Shown here in pieces: positions 1-56,445 of a stretch of 56,445 nt of DNA; positions within the stretch are counted from its first letter, which is position 1, and each line of letters starts with the position of its first letter. The DNA is from an uncultured Ectothiorhodospiraceae bacterium. GTDB taxonomy: Bacteria; Pseudomonadota; Gammaproteobacteria; XJ16; Halofilaceae. Position numbers and translations under genes: made by a program. The notes under the pieces are model-generated. The model had not been told where the DNA came from and searched no databases. It saw only the letters and a list, made by a program, of their open reading frames with translations. The DNA lies in contig CAJXKK010000018.1 in NCBI GenBank assembly GCA_913055615.1, positions 1 to 56,445 on the forward strand. Direction: 5' to 3'.

Positions 1-74
1 ATGCCGCCCGCGGTCGTGCGCTCCTCTTCCAGGCGCTTGATGACGACGCGATCGTGCAACGGACGGATATTCAT
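1..74 (-). CDS. groES: Co-chaperonin GroES, N-terminal fragment
   Basis: The 24 codons present read [20 protein letters not shown] and on into TAGG, the invariant N-terminus of the 10-kDa chaperonin that caps GroEL in the cytoplasm. The gene continues off the left edge of the window, where groEL normally follows. An AAAGGAGA ribosome-binding site lies just upstream of the ATG. fxsA is the next gene upstream on the same strand, the usual fxsA-groES-groEL order. A CIRCE operator and a promoter lie in the gap (listed separately), so HrcA repression is likely. The identity is clear; only the 3' part is missing. Confidence 0.97.
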
Positions 75-128
75 GGACGCCTTCTCCTTTGTGATAACGG
101 CTTTTGAATCAGTGGCCTATCGGGATTG

Positions 129-155
129 TTAGCACTCCCATCAGGTGAGTGCCAA
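129..155 (-). promoter_or_regulatory. CIRCE operator (HrcA-binding inverted repeat)
   Basis: The plus strand reads TTAGCACTC, nine bases, then GAGTGCCAA. This matches the CIRCE consensus TTAGCACTC-N9-GAGTGCTAA with one mismatch. It sits between the groES promoter and the groES start, the normal position for HrcA control of groESL. CIRCE is known in some gammaproteobacteria but absent from enteric bacteria. Its presence implies that this genome encodes HrcA outside the window. Confidence 0.93.
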
Positions 156-182
156 TGATAGGCGCAAATCGGCGGATTTCAA
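155..182 (-). promoter_or_regulatory. Promoter of groES
   Basis: On the minus strand TTGAAA and TATCAT are separated by 16 bp, a good sigma-70 promoter. The preceding C makes CTTGAAA, which is also the sigma-32 -35 consensus, but the -10 element is a poor sigma-32 match. The -10 hexamer touches the CIRCE element, so HrcA bound there would cover the transcription start. Confidence 0.75.
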
Positions 183-209
183 GAGCCTCCGCCGGGGGCC
201 CAAAGTGGT

Positions 210-674
210 TCAGTCGCGGCGGTGGAATTCGCCCTCGATCGTGCCCCGGGGGCCGCCCTGGTCGTTACCGGGGCCATCCGCTCCACCCGGTCCCGCGCTG
301 GTATAGCGCACCTGCATGCGGCGCAGGGCGGCGGCGATCAGCGCGCGGCGCGTCCACGGGATCAGACAGAGGAAGCCGGCCACGTCGGTCACGAAACCGG
401 GCGTGAGCAGCAGCGCACCCCCCATGGCCAGCGCGACGCCCTCGAACATCTCCATGGCAGGGATCTGGCCCCGATCCAGATTGCTCTGGGCGCGGCGCAG
501 GGTCTGGAAACCCTGGTAACGGAGCAGGCCGCCGCCGACGATCGCCGTACCCACACAGGCGAGTACGGTCGGCAGGGCACCGATGATGCCGCCGACCTCG
601 ATCAGTACGTAGATCTCGACCAGCGGGACGACCAGAAAAATCAAAAGGAGTGCCGGCACGGCGCCCTCCATCAT
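210..674 (-). CDS. fxsA: FxsA family membrane protein
   Basis: This 154-residue inner-membrane protein of the FxsA family is named for the E. coli protein that eases F-exclusion of phage T7; its molecular role is not well defined. The N-terminus is hydrophobic (LLLIFLVVPLVEIYVLIEVG) and typical of the family. A second hydrophobic stretch around residues 80-105 contains LLTPGFVTDVAGFLCLIP, the usual TPGF/TD signature. The last 40 residues are polar and poorly conserved. Two adjacent ATG codons could each be the start; the outer one is given. Its position just upstream of groES is the common arrangement. Confidence 0.9.
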   Translation of the reverse strand: MMEGAVPALLLIFLVVPLVEIYVLIEVGGIIGALPTVLACVGTAIVGGGLLRYQGFQTLRRAQSNLDRGQIPAMEMFEGVALAMGGALLLTPGFVTDVAGFLCLIPWTRRALIAAALRRMQVRYTSAGPGGADGPGNDQGGPRGTIEGEFHRRD

Positions 675-751
675 TACGCGATGGACCCGATCTGGAGGCG
701 GGCGGGCACGGTTTCAACCCATCGGGCGTTTTTTCACCGAGGACTCGATTT

Positions 752-875
752 CCAGGCTGCGTCGGCGTGCCCAATCGCGAGCAAGCTCGCTCCAGCATGA
801 ATCCTGCCACCCCGGTGCGAATTGCGCTGTAGGAGGGAGCTTGCTCGCGATTAACGCACGGTAAGTACAGCCTGG
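752..875. repeat. REP pair (BIME-like) between fxsA and cutA
   Basis: Two inverted copies of a REP-type sequence lie here. The left copy (773-794) contains AATCGCGAGCAAGCTC and the right copy (830-852) its exact 16-nt complement. The arms extend outwards with gaps to CCAGGCTG at 752 and CAGCCTGG at 868-875. The same core recurs at 12198, inside the cyclophilin gene near 10413, and at 33451. It resembles the REPs of Pseudomonas, which are mobilised by RAYT transposases; no RAYT gene is in the window. Confidence 0.85.
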
Positions 876-924
876 CGCCGCGCGCCTGTTAGAATCCGGC
901 TTCCTTTGCGTGCGGAAACGCCCG

Positions 925-1281
925 ATGAGCGACGGCGGACAACTGATCGTTTTCTCCACGGTGGATGGACCGCAGGCCGCGCGGCGCCTGGCCGACGGCG
1001 TCGTCGGCGCCGGGCTCGCCGCGTGCGTCAATATCCTCCCGGCGGTGACGTCCGTTTTCCGCTGGGAATCCGGCGCCGACGACCCAGGTCAGGCGGGCGT
1101 GCAGGCAGAGACGGAGGTCATGCTGCTGATCAAGACCTCCGCGGCGGCCTATCCGGCGCTGGAACGCCACCTGCAGGCCGAGCATCCGTATGAACTGCCG
1201 GAGATCGTCGCGGTACCACTGACGCGGGGCCTGCCCGCATTCCTGCAGTGGATCGACGGGAGTACCACGCCATCTTCGTGA
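925..1281 (+). CDS. cutA: Divalent-cation tolerance protein CutA
   Basis: This 118-residue small trimeric cytoplasmic protein is linked to divalent metal tolerance; its exact activity is unresolved. The family signature LAACVNILPAVTSVFRWE is present near residues 32-49, followed by EVMLLIKT and the HPYELPEIVAVPL motif. The ATG at 925 gives the usual family length; an ATG five codons earlier is possible. The stop overlaps the GTG of dsbD (GTGA). The pairing cutA-dsbD is also seen in E. coli, which suggests that the genes are cotranscribed. Confidence 0.93.
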   Translation: MSDGGQLIVFSTVDGPQAARRLADGVVGAGLAACVNILPAVTSVFRWESGADDPGQAGVQAETEVMLLIKTSAAAYPALERHLQAEHPYELPEIVAVPLTRGLPAFLQWIDGSTTPSS

Positions 1282-3101
1282 AACGATTCCTCGCGGCCAT
1301 CGCGCTGTTCACCGGTCTCGCGTTCGCCCCAGCGGGCGCCGAGACCCTCGGTGACAGCGTCGGCAACGCCGGCCAGGCCGAACTGCTGCCGGCGGACGAG
1401 GCGTTCGTGCTGGGCGCCGAGCGCCAGGCCGATGCCACCATCGTGCTGCACTGGACCATCGCCGAGGACTATTACCTCTACCGCGACCGCAGCGAATTCC
1501 GCCTGATCGATGGCGGTGACGCCGAGCTCGGTAAACCGCGGTTCTCGCCATCGGATACGAAACAGGACCCGTTCTTCGGCGAGGTCGAGGTCTTCCACAA
1601 CGAGGGCTCGGTCCGCCTGCCGCTGGAGGGCGAACCGCCCCCCGGCGCCCGCCTGGAGGTCACCTATCAGGGGTGCAACGACCCGGTCGGCGTCTGCTAT
1701 CCGCCGATCGACAAGAGTATCGACCTGGGCTCGATCGAGCCGGCGGCGGCGTCCGCGGATTCCTCGGGCTCCTCCGGTTCCGGATCGGCCGACCGGTCCG
1801 AACAGGGCCGGATCGCAGCGGCACTGGCCGACCGCGGCCTGTGGCTGACCGTGCTCGTCTTTATCGGCTTCGGCCTGCTGCTGACGCTGACGCCCTGCGT
1901 GTTGCCGATGGTCCCGATCCTCGCCGGCGTGATCGCCGGCGACCCGCATGGCGGGCGGGCGCACCGCGGCGCGGGGCTCGCGACCGTGTTCGTGCTGACC
2001 ATGGCGCTGACCTACGCCGCCGTCGGGGTCGTCGTGGGCCTGACCGGCGCCTCGATCCAGGCCTGGTTTCAGCAGGCCTGGGTGCTGGGCGTGTTCGCCG
2101 GGCTGTTCGTGCTGCTGGCGCTGGCGATGTTCGGCCTGTTCGACCTGCAGCTGCCCGCCCACCTGCGCACCGCGATGGAGAACCGCACGCGCCGCCTCGG
2201 TGGCTCGTTCGGCGGCGCTGCCGCGCTCGGCATGATCTCGGCGATCGTCGTCAGCCCCTGCGTCACGCCGCCACTGATCGGGGCGCTCATCTACATCGCC
2301 GACACCGGTGACCCGCTGACCGGCGGCTTCGCCCTGTTCGCGCTCGGCATCGGCATGGGCCTGCCGCTGATCGCCGCGGCCGGATTCGCCGGCCACCTGC
2401 TGCCACGTGCCGGCCCTTGGATGAATCGGGTCCGTGCCGCCTTTGGCGTACTCCTGCTGGGCGTCGCCATCTGGCTCCTGCAGCGGGTCGTGCCGGTGCC
2501 GGTCTCGATGGTTCTGTGGGCGGTACTGCTGATCGTCGTCGGTGTCCAGCTGGGCGCCCTGGCGAGCGCGTCGACCGGCTGGGCGCGCCTGTGGAAGGGC
2601 ATCGGCCTGATCGCCGTGCTCTACGGCTCGATCCTGCTGGTCGGGGCGACCGCGGGCGGGCAGAGTCTGCTCCAGCCCCTGCGCGGCGTGATCGGCGGCG
2701 GCTCGGCGACACAGGAGACGGTGGACTTCGAGCCCGTGGAGGATGCCGCCGAGCTGCGGCAGAAGCTCGCTGCGGCGCAGCGCGAGGGCCGCCCGGTCAT
2801 GCTCGATGTCTATGCCGACTGGTGCGTGTCCTGTAAGGAACTGGAGGCATTCACCTTCCCCGATCCGCGCGTGCAGGCCGCGCTCGAGGGCGCGGTCCTG
2901 CTGCGCGCCGACGTGACCCCTAACGACGCCGGCGACAAGGCCCTGCTGCAGCGCTTCGACCTCTACGGCCCGCCGGCGGTCCTGTTCTTCGGGACCGACG
3001 GCGTCGAGCGCCGCGGCTACCGGGTCGTCGGTTACAAAGGCGCGGCGGAATTTGCCGAGCATACCCGCCAGGCGTTCGGTCGCCCGGAGACGCCCTCGTG
3101 A
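1278..3101 (+). CDS. dsbD: Thiol:disulfide interchange protein DsbD
   Basis: This 607-residue inner-membrane reductase passes electrons from cytoplasmic thioredoxin to periplasmic DsbC/DsbG-like and cytochrome-c maturation partners. A signal peptide covers about residues 1-21. The alpha domain has the Cys133/Cys140 pair (QGCNDPVGVC). The membrane beta domain (about 190-465) has TLTPCVLP (Cys207) and VVSPCVTP (Cys328). The C-terminal thioredoxin-like gamma domain has WCVSCK (Cys516/Cys519). All six functional cysteines are therefore present. The GTG start overlaps the cutA stop and avoids a non-hydrophobic N-terminal extension. It is coupled to the next gene in the same way. Confidence 0.96.
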   Translation: MKRFLAAIALFTGLAFAPAGAETLGDSVGNAGQAELLPADEAFVLGAERQADATIVLHWTIAEDYYLYRDRSEFRLIDGGDAELGKPRFSPSDTKQDPFFGEVEVFHNEGSVRLPLEGEPPPGARLEVTYQGCNDPVGVCYPPIDKSIDLGSIEPAAASADSSGSSGSGSADRSEQGRIAAALADRGLWLTVLVFIGFGLLLTLTPCVLPMVPILAGVIAGDPHGGRAHRGAGLATVFVLTMALTYAAVGVVVGLTGASIQAWFQQAWVLGVFAGLFVLLALAMFGLFDLQLPAHLRTAMENRTRRLGGSFGGAAALGMISAIVVSPCVTPPLIGALIYIADTGDPLTGGFALFALGIGMGLPLIAAAGFAGHLLPRAGPWMNRVRAAFGVLLLGVAIWLLQRVVPVPVSMVLWAVLLIVVGVQLGALASASTGWARLWKGIGLIAVLYGSILLVGATAGGQSLLQPLRGVIGGGSATQETVDFEPVEDAAELRQKLAAAQREGRPVMLDVYADWCVSCKELEAFTFPDPRVQAALEGAVLLRADVTPNDAGDKALLQRFDLYGPPAVLFFGTDGVERRGYRVVGYKGAAEFAEHTRQAFGRPETPS

Positions 3102-3679
3102 ACAGCCGTCTGTGGATCATCGTGGTGGTCGCCGGCGCACTGGGTCTGGGCGCGGGCGCGGCGGTGCGGCACTGGCTGCTATCGCCGCAAAACCCGACCG
3201 CGGAGGCGACGACCGAACCGGAGCAGGTGAGCGGCGCGCAGGAAAAAACACCTGACGTCATCGACTCGCGGCGCCCCGATTTCAGCCTGCCCGACCGCGA
3301 TGGCGATACCCGCTCGATCGGCGATTTCGGCGACCGGGTCGTGCTGCTCAACTTCTGGGCGACGTGGTGCCCGCCATGCCTGGAGGAGATCCCGGCCCTG
3401 GACGGCCTCCATCGCGCCCTCGCCGACCAGGGGCTGAGCGTGGTCGGCGTGGCACTCGAGGACGCCGAACCGGTACGCGAGTTCGCCCGGGAACATGACG
3501 TCGGATATCCGCTGCTGGTCGGCGGGCGCGAGGCCTTCGATATCGCTGCCGAGTACGGCAACGCCCGGGGCACACTGCCCTACAGCGTGGTGATCGACCG
3601 TTCGGGGACGATCCGTGCCACCCACCAGGGCGCCCTGACCCGCGAGGAGGCACGCGAATTCGTGGCCCCCTGGCTGTAA
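3098..3679 (+). CDS. TlpA-like membrane-anchored thioredoxin-fold protein
   Basis: This 193-residue protein has an N-terminal anchor (residues 5-24), a polar linker, and a TlpA/ResA-type thioredoxin fold with the active site WATWCPPC (Cys91/Cys94). It should face the periplasm and reduce disulfides, for example in cytochrome-c apoproteins. Its GTG start overlaps the dsbD stop, so the two are translationally coupled and DsbD is the obvious electron donor. The substrate is not known; a role in cytochrome-c maturation is an inference from the family. Confidence 0.88.
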   Translation: MNSRLWIIVVVAGALGLGAGAAVRHWLLSPQNPTAEATTEPEQVSGAQEKTPDVIDSRRPDFSLPDRDGDTRSIGDFGDRVVLLNFWATWCPPCLEEIPALDGLHRALADQGLSVVGVALEDAEPVREFAREHDVGYPLLVGGREAFDIAAEYGNARGTLPYSVVIDRSGTIRATHQGALTREEAREFVAPWL

Positions 3680-3810
3680 ATCACCGCTACGGGCACTCTC
3701 AGCCAATCGTCGACCATCGTCGTAAAACGCGCAGAGAAAAAGCACGATCTGGACACTCGCAAGCACATCGGTCAGACTCGCGCCCCACGTCGTAAAGATG
3801 AAAAGGCGGC

Positions 3811-4251
3811 ATGGCCGACATCCTCGTACTGCATGGCCCCAACCTGAACCTGCTCGGCAGGCGGGAACCCGATCAGTACGGCCATACCACACTGGCGGCG
3901 ATCGACCAGCGCCTCGGCGAACGCGCCTGGGCGGCGGGGCGCAGCCTCGAAAGCTTTCAGTCCAACGCCGAGCACGCGCTGGTCGACCGGCTGCACTCGG
4001 CCGCCCGGGAGGGTGTCGCCTGGGCGATCTGCAACCCGGCGGCACTGACCCACACCAGCGTCGCCCTGCGCGACGCGCTGCTCGCGACCGCGATCCCGTT
4101 CATCGAGGTACACCTGTCGAACGTGCACGCGCGCGAGCCGTTCCGCCATCACTCGTATTTCTCCGACGTGGCGACCGGGGTCATTACCGGCCTCGGCGCG
4201 CGTGGCTATGAGCTCGCCCTTGAGGCGATTCTCGACCGATTCGAGAACTGA
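3811..4251 (+). CDS. aroQ: 3-dehydroquinate dehydratase, type II
   Basis: This 146-residue dodecameric enzyme of the shikimate pathway converts 3-dehydroquinate to 3-dehydroshikimate. [16 protein letters not shown] is the family N-terminus. Catalytic Arg18 and Tyr23, the FQSN motif, the NPAALTHTS loop and [14 protein letters not shown] with its active-site His are all present. Length is normal. It stands upstream of accB-accC, an arrangement widespread in gammaproteobacteria. The 131 bp before it hold no recognisable gene. Confidence 0.97.
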
Positions 4252-4305
4252 CATGGCCGGCACCGACCGGCTCCCACACCAGACACCACGGACCCGGATC
4301 ACGCG

Positions 4306-4773
4306 ATGGACATCCGAAAAGTCAAAAAACTGATAGAACTGCTCGAGGAATCCGGCATTGCGGAACTCGAGATCCAGGAAGGCGAGGAGTCGGTACGCAT
4401 TTCCCGACACGGCAGCCACGCCCCCGCCGCGGCACCGGCTGCCCCCCCGGCCCAGCCAGCGGCCCCGGCGGCGCCCGCTCCGGCGCCCGCTCCAGCGGAG
4501 GACAGCAGCGGCGGCGAGGCCGGCGGCGGCCTGTCCTCCGGCCACGTGGTCGAATCGCCGATGGTCGGCACTTTCTACAGCGCCTCGTCGCCCTCTTCGC
4601 CGCCGTTCGTCGAGGTAGGCCAGAGCGTCAAGGCCGGCGAGACGATCTGTATCATCGAGGCCATGAAGATCCTCAACCAGATCGAGGCCGACGTGAGCGG
4701 CACGGTCAAGGCCATCCTCGTCGAGAACGGTTCGCCAGTCGAATTCGGCGAGCCCCTGATGATCATCGAGTAG
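4306..4773 (+). CDS. accB: Biotin carboxyl carrier protein of acetyl-CoA carboxylase
   Basis: This 155-residue carrier subunit of acetyl-CoA carboxylase performs the first committed step of fatty-acid synthesis. The N-terminal part (1-35) is the association domain. An Ala/Pro linker spans about 39-64 and the biotinyl domain about 80-155. The modified residue is Lys121 in [10 protein letters not shown]. accC starts ten bases after the stop, so the two are cotranscribed as in other proteobacteria, where BCCP levels feed back on operon expression. Confidence 0.98.
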
Positions 4774-4782
4774 GCCCGAGCC

Positions 4783-6123
<1,341 letters not shown>

Positions 6124-6127
6124 TCCG

Positions 6128-7012
6128 ATGACCTGGCTCCAGGTGAAGGTCGACACCGAGCCCGACCGGGCCGGTGCCGTCGAGGAGGCGTTGACGGAGG
6201 CCGGGGCGTTGTCGGTGACGCTCGAGGACGCCGGTGATATGCCGCTGCTCGAACCCGCACCCGGTGAGATGCCCCTGTGGCACGCAACCAGGGTCATCGC
6301 GCTGTTCAGCGACACGGTCGACCGCGGCAGCGTTACGGACAGCCTCGCGCTCACCGCGGACGGTGGCGAACTCACGCCCGTGTTCGAGACCCTGCCCGAC
6401 CGCGAATGGAGCCGCGTCTGGATGGACGACTGGCAGCCGCTGAGATTCGGGCGCCGGCTCTGGGTCGCACCGCTGGAAGCGGAACTGCACGAACCCGGCG
6501 CCGTCGTCCTGCGCCTCGACCCGGGGCTCGCCTTCGGTACCGGGACCCACGCCACGACCGCCCTGTGCCTCGAATGGCTCGATGGCCTGAGACTGGCCGG
6601 CGCGACCGTGCTCGATTACGGCTGCGGTTCCGGGATCCTCGCGATCGCGGCCCTGCAGCTCGGCGCCGCGCGGGCACACGGCATCGACATCGATCCGCAG
6701 GCGCTGGAAGCGACCGCCTCCAACGCCGGGACGAACGGGGTCGCCGAGCGGATCACGACCTCACAGCCGGATGCTGCGATGGGTGGCCCGTACGACATCG
6801 TAGTGGCGAATATCCTGGCCGGGCCGCTGATGCAGTCCGCGGACGCGATCGCCCGCGTACAGGAAGCCGGCGGCCGAATCGCACTGGCCGGCGTGCTCGC
6901 TGAACAGGCCGAGGACGTCATTGCGGCCTACGGGCGCTGGTACCATCTCGAGGTCGGCGGTGAGCGCGAGGAGTGGGTCCGGATCGAGGGCATGCGCCGC
7001 AACGAGCACTGA
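6128..7012 (+). CDS. prmA: Ribosomal protein L11 methyltransferase
   Basis: This 294-residue SAM-dependent enzyme trimethylates ribosomal protein L11. The N-terminal substrate-binding domain starts MTWLQVKVDTE, which fixes the start at 6128 although the frame is open further upstream inside accC. FGTGTHATTALCLEWL, the SAM-binding VLDYGCGSGILAIAAL and the NILAGPL motif identify the family. It follows accC by four bases, a common gammaproteobacterial order (accB-accC-prmA). Confidence 0.96.
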   Translation: MTWLQVKVDTEPDRAGAVEEALTEAGALSVTLEDAGDMPLLEPAPGEMPLWHATRVIALFSDTVDRGSVTDSLALTADGGELTPVFETLPDREWSRVWMDDWQPLRFGRRLWVAPLEAELHEPGAVVLRLDPGLAFGTGTHATTALCLEWLDGLRLAGATVLDYGCGSGILAIAALQLGAARAHGIDIDPQALEATASNAGTNGVAERITTSQPDAAMGGPYDIVVANILAGPLMQSADAIARVQEAGGRIALAGVLAEQAEDVIAAYGRWYHLEVGGEREEWVRIEGMRRNEH

Positions 7013-7052
7013 AGGATGCCGCAGCGCGGCCAGCGCAACTAGCGGGAATCGA

Positions 7053-7829
7053 ATGAACACCCAGTGTCCCCATTGCCGCACCGTTTTCCGGATCGCGGCG
7101 GACGTGCTCGAGGAGGCGGGCGGGCGGGTCCGCTGCGGGCAATGCGGCCGCGCGTTCGATGCGCGCAGCCGCCTGCAGAAGGAATTCGCTTTTGATGGGG
7201 ACGGCGCCCCACCCCCGGGTGGTAAGGGGACGCCGGACGCCGCGCCCCCTGCCCACCAGCCGCGACTCCAGCTGGAGCATCCCCGGCACAGGGCCGTGTC
7301 CGGCATCCTGATGTCGGATCTGGAGGGCGAGCCCGAGCGCCACGATCGCGGGCGGCCGAGCCGCTGGTCACTGGCGGGCTGGTCGATGGTCAACACGGTG
7401 CTGCTGCTCGCGCTCTGCGCGCAACTGCTATTCGTTCAGCGCGAGGCCTTCGCACAGAACCCGTCCATGCGCCCGTTGATCACGCAGATGTGCGACGTGG
7501 TCGGGTGCAGCCTCGCACCACGACGGGCGGTCGAGCAGATCGAACTCGTGCGCCGCAATGTCTACGCGCACCCCAATGTGGACAACGCCCTCATCATCGA
7601 CGCGCGCTTCGTGAACAACGCCCGATTCTCTCAGCCCTATCCGACGCTGACCGTCAGCCTCGGCGATCTGCGGGGCGATCCCATGATCCGCCGCAATTTC
7701 GAGCCGCGCGAATATCGCCCGCAGCTGGCCCCCAACGCCCGCATGGCGCCCGGGTCACCGGTGCGGGTGACGCTCGAGGTTCGGGATCCCGGGCGCGAGG
7801 CGCGCACGTTCGAGCTGGATTTCTGGTGA
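7053..7829 (+). CDS. Zinc-ribbon and DUF3426 membrane protein
   Basis: This 258-residue protein has a short N-terminal zinc ribbon (CPHC at 5-8 and CGQC at 28-31) and a disordered Pro-rich linker. A single transmembrane segment lies at about 105-128. The C-terminal periplasmic region (about 130-258) contains two conserved cysteines and matches the DUF3426 type. Such proteins usually sit between prmA and dusB-fis in gammaproteobacteria; no function has been established. Here it is followed by fis without dusB. Confidence 0.85.
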   Translation: MNTQCPHCRTVFRIAADVLEEAGGRVRCGQCGRAFDARSRLQKEFAFDGDGAPPPGGKGTPDAAPPAHQPRLQLEHPRHRAVSGILMSDLEGEPERHDRGRPSRWSLAGWSMVNTVLLLALCAQLLFVQREAFAQNPSMRPLITQMCDVVGCSLAPRRAVEQIELVRRNVYAHPNVDNALIIDARFVNNARFSQPYPTLTVSLGDLRGDPMIRRNFEPREYRPQLAPNARMAPGSPVRVTLEVRDPGREARTFELDFW

Positions 7830-8323
7830 CTCGGGTCATGGCAATCCCGAGCCCATGCTTTTAGATTGCAGGCCTGCCGCGTATGATGCGCCGCCCCGGC
7901 GGCCGGGGCCCGTCAGGAGCGGATGCCCGTGCTATACTCCGTCGCCTGCCGGCGGCTCCGTGTGCAGACCGCCGGCACGGCGGGTACCGCTGGATCGCGT
8001 CACCCCGTCACTCTTGCAGCGGCCGGGCTTCCCGCATACCTTGTAGCGGGTCGGCCGCGCGGCCGGCGGAACGACCCGGCACGACGAACGGGGTCGGCAA
8101 CCAAGAACAATTCGCAGAAGTCGATCGAACCCTTTCGACCGCGAACGGGTCCCTTCGGATCGGCGTGAGGGCGGAACGGGACATGGCACAACAGGGCGAT
8201 CGCGTGGATCCCGGCACGGGAGCGGTGGAGCCGCCCCTGGCCGATGGCGTGCCCTCACCTGTGCCAACGTGGACACCGCCCCCCGCACCGACCGGGGACC
8301 CGAGCACCAGGAAGGCTTGCCGC
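7830..8323 (+). promoter_or_regulatory. Long leader region of fis with an extended -10 promoter
   Basis: No gene is supported in these 494 bases. An extended -10 element, TGCTATACT, lies at 7930-7938 with no good -35 hexamer. A start near 7945 would give fis a leader of about 380 nt. The leader can fold: CGGGTCG and CGACCCG around 8046-8078 pair across an inner GGCCG/CGGCC stem. The frame of fis stays open back to 7883, but the predicted extension is low-complexity and Pro/Arg-rich, so it was not called as protein. dusB, which usually precedes fis, is absent. Confidence 0.4.
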
Positions 8324-8593
8324 ATGAACCGCAACCGCCCGAACGGCTGCGGCGGCCCGGCCGCGACGCCGCTCAAGCGTTGCGTGTCCGAGGAACTCGC
8401 CCGCTATTTTGACGCGCTGGAGGGCGAACAGCCCTGCGATCTCCACAAGATGGTAATCGGCGAGACCGAGCAGGCGCTCCTGCAGTTCGTGCTCGAACAT
8501 ACCGGCGGCAATCAGAGCCGCGCCGCCCAGTTGCTGGGCCTCAACCGCGGCACCCTGCGCAAGAAACTGAACTACTACGGGATCGACCGGTAA
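8324..8593 (+). CDS. fis: DNA-binding protein Fis
   Basis: This 89-residue nucleoid-associated protein bends DNA and activates stable-RNA promoters in fast growth. The C-terminal helix-turn-helix, [20 protein letters not shown], is the canonical Fis signature. The [10 protein letters not shown] region corresponds to the dimerisation helix. The start at 8324 gives the normal family length. Upstream in-frame starts, such as ATG 8183, would add an unconserved tail and were not used. purH follows after 74 bases, a linkage seen in several gammaproteobacteria. Confidence 0.94.
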
Positions 8594-8667
8594 GATGTTC
8601 TCCCCGGTGCCGACGGTACCGGCATACCGGGCCGGCGACGCCTCCACCCGATTCGGACCACTTCGAA

Positions 8668-10245
8668 ATGAACGATGCCAACGTGACGCCGGTGCGGCGC
8701 GCACTCCTCAGTGTTTCCGACAAAACCGGCCTCGAAGAATTTGCGCGGGCACTCGCCGGGGCCGGCGTGGAACTGCTGTCGACCGGCGGCACCGCCCGCG
8801 CGCTGGGCGCGGCCGGACTCGCGGTAGTGGAAGTGGCCGATCACACCGGTTTCCCCGAGATCATGGGCGGGCGCGTGAAGACGCTGCACCCGCGCATCCA
8901 CGGCGGCATCCTCGGGCGCCGCGATGAGGACGCCGGGGCGATGGCGGAGCACGGCATCGATCCGATCGATCTGATCGTGGTCAACCTCTACCCGTTCCGC
9001 GAGACCGTCGCGCGCCCGGATGTCACCCGCGCGGATGCGATCGAGAACATCGATATCGGCGGACCGGCCATGGTGCGCGCCGCGGCCAAGAACCAGGCGG
9101 ATGTCGGCGTCGTGACTGATCCGGATGATTACTCCGCGGTGGCGGCAGCGGTCGCCGCCGGCGGGCTCGACGCGGCAACGCGGCGGCGTCTGGCCACCAA
9201 GGCCTTCCGGCATACGGCGGCCTACGATCACGCGATCGCCGCCTGGCTGACAGAGCAGGAAACAGATACCCGGGACAGCAGTGAGGCCCTGCCGAAACGA
9301 CTCGAGAGCGGCTTCGAGCGCGTGCTCGCGCTGCGTTATGGGGAAAACCCGCACCAGCGGGCGGCGTTCTACGCCGCCCCGGACGCAGCGGCGAACACCA
9401 TCACCCGCGCCCGCGTACGCCAGGGCAAGGCCCTGTCGTTCAACAACATCGCCGATGCCGATACGGCGCTTGAGTGCGTCAAGCAGTTCGACGAGCCCGC
9501 CTGCGTGATCGTCAAGCACGCGAACCCCTGCGGCGTCGCCATCGACGCCGATGCCGCGGCCGCCTACGAGGGCGCCTACGCCACCGACCCGGTCTCCGCG
9601 TTCGGCGGCATCATCGCCTTCAACCGCCCGCTGGACGCCGCGCTCGCGCAAACGCTGATCGAGCGGCAGTTCATCGAGGTCCTGCTGGCGCCGTCCGTGG
9701 ACGAGGACGCCCTCGGTGTACTCGCCGGGAAAGCGAACATACGCGTACTCGAGACCGGCGCCCTTGGGGGCATGACGGGCGGCCTGGACTACCGCGGCGT
9801 CGCCGGTGGCCTGCTGGTGCAGGATCGCGACACCCTGCTGATGGCGGATGATGGCCTGCAGGCGGCGACCCGGACCATGCCCGACGCGGCCACCGAGCGT
9901 GACCTGCTGTTCGCATGGCGGGTCTGCAAGTCCGTGAAATCGAACGCGGTCGTGTATGCCCGTGACGGCGCCACCGTCGGCGTCGGCGCCGGTCAGATGA
10001 GTCGGGTGAACTCCGCGCGCATCGCCATCGACAAGGCCGCGGATGCCGGGATTCCGACCACCGGCTCGGTAATCGCCTCGGACGCGTTCATCCCGTTCCG
10101 CGATGTGCTCGATGTCGCCGCCAGCGCCGGCGTGAAGGCCGTTATCCAGCCAGGCGGTTCGATGCGCGACGACGAGGTGCTCGCCGCCGCCGAGGAACTG
10201 GGTATCATCATGGTATTCACCGGCATGCGCCACTTCCGCCATTGA
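8668..10245 (+). CDS. purH: Bifunctional AICAR transformylase / IMP cyclohydrolase
   Basis: This 525-residue enzyme performs the last two steps of IMP synthesis: formylation of AICAR with 10-formyl-THF, then ring closure. The N-terminal MGS-like cyclohydrolase domain opens with [20 protein letters not shown] and has LLSTGGTA and [13 protein letters not shown]. The transformylase domain contains [18 protein letters not shown] and KHANPCG. It ends GMRHFRH as in most PurH. It is followed by a cyclophilin gene and then purD. Confidence 0.98.
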
Positions 10246-10271
10246 TTTCCACCACCGGAGCCAAGCGCCCC

Positions 10272-10889
10272 ATGTCCCTGCGATGGATCCTGCCCGCGAT
10301 CGGAGTGCTCATCATCATGACCAGCCCAACCCATGCCGCCGGCGACAACGCCTGCACCGAAGGTACCGTACCCGCCACGATCGAGACCGACCGCGGCAGC
10401 ATCCGCATCGCCCTTGCTCGCGAGCAAGCACCGGCGACAGTGGCCAACTTCCTGACCTATGCGCGTGACGGCTTCTATGACGACACGATCTTCCATCGGG
10501 TAATCCCGGGTTTCATGATCCAGGGCGGCGGCATGACCGCGGATATGGAGCGCAAACCGACGCGCGAGCCGATTACCAACGAATCCGACAATGGCCTCTC
10601 CAATGCCCGCGGCGCCCTGGCGATGGCCCGTACCAATGACCCGGACAGCGCGACCTCCCAGTTCTTCATCAACCTGGCCGACAACACGCGCCTCGATGGG
10701 CAGAAAGGCCGGCCCGGCTACACCGTATTCGGCCGGGTCACGGAGGGCATGGATGTGGTCGACGAGATCGCGGCGGTGGAGACGACCCGCCGCGGCGGCC
10801 ACCAGGACGTGCCACGCGACACGATCCGCATCGAGGCCGTGACGATCGGGGATTGCGGGGCGGAGACGGAGGACGGGGGCGATACATGA
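10272..10889 (+). CDS. ppiA: Periplasmic peptidyl-prolyl cis-trans isomerase, cyclophilin type
   Basis: This 205-residue protein begins with a signal peptide (residues 1-22, ending THAA), so it should act in the periplasm on prolyl bonds of exported proteins. [20 protein letters not shown] and [12 protein letters not shown]-type motifs (here [16 protein letters not shown]) are the bacterial cyclophilin core, including the catalytic Arg of FHRV. It starts 26 bases after purH and its stop overlaps the purD start (ATGA). A periplasmic folding enzyme inside a purine operon is unusual. A REP-like palindrome occurs in the coding sequence near 10413-10428 without disturbing the alignment to other cyclophilins. 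Confidence 0.93.
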
Positions 10890-12160
10890 AGGTGCTCGTG
10901 ATCGGTGGCGGCGGCCGTGAACATGCGCTGGCATGGAAACTGGCCCGGTCGGAACGCAGCGAGCGGGTGTTCGTCGCACCCGGCAACGCCGGCACCGCCG
11001 CGGAGAGCGGGGTCGAGAACGTCGCGATCGCCGCCGACGACCTCGACGCCCTGGTCGATTTCGCGCGCGATCGCGCCATCGATCTGACCGTCGTCGGGCC
11101 CGAAGCCCCGCTCGTCGCCGGCATCGTCGACCGCTTCCACGCCCTTGCCCTGCCCATCGTCGGGCCCACCAAGGCGGCCGCGCAGCTCGAGGGTTCCAAG
11201 GCCTTCGCCAAGGACTTCCTCGCGCGGCATGCGATCCCGACGGCGGAGTACCGGACCTTCGAATCGATCGATCCCGCCCTCGCCTGGATCCGCGAACGCG
11301 GCACCCCGCTGGTGATCAAGGCCGACGGCCTCGCCGCGGGCAAGGGCGTGATCATCGCCCACGACCGGGACACCGCCGAGACCGCCGTACGCGACGTCCT
11401 CGGCGGCGCCTTCGGCGGCGCCGGCGCGCGTGTGGTGATCGAGGACTTCCTCCAGGGCGAGGAGGCAAGCTTCATCTGCCTGGTCGACGGGCGCACGGTG
11501 GTCCCGCTGGTCTCTTCGCAGGACCACAAGACGCGCGACGACGGTGATTCGGGACCGAACACGGGTGGCATGGGCGCGTACTCGCCGGCCCCCGTGGTCA
11601 CCGACGCCGTCCACGAGCGCATCATGCGCGAGATCGTCGAGCCGACCGTCGCTGGCATGGCGGCAGAGGGACGGCCGGTCAACGGCTTCCTCTACGCCGG
11701 GCTGATGATCGCCGCGGACGGCGCCCCGCGCGTGCTCGAGTTCAACGTCCGCGGCGGCGACCCCGAGAGCCAGCCCATCCTGATGCGCCTCACCAGCGAT
11801 GCCGTCGACCTGTTCGAGGCCACCGCCAGCGGCCGGCTGGGCTCGATCGAAGCGCGCTGGGACAAGCGCGCAGCCCTCGGGGTGGTCATGGCGGCCGGCG
11901 GCTACCCCGAACAATACCGCAAGGGCGACGTCATCACGGGAATCGACGCGGTCGAGGACGATGACGTGAAGGTCTTCCACGCCGGCACCACGCGCGAGGG
12001 CGATGAGGTCCGTACGGCGGGCGGCCGCGTGCTCTGCGTTACGGCACTGGGAGGCGACGTGGTCGCCGCCCGCAAACGCGCCTACGAAGCGGTCGTCGGT
12101 ATCGACTGGTCCGATGTCCATTACCGCCGCGATATCGGTCGCCGCGCGATCGAGCGCTGA
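10886..12160 (+). CDS. purD: Phosphoribosylamine-glycine ligase (GAR synthetase)
   Basis: This 424-residue ATP-grasp enzyme of purine synthesis joins phosphoribosylamine and glycine. [20 protein letters not shown] is the standard N-terminus. The ATP-grasp loop [11 protein letters not shown], the [16 protein letters not shown] region and [14 protein letters not shown] are intact. Its ATG overlaps the stop of the cyclophilin gene, so translation is coupled. It is the last gene of the purH-ppiA-purD set; a REP palindrome follows. Confidence 0.98.
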
Positions 12161-12197
12161 ATCGATTGCCCGACAGCATCCCGTCTACGATAAAGTG

Positions 12198-12217
12198 ATC
12201 GCGAGCAAGCTCGCGAT
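12198..12217. repeat. REP-type palindrome downstream of purD
   Basis: ATCGCGAGC and its exact complement GCTCGCGAT are separated by AA, giving a perfect 9-bp stem. It is the same core as the REP pair at 752-875. It lies 38 bases after the purD stop, in the convergent gap before the YihY/BrkB-like gene. It may protect mRNA 3' ends, as REPs can, but has no U-tract. Confidence 0.8.
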
Positions 12218-12316
12218 GGGTTCGTTGGCGGTGCGTCCCGATGCTCCGTTACTCGAGGATCACGTCCGCCCCGCTCGATTGCCAAGAACCCGTTTTACCG
12301 CAAGACGACAGCCGGC

Positions 12317-13702
12317 CTAAGGCTTGCGTCCGGAGGGCGCCCGTTCGACCACACTCTCCTGCAGCGGATCGGCTGGCGCCGGCTCCGTTCGGGCAAGGTC
12401 CGCGACGGTCATGGACCCGAGCGCCTGCTCCAGGGCCGCGTCGACCGCCGCCATCGCGTGCGCCTCCGGCACGCCTTCCCCGCTCAGGACATGCTCCAGC
12501 CTGCCGCGCGCGCGCGCCACTTCGACGACGCGCCGGATCGGGGTCCGCTCGGGCGGTGTGGCCGGTAACAGGCCGTCCGCTTCCTCACCGTGCGGCGCGA
12601 GCAGCCCCCCATCGACCAGCGCCTCCAGCATCGCGTCGACCGACTCCCCCGGCACGGCGAGACGCCGCGCGAGGGTATCCCGGGTCGGGGGCGGATCACC
12701 GGCATACCAGGCCGAGACGACGCAGCGCATCAGGGCCAGCGCAAGGCGCTCCGTCTGGGCGCCGGAGAGGCGGCCGCCACCCCGGCCGCCGGCCAGCAGC
12801 TGCTGGGGATACTGGCGATAATACGCGACCGAGGAACCGGTCAGCAGGATCAGCCAGGAAACCTGCAGCCAGATCATGAACAGCAGGAGAATGGCAAACC
12901 CGGAATAGATCGCCGTGTAGTTGGTCGAGGTCGCGACGAACATCGCGAACAGACGGCCGACGCTCTCCCAGGCCACGCCCGCGACGACACCGCCGAACAG
13001 CGCCGGTCCCAGGCGCACACGCGTGTTCGGGATCAGCAGGTAGAGAAAGGTGAACGCCGCGATCACGAGCACGTAGGGCACCAGCCGCCCGGCCAATCGC
13101 AGCAGGGATCCGAACGGCTCGATCGCCACCAGCGCCTGGATCACGGCATTGCTGCTCAGCGTCGCGGTGATGCCCATGGCCGTGAACACCAGCACCGGCC
13201 CGATCACGATGACACTGAAATAGTCGGAGAAACGCCGCAGGAGCGTGCGCCGGCGGCTGACATTCCAGGTGTAGTTGAACGCCTCCTCGACCTTCTGCAC
13301 CAGCGACACGGCCGTATACAGCAGCAGGCCTATACCGACGGCGCCGAGGACGCCCACCTCGATATTGTCCACGAAACCGACGATCCGCCCCGTGATCTCA
13401 TCGGCACGCGGCCCGAGTGCGGCGAGGAACCCCTGCAGTACGGGTTCGATCCGGTTATGTACACCGAAGCCCTTGAGCACGGAGAAGCTCACCGCGATCA
13501 GCGGCACCAGTGCCAGCAGGGTCGTGAACACCAGGCTCATGGCGCGCAGCGTCAGCGCGCCCGCCGCGAACTCGCGGATGATTACTTGGACGAGCCGGAG
13601 GATCTGCACGCACTCGCGGTGCCAGTACGGCTGGCCCGTGAGGGGTGTCTGCCACATGAACTGATCGAGACGGGATCGGAGCCGGTCCAGCGCATCGTGC
13701 AT
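12317..13702 (-). CDS. YihY/BrkB family inner-membrane protein
   Basis: This 461-residue protein has the YihY/virulence-factor BrkB fold, with about six transmembrane segments between residues 50 and 300. Family motifs include ALTLRAMSLVFTTLLALVPL and EEAFNYTWNVSRRRTLLRR. The C-terminal 150 residues are hydrophilic, with a winged-helix-like part (RDTLARRLAVPGESVDAMLE) seen in longer members. Earlier annotation as RNase BN is wrong for this family; the function is not established. It stands downstream of rho on the same strand with a 112-base gap. Confidence 0.85.
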   Translation of the reverse strand: MHDALDRLRSRLDQFMWQTPLTGQPYWHRECVQILRLVQVIIREFAAGALTLRAMSLVFTTLLALVPLIAVSFSVLKGFGVHNRIEPVLQGFLAALGPRADEITGRIVGFVDNIEVGVLGAVGIGLLLYTAVSLVQKVEEAFNYTWNVSRRRTLLRRFSDYFSVIVIGPVLVFTAMGITATLSSNAVIQALVAIEPFGSLLRLAGRLVPYVLVIAAFTFLYLLIPNTRVRLGPALFGGVVAGVAWESVGRLFAMFVATSTNYTAIYSGFAILLLFMIWLQVSWLILLTGSSVAYYRQYPQQLLAGGRGGGRLSGAQTERLALALMRCVVSAWYAGDPPPTRDTLARRLAVPGESVDAMLEALVDGGLLAPHGEEADGLLPATPPERTPIRRVVEVARARGRLEHVLSGEGVPEAHAMAAVDAALEQALGSMTVADLARTEPAPADPLQESVVERAPSGRKP

Positions 13703-13814
13703 GGCGCCCTCCGCTGCGGGTTAGGCGATCCGGGTCATCAGACCACGGCGCGCGACGTACGCACTCAACCCAGTGTAGCCCCTGGGGCCGGGTAGCCCGT
13801 GGGGCCGGTCCTGC

Positions 13815-15071
13815 TCAGCGCTTCATCAGTTCGAAGAATTCCTCATTGGTCTTCGTCTGCTGCATGCGCCCGATCAGGAATTCGATCGCTTCCATGTCGT
13901 CCATCGAGTGCAGGAACTTGTGCAGGATCCAGACCTTCTGCAGCTCCTCCTGCGACATCAGCAGCTCTTCGCGCCGGGTCCCCGAACGGTTGATATTGAA
14001 GGCGGGATAGATCCGCTTGTCGGCAATCTTGCGATCGAGGTGGAGCTCCATGTTGCCGGTGCCCTTGAACTCCTCGTAGATCACCTCGTCCATCTTCGAG
14101 CCGGTGTCGATCAGCGCCGTCGCGAGGATCGTCAGGCTGCCGCCCTCCTCGACGTTGCGGGCCGCGCCGAAGAAGCGCTTCGGGCGATGCAGCGCGTTGG
14201 CGTCGACGCCGCCGGTCAACACTTTGCCGGAGGACGGCACGACGGTGTTGTAGGCGCGCGCCAGTCGGGTAATCGAGTCCAGCAGGATCACCACGTCGTT
14301 CTTGTGTTCGACCAGGCGCTTGGCCTTTTCGATGACCATCTCGGCCACCTGGACGTGACGGCTCGCGGGCTCATCGAACGTCGATGACACGACCTCGCCC
14401 TGGACCATCCGGTCCATCTCCGTGACCTCCTCGGGGCGCTCGTCGATGAGCAGCACGATGAGGTAGCACTCCGGATTATTGGCGGCGATGCTCTGGGCGA
14501 TGTTCTGCAGCATCATCGTCTTGCCGGCCTTGGGCGGCGAGACGATCAGCCCGCGCTGCCCCTTGCCGATCGGCGAGACGATATCGATGACGCGCGCGGT
14601 GATGTCCTCGGTCGAGCCGTTGCCGCGCTCCATCATGAAGCGCGAGGTCGCGTGCAGCGGCGTCAGGTTCTCGAACAGGACCTTGTTCTTCGCCGCCTCC
14701 GGTGAACCGAAGTTGATCTCGTCCACCTTGAGCATGGCGAAGTAGCGTTCGCCTTCCTTCGGGGGGCGGATCTTGCCGGCGATGGTGTCGCCGGTGCGCA
14801 GATTGAAGCGCCGGATCTGGCTGGGCGAGACGTAGATATCGTCCGGGCCGGCGAGATACGAACTGTCGGCCGAGCGGAGGAAGCCGAAACCGTCCTGCAG
14901 GATCTCGAGGACCCCGCCACCGTAGATATGTTCGTTCTTCTTGGCCCGCGCCTTGAGGATCGCGAAGATCACGTCCTGTTTGCGGGATCGGGCGACGTTC
15001 TCGATGCCCATTTCCTGGGCGAGTTCAATCAGTTCCGTCGCCGGTTTCGACTTGAGTTCAGTCAGGTTCAT
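13815..15071 (-). CDS. rho: Transcription termination factor Rho
   Basis: This 418-residue hexameric RNA-dependent ATPase ends transcription at rut sites. [20 protein letters not shown] is the standard start. The primary RNA-binding domain contains [20 protein letters not shown], and PPKAGKT is the Walker A loop. The Q-loop, [13 protein letters not shown] and the R-loop [21 protein letters not shown] follow. Length is normal. trxA lies upstream on the same strand with 248 bases between. That gap holds no gene and is probably the rho leader; rho is autoregulated in other species. Confidence 0.98.
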
Positions 15072-15319
15072 CGGTCAGGGGTTACCCGGGGTTGTGGGGA
15101 TACAAACCGCATGTACGCACGCCACGGAGGTGGCTGTGGCCGCACGTTCTCTGGCAGAAAGGATTTCGGGGAGACTTCGCTACGGGGAAAACGAAAACCG
15201 AAGTCTTATTCAGTCGACGTTAGCACGGTTTCCACGGGTCGTCTACCCGCCGCCCGGACGCGCCGGCGACGGCCCATCAGCGGGGCCGGCCGGGCGCTTG
15301 TCCGCCGATCACCGGGCGA

Positions 15320-15646
15320 TCAGACGTTGCTGTCGATGAAGGCCGTCAGCTGGGACTTCGACACGGCGCCGACCTTGGTCGCCTCGACGTTGCCGTCTTT
15401 GAACAGCATCAGCGTCGGGATTCCGCGGATCCCGTAGCGCGGTGGCGTATCCGGATTCTCATCGATGTTCAACTGGGCCACGCGCAGCCGGTCGGAATAA
15501 TCGTCCGCGATCTCCTCGAGCACCGGCGCGATCGCCTTGCAGGGGCCGCACCACTCCGCCCAGTAATCGACGAGCACCGGCTTATCCGATTGCAGTACGT
15601 CCTCATCGAAGCTCTGGTCGGTGACTTGCTGGATGTTCTCGCTCAC
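15320..15646 (-). CDS. trxA: Thioredoxin 1
   Basis: This 108-residue cytoplasmic protein-disulfide reductase has the active site [32 protein letters not shown] with its cis-proline, and the normal length. The start is a GTG reading [10 protein letters not shown], chosen because GGAGG lies seven bases before it; longer starts in frame are Arg-rich and unlike the family. It stands upstream of rho and divergent from rhlB, the arrangement also found in E. coli. It would be the electron donor for DsbD. Confidence 0.97.
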
Positions 15647-15833
15647 GTATGGGCCTCCAAATTGTCGCGGGAAAAGAAGTATGACACGATTGTGCCTTAC
15701 CGCCCGCGATCCTGACAAAATCGAGCGCAAGCGTACGCCCCCGGGGTACGGTCGATGAGTCGGGGTCACGGTCCACCATGCCCCGTGCGTCCAGACACAC
15801 CCGTGCCATGATTTCCGGGGCCGACGAGCGTAT

Positions 15834-17183
15834 ATGACGGCAACCGAAAGTCATCTATCCGACGTAACCTTCGATCAATTCGACCTCCCCGACGAGGTCG
15901 CGGGCGGTCTCAACGACTCGGGCTTCAGGCGCTGCACCCCGATCCAGGCCCAGACACTGCCCATCGCCCTCAGCGGGCGCGATGTCGCAGGCCAGGCGCA
16001 GACCGGTACCGGCAAGACCGCCGCGTTTCTGGTCGCCCTGTTCACGCACCTCGCGCGCCACCCCGCCCCCGCGGAGCGCAAGGCGACGCAGCCGCGCGCG
16101 TTGGTGGTCGCGCCGACGCGCGAACTGGCGATCCAGATCCACCGCGATGCCGAGGCGCTGGGCGCGCACACCGGCCAGCGGATCGCGCTGGCCTACGGTG
16201 GCACCGACTACGAGAAACAACGCAACGCCATCGCCGCCGGCTGCGACCTGCTGATCGGCACCCCGGGGCGCCTGATCGATTACCTCAAGCAGGGCGTGTA
16301 TGACCTCCGCCAGCTGCAGGTCGCCGTGCTCGACGAGGCCGACCGCATGTTTGACCTCGGCTTCATCAGCGACATCCGCTGGCTGTTCCGGCGTATGCCG
16401 GAACCCGCCGAGCGCCTGTCGATGCTGTTCTCCGCCACGCTGTCGCTGCGCGTGACAGAGCTCGCCTTCGAGCACATGAATCACCCGGAGCACGTGCAGT
16501 CGCACGCCGAGCAGGTCACCGCGGACCGCGTGGAGCAGGTGCTGTACCACCCGGCCAACGACGAAAAGATCCCGCTGCTGATCGGTCTGATGCAGAAACT
16601 CCAGCCCTCGCGCGCGCTGGTCTTCGTCAATACCCGCCGCGGCACCGATTGGGTGTCGCGCAACCTGGAGGGCAATGGCATTCAGGCCGCGGTCCTCTCC
16701 GGTGAGGTCCCGCAGAAGAAGCGCCAGCGCCTGTTGACCGATTTCCAGCAGGGGCGCCTGCCGGTGCTGATCGCGACCGACGTTGCGGCACGCGGGCTGC
16801 ACATCCCGGCGGTCAGCCACGTATTCAACTTCGATCTGCCGCAGAGCGGCGAGGACTACGTCCATCGCATCGGGCGTACGGCACGCGCCGGCGAGAGCGG
16901 CCATGCCGTGAGTTTCGCCTGCGAGGACACCGCATTCTATGTGCCCGAGATCGAGGAATACATCGAGACCAAGCTGCCGACCGCGGCGGTCACGAGCGAT
17001 TTGCTGCCCGAGATCGCGCGACCCGCACCGCCGCAGCGCCGCCGCCAGGACGGCGCCGGGCGCAAGGGCGGCGATCGGGGCAAGGGCGGCCCCCGCGGCG
17101 GCGGGCAGCGTGACGGCGGTGGCGGCGACCGCAAGCGCCGGCCGCGGCGCAAGTCGAGCGGTGCCTCGGAGACGTCTTCCTGA
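15834..17183 (+). CDS. rhlB: DEAD-box RNA helicase RhlB
   Basis: This 449-residue ATP-dependent RNA helicase is the partner of RNase E in the degradosome. In order: the Q motif ([13 protein letters not shown]), Walker A AQTGTGKT (55-62), [13 protein letters not shown] (167-170), FSAT, and the C-terminal helicase domain with [12 protein letters not shown] and [13 protein letters not shown]. The tail after about residue 390 is a long Arg/Gly/Lys-rich stretch, probably RNA-binding. Divergent position from trxA-rho supports RhlB over other DEAD-box helicases. There is no strong ribosome-binding site before the ATG. Confidence 0.94.
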
Positions 17184-17367
17184 CGCGCTGAGCGGCTCGC
17201 CTTCGCGCACGCGGACCGCATGCGTATCATGAGCGTAGAGCGACCCGCCACGGCCGTTGCGTCCACCAGGGACGGTCGCCGCGGGTCGCGTGAACGGCCG
17301 CACGTCCGCGGCCCCTGAGACGGAGAGGGCGTCGATTCCCGGCGCCCCGCCACCGGGAACAACAATC

Positions 17368-18333
17368 ATGCGAATCGATTCCGTCTGCGTGCTCGGCGGT
17401 GGTGGCTTCGTCGGCTGGCACCTCGTCACCCGCCTGAACAACATGGGCAAGCATGTCCGCGTCATCACGCGCCGGCGCGAGCGGCACAAGCAGCTGCTTG
17501 TCCTGCCGTTCGTCGAGGTCGTCGAGGGCGACGTGCACGATCCCGACACCCTGGAGCGTCTGTTCGCGGACCGCGACGCCGTGGTCAATCTGGTCGGCAT
17601 CCTCAATGAGCGTGGGCACCGCGGCGAGGGCTTCCGCCACGTCCATGTCGATCTGTCGAAGAAGGTCCTCGACGCCTGCAAAAAGACCGGCGTCAAACGC
17701 CTGCTCCACATGAGCGCGCTCGGGGCCGACCAGGGTGGCGCACCGAGCCACTACCTGCGCACCAAGGGCGAGGCCGAGAATCACGTGCACACCTTCGGTC
17801 AACCCGACATCGCGGTGACCAGTTTCCGGCCATCGGTACTCTTCGGCCGCGACGACGGCCTGTTCAACCGGTTCGCCGCGCTGCTGAAGATCGCACCGGC
17901 GCTGCCCCTCGCCTGCCCGAACGCCCGTTTCGCTCCGGCCTACGTCGGCGACGTGGCCGAACGCATGGGCGACGCCCTGGGGGACCGGGCGACCTTCGGC
18001 CAGCGCTACAACCTGTGCGGTCCGGAGGTCTGGACGCTGCGCGAGATCGTCGCCTATATCCAGCGCCTCAGGGGCTGGCACCGACTGGTCATACCACTGC
18101 CGGACCGGCTGGCGCGTTGGCAGGCGAACGTGCTGGAGTTCGTCCCGGGCAAGCCGTTCTCGCGCGACAACTACGCCTCGCTCCAGGTCGACAGCGTGTG
18201 CCCCGAGGGCGCGACCTGCCCGACCCCGATCGAGGCGGTGGTGCCGCATTATATCGGCGACGAGAACCGCCAGACGCGCTACCAGACACTGCGGCGTGCC
18301 GCACGCCGGGGCCAGCGGGGGCGTGCCGACTGA
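17368..18333 (+). CDS. NDUFA9-like NAD(P)-binding protein of the atypical SDR family
   Basis: This 321-residue Rossmann-fold protein has the nucleotide-binding motif VLGGGGFVGWHL near residues 8-19. It is closest in style to the complex I NDUFA9 subunit family, with VITRRRERHKQLLVLP, NLVGILNE, and SALGAD followed by Y-x-x-x-K-type residues (HYLRTKGEAE). Bacterial members are widely annotated as NAD-dependent epimerases, but a true epimerase activity is not shown. In gammaproteobacteria it often stands next to cca, as here, 101 bases upstream. Confidence 0.82.
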   Translation: MRIDSVCVLGGGGFVGWHLVTRLNNMGKHVRVITRRRERHKQLLVLPFVEVVEGDVHDPDTLERLFADRDAVVNLVGILNERGHRGEGFRHVHVDLSKKVLDACKKTGVKRLLHMSALGADQGGAPSHYLRTKGEAENHVHTFGQPDIAVTSFRPSVLFGRDDGLFNRFAALLKIAPALPLACPNARFAPAYVGDVAERMGDALGDRATFGQRYNLCGPEVWTLREIVAYIQRLRGWHRLVIPLPDRLARWQANVLEFVPGKPFSRDNYASLQVDSVCPEGATCPTPIEAVVPHYIGDENRQTRYQTLRRAARRGQRGRAD

Positions 18334-18434
18334 CCACCCGCGGAGCACCGGCACCGCCCGGACGATCCGCCGCGGAGCGGCGCCGCCGGGGCCGCCGTCA
18401 AGGCCCGCGTTGCAACCGGGGAGACCTGCTGACG

Positions 18435-19610
18435 ATGCAAATCTGGCTGGTCGGCGGTGCCGTACGCGATGAACTGCTCGGACTCGACCCGGTGGAACGC
18501 GACTGGGTCGTCGTGGGCGCCACGCCGGAAGCACTCGAGGCGGACGGTTTCCGGCGAGTCGGGCGGGACTTCCCGGTCTTCCTGCACCCGGAGACGGGCG
18601 AGGAGTACGCCCTCGCCCGCACGGAGCGCAAGTCGGGCCATGGCTACCACGGGTTCACGTTCCATGCCGGCCCCGAAGTCACGCTCGAAGAGGACCTCGG
18701 TCGCCGCGATCTGACGATCAACGCAATGGCCCGTGACACCGACGGCCACCTGATCGACCCCTGGGGTGGACGCGCCGATCTCGAGGCCCGGCTCCTGCGC
18801 CACGTCTCCCCCGCCTTCACCGAAGACCCGCTGCGGGTCCTGCGCGTGGCCCGTTTCGCGGCCCGCTTCGCACCGCTCGGCTTCCAGGTCGCCGACGAGA
18901 CCCGCGAACTGATGCGCTCGATGAGCGCGAGCGGCGAACTCGACTGGCTGGTCCCCGAACGGGCCTGGCAGGAGACCGCGCGGGCACTGGCGGACCCGGC
19001 ACCCAGGCGCTACTTCGAGGTCCTGATGGACTGCGATGCACTGCCTCGCGTGCTGCCGGAACTCGTGCAGCTGTTCGCGACCGACGCCGATCCAACACCG
19101 GCCACGGCCCTGGACCATGCGACGCAGGCGACCACGGACGCATCGATCCGGCTCGCGAGCCTGTGTTTCGCGCTCGCCCCACAGGGCCCACTGGCCGCAC
19201 TGGGTGAACGCCTACCGATCCCCCGCCGGTGGCTGGAACTGGCGCGCGCGACCAGCCAATGGCACATGGATTGTATCCAGCTACCCATGGAACCGGCGGA
19301 CCCGGCGACCGTTCACGAGGTGCTTTCGGGCCTCGACGCCCTGCGCCGCCCGGATCACTTCGAAGCGGTCATGACCGCATGCGATGCGATCGCCGCCGCC
19401 CGTGACGACCATGACGCGTGGCGCCGACGGCGCGACCTGCTTGAACGCGCACTGGCCGCGATCCAGGCGGTGAACGGTTCGACCCTGGCGGCGGAGGGCT
19501 GGCGCGGAGGGGCGCTCGGGCAGGAACTGGAGCGACGCCGCAAAGCGGCCATCGCGCATCTGATTGGCGCTGACGGGGGTAGCCGGCCGCATGCCGGTCG
19601 TTCAGAATGA
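18435..19610 (+). CDS. cca: CCA-adding tRNA nucleotidyltransferase
   Basis: This 391-residue class II enzyme adds or repairs the 3' CCA of tRNAs. MQIWLVGGAVRDELLGLDP with the catalytic GGAVRD, the RRDLTINAMA motif and DPLRVLRVARFAARF are intact. The C-terminal HD phosphohydrolase of the E. coli type is not preserved. Where E. coli has a His-rich stretch and CHDLGK, this protein has LDHATQATTD and CFALAPQG. The nucleotidyltransferase should still work. The start at ATG 18435 gives the family N-terminus, although the frame is open upstream into the preceding gene. Confidence 0.94.
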   Translation: MQIWLVGGAVRDELLGLDPVERDWVVVGATPEALEADGFRRVGRDFPVFLHPETGEEYALARTERKSGHGYHGFTFHAGPEVTLEEDLGRRDLTINAMARDTDGHLIDPWGGRADLEARLLRHVSPAFTEDPLRVLRVARFAARFAPLGFQVADETRELMRSMSASGELDWLVPERAWQETARALADPAPRRYFEVLMDCDALPRVLPELVQLFATDADPTPATALDHATQATTDASIRLASLCFALAPQGPLAALGERLPIPRRWLELARATSQWHMDCIQLPMEPADPATVHEVLSGLDALRRPDHFEAVMTACDAIAAARDDHDAWRRRRDLLERALAAIQAVNGSTLAAEGWRGGALGQELERRRKAAIAHLIGADGGSRPHAGRSE

Positions 19611-19638
19611 ATCTGCCGTTTACCCGGCGGGGGAAAAA

Positions 19639-20085
19639 ATGAAACGACTGTGGGTTGTTCTGTTGGCGCTCTGGGCGACGACGGCGAGCGCCGAAGTGGT
19701 AGACATCAAGATCTATGATGCGTTCGGCCAATCGTATCAGAGCGTGAATATCGGCGACCGCCTGGCGTTGATCTACAACATCTCCTTCGACCCCACCATG
19801 GTCATCATCCTCGGACCGACGCTCGCCGATGAGCGCCTCCAGGAGCAGCAAAAGATCGCCGCCGGTATCGACCCCGAGGAACACGGCATCCTGTTCGCCA
19901 TCGGGACCCCGGTCGGTTCCTATGACCGCGGTTTCAATCTTGCACCGAACACTGCGGCCGAACTGCTACCCGATCCCGACGCCTTCCGGGTTCTGGTACT
20001 GGGTGCGAACGGGACGGTCCTGTCGAGAAGCGCCAGCGTGATGCCCCGCGAGCGACTGCTGTCGATCGCGGACAGGCAGCGGTAA
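19639..20085 (+). CDS. Small secreted protein, DUF4174-like (uncertain)
   Basis: This 148-residue protein has a clear signal peptide (MKRLWVVLLALWATTASA). A GGCGGGGGAAAAA stretch just before the ATG favours this start over upstream ones. The mature part is a mixed alpha/beta sequence with FDPTMVIILGPTLADERLQE, FRVLVLGANGTVLSRS and a final MPRERLL helix. The pattern resembles DUF4174 proteins (a thioredoxin-like fold without cysteines), but this is only a visual match. It follows cca by 28 bases and may share its transcript. Function unknown. Confidence 0.7.
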   Translation: MKRLWVVLLALWATTASAEVVDIKIYDAFGQSYQSVNIGDRLALIYNISFDPTMVIILGPTLADERLQEQQKIAAGIDPEEHGILFAIGTPVGSYDRGFNLAPNTAAELLPDPDAFRVLVLGANGTVLSRSASVMPRERLLSIADRQR

Positions 20086-20158
20086 GCACCCCCCGCCGGC
20101 GAAGCCAGCCGGCACTCCCGTATCGGCATCCACGCGGTAGCGAACCACCGCGCGGCAC

Positions 20159-20560
20159 TCAGGCACGACCGCTGGCGCGCTCCGCCAGCCAGCCATCCAG
20201 CCGCGTCAGGGCACCACCGATCGCGGTTCGCAGCAGGCCCCATGCTATAACCGCCCCGAGCGCGCTCGCCGCCGCATCGGCCAGATCGAAGTGGCGGTAC
20301 GCACTGCCGTACGCCTGCCCCACCTCAAGCAGGACACCGAACACGCTGAACACGAAAACGAGCAGCAACTGCGCCCCGGCACCCCGATAGATCTGCCCGA
20401 ACCAGAAGGTCAGCAGCACGTAGGTGGCGCCGTGGAGGAACTTGTCACCGAGCGCGAACGCCCACTCCGGCGGTACCGGGGTCAAGGACCCCCAAGCCGT
20501 GGCGGCGACCAGCGCATAGCCAATCGCCAGCCAGAGCGGCCGGTAGTGCAGGCGCGCCAT
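20159..20560 (-). CDS. VanZ-like membrane protein
   Basis: This 133-residue protein has about four transmembrane helices. It carries the VanZ-type signature DKFLHGATYVLLTFWFGQIY after the first helix and EVGQAYGSAYRHFDLADAAA before the last, as in small VanZ-like proteins of gammaproteobacteria. The role is unknown; the name comes from a teicoplanin-resistance locus and does not imply resistance. The ATG at 20560 is preferred because the upstream in-frame region overlaps the preceding aminotransferase. It lies 25 bases after that gene on the same strand. Confidence 0.8.
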   Translation of the reverse strand: MARLHYRPLWLAIGYALVAATAWGSLTPVPPEWAFALGDKFLHGATYVLLTFWFGQIYRGAGAQLLLVFVFSVFGVLLEVGQAYGSAYRHFDLADAAASALGAVIAWGLLRTAIGGALTRLDGWLAERASGRA

Positions 20561-20585
20561 CAAGGCCCGCAGGCCAACGGGATCG

Positions 20586-21776
20586 TCATGCGCATAGCAC
20601 GCGCTGGGCGGCGCCGGTCGCGGCACCGCGCTCGATCGGGGCATCCATATCCCCGAGGATCGCCTCGAGCGCGCTGAGGCAGAGCATCACGTTCTCCGCC
20701 CGGGCACTGTGCCCCATCAGGCCGATGCGCCACACTTTGCCGGCGAATGCACCCAGGCCGGCACCGATCTCGAGGTTGAACTCCTGCAGCAGACGGGTGC
20801 GCACGGCGGCCTCGTCGACGCCGGCGGGCGTCCACACGGAGTTGAGTTCCGGCAGTCGGTACGCCTCGTCGACCACGAAGGACATACCCATCGCCTCGAG
20901 CCCCGCCTTGAGTGCCTCGTGCATATGCCGATGCCGGGCCCAGGCATTCTCGAGACCTTCCTCGGTCAGCATCACAAGCGCCTCATGCAGCGCATAAAGC
21001 GCGTTGACCGGTGCGGTGTGATGATACGCCCGCTTCGACGATCCGCCACCATCGCCCCAGTATCCCATGATCAGATTGAGGTCGAGGAACCAGCTCTGCA
21101 CCTTCGTCGAGCGATTCTGGATCGCCTCGATCGCGCGCTCGGAATAGCTGACCGGCGACAGGCCAGGCGTGCACGAAAGGCACTTCTGCGTGCCGGAATA
21201 GATCGCATCGATGCCCCAGCGGTCCACTTCCAGCGGGATGCCGCCGAGGGAAGTCACCGCATCGACGATGGTCAGGCAATCGTGATCGCGGGCGAGGCGG
21301 CACAGCGTCTCGGCATCGGAACGGGCACCGGTCGAGGTCTCGGCGTGGACGAAGGCGACGATCTTCGCCTCCGGATGGCGCTTGAGCGCATCCTGGACTT
21401 TCTCCGGATCGACCGGGCAGCCCCAGTCATCCTCCACCATCACCGCGGTCGCGCCACAGCGCTCGACGTTCTCCTTCATGCGCGCGCCGAACACGCCATT
21501 GCGGCATACGATCACGGTGTCGCCCGGTTCGACGAGATTCACGAACGCCGCCTCCATGCCGGCCGAACCCGGTGCAGAGATCGGCATCGTGAGCCGATTC
21601 TCCGTGCGGTACGCGTATTGGAGCATCCCCTTGATCTCGTCCATCAGACCGATGAACGTCGGATCGAGGTGGCCGACGGTCGGCCGCCCGAGTGCCTCGA
21701 GCAGGCGTGGATGGACGTCGGACGGGCCGGGGCCCATAAGGGTACGGACGGGCGGGCGGAACGATTGCGCGGTCAT
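20586..21776 (-). CDS. PLP-dependent class V aminotransferase (alanine/serine-glyoxylate type)
   Basis: This 396-residue class V aminotransferase is of the alanine-glyoxylate / serine-pyruvate group. LMGPGPSDVHPRLLEALGRP is the typical N-terminus. APGSAGMEA binds phosphate, VDAVTSLGGIPLEVD carries the PLP-contact Asp, and YSGTQKCLSCTPG contains the Schiff-base Lys. ELNSVWTPAGVDE and WRIGLMGHSA complete the family pattern. The amino donor cannot be told from sequence. The ATG at 21776 has a purine-rich site upstream; an earlier start would add an unrelated Cys/His-rich tail. Confidence 0.88.
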   Translation of the reverse strand: MTAQSFRPPVRTLMGPGPSDVHPRLLEALGRPTVGHLDPTFIGLMDEIKGMLQYAYRTENRLTMPISAPGSAGMEAAFVNLVEPGDTVIVCRNGVFGARMKENVERCGATAVMVEDDWGCPVDPEKVQDALKRHPEAKIVAFVHAETSTGARSDAETLCRLARDHDCLTIVDAVTSLGGIPLEVDRWGIDAIYSGTQKCLSCTPGLSPVSYSERAIEAIQNRSTKVQSWFLDLNLIMGYWGDGGGSSKRAYHHTAPVNALYALHEALVMLTEEGLENAWARHRHMHEALKAGLEAMGMSFVVDEAYRLPELNSVWTPAGVDEAAVRTRLLQEFNLEIGAGLGAFAGKVWRIGLMGHSARAENVMLCLSALEAILGDMDAPIERGAATGAAQRVLCA

Positions 21777-21917
21777 GGTGGGTCTTCCCTGCGGTTCGTC
21801 GGGCAAATCGCAGGAGTATAGAGGCCGGTCCTCACCGCGTCCAAGCGCGACTTGTCCATGTGCGACCGAGAACTCACCGAGACCGCAGAGGCAGGGCGAA
21901 GGGCGACGGATTGTGTA

Positions 21918-22048
21918 GGCCGGCCTTCGCCGGCGTCCATCATGTTTCGGATGTGCGTCGGCATCTCCCGCCGGGGAATGCCGGCATTTCGCAGTGACAT
22001 GCATCCCGCCGGGATCCAGCGCCGCGGACCGCTCAAAGCCGGCCTACG
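21918..22048. repeat. Inverted GTAGGCCGGC repeats upstream of the aminotransferase
   Basis: GTAGGCCGGC at 21918-21927 is mirrored by GCCGGCCTAC near 22038-22048. The first arm continues into its own small hairpin (GCCGGCCTTCGCCGGC). This is a second, distinct family of intergenic palindromes beside the GCTTGCTCGCGA type. Related GCCGGCGAAGCCAGCCGGC sequence occurs near 20095. No open reading frame here looks real. Confidence 0.6.
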
Positions 22049-22056
22049 TCCCTCGT

Positions 22057-22110
22057 CCCTTGGCCCTCGCCCCTTGGCCCTTGGCCCTTGGCCCTTGGCC
22101 CTTGGCCCTG
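22057..22110 (-). repeat. Heptamer array (GGGCCAA) downstream of uppP
   Basis: Five perfect tandem copies of CCCTTGG occupy 22071-22105, preceded by two imperfect units and followed by a partial one. On the minus strand, which is the sense strand of uppP, this reads (GGGCCAA)n and starts 17 bases after the uppP stop. The spacing G3-N4-G3-N4-G3-N4-G3 fits the usual pattern for a G-quadruplex. A related array, (GGGCGAA)9, follows hemH. Confidence 0.92.
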
Positions 22111-22127
22111 CCACCTATCGTGCCGAC

Positions 22128-22928
22128 TCAGAAGGCGAAAACGAAGATCAACACCAGACCGAGCGCGATCCGGTACATGACGAACGGCGCCATGCCGAGG
22201 CGTTCGATGAAGCGCAGAAACAGATGGATGCACGCCCAGGCCGCGAGCGCGGCACACAGCGTGCCGGTCAGGAGCACGCCCCAATCCACCGGCGCACCAG
22301 TCGCGATGAGTTCGTAGACCTGTAGGAGTCCGGACAGCACGATCACCGGGATCGAGAGCAGGAACGAGAACCGGGCAGCGGCGACGCGGTCGAGGCGCAG
22401 CAGCAGGGCGGCCGTCATCGTGATCCCGGAGCGCGAGGTTCCGGGGATGAGGGCGATGGCCTGGAACAGGCCGATGAACAGGGCATCGCGCCAGTTCAGG
22501 CTGTCCTCGTCGCGGGTGCCGCCACCGCCGCGGTCCGACCACCACAGCAGCAGCCCGAAGCCGATACTGGCGGCGGCGATCACCAGGGGCCCGCGCAGGG
22601 TCGTCTCCACCACGTCCTTGAACAGCAGCCCCGCGAGGCCGACGGGGATCGTGCCGAGGACCAGCAGCCAGGCGAGGCGGGCATCGCCATCGCGCTCGCC
22701 CGTGAAGGGCGCACGCGCACCCGCGACCACGAGGCGCGCCACGCGCTGCCGGAAATAGCCGACCACGGCCAGCAGCGTGCCGAGATGCACGGCGATATCG
22801 AAGGCGAGCCCCTGGTCCTGCCAGCCGGTGATGACCGGCACCAGGATCAGATGCGCCGAGCTCGAAATCGGAAGGAATTCCGTGATGCCCTGCACCAGGG
22901 CGAGCACGAGCAGCTGAACGGGATCCAA
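22128..22928 (-). CDS. uppP: Undecaprenyl-diphosphatase UppP (BacA)
   Basis: This 266-residue inner-membrane enzyme dephosphorylates undecaprenyl pyrophosphate, recycling the lipid carrier for peptidoglycan and other envelope polymers. MDPVQLLVLALVQGITEFLP runs into the catalytic PISSSAHL. The second signature, IPGTSRSGITMTA, lies near the middle, and about eight transmembrane helices are visible. Length is normal. It is monocistronic in this layout, with a G-rich heptamer array behind the stop. Confidence 0.96.
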   Translation of the reverse strand: MDPVQLLVLALVQGITEFLPISSSAHLILVPVITGWQDQGLAFDIAVHLGTLLAVVGYFRQRVARLVVAGARAPFTGERDGDARLAWLLVLGTIPVGLAGLLFKDVVETTLRGPLVIAAASIGFGLLLWWSDRGGGGTRDEDSLNWRDALFIGLFQAIALIPGTSRSGITMTAALLLRLDRVAAARFSFLLSIPVIVLSGLLQVYELIATGAPVDWGVLLTGTLCAALAAWACIHLFLRFIERLGMAPFVMYRIALGLVLIFVFAF

Positions 22929-23035
22929 TAACCTCTCCTGCGCGCGCCATCACGGCCGCCGCGAGTGTACCGGCGCTGGATGCCGGCTGGCGAATCGGAC
23001 TGCGTGATATGCAGTCCGGAAGCTACGCGCGTGAA

Positions 23036-23280
23036 AAGCATTTTCTCGCCAAGGCGCCAAGCGCGCCAAGGAAAAAGAAAAATAGCGCTTTAGAGGATTA
23101 CGAGCGTAATGCAGCACGAGAGTCATGACTGACGAGCGACGAGAATTCGAAGTCGGGTTCCTCCAGGATAGTCGTAAAGCCGTGAAATCCCGGGAGCACG
23201 CTTCTCAGTCAACGATATCCTTTTCCCTGCCTTGCCGTTTTTCCCCTTGGCGCGCTTGGCGTCTTGGCGAGAAAACGCTT
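23036..23280. repeat. Long inverted-repeat module between uppP and coaBC
   Basis: The arms at 23036-23076 and 23238-23280 are near-perfect complements (two mismatches and a 2-nt gap over about 41 nt). They contain TTTTCTCGCCAAG followed by CGCCAAGCGCGCCAAGG. They enclose about 160 bases that carry no gene; a small palindrome ATTACG-AG-CGTAAT lies at 23098-23111. The rest of the 407-base gap between the divergent genes holds only the coaBC promoter. A module of similar design lies at 33391-33634. Confidence 0.85.
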
Positions 23281-23318
23281 TTAAGAGACTCCCCGAACCG
23301 GCGAAACGGGGCCCCCGT

Positions 23319-23335
23319 CTGCTACACTTCGCGCT
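23319..23335 (+). promoter_or_regulatory. Extended -10 promoter close to the coaBC start codon
   Basis: TGCTACACT, an extended -10 sequence, ends eight bases before the coaBC ATG. Transcription from it would begin within a base or two of the start codon, giving a leaderless or nearly leaderless mRNA. No Shine-Dalgarno sequence lies in front of the ATG and the -35 region is weak, as is common with extended -10 promoters. Confidence 0.5.
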
Positions 23336-24562
23336 ATGTCGGGACTGGCCGAACGCCGCATTCTGCTGGGGGTCACGGGCGGGATCGCCGCCTACAAGGC
23401 CGCCGAGTTCACGCGCCTTTTGGCGAGGGCGGGCGCGCAGGTGCGCGTGGTCATGACCCGTGCCGCGCAGGACTTTGTCGGGCCGCTCACCTTCCAGGCG
23501 CTGTCGGGCGAAAAGGTCCACACCGATCTGCTCGATCCCGACGCCGAGGCCGCGATGGGGCATATCGAACTCGCACGCTGGGCCGACCTTATCGTCATCG
23601 CCCCGGCGAGTGCCGACTGCATCGCCCGCCTCGCGCACGGCCACGCCGATGACCTGCTGACCACGATCTGCCTCGCCACGGAATCGCCGGTCGCGGTCGC
23701 GCCGGCGATGAACCAGGGGATGTGGGCGCATGCCGCCACCGCGGCCAATGTCGAATGCCTGCGCAGGCGCGGGGTCACCATCCTCGGGCCCGCCAGCGGC
23801 GACCAGGCCTGCGGGGAAACCGGCAGCGGGCGCATGCGCGAGCCGGCGGAGCTGGTCAGCGACTGTACCGAGGTGTTCGGGCCGCGTGTGCTCTCCGGCC
23901 ACCATGTACTGATCACCGCCGGCCCGACACTTGAGGCGCTCGACCCGGTGCGTTACCTGAGCAATCACAGCAGCGGGCGTATGGGCTATGCCATCGCGGC
24001 CTCCGCCGCCCGCGCCGGCGCGCGCGTGACGCTGGTGAGCGGACCGGTCCAGCGCCCGACGCCCGCCGGTGTCGAGCGTATCGATGTGCAGAGCGCACGG
24101 GAGATGCAGAGCGCCGTCGCGACGCATCTCGAAGCGGCCGACATCTTCATCGCGACCGCCGCGGTGGCCGACTATCGCCCCGCGGAGATCGCCGAGCGCA
24201 AGATCAAGAAAGGCGACGAGGACGGCCGGACGCTGGCGCTGGCACGCAACCCGGATATCCTGGGCGAGGCCTGCGCGCGGTCGCCACGACCCTACTGCGT
24301 CGGCTTCGCGGCCGAGACGGACACGGTGGCCGAAAACGCCCAGGCCAAGCGGCGGAGCAAGGGTGCCGATCTGATCTGCGCGAACGCTGTCGGCGCGGGG
24401 ATCGGTTTCGGCGATGTCGACAGCACGCTCGAGCTGTTCGACGAGCACGGCTCGGTCCGGCTCGGCCCCGCGGACAAGGAAACCCTGGCGCGCGAACTGA
24501 TCATGGCGATCGCCGAGCGCGTGCGGTCACTGACGCAAGAACAACGGAACAAAGCGACTTGA
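23336..24562 (+). CDS. coaBC: Bifunctional phosphopantothenoylcysteine decarboxylase / synthetase
   Basis: This 408-residue enzyme of coenzyme A synthesis has an N-terminal FMN-dependent decarboxylase (CoaC): [14 protein letters not shown], the PAMNQGMW motif, and the [15 protein letters not shown] flap with its catalytic Cys. The C-terminal CoaB synthetase begins near residue 190 with [20 protein letters not shown] and ends after [14 protein letters not shown]. It overlaps dut by four bases (TTGA). Order coaBC-dut-algC-argB is shared with Pseudomonas. Confidence 0.97.
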
Positions 24563-25020
24563 GCGCAGAGACCTATCGCATCCGGATCCTGGATGAGCGC
24601 ATCGGTGGATCGATCCCGCTGCCCGGCTATGCCACCGACGGCTCCGCCGGCGTCGATCTGCGCGCATGCCTCGACGCGCCGCTGACGCTGGGGCCGGGCG
24701 CGACCGCCCTGATCCCCACCGGCATCGCGCTGCACATCGCGCGCCGTGACCGGGCCGCGACCATCCTTCCGCGCTCCGGGCTGGGACACAAACACGGCAT
24801 TATTCTCGGCAACGGCGTGGGGCTGATCGACAGCGACTACCAGGGCCCGCTGATGGTCTCCTGCTGGAACCGCGGCAACACGCCCTTCACCATCGAAGTG
24901 GGCGAGCGGATCGCCCAGCTCGTGATCGTGCCCGTCATCCAGGCCGAGTTCGAGATCGTCGACGACTTCGAGCAGACCGCCCGCGGCAGCGGCGGTTTCG
25001 GCTCCTCCGGAAGGGACTGA
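24559..25020 (+). CDS. dut: Deoxyuridine 5'-triphosphate nucleotidohydrolase
   Basis: This 153-residue trimeric dUTPase hydrolyses dUTP to dUMP and keeps uracil out of DNA. The motifs in order are GSAGVDLRA (1), [11 protein letters not shown] (2), [13 protein letters not shown] (3), [12 protein letters not shown] (4) and the C-terminal [10 protein letters not shown] (5). The start is TTG 24559, which overlaps the coaBC stop. The next Met lies far inside the fold, so the TTG is well supported. algC follows after four bases. Confidence 0.96.
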
Positions 25021-25024
25021 ACTG

Positions 25025-26422
25025 ATGAAAGAAGCAACACCCGCCGTCGCGCCCAGCCTGTTCCGTGCCTACGACATCCGCGGCGTGGTCGGCGACACGC
25101 TGACCCGCGCGAGCGTGGACGCGATCGCCCGCGCCTTCGCCGCGGAAGCGGCGGCGCGGGATCAGTACCGCGTGGTCATCGCCCGTGATGGCCGCCTCTC
25201 CGGGCCCGACCTGCTGTCAGCGCTGCGCGCGGGCCTGATCGCCGGCGGCATGCACGTCATCGACATCGGCCCGGTGCCGACGCCGGTGCTGTACTACGCG
25301 ACCGTCGCGCTGGAGACCGGCACCGGCATCGTCCTGACCGGCAGCCACAATCCACCGGACTACAACGGCCTGAAGATGATGATCGGCGGCGACACCCTGT
25401 CCGGCGGCGCCATCCAGGCGCTGCGGCAACGGATCGAGTCCGGTGAGATCGCCAGCGGCACCGGTTCCGCCGAGGACATCGACGATTTCACGGATACCTA
25501 CCTCGCGCGCGTGTTCGGGGATGTGCACCTGAAGCGGCCGCTGCGGATCGCGATCGACTGCGGCAACGGCATCACCGGCGCGGTCGCGCCGCAGCTCTAT
25601 GAGGGGCTCGACTGCGAAGTCCACGCACTCTACGCCGAGGTCGACGGCACCTTCCCGAACCACCACCCGGACCCGAGCAAGCCGGAAAACCTGGCCGATC
25701 TGATCGCCTGCGTCCGCGGGCACGGTCTTGACCTCGGCCTCGCCTTCGACGGCGACGGTGACCGCCTCGGCGTGGTCGACGGTCACGGCAACGTGATCTG
25801 GCCCGATCGCCAGATGATCCTCTACACGCGGGCCGTACTCGCCGAACGCCCCGGCGCGGGCATCGTCTACGACGTCAAATGCAGCAGCCATCTCACGCGG
25901 GCGATCGCCGACGCCGGCGGTGACGGCGAGATGTACAAGACCGGCCATTCGTTCATCAAGGGCCGCATGCGCGAGCGCGACGCCGCGCTCGGCGGCGAGA
26001 TGAGCGGCCACATCTTCTTCCGCGACCGCTGGCCCGGTTTCGACGACGGCCTCTACGCCGGCGCCCGGCTGCTGGAACTCCTCGCGGCCGACACGCGCGC
26101 TCCTCAGGAAGTCTTCGCCGAGCTGCCCGACAGCATCAACACGCCGGAGATCACCATCGCGTTCGCCGAGGAAGGCGCGCACTTCGCGTTCATGGAGCGA
26201 TTCGCCGAGCAGGCACGCTTCGACGACGCCCGCTCGATCCTGCGCATCGACGGCCTGCGCGTCGACTACACCGACGGCTGGGGCCTCGCCCGCCCCTCGA
26301 ACACCACACCCGTCATCGTCACCCGCTTCGAGGCCGACACGCAGGAAGCGCTGGAACGCATCCAGAACGCCTTCCGCGAACAGATCCTGGCGGTGCAGCC
26401 CGATCTGGAGTTGCCGTTCTGA
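25025..26422 (+). CDS. algC: Phosphomannomutase / phosphoglucomutase (AlgC type)
   Basis: This 465-residue member of the alpha-D-phosphohexomutase family interconverts hexose 1- and 6-phosphates for LPS, exopolysaccharide and related sugars. FRAYDIRGVVGDTL opens domain 1. The phosphoserine is Ser107 in TGSHNPPDYNGLK. Mg binding is by FDGDGDRLG, sugar binding by GGEMSGH, and phosphate binding by RPSNTTPVIV near the end. Position between dut and argB matches Pseudomonas algC. It is shorter than P. aeruginosa AlgC-like proteins with N-terminal extensions, but complete. Confidence 0.94.
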   Translation: MKEATPAVAPSLFRAYDIRGVVGDTLTRASVDAIARAFAAEAAARDQYRVVIARDGRLSGPDLLSALRAGLIAGGMHVIDIGPVPTPVLYYATVALETGTGIVLTGSHNPPDYNGLKMMIGGDTLSGGAIQALRQRIESGEIASGTGSAEDIDDFTDTYLARVFGDVHLKRPLRIAIDCGNGITGAVAPQLYEGLDCEVHALYAEVDGTFPNHHPDPSKPENLADLIACVRGHGLDLGLAFDGDGDRLGVVDGHGNVIWPDRQMILYTRAVLAERPGAGIVYDVKCSSHLTRAIADAGGDGEMYKTGHSFIKGRMRERDAALGGEMSGHIFFRDRWPGFDDGLYAGARLLELLAADTRAPQEVFAELPDSINTPEITIAFAEEGAHFAFMERFAEQARFDDARSILRIDGLRVDYTDGWGLARPSNTTPVIVTRFEADTQEALERIQNAFREQILAVQPDLELPF

Positions 26423-26434
26423 ACACGGGTTTTA

Positions 26435-26845
26435 GAACCACGGATGAACACAGATGAACACGGATGGCGTTTTTGGTTACCGTTGCGCTTGAGGCGCTTC
26501 GCGGAAAGCGCGCGGGGACGATGGGCTTTGAAAAACAACCACGCATGAACTTTGGGGAACCAGTGGAGCTGCGCTGCCGTTACGTGCAGGGATCAAAAGC
26601 GAATGCATAACCCAAAAATGGACTAAAAATCGGTCTTACGGTTCACATCATAATAAGAACAAGCATCCGCGGGTGCGGCCTCGGTTCAGGCGCTGTCAAA
26701 AACACCGAATCACGAACGGAGCCATTTTTTGGTTTATTTTTAGTCCATTTTCTGGTTATGCATTTTGAGCCCAAACAGCGAAGCTCCAGAGCAACTGGAT
26801 GACCCAGAACGTCAATCCGTGTTCATCTGTGTCCATCTGTGGTTC
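26435..26845. repeat. Octamer-armed inverted module A (between algC and argB)
   Basis: The 459 bases between algC and argB hold no believable gene. They are nearly filled by a module with arms made of CACAGATG/CACGGATG units: the arm at 26435-26464 matches the complement of 26816-26845 with three mismatches in 30. Inside is a core element with its own terminal inverted repeats (26603-26763). The whole module is homologous to module B in inverted orientation: 26435-26602 pairs with 30206-30394, and 26764-26845 with 29955-30040. Confidence 0.9.
26603..26763. mobile_element. Core element, copy A, with 28-bp terminal inverted repeats
   Basis: The ends at 26603-26630 and 26736-26763 are inverted repeats with 26 of 28 bases matching; they read ATGCATAACCCAAAAATGG at the left end. 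The 105-bp interior aligns with copy B at 30041-30205 in the SAME plus-strand orientation at roughly 75 percent identity, sharing CGGTCTTA, AAGCATC and CGGTTCAGGCGCTG. The sequence around it matches copy B only in the opposite orientation. It is too short to code for a transposase and no target duplication is obvious, so it could be a MITE or an invertible segment. Confidence 0.75.
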
Positions 26846-26875
26846 CCGACCCGTGGTCTCCAACTTCCCGGATAA

Positions 26876-27763
<888 letters not shown>

Positions 27764-27783
27764 CGGCGTCGGCCGGTCGACGT

Positions 27784-28377
27784 CTACTCCTCGCGGTCGG
27801 CCGCGAGCTCGCGAAAGCGCTCGATCTCCCGGGCGAAACGGGCCTCCATCCGCACGCGCCGGGCCTGGATCCGCTCAAGCTCATCGCGTCGTCGTTCCAG
27901 TCGTTCACGCGCCGCCGCGCGCTGGCGCTGCATCGCGTCCCGGTTTTCGTTGTCCTCGGGCAGATCGGCGAGCAGCCTCTCATAGCGCTCGGTGCGCTCG
28001 CGTGCACGTCCGACGCGATGCTCCGCCAGACCGATCTCGCCATCGACCGCTTCGAGCCGGCGGTCGCGCGTGCGCTCGATGTCGGCCACGCTGGAATAGG
28101 ATTCCCACAGCACGCGATCGCGTCGCGCCTGCTCAGCGCTTTCAGCGGCTGCGGCCTCGTCGCGCTCCCGGGCGGCGGCGTCTTCCTCTTCCTGCGCTCT
28201 ATCAGGGTCAACGCTTCGGGCCGACTCGGGCGGCGGCGCGTCCGTATAGTGGACTTCCCCGCTCTCATCCACCCAGCGGTGGAGTTCACCCGCGTCGACA
28301 GCGGATACCCACAGAAGTGCGAGCAGCATAAGGGCGCTGGTAGCCACGTACGTGGTCGATGTATCCGTCGCTGTCAT
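27784..28377 (-). CDS. DUF4124 secreted coiled-coil protein
   Basis: This 197-residue protein has an N-terminal signal peptide or anchor (about 10-32). The DUF4124 motif ELHRWVDESGEVHYTDAPPP follows at once. The rest is a long charged helix (residues 75-190) rich in Glu, Arg and Ala, probably a coiled coil. Function is unknown for the family. The start reading MTATDTSTTYV places the signal peptide at the N-terminus; longer starts are Arg-rich and improbable. It is convergent with argB and lies downstream of pyrE on the same strand. Confidence 0.82.
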   Translation of the reverse strand: MTATDTSTTYVATSALMLLALLWVSAVDAGELHRWVDESGEVHYTDAPPPESARSVDPDRAQEEEDAAARERDEAAAAESAEQARRDRVLWESYSSVADIERTRDRRLEAVDGEIGLAEHRVGRARERTERYERLLADLPEDNENRDAMQRQRAAARERLERRRDELERIQARRVRMEARFAREIERFRELAADREE

Positions 28378-28444
28378 GCCGACTCCCTGGTACCGTCTTC
28401 GGCCGGTCACCCTTCGACATGCGAAGCAAAACGCGTGCCGCTTC

Positions 28445-29092
28445 TCAATGCAGCCCGCCGTACTGTTGGCGGTACGCGGCAATCTGGGCGCGATCGCCCG
28501 GCCGATCGCCGCATTCGTCCAGATAGTCCAGCACATCGCCCAGCGTGGCGATGCTGACGACCGGCGCATCGAGCGCGGCCGACGCCTCACCCGCCGCCGA
28601 ACGCTCGCCCAGTCCCCGCTCCTGCCGGTCCAGCGCGGTCACGACGGCCGCGACCTCCGCCCCCGCCGTGCGGATCAGGTCGGCGGCCTCGCGCACGGCC
28701 GTGCCGGCGGTCAGGACATCATCGACAATGACCACGCGCCCGCTGAGCGGGGCGCCGACGATACTGCCCCCTTCGCCGTGGTCCTTCGCCTCCTTGCGGT
28801 CGAAACACCAGGGCCGATCGAGATCGTGGCGGTCGGCCAGCGCGATCGCCGTCGCCGAGACCAGCGGGATGCCCTTGTAGGCCGGGCCGAACAGCATGTC
28901 GAAGTCGATGGCCGCATCGACGATCGCGTGGGCGTAGGCACGCCCGAGCCCCGCGAGTGCGGCGCCGGAGTCCAGCGCACCGATATTGAAGAAGTACGGG
29001 CTGACACGGCCCGATTTGAGCTCGAACCGGCCGAAACGCAGCGCGCCGCGCTCAACGGCGAGTTCGAGAAACTGGCGCTGATAGTCGCGCAT
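28445..29092 (-). CDS. pyrE: Orotate phosphoribosyltransferase
   Basis: This 215-residue enzyme of pyrimidine synthesis makes OMP from orotate and [22 protein letters not shown] binds orotate, [18 protein letters not shown] follows, and the mobile loop contains [12 protein letters not shown]. The PRPP-binding [16 protein letters not shown] is present, and it ends YGGLH. It is divergent from xthA with 65 bases between, the same neighbourhood (pyrE next to an exonuclease III family gene) as in Pseudomonas. Confidence 0.97.
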
Positions 29093-29157
29093 GGAGTGCC
29101 CTGCCTCTGACGTTGCGGGTCGCGTATCATACCGGGCCTTTTCCGAGTGGAGGAACC

Positions 29158-29943
29158 ATGCGCGTCATCAGCCTCAATGCCAACGGTATCCGCGCGGCCG
29201 CGCGCAAGGGATTCTACGACTGGCTGGCGCAGCAGGGCGCCGATCTGGTCTGCATCCAGGAGACCAAGGCGCAGGTCGATCAGCTCAGCGACCCGCAGTT
29301 CCATCCGGAAGGCTACTGGTGCCACTACTGCGATGCCGAGAAAAAGGGTTACAGCGGCACCGCGGTCTACGCGCGACGCGAGCCCGATGAGGTCACCGAC
29401 AGGCTGGGCCTGGACGAATTCGACCGCGAGGGCCGCTGGTGCGAGATGCGCTTCGGCAACCTGGTCTTGGCCTCGCTGTACCTGCCGTCCGGCACCTCCA
29501 GCGAGGAACGACTGGCGGCGAAGATGCGCTTCCACGACCGCTTCCTGCCGCATCTGCAGGACCTGAAGGACAGCGGCCGCGACGTGATCATCTGCGGCGA
29601 CTGGAACACCGCACACACGGAGATCGACCTCGCCAACCCGAAGAACAACAAAAAGAACTCCGGCTTCCTGCCGGAAGAACGCGCATGGCTCGACCGGGTA
29701 TTCGACGAGATCGGCATGGTCGACGCCTTCCGCGTCGTCCACCCCGACACCCCGCAGCTGTATACCTGGTGGTCCAACCGCGGCCAGGCCTGGGCGAAGA
29801 ACGTCGGCTGGCGCATCGACTACCAGATCGTCAGCCCGAGCCTGAAAGACACCATCCGCGACGCCTGGGTCCACACCGAAGACCGCTTCTCCGACCACGC
29901 GCCGCTGGTCATGGACTACGAGTTCGATCTGATGTCTGCGTAG
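29158..29943 (+). CDS. xthA: Exodeoxyribonuclease III
   Basis: This 261-residue member of the endonuclease/exonuclease/phosphatase family repairs abasic sites. The sequence starts [20 protein letters not shown]. The metal-binding [21 protein letters not shown] and the closing [10 protein letters not shown][14 protein letters not shown] are all present. GTGGAGGAACC just upstream fixes this ATG. The Pseudomonas homologue in this position is Crc, which has lost nuclease residues; here the catalytic residues Glu, Asn/Asp and His are kept, so this should be a true nuclease. Confidence 0.94.
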
Positions 29944-29954
29944 GCTTTTTCTCG

Positions 29955-30394
29955 GAACCACAGATAGACACAGATGAACACAGATGGGCGTTTGCGGTCA
30001 TCCTGCGCTTCTGGAGCTTCGCTGTTCGGGTGTGAAATGCCATAACCCAAAAATGGACTAAAAATGGACAAAAAATCGGTCTTATGGGCCACACCAGGAT
30101 AAGCGCAAGCATCTGCGCGTACCGCTTCGGTTCAGGCGCTGCCAAAGACTCCGGATCGCGCACCGATCCATTTTTCGTTCATTTTTAGTCCATTTTTGGG
30201 TTATGCATTTGCGCCTGATTCCTGCACGTAACGGCAGCGAAGCTCCGGAGGCGCGCGGTCACCCCAAGCCCATTCGTGTTCATTCGTGGTTTTCTTTCCA
30301 GGGCCGACCGTCCCCGTGCGCTTTCCGCCCAGCGCCCGAAACCTGACGGGTGCCACAGACACCATCTGTGTTCATCTGTGTCCATCTGTGGTTC
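29955..30394. repeat. Octamer-armed inverted module B (between xthA and ampG)
   Basis: The 464-base gap between the convergent xthA and ampG genes holds no believable gene. It is filled almost to the stop codons by a module whose arms (29955-29987 and 30362-30394) match at 32 of 33 positions and consist of CACAGATG-type units. A further CATTCGTGTTCATTCGTGG stretch lies at 30271-30289. The module contains core copy B. It is homologous over its full length to module A, in inverted orientation apart from the core. Confidence 0.92.
30041..30205. mobile_element. Core element, copy B, with perfect 25-bp terminal inverted repeats
   Basis: The ends at 30041-30065 and 30181-30205 are perfect 25-bp inverted repeats beginning CATAACCCAAAAATGG. 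The 115-bp interior is homologous to copy A in direct orientation, while the flanks of the two copies match only in inverted orientation. Next to the left repeat a second unit (ATGGACAAAAAATCGG) imperfectly mirrors the inside of the right end. There is no open reading frame of note. Confidence 0.78.
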
Positions 30395-30407
30395 TCACCG
30401 CTGCCCT

Positions 30408-31787
30408 CTATCCCGTTTCCCGAGGCACCGCATCGGGTGGTTCGGTGTTGGCGAGGGCGCGGCTCCAGGCGTACCAGGCGGCGAGGAGGACGGCGGGGAC
30501 GCCGGCGATGCCGATGGCGATGAAGAACCACGGATAGCCCCAGGCCTCGACCGCGACGCCCGAGAAACCGCTGACGAACTTGCCCGGCAGGGTCATCAGC
30601 GAGGAGAACAGGGCGTACTGGGTCGCGGTATACGCGCGGCTGGTCAGGCTCGACATGAAGGCGATCAGGACCGTGCTGGCGAAACCGTTGGAGAGATTGT
30701 CGGCGCTGATCGTGACGACCAGCATCGCCACCTCGGCGCCGATCGTGGCCAGCACCGCGAACAGCAGATTCGTGACCGCCGTGAGCGCGGCGCCGATGAC
30801 CAGCATCCGTGGGATGCCGTAACGCGTAACCATCAGGCCGCCGACCAGCCCGCCGGTGATGGTCATCACCACGCCGTAGACGTTGGTGATCGTCCCGATC
30901 TGGCTCAGCGAGAACCCGAGATCGAGATACAGCGGGTTGGCCATGGCGGCCATCGAGATGTCCGAGATGCGATAGATGCCGATCAGCGCCAGCAGCGCCA
31001 GGGCCAGGCGGCCGTAGCGGCTGAAGAAATCGACAAACGGACAGACCACGGCACCGATCAGCCAGGCCATGATGCGCCGGCGCAGGACCGAATGGTGTTC
31101 GTTGGCGAGCAGGTAGTCCTGGACCCGTTGCTCGCGTTCATGCACATGGCGCGTGATGCGCTTCTCCGGTTCCGGACGCAGCAGCACGGTGACGACACCG
31201 ACCGAGACGAGCCCCGCCATCGCCAGATAGGCCGCGGTCCAGGAGACGAAATCCGCAATGTATAGGGCCACGGCACCGGCCATGACCAGGCCGATCCGGT
31301 AGCCGATCATGTAGGTCGCGGCGTTCGCCGCCTGGATCTCATCGGCCGCGGATTCGATCCGGAAGGCGTCGATCGCGATATCCTGGGTCGCCGAACCGAA
31401 CGCGACCAGCAGGGCCAGCACGACCACCGGCGCGATCGCCGTCACGGGGTCGCTGAAGGCGAGCCCCGCGAGCCCGCCAATGATCAGCAGCTGCCCGAAC
31501 AGCATCCAGCCGCGGCGCTGACCGAGTCCACGCGTCAACAGCGGCAACGGCAGTCGATCGACCACCGGGGCCCAGAAGAACTTGATCGAGTAGAGGATGC
31601 CGATCCACGAAAAGAAGCCGATCGCCGCGACCTCGACCCCCTCGGAGCGCAGCCAGGCGGTCAGTGTCGAGAACACCAGCAGGAACGGCAACCCCGCCGA
31701 GAAACCGAGGAACAGCATCGTGATCACGGGCGGCTGGCGATAGACCGCGAACGTCTCGCGCCAGTCCCGGCGGGGTTCAGCAGTCAT
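30408..31787 (-). CDS. ampG: AmpG family muropeptide permease
   Basis: This 459-residue major-facilitator transporter has about 12-14 membrane helices. The AmpG signature is seen in LGFSAGLPFLLVFSTLTAWLR, KFFWAPVVDRLPLP, RGWMLFGQLL and GSATQDIAIDAFRIE. AmpG imports anhydromuropeptides from the periplasm for peptidoglycan recycling and can feed AmpR/AmpC signalling. The racemase gene upstream ends 36 bases before it on the same strand, so both may be cotranscribed. Specificity is inferred from family only. Confidence 0.9.
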   Translation of the reverse strand: MTAEPRRDWRETFAVYRQPPVITMLFLGFSAGLPFLLVFSTLTAWLRSEGVEVAAIGFFSWIGILYSIKFFWAPVVDRLPLPLLTRGLGQRRGWMLFGQLLIIGGLAGLAFSDPVTAIAPVVVLALLVAFGSATQDIAIDAFRIESAADEIQAANAATYMIGYRIGLVMAGAVALYIADFVSWTAAYLAMAGLVSVGVVTVLLRPEPEKRITRHVHEREQRVQDYLLANEHHSVLRRRIMAWLIGAVVCPFVDFFSRYGRLALALLALIGIYRISDISMAAMANPLYLDLGFSLSQIGTITNVYGVVMTITGGLVGGLMVTRYGIPRMLVIGAALTAVTNLLFAVLATIGAEVAMLVVTISADNLSNGFASTVLIAFMSSLTSRAYTATQYALFSSLMTLPGKFVSGFSGVAVEAWGYPWFFIAIGIAGVPAVLLAAWYAWSRALANTEPPDAVPRETG

Positions 31788-31823
31788 GGGTGCGGCTCCG
31801 CGGGAGCGGCTGGATGCGGGCCC

Positions 31824-32525
31824 TCATACCGCCGCGTCCTCCAGCGCCCTGGCGACCGCGGCATGCGCGTGGATCGCGGTGGTATCGAACAGCGGCAGCG
31901 GGCTGTCCGCCGCATCGACCAGCATCGTGATCTCGGTACAACCCGCGATGACCGCTTCGGCACCGGCACCACCCGCATGGTCGATCATGCGCTGGAGGGT
32001 CGCGCGCGAGTCAGCCCGGGTGGTGCCTTGGCAGAGTTCCTCGAAGATGATCCGATTGAGTTCGCCACGGTCGCCGGAACTCGGGACATCGACCTGCAGC
32101 CCGCGCCGTTCGAGACGCTCGCGATAGAAGGGTTGTTCCATGGTGTAGCGCGTGCCGAGCAGTGCCACGCGCCGGACACCGGCGGCTTCGACCGCCTCCG
32201 CCGTGGCGTCGGCCAGGTGCAGCAGCGGGATATCGATGGCCGCCGCGATGATATCGGCACAGCGGTGCATCGTGTTGGTGGCCAATAGCAGGAAGTCGGC
32301 CCCGGCCGCCTCGATCCGGCGGGCATCGGCCGCCAGCAGGGCACCGGCGGCATCCCATTCATCGCCCGCCTGCAGCGGCTCGATCGTGGCGAAGTCGACG
32401 CTGATCAGCGCTATGCGGGCGGAATGGAGCCCGCCGAGACGCGTACGTACGCCCTCATTGATCAGGCGATAGTAATGCGCCGTGCTCTCGTGGCTCATGC
32501 CACCAAGGATGCCGATCGTCTTCAC
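31824..32525 (-). CDS. Aspartate/glutamate racemase family protein, YgeA-like
   Basis: This 233-residue PLP-independent amino-acid racemase begins MKTIGILGGMSHESTAHYYR. The first catalytic position is Thr83 in LATNTMH, and the second is Cys196 in GCTEIT. The Thr/Cys pair, instead of Cys/Cys, is the hallmark of E. coli YgeA, a broad-spectrum racemase. LGTRYTMEQPFYRERL and NRIIFEELCQG also match that subfamily. Location upstream of ampG suggests a link to peptidoglycan or D-amino-acid turnover, which is an inference. Confidence 0.88.
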   Translation of the reverse strand: MKTIGILGGMSHESTAHYYRLINEGVRTRLGGLHSARIALISVDFATIEPLQAGDEWDAAGALLAADARRIEAAGADFLLLATNTMHRCADIIAAAIDIPLLHLADATAEAVEAAGVRRVALLGTRYTMEQPFYRERLERRGLQVDVPSSGDRGELNRIIFEELCQGTTRADSRATLQRMIDHAGGAGAEAVIAGCTEITMLVDAADSPLPLFDTTAIHAHAAVARALEDAAV

Positions 32526-32759
32526 GCGCTGCCTCCGGTGCGGCCCGATCGGAAACCGGACGCGGGCGCAGGATAAACCAAGCGACCGCTGCTGGGCAGT
32601 GGTCCGCCGATGGATCCATCGGGACGGCTTTACGGGTCCTCGGCAAGACGCGAAGGAAAGAAAGACGGTACGGCGACTGCCACCGTACCGTAGAAACGCT
32701 CCTACAATGGGGCCTCACCCTTATCGGGCCGAGACCGGCCTGCGACCGCAGGAAGCGCG
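32526..32759. other. Intergenic region upstream of the racemase, with two palindromes
   Basis: No gene is seen between the racemase start and the slyD terminator. CCGATGGATCCATCGG at 32607-32622 is a perfect 16-bp palindrome 82 bases upstream of the racemase ATG and could be a regulator site. A 9-bp stem, ACGGTACGG (32665-32673) with CCGTACCGT (32683-32691), follows. A CTCCTACA fragment nearby resembles the outer part of the REP sequence seen elsewhere. Confidence 0.4.
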
Positions 32760-32782
32760 CCACCGCGGCGACGCCGCGGTGG
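32760..32782 (-). terminator. Hairpin downstream of slyD
   Basis: CCACCGCGG and CCGCGGTGG form a perfect 9-bp GC-rich stem around a five-base loop, starting seven bases after the slyD stop codon. There is no U-tract, so it may act with Rho or as a 3'-end stabiliser. Confidence 0.55.
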
Positions 32783-32789
32783 CAGGACC

Positions 32790-33275
32790 TCAGTGGTCCT
32801 CTTCGTCGCCCGTGTGGACGTGGCCGTGCTCGATCTCTTCATCGGAGGCGGCGCGAACCTCGACGACGTTGACGTCGAAATTCAGAGGTACACCGGCGAG
32901 CGGGTGGTTCGCGTCGACCGTCACCTGGTCATCGGCGACCTCGGTGACCGTGACGATGCGGCCCTGGCCGTTCTCGTCGGAGGCCTGGAAGCGCATGCCG
33001 GCCTCGATGGAATCAACGCCCTCGAAGGCCGTCTTCGGGACCTGCTGGATGAGGTTCTCGTCGCGCTCGCCGAAGCCCTCGGCCGGCTCGACGGTGACCG
33101 ACACGGAGTCGCCCTCGCCATTGCCCTCGAGCGCGGCCTCGAGGCCCGGCACCAGGTTGCCGCTGCCGTGGAGGTAGGTCAGGGGCTCGCGGCCCTCGGA
33201 CGTATCGAGTACCTCGCCTTCCTGGTCCTTGAGCGTGTACTCGATCGAGGCCACGGTGTTCTGCGTAATCTGCAT
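32790..33275 (-). CDS. slyD: FKBP-type peptidyl-prolyl isomerase SlyD
   Basis: This 161-residue cytoplasmic prolyl isomerase and chaperone has the FKBP half-domains with the inserted IF (chaperone) domain at about residues 70-125. YTLKDQEGEVLDTS, LTYLHGSGNLVPGLEAALEG and GFGERDENLIQQVPKTAF are typical. The C-terminal tail is short (EIEHGHVHTGDEEDH) with only a few His, so the strong nickel-binding tail of E. coli SlyD is lacking. The gene is monocistronic with a hairpin after the stop. Confidence 0.94.
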   Translation of the reverse strand: MQITQNTVASIEYTLKDQEGEVLDTSEGREPLTYLHGSGNLVPGLEAALEGNGEGDSVSVTVEPAEGFGERDENLIQQVPKTAFEGVDSIEAGMRFQASDENGQGRIVTVTEVADDQVTVDANHPLAGVPLNFDVNVVEVRAASDEEIEHGHVHTGDEEDH

Positions 33276-33390
33276 CGGACTGCTCCGCTCGCATCAGTAA
33301 AGTGAGCCGGCCATGGTAGCGCGGGAAGGGGGGTCTTGCGAAGAGCGCCGTATTCTGCATGCCCGTCACGGGTAGTAGCGGACGTTCTGC

Positions 33391-33634
33391 AATGGAGGTT
33401 CTCGGCAAGGCGCGGAGGGCGCAAAGGGTCGCGAAGAAACCAACAAACCTGTAGGAGCGAGCTTGCTCGCGAACCGGTGTAGCCGGGCAGAGCAATTCGA
33501 ATCGATTCAGGCGTGCGGCAGGAACCCTGAACGCTGTACCAACCGGAACCCGGTTCGCGGCCAGGGCCGCTCCTGTTTTTTTACGCCTTTCTTCGCGATT
33601 CCTGGCGCCCTCCGCGCCCTGGCGAGAACCTCAT
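33391..33634. repeat. Nested inverted module: long arms around a REP pair
   Basis: The 402-base gap between slyD and the ggt-like gene holds no gene. Outer arms at 33391-33439 and 33587-33634 pair along about 48 nt with some mismatches; they contain GAGGTTCTCG and GCGCGGAGGGCGC. Inside are two inverted REP units: GTAGGAGCGAGCTTGCTCGC at 33451 and its partner CAGGAGCGGCCCTGGCCGC on the other strand (33548-33574). The arms recall, in design and in TTCTCG-CAAGGCGC wording, those at 23036-23280. Confidence 0.85.
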
Positions 33635-33677
33635 TACACGGCGTCACAAGCGGGCACCGCATGATCGGGAAGCTCCA

Positions 33678-35228
33678 TCAAGACACGACCGTAGCGACAC
33701 CACCGCGGCGCGGGTCGCCGGCGCCGGTGAAGCCGTCGCGGCCGGCGGCGACCGCGTGGGCGCCGCCGAAGAAGAGGTTGCGCCCCGGCCATAGCCGGTG
33801 CTCGGGCCATTGGCGCTGCAGGGCCTCGACCGTGGCGGCGGGGAAGCCGCCCTCGATCTCCAGGCACTGGCCCTCCAGGTGCAGGCGCGGGCGCTCGACC
33901 GCCGCCTCCAGCGGCAGGCCACCATCCAGGTGGGCCACCAGCACCTGCAGGAGGGCCGAGCGGATCCGGTTTGAACCGCCCGATCCGAGCGCCAGCAGTT
34001 CACCGCCGGCGCGATCCGAGACCAGGGTCGGGGCCATCATCGAGGTCAGGCGGGTGGCGGTCGGCCACTGGCCGAAGCCGCGCGGCTGCAGGTCGGCCTC
34101 GCCCAGCATGTTGTTCAACATGAAGCCGGTGCCGGGCACGATCCAGCCACAGCCCTCGCCGTTGGAGACGGTCAGGGCGGCGGCGTTGCCGCGGGCATCG
34201 ATGACGCTGATGTGAGTGGTGCCACGGTGCGACGGCGGGTGGCCCGCGATCAGGGCGCGGTAGCGCTCGAGCTGCCCGGGGTCCAGCAGCGTGCGGGCGG
34301 TCCGGTCGGTGACGCCGGCATCGAGGCCGGCGTCGAGGCGCGCCTGGCGGGTCGCGTCAAGCACGGCGGCCATGCGCAGCGCCTGCTCCGGCGCGTCGAT
34401 GTCCGTCGCGCCCCGCAGGCCCGCCAGCAGTTCCAGCCCGAAGTCGATCAACAGACCGCCGGACGCCGGCGGCGCGTTCGTCAGCACGCGTCGCCCGCGG
34501 TAATCCACCGCCAGGGGTTCGCGCCGCTCGACTCGATAGCCCTCGAAATCGCCGCGGCGCAGATGCCCGCCGCTGGCACGGCAGGCCGCGTCGATCGCCG
34601 CCGCGACCTCGCCGCGATAAAACAGGTCCGGTCCCTCATGCGCAAGCGTTTCCAGGAATGCGCCGAGCTCGGGCATCGAATGGCGGTCGCCCTCAGCCGG
34701 CGGCCCGCCCGCGGGCGTGAAGATCGCGCGCGCCTCCGGTGTCGCCTCCAGGATCGGGCGGACCACATCGGCGATGTAGGCCTGCAGGGCGTTCATCGCC
34801 AGGCCATCGCGGGCGCAGGCGATCGCCGGGGCGAAGACCTCAGGCCGTGGCATGCGCCCCAGTTCCCGCTGGAAGGCACAGGTCCCCGCTACCATCCCGG
34901 GGGCGGCGGCGGAACCGAGGCCGATGTGGAATTCCTGCCGGGTGGTACCGAAGTCGGCCTGGATGGGGTGGAAATCTACGTCGGCGGGATCGAGCCGCGT
35001 GCCCGGGGTGTGCGCGAAGAAGTCGTACACCCGCGCCCGCTCACCGGCCGGCTGCGCGAGCAGGAAACCGCCACCGCCGGGCGACGCGAGGACCGGCTCG
35101 GCGACACAGGCGGTCCAGAGCGCGGCGGCCGCGGCATCGAAGGCGTTGCCGCCCGCCTCGAGCATGGCGGCAGCGGCATCCCGGGTCGCGGGATGGCCGC
35201 AGGCGATGGCGCCGCGCCCGCCCGCCAT
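33678..35228 (-). CDS. Gamma-glutamyltransferase family protein without signal peptide
   Basis: This 516-residue N-terminal-nucleophile protein belongs to the gamma-glutamyltransferase / cephalosporin acylase superfamily. PGGGGFLLAQ near residue 50 and the autoprocessing site HRGTTHISVID are present, with Thr337 as the expected nucleophile of the small subunit. The family members that handle periplasmic glutathione carry a signal peptide; this one begins MAGGRGAIACGHPATRDAA with none, so a cytoplasmic location and a different substrate are possible. It lies 49 bases after cysQ on the same strand. Confidence 0.85.
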   Translation of the reverse strand: MAGGRGAIACGHPATRDAAAAMLEAGGNAFDAAAAALWTACVAEPVLASPGGGGFLLAQPAGERARVYDFFAHTPGTRLDPADVDFHPIQADFGTTRQEFHIGLGSAAAPGMVAGTCAFQRELGRMPRPEVFAPAIACARDGLAMNALQAYIADVVRPILEATPEARAIFTPAGGPPAEGDRHSMPELGAFLETLAHEGPDLFYRGEVAAAIDAACRASGGHLRRGDFEGYRVERREPLAVDYRGRRVLTNAPPASGGLLIDFGLELLAGLRGATDIDAPEQALRMAAVLDATRQARLDAGLDAGVTDRTARTLLDPGQLERYRALIAGHPPSHRGTTHISVIDARGNAAALTVSNGEGCGWIVPGTGFMLNNMLGEADLQPRGFGQWPTATRLTSMMAPTLVSDRAGGELLALGSGGSNRIRSALLQVLVAHLDGGLPLEAAVERPRLHLEGQCLEIEGGFPAATVEALQRQWPEHRLWPGRNLFFGGAHAVAAGRDGFTGAGDPRRGGVATVVS

Positions 35229-35277
35229 CAGCCGCGGCCCCGCGTGTCGGCACCTCCGCGGCGATCGAAGCGGGTGC

Positions 35278-36084
35278 TCACAGGTACTGCGACCAGTCGC
35301 GGCTGGCGTCGCCGTACACCAGGAAGTCCGGGTTCAACAGGGAGTCGGTCTGATTGTAGCGCAGGGGCTTGAGGTCGGTGTCCGTGACATGGCCGCCGGC
35401 GGCCTCGACCACCGCCTGCGCCGCCGCGGTATCCCACTCCGAGGTGGGTCCGAGGCGCGGATAGAGATCGGCGGCGCCCTCGGCGACGAGGCAGGATTTC
35501 AGCGACGAGCCCATCGGCCGCAATTCGTGCTCGCCGAGTTTGTCGAGATAGGCCTGCAGGCGCTCGTCCGAATGCGAGCGGCTGCCGGCCACCCGCACCG
35601 GCCCGTCGGGCAACGCGCAGACCGAGATCGACACGGGCTCGTGTTCGCCGACGCACTTCCACGCACCCAGGCCGCGGATACCGGCATAGCGCACATCGAT
35701 GACCGGCGCGTAGACCACGCCCATTACCGGGACGCCGTCTTCGATCAGCGCGATGTTGACGGTGAACTCGCCGTTGCGCTTGATGAATTCGCGCGTGCCG
35801 TCGAGCGGATCGACGAGCCAATAGCGATCCCAGCTGCCGCGCTCCTCGAAGGGGACATGCGCCGACTCCTCGGACAGGATCGGCAGCGACGGACGCAGCG
35901 CCTTGAGTCCATCGACAATCATCCGATGCGAGGCGATATCGGCGCTGGTCAGCGGCGAGCGGTCATCCTTGCTCTCCACCTTATAACCGCTGCCATTGTA
36001 GATCCCGAGGATCGCGTGGCCGGCGCGTACCGCCAGATCGATCACGTCCGGCATCACTTCGTCGAGTTCGTTGTCCGGGCTCAT
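35278..36084 (-). CDS. cysQ: 3'(2'),5'-bisphosphate nucleotidase CysQ
   Basis: This 268-residue Mg-dependent, Li-sensitive phosphatase converts 3'-phosphoadenosine 5'-phosphate to AMP, removing a by-product of sulfate assimilation. It belongs to the inositol monophosphatase fold. PLTSADIASHRMI and ILSEESAHVP coordinate metal, and WLVDPLDGTREF carries the DPLDGT signature. SEWDTAAAQAVVEAAGG closes the site. Its ATG overlaps the nudE stop (ATGA), so it is translated after nudE. Confidence 0.94.
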   Translation of the reverse strand: MSPDNELDEVMPDVIDLAVRAGHAILGIYNGSGYKVESKDDRSPLTSADIASHRMIVDGLKALRPSLPILSEESAHVPFEERGSWDRYWLVDPLDGTREFIKRNGEFTVNIALIEDGVPVMGVVYAPVIDVRYAGIRGLGAWKCVGEHEPVSISVCALPDGPVRVAGSRSHSDERLQAYLDKLGEHELRPMGSSLKSCLVAEGAADLYPRLGPTSEWDTAAAQAVVEAAGGHVTDTDLKPLRYNQTDSLLNPDFLVYGDASRDWSQYL

Positions 36085-36635
36085 CCCTCGGTCTCCGTGC
36101 TCAGCAGGTCGCGTACGATATAAAGGGCCGCGAATGTGCGCGCCTCGGTACAGTCCACCCGCGCCAGCAATGCCGGCAGATCGTCGAGCGACCATGCGAC
36201 CACCTCGGGCGGTTCCGGCTCGTCGCCGGGAAGGCTGGACGGGTAGAGATCGCGCGCCAGCACGATCTGCGTCACGTGCCCCAGATAGCCCGGCGCCACG
36301 GTCAGCCCGGTCAGGCATTCCAGGCGGCCGGCGCCGTAACCGACCTCCTCCTGCAATTCCCGGTTGGCGGCCGCGAGCGGATCCTCGTCGCGCTCCACGC
36401 GCCCCTTGGGCAGCGACAGTTCGTAGCGGTCCACGCCGGCGCCGTACTCGCGCACGAGCAGGACCTCGCGCGGGCCAGGCATCGGCACCACGAGGACCGC
36501 GCCGAACCCGCGGTTGGTGAGCTTCTCGAACTGGACTTCGGTCCCGTTGGCGAAACGCAGATCGACCTCCTGGATCTCGAACAGACGACTGCGTGCAATG
36601 ACCCGTGAGGCAAGGATTTCGGGCTTGTTCGTCAT
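36081..36635 (-). CDS. nudE: ADP-compound hydrolase NudE (Nudix)
   Basis: This 184-residue Nudix hydrolase of the NudE type cleaves ADP-ribose, NADH and Ap3A-like compounds. The Nudix box is complete in GRVERDEDPLAAANRELQEE and VGYG. The N-terminal domain (LFEIQEVDLRFANGTEVQFE) matches the family. The start reading MTNKPEILASRV gives the family length; the reading frame is open further upstream without family similarity. It heads a nudE-cysQ-ggt-like operon and is divergent from yrfG. Confidence 0.91.
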   Translation of the reverse strand: MTNKPEILASRVIARSRLFEIQEVDLRFANGTEVQFEKLTNRGFGAVLVVPMPGPREVLLVREYGAGVDRYELSLPKGRVERDEDPLAAANRELQEEVGYGAGRLECLTGLTVAPGYLGHVTQIVLARDLYPSSLPGDEPEPPEVVAWSLDDLPALLARVDCTEARTFAALYIVRDLLSTETEG

Positions 36636-36767
36636 ACGCGGCGTGGCATCCGTTTCGCGCCCCGGTCTGGCGCCCCGGGGCAAGCCCGCGAGCATGGCAG
36701 GTCCGCCCTGGAGCGGCAACCGGGGGATTCTTGGACTCTGTATGTCCAAAGGCAGTACATTGCCGCA

Positions 36768-37460
36768 ATGGACGCCACCCCGCATATCCCGCTGCCGTGG
36801 GACACGATCGACACCGTGCTGCTCGACCTCGACGGCACGCTGCTCGACCTGCGTTTCGACAACCACTTCTTCCTGGAGCATCTGCCGCAGCGTCTGGCCG
36901 CGCACTGGGATCTGTCCGACGAAGAGGCCCGCGCCGAACTGCGCCGACGCTATGAACGGGTGGCGGGGACGCTTGACTGGTACTGCCTCGATTACTGGCA
37001 GCGCGAACTCGAGCTCGACCTGGTCGCGCTCAAACACGAGGTCGGCCACCTGGTGAATTGGCGTCCGCACGCGCCAGAATTCCTCGACGCGCTCGGGACC
37101 GCCGGCAAACGGCGCGTGCTGGCGACCAACGCGCACCCGGGCAGTATGGGATTCAAGTTCGAGCGCCTGGCGCTCGGCGCCCGCTTCGAGGCCCGCTACA
37201 CGTCCCACGATTTCGGGGCACCGAAAGAGCACGCCGCGTTCTGGGATCGCCTGCACGAGCGCGAGGGCTTTCGGCCCGAGCGCACCCTGTTCGTCGACGA
37301 CAATCCGCACGTGCTGGCGGCCGCCCGCGACTGGGGCATCGGCCATCTGGTGGGGATACGCCTGCCCGACAGCACGGCCCCGGCGAATCCGCTCCAGGGG
37401 TTTGCGGCCGTCGATCACCTGGATGTGCTCCTGCCCGGCGCGCGCGATCCTCGTCGCTAA
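36768..37460 (+). CDS. yrfG: HAD-family GMP/IMP nucleotidase YrfG
   Basis: This 230-residue HAD phosphatase has motif I LLDLDGTLLDLRFDN, motif II ATNAHP, a conserved Lys in FGAPKEH and motif IV FVDDNPHVL. WDTIDTVLLDLDGTLLDL and the DNHFFLEHLPQRLA cap match E. coli YrfG, a purine 5'-nucleotidase. The divergent position beside nudE, with gsp genes on the other side, is a known gammaproteobacterial arrangement. The ATG is preceded by a weak purine-rich site. Confidence 0.9.
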   Translation: MDATPHIPLPWDTIDTVLLDLDGTLLDLRFDNHFFLEHLPQRLAAHWDLSDEEARAELRRRYERVAGTLDWYCLDYWQRELELDLVALKHEVGHLVNWRPHAPEFLDALGTAGKRRVLATNAHPGSMGFKFERLALGARFEARYTSHDFGAPKEHAAFWDRLHEREGFRPERTLFVDDNPHVLAAARDWGIGHLVGIRLPDSTAPANPLQGFAAVDHLDVLLPGARDPRR

Positions 37461-37466
37461 CCGCCG

Positions 37467-38237
37467 TCAGCCGCCCTCGGGCAGCATCAGGCGGGCGCTG
37501 CGCCGCACGCGGAAACCGTCGCCGTCGCGCTGCGCGGCCAGACCCAGTGTCTCGCGCAGGCCATCGGGCGCGCTCGCGGTCGGCGTCAGCCGCAGATCAG
37601 CCCGGTATTGGCCATCCGGCTGCAGATCGACCGTACCTGCGAGATCCAGCGCGCCCCCCTCGCCGGTGATCTCGATGACGTAGCCGCCACCGTTGCCCGC
37701 CGCCTCGATGCTCGCACGCACCCGCCCCAGTTCGAGATCGAACGGGGCACGCAGCGCGGCCTCGCTCCACTGCATCCGGCCCGCCAGCCGTTCGATCCGG
37801 CCGTCCGCCAGCGTCGCCGCCTCCACACGCACCAGCAACTGCCCGGCGGGTTCGACACCGAGGCCGGGGAACAGCGCGCCCGCGCCCGCGGCGGGCCCGC
37901 GCAGGGCGAGCCCATCCGCATCGATCCGCCCGCCGAGCCCGCCGGCCAGATAGCCTTCGCCCTGCAGCCCCGCAAGCCGGAACCGCGTGTCCGCGGCCAG
38001 GCGCCCGCGCAGCAGCTGCCAGCCCGACAGTTCCCAGGCTGCGCTCCTGAGCGCCGCCGATCCGCCCGTATCGATGCGTACCGCGCGCCCCTGCCACAGG
38101 GTCCCGCTGACGCCGGCCGCACTAACGCCTTGCGGGGCGAACCACGCCAGGGCACGGGCGGCCGGGAGCTGGGCGGCCAGCCCGGAAAGCCAGGCGAGGA
38201 GGGCCACGCCGGCGAACAGTACGATACGTCGCCTCAT
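37467..38237 (-). CDS. gspN: Type II secretion system protein N
   Basis: This 256-residue protein has one N-terminal membrane anchor (residues 4-22) and a periplasmic beta-rich domain. The sequence LAWFAPQGVSAAGVSGTLWQ is the usual GspN pattern, with G-T-L-W-x-G. The start overlaps the gspM stop by four bases, and it is the last gene of the gspG-N block. Convergent yrfG lies only six bases away. GspN is dispensable in many type II systems; its role is not settled. Confidence 0.85.
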   Translation of the reverse strand: MRRRIVLFAGVALLAWLSGLAAQLPAARALAWFAPQGVSAAGVSGTLWQGRAVRIDTGGSAALRSAAWELSGWQLLRGRLAADTRFRLAGLQGEGYLAGGLGGRIDADGLALRGPAAGAGALFPGLGVEPAGQLLVRVEAATLADGRIERLAGRMQWSEAALRAPFDLELGRVRASIEAAGNGGGYVIEITGEGGALDLAGTVDLQPDGQYRADLRLTPTASAPDGLRETLGLAAQRDGDGFRVRRSARLMLPEGG

Positions 38238-38722
38238 GTACCCGTGCGCTCGAACGTGAACTGCGCGGAGACCTCTCCGGACGCCTCGAGGCGCCGGATC
38301 CGCGCCCGGGTCACCCGCAGCCCGCTCTCGGAGCGCAAGCGGCCGATGATGCGCACCAGCGGATCGAACGCGACCGCCTCGAACTCGAGGCGGGCACCGC
38401 CATCGCCCACCGGTTCCAGCCGCCCGGGGTCGGGCAGGCCGGCACCACGCAGTGCGGTATCGATCGCGAGATAGGGCGGCCGGGTATCGCCGTCGGCGCT
38501 CACGTCGGCACCGCCGGCGCGCAGATCCGCGACCTCGGCCGAGGCATCGCGCATCCATTCGAGCTGCTGTGTCAGCGTCGCGACCCGGCGCTCGCGCTCG
38601 GCGAATGCAACGATGATCGGCTCAACCAGCAGCAGATAGATCAGCACCAGCAGCAGTACGCCCCCGCCACCGAGCACGATCCGGCGCTCGCGCGGTGCCA
38701 GCGACTGGAACCAGTCCTTCAT
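38234..38722 (-). CDS. gspM: Type II secretion system protein M
   Basis: This 162-residue bitopic inner-membrane protein starts MKDWFQSLAPRERRIVLGGG followed by a single transmembrane helix (about 17-39). The periplasmic ferredoxin-like domain follows. GspM pairs with GspL in the inner-membrane platform of the secreton. It overlaps both neighbours by four bases. Confidence 0.88.
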   Translation of the reverse strand: MKDWFQSLAPRERRIVLGGGGVLLLVLIYLLLVEPIIVAFAERERRVATLTQQLEWMRDASAEVADLRAGGADVSADGDTRPPYLAIDTALRGAGLPDPGRLEPVGDGGARLEFEAVAFDPLVRIIGRLRSESGLRVTRARIRRLEASGEVSAQFTFERTGT

Positions 38723-39891
38723 GCCCCACCCTCCGTGACGGTGATCCGGCCATCGATGCCGTCCGCACCCCGATCGGCACCCCGTAGTTCAGCGCCAAGG
38801 CCCGCCTCGGTGAACCCGCGCTGGACGCGGTCGAGCACCTGCAGCTCGTCCGCCGCGATCTCGAGCTCGAGCGTAGCGCCGCGCCAGGTCAGGCCGGTCA
38901 GCCGCGCGTCGGAGTCCTCGGCCAGCACACCGCCGGCGCGCGCGAGCAGTTCAGCGAAATCGGCGCCGCCGTCGCCTCCATCGCGCAGAGAGCGAAGGCG
39001 TGCCGCCATCTGCGCCCGCGGATCCTGGACCTCCTGCACATCGGGGAAGGCCTGCCCGAAGATCGTCTGCATCCGCTCGCGCAGTTGCGCTTCACGCGCT
39101 CCGAGCTCGGCATAATCGAGCGCGAGATCGACACCTACGACGGCGAGCAGCGCGGCACCGATGACCGCCGGCAGGCGCCACCGGCGCAGTTGACGGCCGG
39201 TCCGCTCGCGCCGGCTGTAGGCACCCTGCAGCAACTCGATGCCGCCTCGATCGCTGAACACGGTGGCCGGATCGTCGATCGGCTCGGGTGCCCCGAGCGC
39301 GGCCGCCAGGTCCGGCGGCCACTCCGCGCCGGCCGCGCCCAGCCGGCGGATCCGGCCCGGCTTTTCGCGGGCGCCGGCGACCACCATGAGCATCTGCGGG
39401 TCACAGGCGAAGCCGCCATCCTCGGCGGTGCGCACAATGACGGAGCCGGCCTCCTCCAGCGCCATCCATTCATCCGTCGCCGGCGCGGGCAATGCCAATG
39501 GCTCGGGGCGCGCCGACACAGGCTCGATACCCGCGATCGCGCAGCGCTTCAGCCAGGCGTCCAGGGTACGCCGGGCGACGACCGCTACAGACCATTCGCC
39601 GCTATCGTGATACCGGCCGAGCGCGAAATGGAGCGACTCGACAGCGTCGACCAACCGGTCTTCGAGCGCCCAGGGGATCGCGGCCTGCGCACGCGCGCGC
39701 TGCGTTGCGGGGACGGCGACCCGGGTAATCAGGACATCGGCCCCGGGCACCAGCAGATGAACGCGCCGGCCTGCGGCCGTCTCGGCGGCCGCGCTCAGCG
39801 GGCCGCGGTCACTGATGGTGCCTTCGGGGTCATGCCACACGCAGTCATCGTCTTCGGTGGCCGCCAGGCGGACGATCAGATCCCCCGCCAT
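38719..39891 (-). CDS. gspL: Type II secretion system protein L
   Basis: This 390-residue protein has an actin-like cytoplasmic domain (1-230) that binds the GspE ATPase, one membrane helix (about 242-260) and a periplasmic ferredoxin-like domain. Family features are VHLLVPGADVLITRVAVPAT, QARAQAAIPWALEDRLVDAV and a Trp/Arg-rich juxtamembrane stretch. GGAGGGG precedes the ATG chosen; a GTG six codons earlier is possible. The gene overlaps gspM and is separated from gspK by 108 bases without features. Confidence 0.88.
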   Translation of the reverse strand: MAGDLIVRLAATEDDDCVWHDPEGTISDRGPLSAAAETAAGRRVHLLVPGADVLITRVAVPATQRARAQAAIPWALEDRLVDAVESLHFALGRYHDSGEWSVAVVARRTLDAWLKRCAIAGIEPVSARPEPLALPAPATDEWMALEEAGSVIVRTAEDGGFACDPQMLMVVAGAREKPGRIRRLGAAGAEWPPDLAAALGAPEPIDDPATVFSDRGGIELLQGAYSRRERTGRQLRRWRLPAVIGAALLAVVGVDLALDYAELGAREAQLRERMQTIFGQAFPDVQEVQDPRAQMAARLRSLRDGGDGGADFAELLARAGGVLAEDSDARLTGLTWRGATLELEIAADELQVLDRVQRGFTEAGLGAELRGADRGADGIDGRITVTEGGA

Positions 39892-39999
39892 GGCCCCTCC
39901 GTCGTCCACGCGATGCGGGCCGGTCCATCCGCCGCTGGTCGGCGCCGGGCAAAAATGCGCACCTGCGCTGCCGCCATGTCCATTTCCATCGCCATCCAG

Positions 40000-41025
40000 T
40001 CAGTTGGGCGTCCGGGCGCGCCGGAATACGCGAGAGGCGCCATTATCGTCGCGGGCCAGCCAACTATAAAGCCTGTACTCGATCGCGCCGATCTGCACAT
40101 CGACCCGCACACGGAAATACGAGGTCCCGATGGCAAGCGCCCCTCCGACGCCCCCGGGCGCGTCGCCGGCACCGGTTTCATTGCCGGTTTCGGTGCCATC
40201 GCCGCCGCCCCGCTGGATCGCCTGACGTACCAATGGATGGCGGCGGAAGGCATCCACGCTGTCGAACGGCTCCTCCGCTACGAGTTCGGCGAGCTGTTCC
40301 GCTTCGCCCTCGCCAAGCCCCGGGACAATCATGCGCAGCACCGTCGGTGTCGCCGTATTCACGTTGATGTCGGTGGCCTCTGGAAGCGCGGTGACATGCG
40401 GCGCCAGCTGGCGCCACGCCGCGGCGTCGATACCGCGGATCAGCCGCATTTCACTGGCCGTTGCCGCCGGTTGATTGGCGGCCTGGTAGGGGTCTTGAAG
40501 CGCGGCGTAGAAATCGTCCTCGGCGCCGCCGGGATACGTGGTCTCACTGTTCGCGTCGAGCCAGTCGATCACGGCCTGGGCGATCTCCCGCTCCAGGCCA
40601 AGGATCTGCAGCAGTCGTTCGAAGCGGGCGATCGCGGTCGCATCCACGCGATCACCGACCATCAGACTGTTGATGTTGAACCGGCTCTGGGCATCGATGA
40701 TCCGCCCCGTCACCTGCCCCCCTTCGATGGGCAGTGGCGGCAAATCCTGCGCCCAGACCTCGTCCAGGCTATCGATGTCCGGATTCCGGTCCGGGTCGCT
40801 GCCGCCCGAGGTCGTTTGCCCCTCGCCGCGCCGGTCGCGCGCGAGGATCCCCATCGCCCAGGATTCGCCGCCGAGAGCGATCTGGTGCGCCTGGGTGAGC
40901 GCGATCCGGTTGCCGGTGCGACGGATGTCGAACTGGTGGTCACCGGTCATCGAGGCGGCCGCGGCCGTCGCCAGGGCGACCACGAAGAGCACGGTGATCA
41001 GCGCGACGCCGCGCTCGCCCTTCAT
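40000..41025 (-). CDS. gspK: Type II secretion minor pseudopilin GspK
   Basis: This 341-residue large minor pseudopilin forms the pilus tip with GspI and GspJ. A short prepilin leader (MKGERG) is followed by VALITVLFVVALATAAAASM; as usual in GspK, the +5 Glu is missing. The SRFNINSL motif and DINVNTATPTVLRM (the SAM-like domain) are conserved. The start overlaps the gspJ stop (ATGA). Length agrees with the family. Confidence 0.93.
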   Translation of the reverse strand: MKGERGVALITVLFVVALATAAAASMTGDHQFDIRRTGNRIALTQAHQIALGGESWAMGILARDRRGEGQTTSGGSDPDRNPDIDSLDEVWAQDLPPLPIEGGQVTGRIIDAQSRFNINSLMVGDRVDATAIARFERLLQILGLEREIAQAVIDWLDANSETTYPGGAEDDFYAALQDPYQAANQPAATASEMRLIRGIDAAAWRQLAPHVTALPEATDINVNTATPTVLRMIVPGLGEGEAEQLAELVAEEPFDSVDAFRRHPLVRQAIQRGGGDGTETGNETGAGDAPGGVGGALAIGTSYFRVRVDVQIGAIEYRLYSWLARDDNGASRVFRRARTPN

Positions 41026-41681
41026 TGCTGCACCCCCTGACCGCCGGTCGGCTCTGCGGGTACCGGTGGGCGGTCCGCGGCGGGGCGCGGCAGTGCCACC
41101 AGACGCCGGATCTCCCCCCAGTCCATGAGTTCCAGCGTCACCTCGACCGCGCGCGGCATGTCGGCTACGGCATCGGGCACGTTCAGCGGCGGCCAGCGTG
41201 GTGACCACTCGCCCTCGCCGTCCCGGAAACGCAGCGTGACGCCATCGACGCGCTCCAGAAGCCGCCGCCGCACGGGTTCCACCTGCGCCGGCGTATCCGG
41301 CCGCGCGCGGGTCTGGCGCACGAGTTGCTGGTCGTCGAGTAGCCATTCCACGCGTGCGAGCGTGCTGCGCGGCAGGCGGGCGGGATTGGGCCAGCCGCCG
41401 CGGGTCACGGCGAGCAGCGGTTCGATGTCGGGGCCGGGTGCATACAGCGGCGCGCGCTGACGCGGCTGCACGCTGCGCACGGACCGGTTTGTGGCCTGGG
41501 CGAGATCCTCGACAAGCGTGTCGACGGCGTACTGAACCGCGGCGAGGCGATCCGATTGCGCGCGCGTCGCCTCGCGGGCATCGAGGACCGCGAACAGCCC
41601 CGTGTAGGCGGCCGCACCGATCACCGTGAAGATCGCCAGCGCCACCAGCAGTTCCAGCAGGGTGAAACCGCGCCGGGTCAA
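41022..41681 (-). CDS. gspJ: Type II secretion minor pseudopilin GspJ
   Basis: This 219-residue protein carries the prepilin signature RRGFTLLELLVALAIF, cleaved after Gly by the prepilin peptidase GspO/PilD. The only start that leaves a normal leader is TTG 41681, overlapping the gspI stop (TTGA); longer starts give a leader that is far too long. RARPDTPAQVEPVRRRLLER and similar central parts are variable. The gene overlaps gspK by four bases. Confidence 0.9.
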   Translation of the reverse strand: MTRRGFTLLELLVALAIFTVIGAAAYTGLFAVLDAREATRAQSDRLAAVQYAVDTLVEDLAQATNRSVRSVQPRQRAPLYAPGPDIEPLLAVTRGGWPNPARLPRSTLARVEWLLDDQQLVRQTRARPDTPAQVEPVRRRLLERVDGVTLRFRDGEGEWSPRWPPLNVPDAVADMPRAVEVTLELMDWGEIRRLVALPRPAADRPPVPAEPTGGQGVQQ

Positions 41682-42103
41682 GGGCCGCCCTCCGCATCCG
41701 GATCGGCGTCCGCGTCCGCAACGACGTCGGGTATCGGCGCGAATCCGGTCATTCGGGCGATGGGCTCGCTGTCTTCGTCGAGGCGCACGGCGACCTCGAT
41801 CCGCCGGACCGTGTCGTCCTCGGTCGCGCTCACCTCGGCCTCCCACAGCCACGTGCGCCGGGCCATGTCGACCTCGCCATCGCGGCTGCCGGTATCCACA
41901 CCGTCGGGCTCCAGCCGAATCCCGGTAATCCGATCCGCCGCGATCCAGCTCGCCAGGGTGCGATCGCGCAGGTAGTCGAGGTTCTGCGCCCGATGGGTCC
42001 CCGACTGCACCAGCACCGTCATGGCGACCGCGAACACGAACAGCGCCACCAGGACCTCGAGCAGTGTGAAACCGCGGGCCCGCACGGAACGCCGCAACGG
42101 CAT
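41678..42103 (-). CDS. gspI: Type II secretion minor pseudopilin GspI
   Basis: This 141-residue pseudopilin has the leader MPLRRSVRARG and the processed N-terminus FTLLEVLVALFVFAVAM with Glu at +5. It is short, as expected for GspI, and has an acidic C-terminal tail (DADADPDAEGG). The ATG overlaps the gspH stop (ATGA). It acts with GspJ and GspK at the pseudopilus tip. Confidence 0.92.
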   Translation of the reverse strand: MPLRRSVRARGFTLLEVLVALFVFAVAMTVLVQSGTHRAQNLDYLRDRTLASWIAADRITGIRLEPDGVDTGSRDGEVDMARRTWLWEAEVSATEDDTVRRIEVAVRLDEDSEPIARMTGFAPIPDVVADADADPDAEGGP

Positions 42104-42636
42104 CAGAACCGCTGCTCCGACAGCGTCAGCCACTGCTCGTCGCCCGGCTGAATGCGGTACTCGGTGTCGGTGTCGTCAGACAGGATACGAATCGAGAATT
42201 CCGGGACGATCTCGCCGCCGGCGAGGAAGAAGATCTGCGGCCGGACGGCGTCCTCCTCCTCGGCCGTCCCCTCCCCACCGAAGAGCTCGACGTCGAGGCC
42301 GTCGATCTCGACATCGATGGCCATGGCCTGTGGCAACTCGTGCGGATCGAGCAGACCGCCCTGCTCCAGCATCCGCCATTGCTGCTCACCCAGGCCATAG
42401 AACAGGTAGCCGTCGCGCTCGAAACGCACACCGAGCGAACGCGCCTGCATGACCGCTTCCTCGCGCGCGAGGTCCATGCGCGCGAGGATCCGCTGAGCCT
42501 CTTCGCGCTGGAGGTCACGCGGCGACGGCCCGCCCACGCTCAGCATAGCGAACGACACGAGCAGGCCCACGAGCAGGAGTACGACCACCAGTTCGATCAG
42601 CGTGAAGCCGCGGGTGGTCCGCAGACCAGGAGTCAT
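42103..42636 (-). CDS. gspH: Type II secretion minor pseudopilin GspH
   Basis: This 177-residue pseudopilin has the leader MTPGLRTTRG and then FTLIELVVVLLLVGLLVSFA. REEAVMQARSLGVRFERDGY matches the GspH domain. The ATG chosen leaves a ten-residue leader; a TTG five codons earlier would also work. It follows gspG after 44 bases on the same strand. Confidence 0.92.
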   Translation of the reverse strand: MTPGLRTTRGFTLIELVVVLLLVGLLVSFAMLSVGGPSPRDLQREEAQRILARMDLAREEAVMQARSLGVRFERDGYLFYGLGEQQWRMLEQGGLLDPHELPQAMAIDVEIDGLDVELFGGEGTAEEEDAVRPQIFFLAGGEIVPEFSIRILSDDTDTEYRIQPGDEQWLTLSEQRF

Positions 42637-42680
42637 CGTGGTGGCCACCAAGCCGGCGGCGCGGCGCCGGGGGCCTGCAT

Positions 42681-43133
42681 TCAGCCCCCGCCGTCGGTGT
42701 TCCAGTTGCCGATATCCGCGTTCTCGTCCTGACCGCCGGGAGAGCCGTCGGCGCCGAACGAATAGATATCGATCTCGCCATGCTCGCCGGGATTGAGGTA
42801 CTGGTACGGATTGCCCCAGGGGTCGCGGGGCACCTGGCGGAGATAACCGCCCTCCTTGTAATTCTTCGGCTCCGGCCCGCTTGTCGGCCGTTCCACCAGC
42901 GCCTCGAGGCCCTGCTCCGTGGACGGGTAGCGGAAATTGTCGAGCTTGTAGAGATCAAGCGCGCTCTCGATGGCGCGGATATCCTGGGCCGCCTTGGCCT
43001 TTCGCGCCTTGGCCGGCTCGTCCATAACACGCGGGACCACGACGGCGGCCAGAATGGCGAGGATCGCCACGACCACCATCACCTCGATCAGCGTGAAGCC
43101 GCTCCCGCGACGGATACTGTGACTGGACAACAT
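42681..43133 (-). CDS. gspG: Type II secretion major pseudopilin GspG
   Basis: This 150-residue major pseudopilin has the leader ending RRGSG, then FTLIEVMVVVAILAILAAVV. The conserved VPRVMDEPAKARKAKAAQDI and the C-terminal calcium-site region (GNPYQYLNPGEHGEIDIYSF, GADG, ENADIGNW) identify it clearly. It is the first gene of the gspG-H-I-J-K-L-M-N run; gspC, gspD, gspE and gspF are not adjacent. The 104 bases upstream, before ubiC's end, must hold its promoter if it is not cotranscribed. Confidence 0.96.
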   Translation of the reverse strand: MLSSHSIRRGSGFTLIEVMVVVAILAILAAVVVPRVMDEPAKARKAKAAQDIRAIESALDLYKLDNFRYPSTEQGLEALVERPTSGPEPKNYKEGGYLRQVPRDPWGNPYQYLNPGEHGEIDIYSFGADGSPGGQDENADIGNWNTDGGG

Positions 43134-43237
43134 GATTCGTTCCCTGGTTCTGGCGCTCGACAGGTACCGCGAGGCCACAAAGATCCGGCATTCCGATATT
43201 CAAGGATAATACGCCTGCGTAGACGCCGCCCAGCGGA

Positions 43238-43786
43238 TCAGCCAGCACCCGTGTCGTGCAGTACCGGCAGAAAGAATTCACTCACCAGCAATGGCACATC
43301 GCCGAGCCGGAACACGGCCCGTCGGCCCCAGACCGGCACGTCGACCGGTGATGGCCGTGCGATCCCCGCCTGGCGCAGCGTCAAACGGGCGATCTGATAC
43401 GGCTCGCGCCGGGCGCTGCGATCGGCGAACAACAGCGCACCCAGCGGTCGCCGCCCCAGCCCGGCGAGGCGCCGCTGACGACCACGCAGGCTGGCGAGCG
43501 GGATAATGGTCCGGGCGACGACCAGCGGGCGCGTATCACAGCACAATTCGACCTCGCGCACCAGGGCGCGCCCGCCGGGCGGAATCCCCAGCAGCGCGGC
43601 CTCGTCGCGCCGCGGCGGAGCAACCCGTTGGCGCAGAATCCGCAGATGGAATTGCCCCGGGCAACGCGCGCGGATGTGCGCGGTCAGCGACCCGCCGGCG
43701 AACAGCCAGGCGCGGACCGCTGCCGGCACGCGCCCGCGGTGCAGCGCATCGGCCCGATACCAGTATGGATTGCGCGTGGGCGTCAT
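43238..43786 (-). CDS. ubiC: Chorismate-pyruvate lyase UbiC
   Basis: This 182-residue enzyme makes 4-hydroxybenzoate from chorismate, the first step of ubiquinone synthesis. It has WLFAGGSLTAHIRARCPGQF with the RxxxxxF-type pattern of the family, LVREVELCCDTRPLVVARTI, and RPLGALLFADRSARREPY. It ends with a FxLxDxPLLVSEFFLP pattern. It follows recG by 24 bases on the same strand, so it is likely the last gene of the gmk-to-recG set. Confidence 0.9.
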   Translation of the reverse strand: MTPTRNPYWYRADALHRGRVPAAVRAWLFAGGSLTAHIRARCPGQFHLRILRQRVAPPRRDEAALLGIPPGGRALVREVELCCDTRPLVVARTIIPLASLRGRQRRLAGLGRRPLGALLFADRSARREPYQIARLTLRQAGIARPSPVDVPVWGRRAVFRLGDVPLLVSEFFLPVLHDTGAG

Positions 43787-43810
43787 CGCTTCGATTCCTC
43801 TGCGCAGCGC

Positions 43811-45901
43811 TCAGGCATCACCATAGCGCTCCCCATCCGCCAGCCAGCGGGCGATCAGCAGATCGACCGCCGCCGGATCCGCCCCGAGCACGGATTCGGC
43901 GCACTCGCGCACCCGCGGCAGCAGGGCCGCATCGCGCATCGGTTCAGCGATGCGGAAACCGACCGCCCCGGTCTGGCGCGTACCCAGGACCTCTCCGGGT
44001 CCGCGCAGCTCCAGATCCTTCTCCGCGATCCGGAAACCGTCGCTGGTCTCGCGCAGCGTGCCGAGCCGTGAGCGGGCCGTTTCCGACAGCGGCCCTTCGT
44101 AGAGCAGCACGCAGAGACTCGCGTCGGCCCCGCGCCCGACCCGGCCGCGCAGCTGGTGGAGCTGCGACAACCCCAGGCGCTCGGAATTCTCGATCACCAT
44201 CAGGCTCGCGTTGGGCACGTCGACTCCGACCTCGATGACCGTGGTCGCCACCAGCAGATCGATCTCGCCACGCTGGAACGCCCCCATCACGGCCTCCTTG
44301 TCGGCCCCCTTGAGCCGTCCATGGACCAGACCGACCCGCAGCCCGGGCAGCGCCTCGGCCAGTGCCTGTTCGGTCTCGGCGGCCGCCTGGCCGGCCTGGG
44401 CCTCGGAGACCTCGATCAGCGTGCACACCCAGTACGCCTGACGGCCCTCCCCGCAAGCGCTGCGCACCCGCGCGACCACCTCGTCACGGCGCGTCGATGA
44501 CACGGCGATGGTCTCGACCGGCTGGCGCCCGGGCGGCAGTTCATCGATCACCGAGCTGTCCAGATCGGCATAGGCCGTCATCGCCAGCGTGCGCGGAATC
44601 GGTGTGGCCGTCATGATCAGCTGATGCGGCACGATCCCGCCGGCCTGCCCCTTCTCACGCAGCGCCAGGCGCTGGTGGACGCCGAAGCGGTGCTGTTCGT
44701 CGATCACCGCCAGGCCCAGGCGCGCGAAGTTGACGTCCTCCTGAAACAGCGCGTGGGTGCCGATCGCGACGCCGGCCTCGCCGCTGGCGATGGCCTCAGA
44801 CTCGCGCCGCCGCGCGCCGGCTGCGAGCCGGCCCGTCAGCCAGCCGATGCGGATACCGAGCGGCTCCAGCCAGGCGGCGAAACTCCGGTAATGCTGTTCC
44901 GCCAGCACCTCGGTCGGCGCCATGACCGCGGCCTGATACCCGGCCTCGATACACCGCAGGGCAGCGAGCGCGGCGACGACCGTCTTGCCGGAACCGACAT
45001 CACCCTGCACGAGCCGCAGCATCGGCCAGGGTTGTTGCAGATCGGCCTCCACTTCCCGCACGACGCGTTCCTGGGCGCCGGTCAGCGCGAACGGCAGAGC
45101 GGCGCGCAGGGCCCCGGAAAGTCGGCCGTCGCCCGCCAGCAACGGCGCCGAACGCGAGCGCGCACGCTGGCGCAGGCGCAGCAGGCTCAGGTGATGCGCG
45201 AGCAGCTCCTCGAACGCGAGCCGGCGGCAGGCCGGATGGCTGCCGGCGAGCAGCGCCGCGGTGTCGACATCGGGCGGCGGTCGATGCACGGTCACCAGCG
45301 CCGCATGCAACGACGGCAGACCGTCCGGGGCAAAGTCGACCAGCGGGTCCGCCAGCGATACCCCGCGCCCGATGTGCTCGAGCGCCGCCGTGGTCACGCG
45401 CCGCAGCGTCGCCTGGCCTACGCCTTCGGTCGCCGGATATACCGGCGTCAGGGCGTCATCGACCGCCGGCGCCGCATCGGGGCCGAGCAACCGGTATTCG
45501 GGGTGCGCGATCTCGAGGCCCGAGGGCCCATGCCGGACCTCGCCATAGAGGGCGATGCGGGCACCATGGACCAGCTGCTGGCGCTGGCGCTCCGCGAAGT
45601 GGAACCAGCGCAGCGTCAGGCCACCGGTGCCGTCATGGACCCGCGCCGCCAGTGCACGCCGGCGGCCATGGACGACACTCGCGTGCTCGACCGTCGCATC
45701 GACGACCGCTTCATCGCCGGGGCGCAGTTCGCCGATCCGGCGTACGCGCGTGCGATCCTGGTAACGCAGCGGCAGATGGAACAGGACATCCGCGACGCTC
45801 GCCAGGCCGAGCCGCGCCAGGCGCTCGGCGAGGCGCTCACCGACCCCGGGCAGCGCCGTGACCGGCGTCGTCTCGGCCCGGGTCGTCTCGGCCTGGGTCA
45901 C
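43811..45901 (-). CDS. recG: ATP-dependent DNA helicase RecG
   Basis: This 696-residue helicase remodels stalled forks and branched DNA. The N-terminal wedge domain (about 50-150) contains FHLPLRYQDRTR. The helicase part has Walker A GDVGSGKT at 300-307, the DEQH box in VIDEQHRFGVHQR, and ATPIPRTLAM. RLGLSQLHQLRGRVGRG and the TRG-region DLELRGPGEVLGTRQTG close the fold. ridA lies immediately upstream (four bases), consistent with the gmk-rpoZ-spoT-ridA-recG order. Confidence 0.97.
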   Translation of the reverse strand: MTQAETTRAETTPVTALPGVGERLAERLARLGLASVADVLFHLPLRYQDRTRVRRIGELRPGDEAVVDATVEHASVVHGRRRALAARVHDGTGGLTLRWFHFAERQRQQLVHGARIALYGEVRHGPSGLEIAHPEYRLLGPDAAPAVDDALTPVYPATEGVGQATLRRVTTAALEHIGRGVSLADPLVDFAPDGLPSLHAALVTVHRPPPDVDTAALLAGSHPACRRLAFEELLAHHLSLLRLRQRARSRSAPLLAGDGRLSGALRAALPFALTGAQERVVREVEADLQQPWPMLRLVQGDVGSGKTVVAALAALRCIEAGYQAAVMAPTEVLAEQHYRSFAAWLEPLGIRIGWLTGRLAAGARRRESEAIASGEAGVAIGTHALFQEDVNFARLGLAVIDEQHRFGVHQRLALREKGQAGGIVPHQLIMTATPIPRTLAMTAYADLDSSVIDELPPGRQPVETIAVSSTRRDEVVARVRSACGEGRQAYWVCTLIEVSEAQAGQAAAETEQALAEALPGLRVGLVHGRLKGADKEAVMGAFQRGEIDLLVATTVIEVGVDVPNASLMVIENSERLGLSQLHQLRGRVGRGADASLCVLLYEGPLSETARSRLGTLRETSDGFRIAEKDLELRGPGEVLGTRQTGAVGFRIAEPMRDAALLPRVRECAESVLGADPAAVDLLIARWLADGERYGDA

Positions 45902-45905
45902 GAAC

Positions 45906-46292
45906 TCAGTCGGCGAGCGAGACGATCGCGTCCACCTCGACCGGCACGCCTTTCGGCAACGCCGCCACGCCCACGACCGCGCGCGCCGGGTAGGGCTCGT
46001 CGAAGAACTCGCCCAGCACCTCGTTGACGATCGGGAAGTTGCTCAGGTCGGTCAGGTAGACGTTGAGCTTGATGACCTGATCTAGCCGGCCACCGGCGGC
46101 CTCGGTGACGGCCTGGACGTTGGCGAACACGCGGCGGATCTTCACGTTGATATCGCCGTCGTCGATTTCCATCGTCTCGGGCACCAGGGGGATCTGGCCA
46201 GAGACATAGACGGTATCGCCGGTCACCACGGCCTGGGAATACGCCCCGATCGCCGCGGGCGCGGCATCGGTCTGAATCACGCGTCGGGTCAT
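45906..46292 (-). CDS. ridA: RidA family enamine/imine deaminase
   Basis: This 128-residue trimeric protein removes reactive 2-aminoacrylate and related enamines made by PLP enzymes. AIGAYSQAVVTGDTVYVSGQ, IKLNVYLTDLSNFPIVNEV and the signature PARAVVGVAALPKGVPVEVD with its catalytic Arg are conserved. The start reading MTRRVIQTDAAP gives the family N-terminus. It is separated from spoT by module C, which breaks up an otherwise compact operon. Confidence 0.95.
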   Translation of the reverse strand: MTRRVIQTDAAPAAIGAYSQAVVTGDTVYVSGQIPLVPETMEIDDGDINVKIRRVFANVQAVTEAAGGRLDQVIKLNVYLTDLSNFPIVNEVLGEFFDEPYPARAVVGVAALPKGVPVEVDAIVSLAD

Positions 46293-46389
46293 GTCGAACT
46301 CCGGATCAGTAGGCAAGCGCGGATGCGCGAGTGTACAAAGCACACGCCCCGCTGGCGAGGCCCCTCGTGCTTGTTGCAGAGACCGTTAA

Positions 46390-46697
46390 GAACCACGAAT
46401 GGACACGAATGGCTGCCGCAGGGGCCGAGAGGGTATCGGAGCTTCGCGGAGGGCGTAGGGGGCATGAAGAGGGGGATGGGAACCACAGATGAACACAGAT
46501 GGACACAGATAAAGTCAAAGGCGCTCAATGGCAGACGGCGAAGGCGTGATCTCACTTCATCGCCGGTTTTGACCTTATCTGTGTCCATCTGTGTCTATCT
46601 GTGGTTCAGAACAAGACGTCGCTCTGCGCAAGCGTCTCAGCGGAGCTCCCGGAAGCCCTTCATGCCCCGGAGACCCATTCGTGTTCATTCGTGGTTC
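46390..46697. repeat. Octamer-armed inverted module C (between spoT and ridA)
   Basis: The 437 bases between spoT and ridA hold no believable gene. Outer arms at 46390-46412 and 46675-46697 are made of CACGAATG units (22 of 23 match). Inner arms at 46480-46520 and 46567-46607 are of the CACAGATG type and pair along about 40 nt with few mismatches. Between the two pairs, GGAGCTTCGC and its near complement recall the GCGAAGCTCC motif in modules A and B. No core element is present. The spacer inside the inner arms is only about 46 nt. Confidence 0.88.
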
Positions 46698-46729
46698 GCT
46701 TTTTCGTCCCCGAGACCGGGATCGGTAAA

Positions 46730-48934
46730 TCAGCGGGTCTCGCGGCGGACGCGCATGACGGCGGGGAGTTGGCGCAGGGTGCGGATGATGCGGGCGAGGT
46801 GAACGCGGTTGTTTACGGACAACACCAGGCGGAGCACGGAGGTCATGCGGTCGCGGTCCTCGAACTCCAGGTGTTCGATATTGGCGCCCTGGTCGGAGAT
46901 CAGGGTCGCGACACGCGCAAGCACGCCGCGGCGGTCCATGACCTCGACCATGATGCACGCGGAGAACTCGCCCTCGACATCCGGCGCCCACTCCACCGGC
47001 AGCCACTTGTCCGGCCGGCGACGATAGTCGGCGACATTGGAACAGTCCGCGCGATGGATGACGACGCCCTTGCCGGCGGAGAGGAAGCCCTGGATGTTAT
47101 CGCCGGGGATCGGCCGACAGCAGCGGGCGAACGAGACGACCATGCTGTCGCCGCCCTCGAGCAGGACCGGCTCTACACCGGGCTTTTCACGGTTGCGCTG
47201 GTTATCCGCCGCACGATCCTCCGGCACCAGGCGCTTGACCACCTGGCTCGGCAGGCGATTGCCCAGGCCGACCTCGATCCACAGTTGCTCGGCATCACGA
47301 TAGCCGAACTCGGTGAGGGTGCGCTGCATGCGCTCCGGCTCGATCGCGTCGATCGTCATGCCGTAGCGGTCCAGGTGGCGGCGCACCAGCCGCCGCCCGA
47401 ACTCTGTCGCCTCCTCGGTGGCCTGGTGCTTGAGATAGTGGCGGATGGCGCTGCGCGCCTTGGCGGTGACGACGAAGTTCAGCCATAGCGGGCTCGGGGT
47501 GGAGCCCGGCGCGGTGACGACCTCGACCGTCTGACCCGAGGTGAGCGGCGTAGACAGCGGCGACAGCCGCCGGTCGATCTTCGCCGCCACGCAGGTATTG
47601 CCGATCTGCGAATGCACCGCGTAGGCGAAATCGATGACGGTGGACTGGGCCGGCAGCTTGTAGATATCTCCCCGGGGCGAGAACACGTACATCTCGTCGG
47701 GGAACAGGTCCATCTTGACGTGCTCGAGGAACTCCACGGAGCTGCCCGTCGACTGCTGCATATCGAGCAGGCTGCGCAGCCACTCGCGCGCCGGCCCGTG
47801 CGTCTTGAGCGGGTGCTCGGCATCGTCCCCGCGCGACTTGTAGAGCCAGTGCGCGGCGATGCCGGATTCGGCGAAGCGATCCATGTCGGCGGTGCGGATC
47901 TGGACCTCGATGGCGATGCTGTGCGGACCGAACAGGGCCGTGTGCAGGGACTGGTAGCCGTTGCCTTTCGGGATCGCGATGTAATCCTTGAAGCGCCCGG
48001 GCACGGGTTTGTAGAGATTGTGCAGCAGGCCGAGCGTGCGATAGCAGGTATCGACGCTGTCGACGATCACGCGGATCGCGAACTTGTCGAACACCTCATG
48101 AAACGAGAGGTGCTTCTCGCGCATCTTCCGATACATGCTGTAGAGGGGCTTCTCGCGCCCGATTACGCGGGCGTCGAGTCCCTCCTGGTGCAGGCGCTCG
48201 ACCATCACGATCTCGATCTTCTGCATCAGCTCCTTGCGGTTGCCGCGCGCGCGGCGGACCGCCTCGGCCAGGATGCGGTAGCGCATCGGATACAGCGCCG
48301 CGAAGGCCAGGTCCTCGAGTTCGTGCTTGAGCGTATTGATGCCGAGCCGGTTCGCGATCGGCGCGTAGATATCGAGCGTCTCGCGCGCGATGCGGTGGCG
48401 CTTGTGCACCGGCATCACGTCGAGGGTGCGCATGTTGTGCAGGCGATCGGCGAGCTTGATCAGCACGACGCGGATGTCGTCGACCATCGCCAGCATCATC
48501 TTCTGGAAATTCGCCGCCTGCTGCTCGGCGCGCGAGTTGAAACTGAGGTGCGTGAGTTTGCTCAGGCCGTCGACCAGGCGGGCGACGGTCTCGCCGAAAT
48601 CGGCCTCAATCCGTTCCCGCGGGACGCTCGTATCCTCCAGGACATCATGCAGCAGCGCGGCGATGATGCTGTCGGCATCGAGCGAGAGCTCGGAGACGGT
48701 GCGGGCGACCGACAGGGGATGGGTGATATAGGCCTCGCCCGTCAGCCGCTGCTGGCCCTCGTGGGCCCGGGCGCCGAAGGCGTAGGCACGGCGGATGCGT
48801 TCGAGCGCGTCGGCGTCGAGGCGGGGCTCGAGTTCGGCGCAGAGGTCATCGATCGTGTAGCGGCCTTCCGCGACCGGCGCCATGCGGCGGCCGGTCGCTT
48901 CCTCTTCGGCTACGCGGCGGGCAGACGGCGACAT
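46730..48934 (-). CDS. spoT: Bifunctional (p)ppGpp synthetase/hydrolase SpoT
   Basis: This 734-residue stringent-response enzyme has an N-terminal hydrolase with THPLSVARTV (His72) and LLHDVLEDT (His96/Asp97), so hydrolysis should be active. The synthetase has REKPLYSMYRKM, FAIRVIVDSVDTCYR and GNGYQSLHTA. The EVQIRT motif is the SpoT type (acidic), unlike RelA. TGS (about 385-450) and a C-terminal ACT domain follow. Two possible starts exist (codons 1 and 18). It lies 44 bases after rpoZ. Confidence 0.96.
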   Translation of the reverse strand: MSPSARRVAEEEATGRRMAPVAEGRYTIDDLCAELEPRLDADALERIRRAYAFGARAHEGQQRLTGEAYITHPLSVARTVSELSLDADSIIAALLHDVLEDTSVPRERIEADFGETVARLVDGLSKLTHLSFNSRAEQQAANFQKMMLAMVDDIRVVLIKLADRLHNMRTLDVMPVHKRHRIARETLDIYAPIANRLGINTLKHELEDLAFAALYPMRYRILAEAVRRARGNRKELMQKIEIVMVERLHQEGLDARVIGREKPLYSMYRKMREKHLSFHEVFDKFAIRVIVDSVDTCYRTLGLLHNLYKPVPGRFKDYIAIPKGNGYQSLHTALFGPHSIAIEVQIRTADMDRFAESGIAAHWLYKSRGDDAEHPLKTHGPAREWLRSLLDMQQSTGSSVEFLEHVKMDLFPDEMYVFSPRGDIYKLPAQSTVIDFAYAVHSQIGNTCVAAKIDRRLSPLSTPLTSGQTVEVVTAPGSTPSPLWLNFVVTAKARSAIRHYLKHQATEEATEFGRRLVRRHLDRYGMTIDAIEPERMQRTLTEFGYRDAEQLWIEVGLGNRLPSQVVKRLVPEDRAADNQRNREKPGVEPVLLEGGDSMVVSFARCCRPIPGDNIQGFLSAGKGVVIHRADCSNVADYRRRPDKWLPVEWAPDVEGEFSACIMVEVMDRRGVLARVATLISDQGANIEHLEFEDRDRMTSVLRLVLSVNNRVHLARIIRTLRQLPAVMRVRRETR

Positions 48935-48978
48935 GGCCTCGGCCTCCGACCCGCGCGCCCCGGAAGGCGGGACGGCGC

Positions 48979-49356
48979 TCAGGTCTCTTCGGCGGATCCC
49001 TCGTCCGGGGCCTTGGCCTCGTCCGACGGCTGCTCCGCCTCCTCGGTGGATGCGGTCGCGGCCCCGATGTCCGCCGCCTCATCCGTGGCCGCGGCGTCGG
49101 CGGCAACGGCCTCGGTCGATTCCTCTTCGGTGGCGGCCTCCGGCAGCGAATCGGCTTCCGGCTCGTCGAGCACGTCACGGCCGACCAGGCCTTCCGCGAT
49201 TTCCCGCAGGGCGATCACCGTCGGCTTGTCGTTCTCGCGCGGGACGCGCGGCTCGGCCCCGAGCGAAACCTGCCGGGCCCGCCGGGAGGCGGTCAGCACG
49301 AGCTCGAAACGATTATCAACGTTTTCCAGACAATCCTGAACGGTAATGCGGGCCAT
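48979..49356 (-). CDS. rpoZ: RNA polymerase omega subunit
   Basis: This 125-residue omega subunit helps assemble RNA polymerase and takes part in ppGpp binding. [20 protein letters not shown] is the standard N-terminus and [14 protein letters not shown] the conserved core. It is longer than E. coli omega (91 residues) because of an acidic, Ala/Glu-rich tail after residue 60 that looks disordered. GAGGAGGGG precedes the ATG. gmk-rpoZ-spoT is the usual order. Confidence 0.96.
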
Positions 49357-49430
49357 GCGCCCCTCCTCGTCACATCGGGCCGTACGGAGGAACCGCACGG
49401 AAATTACAGCACTTGCTTGACCCTCCTATT

Positions 49431-50063
49431 TTACCGGATACCGTCCGCAGGCGCCAGCAGTTCGGCGATCAGATCCGCGCAGCGCACGGCCTGGCGGGGC
49501 CGGCGCACGCGCCCGGCGCGGATGATCGCCCGCAGATCCGCCAGCGCCTGGTCGAAGTCGTCGTTGACGATCAGGTAATCGGCCTCGGTGTAGTGCGTCA
49601 TCTCATCGATCGCCGCCTCCATGCGGCGCTCGATCACCTCATCCGCATCCTGACCGCGCCCGCGCAGGCGCTCGACCAGGGCCTCGCGCGAGGGCGGCAG
49701 CACGAAGATCGATACCGCGCCGGCGACGCGTTCGCGCACCTGACGCGCGCCCTGCCAGTCGATCTCGAGCAGCACGTCGCGGCCGCCCGCCAGGGTCTCC
49801 TCGACCACCCGCGCCGAGGTGCCATAACGGTTATCGAACACCCGCGCGTGCTCGAGGAAATCACCGTTGGCGATCATGCGCTGGAAGGCCGGATCGTCGA
49901 CGAAGAAATAGTCGACGCCATCGGTCTCGCCCGCCCGCCGCGGACGGGTCGTATGCGAAATCGACAGCGTCAACTGGTCGTCGCTGTCGAGCAACGCACG
50001 GACAAGACTCGTTTTACCGGCGCCCGAGGGCGCGGAGAGGGTATACAGGCAGCCGCCGGTCAC
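49431..50063 (-). CDS. gmk: Guanylate kinase
   Basis: This 210-residue enzyme phosphorylates GMP to GDP. The P-loop [30 protein letters not shown] (GMP binding) and [15 protein letters not shown] are intact. The start is a GTG ([14 protein letters not shown]) preceded by a GGAG sequence; longer in-frame starts have no similarity. It heads the gmk-rpoZ-spoT set, divided from the tRNA-Pro gene by 237 bases in which no other gene is seen. Confidence 0.95.
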
Positions 50064-50300
50064 ACGGTCTCCATGAGCGGTTGTACGGGATCGCGGCAGG
50101 ATAGCAAAGGCGGCCGGCGGACGCCCCTCCGGCGAGGGCTTGCGCACAGGCATGGGCCAACGGGATCGAGCGCGCCATCGAAACCCGGTCATGGATGCCC
50201 CGGGTACGCTGTGCTAGCGTCGACCCGCGCTGAGCGCAAACGACGACAAGCCGGACGGGTAAGGATGCTGCTGGAGTTCGATTGCGCGGGAAAGGAAAGT

Positions 50301-50377
50301 TGGTCGGGGTGGCAGGATTTGAACCTGCGGCCCCTGCCTCCCGAAGGCAGTGCTCTACCAAGCTGAGCTACACCCCG
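50301..50377 (-). tRNA. proK: tRNA-Pro(CGG)
   Basis: The minus strand folds as a 77-nt tRNA. The acceptor stem CGGGGTG pairs with CACCCCG, followed by A and an encoded CCA. The D loop contains AGCTTGGTAGAGC and the anticodon arm is CTGCC-TTCGGGA-GGCAG. The T arm GCAGG-TTCAAAT-CCTGC is normal. The anticodon is CGG, so it reads CCG proline codons, which are frequent in this GC-rich genome. Confidence 0.97.
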
Positions 50378-50412
50378 ACACCGGACACGACTGGCGCCGC
50401 GCCGAGCCGCGG

Positions 50413-50439
50413 AGTCTAACGCAAAGCGGAAACTGTCAC
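50413..50439 (-). promoter_or_regulatory. Possible promoter of tRNA-Pro
   Basis: On the minus strand GTGACA and TAGACT are 15 bp apart, followed by a GC-rich stretch as in stringently controlled stable-RNA promoters. The -10 ends 36 bases before the mature tRNA. The spacing is short, so this is a tentative call. Confidence 0.35.
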
Positions 50440-50480
50440 AAACCCGCCGCCACTGCGCGGACGGGTAATGGAGGGGAACA

Positions 50481-51788
50481 ATGACAGCAAGACTGATCCA
50501 CCGATCCGCCCTCGCCGCCGCCGTACTGGTGGCCATCCCCGGCACCGCCACCGCGGCGTCGTTCTACATCATCGAGTCGAGCGTATCCCGCCTCGGCAAT
50601 GCCTTCGCGGGCACCGCCTCGGCGGCCGAGGACGCCAGCACCGTGTTCTTCAACGGCGCCGGCATGACTCGGCTGGACGAGCCTGGCCTGCAGCTTGGCG
50701 GGCATTACATCCGGCCAGAAGCGGATTTTGAGAACGAAGGTTCAACGAACAACACCACCGGCACGCAGCTATCGGGCAGCGATGGCAATACCGACGATTC
50801 CGCTCTGGTGCCGAACTTCTACTACGCTACCCCTCTGAACGACACCGTCTCAGTCGGAATCGGCTTCAACGCCCCCTTCGGTCTGACCAGTAAGTACGAC
50901 GACGACTGGGTTGGTCGCTATCACGCGACCGACAGTGAGCTCGAGACCATCAACATCAATCCGAGTGTCGCCTTTCAGGCCACCGATAATCTTTCGCTCG
51001 GCTTCGGCGTCAACTATCAGTCGATCGATGCAACTCTCGAAAATAAAGTTGACGCCTCGCAGCAGGGAATTCAGGCCTTCGATGGAGACTCCAGGATAAC
51101 GGGCGATGACCGAAGTGTCGGATTCGATCTGAGCATGCTGTACGAGTTCGATTCCGACACGCGTGTCGGCCTCTCCTGGCGACAGGGCGTCGACTACACG
51201 CTGGAAGGCCAGGCCAATTTTGATCGCTCACGGGCGTGCGACGCGGATGCCGCGTGCAGCGCCGGATTTGACGCCCTTGAGAATGCCCGGGAAGGTGACG
51301 TCCGAGCCGAGATCGAACTCCCGGATATCATCACCTTGAGCGGAACGCACGGCATCGGCGATGACTGGCGCGTCGACGCCGACATCGCGTGGTACGAGTG
51401 GGACTCTATCCAGCAACTGCGAATCGAGCGCACGACAGGCGTGGAGGTATCGACACTCGAACTTGAATACGAGAACACGTTCCGTTACTCGCTCGGCGGC
51501 ACCTACACCGGGCTGGACTCGACCACGCTGCGTGCCGGCGTAGCCTATGACGAGACCCCGATATCAAGCCCCGAGACCAATACGCCTCGCATCCCGGACG
51601 GTGACCGCACCTGGCTCACGGTCGGTGCCACCTTCGAGATGTCCGCGACATCCTCGATCGACGTCGGCTACGCCCACCTGTTCGTGGACGAGGTCGAAGT
51701 CAACAACGAAGAACAGGGCAATACCCTGCGCGGCGAATTCGACCCCGCCGTCGACATCCTCTCCGTCGCCGCCAACTGGCGCTTCTGA
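50481..51788 (+). CDS. FadL family outer-membrane transport protein
   Basis: This 435-residue outer-membrane beta-barrel is of the FadL/OmpP1/TodX type, which takes up long-chain fatty acids or aromatic hydrocarbons. The signal peptide ends near residue 26 (GTATA-ASF). The mature N-terminus IIESSVSRLGNAFAGTASAA followed by DASTVFFNGAGM is the family hallmark and forms the hatch. SVGIGFNAPFGL and an aromatic C-terminal Phe (NWRF) are present. The substrate cannot be named. A 10-bp GC hairpin follows the stop. Confidence 0.92.
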   Translation: MTARLIHRSALAAAVLVAIPGTATAASFYIIESSVSRLGNAFAGTASAAEDASTVFFNGAGMTRLDEPGLQLGGHYIRPEADFENEGSTNNTTGTQLSGSDGNTDDSALVPNFYYATPLNDTVSVGIGFNAPFGLTSKYDDDWVGRYHATDSELETININPSVAFQATDNLSLGFGVNYQSIDATLENKVDASQQGIQAFDGDSRITGDDRSVGFDLSMLYEFDSDTRVGLSWRQGVDYTLEGQANFDRSRACDADAACSAGFDALENAREGDVRAEIELPDIITLSGTHGIGDDWRVDADIAWYEWDSIQQLRIERTTGVEVSTLELEYENTFRYSLGGTYTGLDSTTLRAGVAYDETPISSPETNTPRIPDGDRTWLTVGATFEMSATSSIDVGYAHLFVDEVEVNNEEQGNTLRGEFDPAVDILSVAANWRF

Positions 51789-51798
51789 GCCGATCCGC

Positions 51799-51823
51799 CC
51801 CGGGGCCGTGCTTCGGCCCCGGG
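51799..51823 (+). terminator. Terminator-like hairpin downstream of the FadL-family gene
   Basis: CCCGGGGCCG and CGGCCCCGGG form a perfect 10-bp stem with a five-base loop, starting ten bases after the stop. No run of T follows, so it may need Rho or only mark the 3' end. Confidence 0.55.
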
Positions 51824-52028
51824 CATTCCCATGCGGTGACCGTGGACCCGCAACGCACAGCCGACCCACATCCTCTTGACTGAGCCAATACGCGAGCCAA
51901 GCTGCAGGCCTTTGCGAGCGTCCGCGGCACGGCGCGATGAGACCCACTTCACACCGTCTTCACGCTGGCGCTTGACGGGACCCGGTCACACTCCAAGAAT
52001 CGCGTGATCGTCCGAAGGAGAGCCCATC

Positions 52029-52427
52029 ATGACCTATCGTTCCGCCCGCCAGCGCTTTGGCGCCCTCTGCTGTACCCTGATGCTCCTGTTCGTCGCGACC
52101 GCACCGGCCCACGCCGCGATGGTCGGGACCGACGAAGTCCTCGGGACCGTGGAGGCCGGTAACCAGCGCGCCGAGCTGATCGCACTGATGGAACGCGATG
52201 ACGTCCGTGAGCAGCTGGTCGAATACGGTGTCGATCCGGCCGCGGCCGAGACGCGGATCCAGAACATGACCGAGGCCGAGATCGCGCAGCTGCATGGCCG
52301 GATCGACGAGCTGCCGGCCGGCAGCTCCTCGGTCGTTGGCGCGGCCCTGGTCGTGTTCATCGTATTCGTGGTTACGGACGTGATCGGCGCCACCGACATA
52401 TTCCCGTTCATCCATCCGGTGAAGTAG
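52029..52427 (+). CDS. PA2779-like small membrane-associated protein
   Basis: This 132-residue protein has a signal-like N-terminus (residues 10-30) and a helical acidic middle (VEAGNQRAELIALMERDDVR, NMTEAEIAQLHGRIDELPAG). A hydrophobic segment lies near residues 100-122, with a short IHPVK tail. The pattern is that of the PA2779 family, which occurs next to a PA2778-type peptidase, as here 18 bases downstream. GAAGGAGAG precedes the ATG. Function unknown; a substrate or membrane partner of the peptidase is plausible. Confidence 0.8.
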   Translation: MTYRSARQRFGALCCTLMLLFVATAPAHAAMVGTDEVLGTVEAGNQRAELIALMERDDVREQLVEYGVDPAAAETRIQNMTEAEIAQLHGRIDELPAGSSSVVGAALVVFIVFVVTDVIGATDIFPFIHPVK

Positions 52428-52445
52428 CGGCCGGGACGGACGCGC

Positions 52446-53444
52446 GTGCAGACCGGCGCCGGCCGCGTGCGCCGCGCGGCCCCGGTCGCCCTGATCGGCG
52501 CGGCGCTGCTGGCCGGCTGTGCCGCGCCGCAGACGGCCCGCCTCGATCGGGATCCACCCGCTGACCTGCCGCCACGCGCCGAACTCGAGGCCGTCCCGTT
52601 CCATCCCCAAAAACGCTGGCAATGCGGCCCGGCGGCGCTGGCGACGGTACTCCCGCCCACGGCACGAGCCAGCGCACCGGCGGATCTGGTCGAGGAGGTC
52701 TATGTCCCCGAACGCAAGGGGACGCTGCGCAGCGAGATGCGCGCGGCGACCCGCGCCCGCGGACTGGTCCCGTACCCGCTGGCGCCCGAGCTGACCGACC
52801 TGCTGCGCGAGATCGCATCCGGGCGCCCGGTGCTGGTCATGCAGAACCTCGGGCTCGACTGGTTCCCGCGCTGGCACTACGCAGTGGCGGTCGGCTATGA
52901 CCTGGGCGATGAGGAATTGATCCTGCGATCCGGGACCACGCGGCGGCGTGTGACGGCCTTCACCGCCTTTGAACGCACATGGGCGCGTGCCGACCAATGG
53001 GCACAGGTGGTGGTGCCGCCGGATGAACCGCCGGCCACGGCGACGCCGCTGGCATGGCTGCAGGCGGTGCGCGAACTCGAAAGCACCGGCAAGATGCAAG
53101 CGGCGCGCTCCGGCTATAGCGCCGCGACCCGCCGCTGGCCAGAGGACACCGGGGCCTGGATGGCCCGGGGCAACGCCGCGTTCGCAGCGGATGATCCGAA
53201 GGCCGCACGCGAGGCTTTCCTCGAAGCGATCAGCCTGGCCCCATCGGAAACACCGGGCTGGAACAATCTCGCCTATGCACTGATGGCCACCGGGGACCAG
53301 GGCGCCGCCATCGAAGCCGCGGAATGCGCCACGCGCCTCGCCCCAGATGCTTCCGGCCCACGCGACACCCTTGAGGAGATACGCGGCGAAGCGGGCAACA
53401 TCCCGTCCGCTGAGACCGACCTCCCGCAGTGCCCCGCCGAATAA
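52446..53444 (+). CDS. PA2778-like C39-type cysteine peptidase with TPR domain, lipoprotein
   Basis: This 332-residue protein has a lipobox (LLAGC, Cys25), so it should be a membrane-anchored lipoprotein. A papain-like C39-type domain follows, with Cys60 in RWQCGPAALATVL and a His in WFPRWHYAVAVGYD. The C-terminal half (about 195-320) is made of TPR-type helices (ARSGYSAATRRWPEDTGAWM, DDPKAAREAFLEAISLAP). PA2778-family proteins pair with PA2779, as here. The substrate is not known. The start is a GTG. Confidence 0.84.
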   Translation: MQTGAGRVRRAAPVALIGAALLAGCAAPQTARLDRDPPADLPPRAELEAVPFHPQKRWQCGPAALATVLPPTARASAPADLVEEVYVPERKGTLRSEMRAATRARGLVPYPLAPELTDLLREIASGRPVLVMQNLGLDWFPRWHYAVAVGYDLGDEELILRSGTTRRRVTAFTAFERTWARADQWAQVVVPPDEPPATATPLAWLQAVRELESTGKMQAARSGYSAATRRWPEDTGAWMARGNAAFAADDPKAAREAFLEAISLAPSETPGWNNLAYALMATGDQGAAIEAAECATRLAPDASGPRDTLEEIRGEAGNIPSAETDLPQCPAE

Positions 53445-53490
53445 TGCGGCGGCCGCCTCGGCGGCGGACACCGCGCCCCGTCGGGTTTCC

Positions 53491-53553
53491 TTCGCCCTTC
53501 GCCCTTCGCCCTTCGCCCTTCGCCCTTCGCCCTTCGCCCTTCGCCCTTCGCCC
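53491..53553 (-). repeat. Heptamer array (GGGCGAA)9 abutting the hemH stop codon
   Basis: There are nine perfect tandem copies of TTCGCCC on the plus strand, 63 bp. On the hemH sense strand it reads (GGGCGAA)9, beginning at the base after the TAA stop. The G3-N4 spacing fits a G-quadruplex motif. It is the longer of two such arrays; the other follows uppP. Perfect copies suggest recent expansion and likely length variation. Confidence 0.95.
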
Positions 53554-54675
53554 TTACCTCTCCGCCCCAAGCGCCAACGCCCGCTCGCGACTCGCCTCGA
53601 ACGCCTCATCCGCGACCGGACCAACCGCCGCATCGGTCTCGGGCCAGCCGCGGCTGTGCCGCAGGACGATGTCCGTCAGCGCCTCGATATGGTCATCGCG
53701 GTCGTTGAGCGCGGGGATATAATGGAGTTCGCCGCCGCCGGCCTCCTCGAAGATCTCGCGGTTCTCGCCGCCGATCTCCTCGATCGTCTCCAGGCAATCG
53801 GCGGGGAAGCCGGCGCACATCACGTCCAGGCGCTTCAGTCCGTCCTTGCCGAGGGCCTCGACCGTCTCGTCGGTGTACGGCTGCAGCCAGGGCTCCCGGC
53901 CAAAGCGCGACTGGAACGTGATGCGGTATTCGCCATCGCCCAGCCCGAGGCGCTCGGCCACCAGCCGCCCGGTCTTGCGGCACAGGCAATGGTAGGGATC
54001 GCCGTTGAGCAGATAGCGCTTCGGCACGCCATGGAAGGACATCAACAGCAGGTCACCGCTGCCATGCTCGGCGCGATAGTCGCGCACCGATTGCGCAAGC
54101 GCGTCGATATAGCCCGAGTCATCGGCATAATGCTGGATCCAGCGGAACTCGGGGATCCAGCGCCAGCGATTCAGTTCCTTTGTCGTCGCCTCGAACACGG
54201 AGGCGCTGGTCGAACCGGAGTACTGCGGATACATCGGCAGCAGCACGATGCGACGTGCACCGGCCGCGCGCAGTTCCGCCAGCGCATCGGGTATGGATGG
54301 CCTGCCATAACTCATCCCGAGCGCGACCTTGACCGGACCGGGCGCGCGCGCGGACAGTTTCGTCTGCAGCGCGGCGGCCTGCTGGCGACTGATCGACATC
54401 AGCGGCGATCCGTCGTCTGTCCAGATACCGGCATAGCCTTTCGCTACACGCCGCGGGCGGAAACGCAGGACGATACCGTGCAGGATCAGGCGCCACTTCC
54501 AGCGCGGCAGCTCGATCACCCGCGGATCGGCGAGGAACTGGCCGAGGTAGCGGCGCAGCGCCTTCGGTGTCGGCGCCTCGGGAGTGCCGAGGTTGACCAT
54601 CAGCACGCCCGTGCATTCGGCGGAACCGTGCGCGTAGTCGGGCTCACTGACGTAACGGGAATAATCTTCAGCCAC
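53554..54675 (-). CDS. hemH: Ferrochelatase
   Basis: This 373-residue enzyme inserts Fe2+ into protoporphyrin IX as the last step of haem synthesis. GVLMVNLGTPEAPTPKALRR, the FHGVPKRY motif with the metal-binding His, and MCAGFPADCLETIEEIGGEN with the catalytic Glu are present. CRKTGRLVAERLGL and TFQSRFGREPWLQPYTD complete the pattern. The C-terminus is slightly longer than in E. coli. The stop codon is followed directly by a G-rich heptamer array. Confidence 0.96.
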   Translation of the reverse strand: MAEDYSRYVSEPDYAHGSAECTGVLMVNLGTPEAPTPKALRRYLGQFLADPRVIELPRWKWRLILHGIVLRFRPRRVAKGYAGIWTDDGSPLMSISRQQAAALQTKLSARAPGPVKVALGMSYGRPSIPDALAELRAAGARRIVLLPMYPQYSGSTSASVFEATTKELNRWRWIPEFRWIQHYADDSGYIDALAQSVRDYRAEHGSGDLLLMSFHGVPKRYLLNGDPYHCLCRKTGRLVAERLGLGDGEYRITFQSRFGREPWLQPYTDETVEALGKDGLKRLDVMCAGFPADCLETIEEIGGENREIFEEAGGGELHYIPALNDRDDHIEALTDIVLRHSRGWPETDAAVGPVADEAFEASRERALALGAER

Positions 54676-55019
54676 GGCGGTCTGCTCCGGAGCGGCGCTC
54701 CATGTCGGTATTCAGGGTCGGCGCCGTCGGTGGGGCGCATGCGCGCCGCCACCGACGGCGCCGGTATGTTCGTATGGCGGCGGGATGACGATGCAGCGGC
54801 ATAACGACGACGCCATACGGGCCGCACGAACCCCGGTCGTCAGTGGAAATGCGGTCCGCGGCATTGTAGGCTGGGGGTTTCCGGGCCGCAACGAAGCACA
54901 ACAAACGATGGCCGGAAACGCATGCATCCCGCCCGCCTCGTCCTCGCCCGGTAACACGCCGCTGCGGAGGTGCGTCTGCGTGCCGGCCGGTGTCCGTTGA
55001 CCCATCCATGGAGCCATAC
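54676..55019. other. hemH-pntAA divergent region with a long hairpin
   Basis: No gene is seen in these 344 bases. A perfect 14-bp inverted repeat (GGCGCCGTCGGTGG at 54720-54733 with its complement at 54749-54762) extends inwards as GGCGC/GCGCC, giving about 19 paired positions with one bulged base. Further on, GGAG lies eight bases before the pntAA ATG. Promoters of both genes must lie here, but no hexamer pair stands out. Confidence 0.6.
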
Positions 55020-56150
55020 ATGACCATCACCGTAGCCCTGGTGAAGGAGACCACCCCGGGCGAGCGCCGCGTCGCCCTGGACCCGGGCGCCGTCGCCAAG
55101 CTGGTCAAACGGGGCGTGCGCGTCGTGGCGGAAAAGGGCGCCGGCGATGCCGCGCGCTACCCCGACGATGCCTACGCCGATATCGAATGCGTCGACGACG
55201 CGAGCGCCGCGCTCGGCGCCTGCGACGTGCTCGTGAAGGTCCACCCGCCCAGCGAGGCCGAGATCGATGCGCTGCCCGAGGGCGCCGTCTTCGCCGGTTT
55301 CACCGAGCATGACCGCCACCCGGAGGCGATGGCGCGCATGCGCGACCGCGGCGTCACCGCGCTCAGCTTCGAGCTGGTACCGCGCATCACGCGCGCCCAG
55401 TCGATGGATGCGCTGTCCTCGCAGGGTACGATCACCGGCTACAAGGGCGCGGTGATGGCGGCCGAGCTGTCGGGGCGGCTGTTCCCGATGCTCACGACCG
55501 CCGCCGGCACGATCCGCCCGGCCCAGGTGGTCGTCATCGGCGCCGGCGTGGCCGGCCTGCAGGCGATCGCGACGGCGCGCCGCCTCGGTGCCCAGGTGCA
55601 GGCCTATGACATCCGCGCCGACGCGCGCGAGCAGGTCGAATCGCTCGGCGCGAAACTGATCGAGACCGGCGTCGATGCGACCAGCGACGGCGGTTACGCC
55701 CGCGAGCTGACCGACGACGAGAAGGCGAAGCAGACCGAGGTCCTCGCCGAGCGCCTCGCGCGCGCCGATGCGGTCATCGCCACCGCCGGGGTGCCCGGAC
55801 GGCCGGCGCCGAAGATCATCAGCGGCGATATGGTCGCCAATATGAAAAACGGCGCGGTCATCGTGGATCTGCGCGCCGAGAACGGGGGCAACTGCGAACT
55901 CACGCAGCCCGGCGAGACCGTAGAGCACGGCGGCGTGCTGATCGCTGGGCCGAACAACGTACCGAGCCTCGCTGCGGTGCACGCGAGCGAGATGTACGGC
56001 CGCAACCTGCTCGCCCTGCTGGATCCCGTGCTGGGCGAGGAGGGTGTAAACGTGGACCTGGAGGACGCGGTGTTCGATGCCTGCGCGCTGGTCCACGCGG
56101 GCACGATCCGCCACGAGGCCACGCGCCGGAAGATCGAGGGAGAAGGCTGA
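55020..56150 (+). CDS. pntAA: NAD(P) transhydrogenase subunit alpha part 1
   Basis: This 376-residue NAD(H)-binding domain I of proton-translocating transhydrogenase couples hydride transfer from NADH to NADP+ to the proton gradient. VALVKETTPGERRVALDPGA, the RITRAQSMDALSSQ region and the NAD-binding VVVIGAGVAGLQAIATARRL are conserved. It ends without membrane helices, so this is the split (three-subunit) form; pntAB overlaps its stop by one base (TGATG). The ATG at 55020 is preferred; MEPYM four codons upstream is also possible. Confidence 0.95.
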   Translation: MTITVALVKETTPGERRVALDPGAVAKLVKRGVRVVAEKGAGDAARYPDDAYADIECVDDASAALGACDVLVKVHPPSEAEIDALPEGAVFAGFTEHDRHPEAMARMRDRGVTALSFELVPRITRAQSMDALSSQGTITGYKGAVMAAELSGRLFPMLTTAAGTIRPAQVVVIGAGVAGLQAIATARRLGAQVQAYDIRADAREQVESLGAKLIETGVDATSDGGYARELTDDEKAKQTEVLAERLARADAVIATAGVPGRPAPKIISGDMVANMKNGAVIVDLRAENGGNCELTQPGETVEHGGVLIAGPNNVPSLAAVHASEMYGRNLLALLDPVLGEEGVNVDLEDAVFDACALVHAGTIRHEATRRKIEGEG

Positions 56151-56445
56151 TGGAAGGCTTCATCGCACTCTATATTTTCATGCTCGCCGCGGTGGTGGGT
56201 TATGAAGTCATTTCCAAGGTGCCGGTCATCCTGCACACGCCACTGATGTCCGGGTCGAATTTCGTCCACGGCATCGTGCTGGTCGGCGCCATGGTCGCCA
56301 TGGGCCACGCCGAGGGCGCGCTGGAACTGACCATCGGCTTCGTCGCCGTGTTCCTGGCGGCGGGCAATGCGGTCGGCGGCTACTTCGTCACCGAGCGCAT
56401 GCTCGAGATGTTCAAGTCGAGCGGCGACCGGGAGAAGCGGGCATG
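56150..56445 (+). CDS. pntAB: NAD(P) transhydrogenase subunit alpha part 2, cut by the window edge
   Basis: Ninety-eight codons are present. The protein has about three membrane helices and carries FIALYIFMLAAVVGYEVISK, HTPLMSGSNFVHGIVLVGAM and FLAAGNAVGGYFVTERMLEM, the typical alpha-2 sequence. The last full codon is Ala, followed by TG. If the next base is A, the stop overlaps an ATG at 56443-56445 that would be the start of pntB. Confidence 0.93.
   Translation, partial: MEGFIALYIFMLAAVVGYEVISKVPVILHTPLMSGSNFVHGIVLVGAMVAMGHAEGALELTIGFVAVFLAAGNAVGGYFVTERMLEMFKSSGDREKRA

Follow-up and report, generated by a model that had tools for sequence, protein, structure and literature searches.

The ferrochelatase gene hemH of this uncultured Ectothiorhodospiraceae bacterium is followed by a perfect tandem array of GGGCGAA heptads, a typical representative of a class of repeats that is known but unexplained. 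The array has no special tie to hemH, being one of more than 40 such arrays that stand behind unrelated genes in the same genome. The most economical reading, which is no demonstration, is that a heptad array has grown by slippage in a permissive 3' site that takes up REP elements as well, and that it has no function dedicated to hemH (probability about 0.6).

The array behind hemH

The window, i.e. the whole stretch of 56,445 nucleotides that was analysed, contains nine perfect GGGCGAA units on the minus strand, reported by TRF at 53489-53555 with a period of 7, 9.6 copies and 100% match. The TAA codon of hemH lies on the same strand, the array begins at the very next base, and both the sense-strand sequence and the 3' UTR placement given in the preliminary description are exact. 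That description mentioned neither the position of the array between convergent genes nor the second array at 22053-22108 (Table 1), nor the more than 40 arrays of the genome. The product of hemH is identified as ferrochelatase by Pfam PF00762 (E 1.8e-113) and by the NCBIfam equivalog TIGR00109 hemH (319.7 bits, with a cut-off of 124.6). A chance origin of the array was ruled out by shuffles and reversed-pattern controls; two-unit matches with no more than two mismatches number 13 in the window, against a mean of 1.3 and a maximum of 5 in 100 shuffles.

Table 1. Features of the window around the two heptad arrays and the REP pair
Feature	Position	Strand	Remarks
Short heptad remnant GGGCGAAGGGCGAC	21894-21907		outside the other end of the REP pair at 21915..22047
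GTAG-type REP pair (REPIN-like), GTAGGCCGGC...GCCGGCCTAC	21915..22047	.	directly 3' of the second array
Second array, GGGCCAA/GGGGCGA/GGGACGA, 8 units	22053..22108	-	19 nt after a same-strand stop codon
Convergent gene, PA2778-family C39-like cysteine peptidase with TPRs	52446..53444	+	stop 46 nt from the array end
GC-rich palindrome GCCGCC-TC-GGCGGC	53452..53465	.	between the hemH array and the convergent gene; part of a stable predicted hairpin
(GGGCGAA)9 heptad array	53491..53553	-	abuts the hemH stop codon (0 bp)
hemH, ferrochelatase	53554..54675	-	TAA at 53554-53556; profile matches

Neither an intrinsic terminator, consisting of a GC-rich hairpin and a T-run, nor a promoter-like site was found within 53200-53800. 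The hairpin predicted around the palindrome beyond the array has no T-run and is therefore not an intrinsic terminator. Since the array lies outside the ORF and no promoter-like site is present in this interval, the phase-like variation proposed in the preliminary description is unlikely. A phase-variable contingency repeat, which would lie inside an ORF or promoter, was rejected, as the array begins after the stop codon.

The convergent arrangement allows a reading from the opposite strand. The C-rich strand, (UUCGCCC)9, would be transcribed only by read-through from the convergent gene, and it might then load Rho and halt antisense transcription into hemH. Rho sites consist of C-rich, G-poor, weakly structured RNA, and the RNA of this strand is C-rich, G-poor and predicted to be weakly structured (-2.6 kcal/mol); a convergent ORF is found within 500 nt of many other arrays as well. 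Convergence was, however, judged from GC3-supported ORFs only, and the idea is drawn from general knowledge of Rho. Such an insulator is very improbable.

A dispersed family with a period of seven

Heptads of this type are dispersed over the 3.0-Mb genome, where (GGGCGAA)3 matches 59 times and (GGGNNRA)3 152 times, with 0 matches to the reversed control in each case. Arrays of GGGCCAA are about as frequent as those of GGGCGAA, and a further heptad type, (GGCGGCA)n, which has no G3 tract, is abundant. Pattern searches and selected genome stretches yielded at least 44 distinct arrays on many contigs, with units GGGCGAA, GGGCCAA and variants, a number which is a lower bound. Twenty-seven of the 44 have their start near the stop codon of a same-strand ORF, in the range from 14 nt inside the ORF to 30 nt beyond it, an approximate count because the ORFs are GC3-supported and not annotated. 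The spacing of stop and units fits the 7-bp register in 12 of these 27 arrays (p = 1.5e-4). GGGCGAA and GGGCCAA are both free of stop codons in the sense frames, and growth of an array into an ORF would therefore lengthen the protein. The period of 7 dominates among the TRF repeats with at least three copies (18 of 24 rows), which were taken from three long and partly orthologous stretches, namely the window, one stretch of this genome (G000) and one of its sister (G002).

Repeats with other periods are also present. The window contains short period-10 arrays, CACAGATGAA and its inverse ATCTGTGTCC, arranged in inverted pairs at 26439-26466/26811-26841, 29959-29986/30362-30390 and 46484-46510/46577-46603, perhaps another composite repeat family, and a nonamer array of 6.8 copies, CGTCGTGTC, is located elsewhere in this genome (L195, G000 C11:71715-71775). 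Array lengths as read depend on the draft assembly. Contig edges fall inside heptad arrays at the starts of C4 and C48 in this genome and at the end of C2 in the sister, and draft assemblies therefore probably under-report the number and length of arrays.

The agreement of the hemH array with the standard quadruplex rule, pointed out in the preliminary description, is confirmed in the sequence, and ViennaRNA with G-quadruplex energies prefers two quadruplexes in the array RNA (-18.8 versus -10.4 kcal/mol); a G-quadruplex is thus possible on paper. Folded into one quadruplex or two, in the hemH mRNA or in the displaced strand, the array might set the 3' end of the transcript or shield the mRNA from 3' exonucleases, replacing the missing intrinsic terminator. 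The predicted gain of about 8-9 kcal/mol and the lack of a T-tailed terminator within 53200-53800 are consistent with this function, as are two findings of Rehm et al. 2015 (PMC4692102): CD evidence for G4 in related heptamers and, in Xac RNA-seq, a larger number of transcript ends close to G4-capable repeats. However, no clear regulatory role emerged from that study, and genus member G001 possesses hemH without the array. Moreover, arrays of GGGCCAA and of G3-free GGCGGCA occupy the same kind of site, and the same RNA model predicts a hairpin for (GGGCCAA)9. Quadruplex formation is therefore not a shared feature of the family; the feature common to the arrays is the 7-bp period, while the G-tract is optional. 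A quadruplex function at hemH is unlikely, and the effect on the ferrochelatase gene in particular that had been suggested for the array is not supported, given the more than 40 arrays behind unrelated genes.

Shared sites and REP neighbours

Among 56 sampled genomes, GGGCGAA arrays were found only in this species and in one sister of the same genus (G002), while a less strict pattern, six G3 tracts at a spacing of seven, detected arrays in 4 of the 56. The hemH gene is 95% identical in the sister and 74% identical in G001, the third genus member, which has neither an array after hemH nor any GGGCGAA array in its genome. Absence of the array after hemH in all relatives, which together with a missing quadruplex signal in vitro would have contradicted the preliminary description, is not the case, since the sister does carry one there. 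Its contig C2 ends in ...GAGAAGTAAGGGCGAAGGGCG, inside an array directly 3' of hemH, the full length of which is unreadable since the contig ends within it. Contig C3, joined to C2 by gene order and not by assembly, starts with AAGGGCCAAGG (GGGCCAA); 22 nt further on stands a 100-bp REPIN, which is separated from the convergent gene by about 95 nt. Thus, heptads are present at the hemH site in both species and a REPIN in the sister only; in this genome no GTAGG occurs in the array or in the 46 nt after it.

Further shared sites were found on syntenic stretches of C11 of this genome and C18 of the sister, which are about 83-93% identical at the DNA level in blocks. The arrays at these sites differ between the species in the number and type of units. 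One site has (GGGCCAA)5 and many GGCGGCA units without a REP in this genome, and an 11-unit GGGCGAA run with a REP in the sister. At a second, an additional REP separates the array from an older REP in the sister, and at a third the array is present in this genome only. At C11:26400 the same (GGCGGCA)-like heptads are followed by different REP families in the two species. The length variation anticipated in the preliminary description is therefore real at sites shared with the sister other than hemH, although a phase-variable character is unlikely.

The REP elements adjoin the arrays closely. In this genome GTAGG occurs within 150 nt downstream in 25 of the 42 usable arrays and within the same distance upstream in only two. 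The downstream heads lie within 25 nt of the array in 19 cases (19 of 42 arrays; p = 2e-10 for 19 of 25 against a uniform distribution over 150 nt), and in the sister a GTAGG head lies within 25 nt in 8 of 15 arrays. These heads are parts of recognisable REP palindromes of more than one type. REPINs carry GTAG facing outward at both ends, and both repeats favour small 3' gaps; the orientation of array and REP alone is therefore not evidence for an association. The tight distance is the stronger point, although a shared restriction to small 3' gaps may by itself account for the proximity of REPs and arrays.

Adjacency of this kind was observed in three species of two lineages. In G039, a small gammaproteobacterial genome of 1.5 Mb from an unrelated family, arrays of GGGATTA, GGGTTTA and GGGGTAA (L228-L236) lie just ahead of GTAG palindromes, with a few bases between, in about four of the eight cases that could be read. 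GGGTTTA and GGGATTA are the same word as plant-type telomere repeats. A GTAG REP beside the GGGAATC arrays of Xanthomonadaceae was sought and rejected, with GTAG within 12 nt in only 1 of 28. These arrays are accompanied by an RARAGC palindrome, located downstream in 13 of 28 and upstream in 1 of 28. A 33-unit GGGAATC array in a member of this family (L209, G385) adjoins a small palindrome, and its neighbouring units drift to GTAAATC, so that the G-tract is not retained there either.

Heptad arms and a palindromic core, a REPIN here and the RARAGC palindrome in Xanthomonadaceae, might also move together as one composite element, of which the hemH array would be a remnant arm. The adjacency in two lineages and the REPIN at the sister's hemH site are compatible with such an element, as are the inverted array pairs around a core, present within 250 nt in 19 of 28 Xanthomonadaceae arrays and at L015 and L023 here. 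However, an inverted partner within 400 nt was seen for only 4 of the 44 arrays of this genome, the same heptads are adjoined by different REP families, and most REP heads have no array (about 10 of 62 in 177 kb have one). Y1_Tnp genes are encoded by this genome and by the sister, some with REP heads around them, but no heptad array was found at the Y1_Tnp loci, which speaks against heptads that belong to the units of the RAYT genes themselves and further weakens the composite element, a decidedly unlikely alternative. Derivation of the heptads from the REP foot (CGTAGGC and CGAAGGG) was dropped as too weak, being a likeness by eye only.

In the slippage reading preferred here, the tandem arrays of a dispersed family would grow and shrink by replication slippage and be retained chiefly in the short intergenic DNA immediately 3' of stop codons, a place in which they are presumably harmless. 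The same niche would take GTAG-type REP/REPIN elements, probably moved by the Y1 (RAYT-like) transposases of the genome, and these would tend to land on the 3' side of an existing array, no more than about 25 nt away. The hemH site could then be seen as array plus REPIN in the sister and array alone in this genome. Slippage does not explain the presence of one unit family at dozens of unrelated loci, for which spread by transposition or gene conversion may be needed.

Relation to known repeats

The closest known system is the set of G-rich heptameric quadruplex repeats described in Xanthomonas (GGGAATC) and Nostoc (GGGGA[C/T]T) by Rehm et al. 2015 (PMC4692102). Those repeats are dispersed, located on the sense strand near stop codons, variable between species, sometimes arranged in inverted pairs and of unexplained function; no general association with mobile elements was reported. 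The hemH array is of the same kind, consisting of tandem heptamers with G3 or longer tracts over at least 14 bp; its family has many dispersed, mostly intergenic copies, and at the shared sites position is kept while unit number varies between related species. The differences lie in the unit (GGGCGAA/GGGCCAA), the lineage, the G3-free sister arrays and the direct adjacency to GTAG REPs, which was not reported there; no four-unit bias was noted here.

The elements adjoining the arrays share the GTAG head, palindromic body and paired inverted arrangement of the GTAG-type REPs and REPINs associated with RAYT transposases (PMC3733652, PMC2817692, PMC3116915), and Y1_Tnp genes, some of them surrounded by such REPs, are present in the genome. 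The hemH array itself, by contrast, has no palindrome and no GTAG, and was rejected as a REP or REPIN. Flanking heptad arrays are not described in these three papers; the word 'heptamer' occurs 0 times in PMC3733652, which by its own statement did not study flanking repeats in detail. The TAACTGA heptamer direct repeats of Beggiatoaceae, Cyanobacteria and Bacteroidetes (PMC4679880) are likewise intergenic, with many copies per genome and a gammaproteobacterial lineage among the hosts, but they lack a G-tract and lie mostly just upstream of start codons.

On a limited search of open papers, the association of heptads with REPs appears to be unreported. It can be proposed, tentatively, that heptad arrays and GTAG-type REPs belong to a single system in several bacterial lineages, in which the array or its exposed single-stranded DNA marks the edge at which a REP lands, or in which REP activity breeds heptads, giving the order stop codon, heptad array, a few bases, GTAG REP. 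The novelty lies in the setting. In two unrelated lineages, arrays made of different heptads stop just short of GTAG REPs, at a distance of a few bases, and G3-free arrays are found in positions of the same kind as those of G3 arrays. If borne out in a wider survey, this would tie together two abundant and unexplained classes of bacterial repeats, and the question would move from the function of the quadruplex to the reason for a period of seven and to the choice of sites by REPs.
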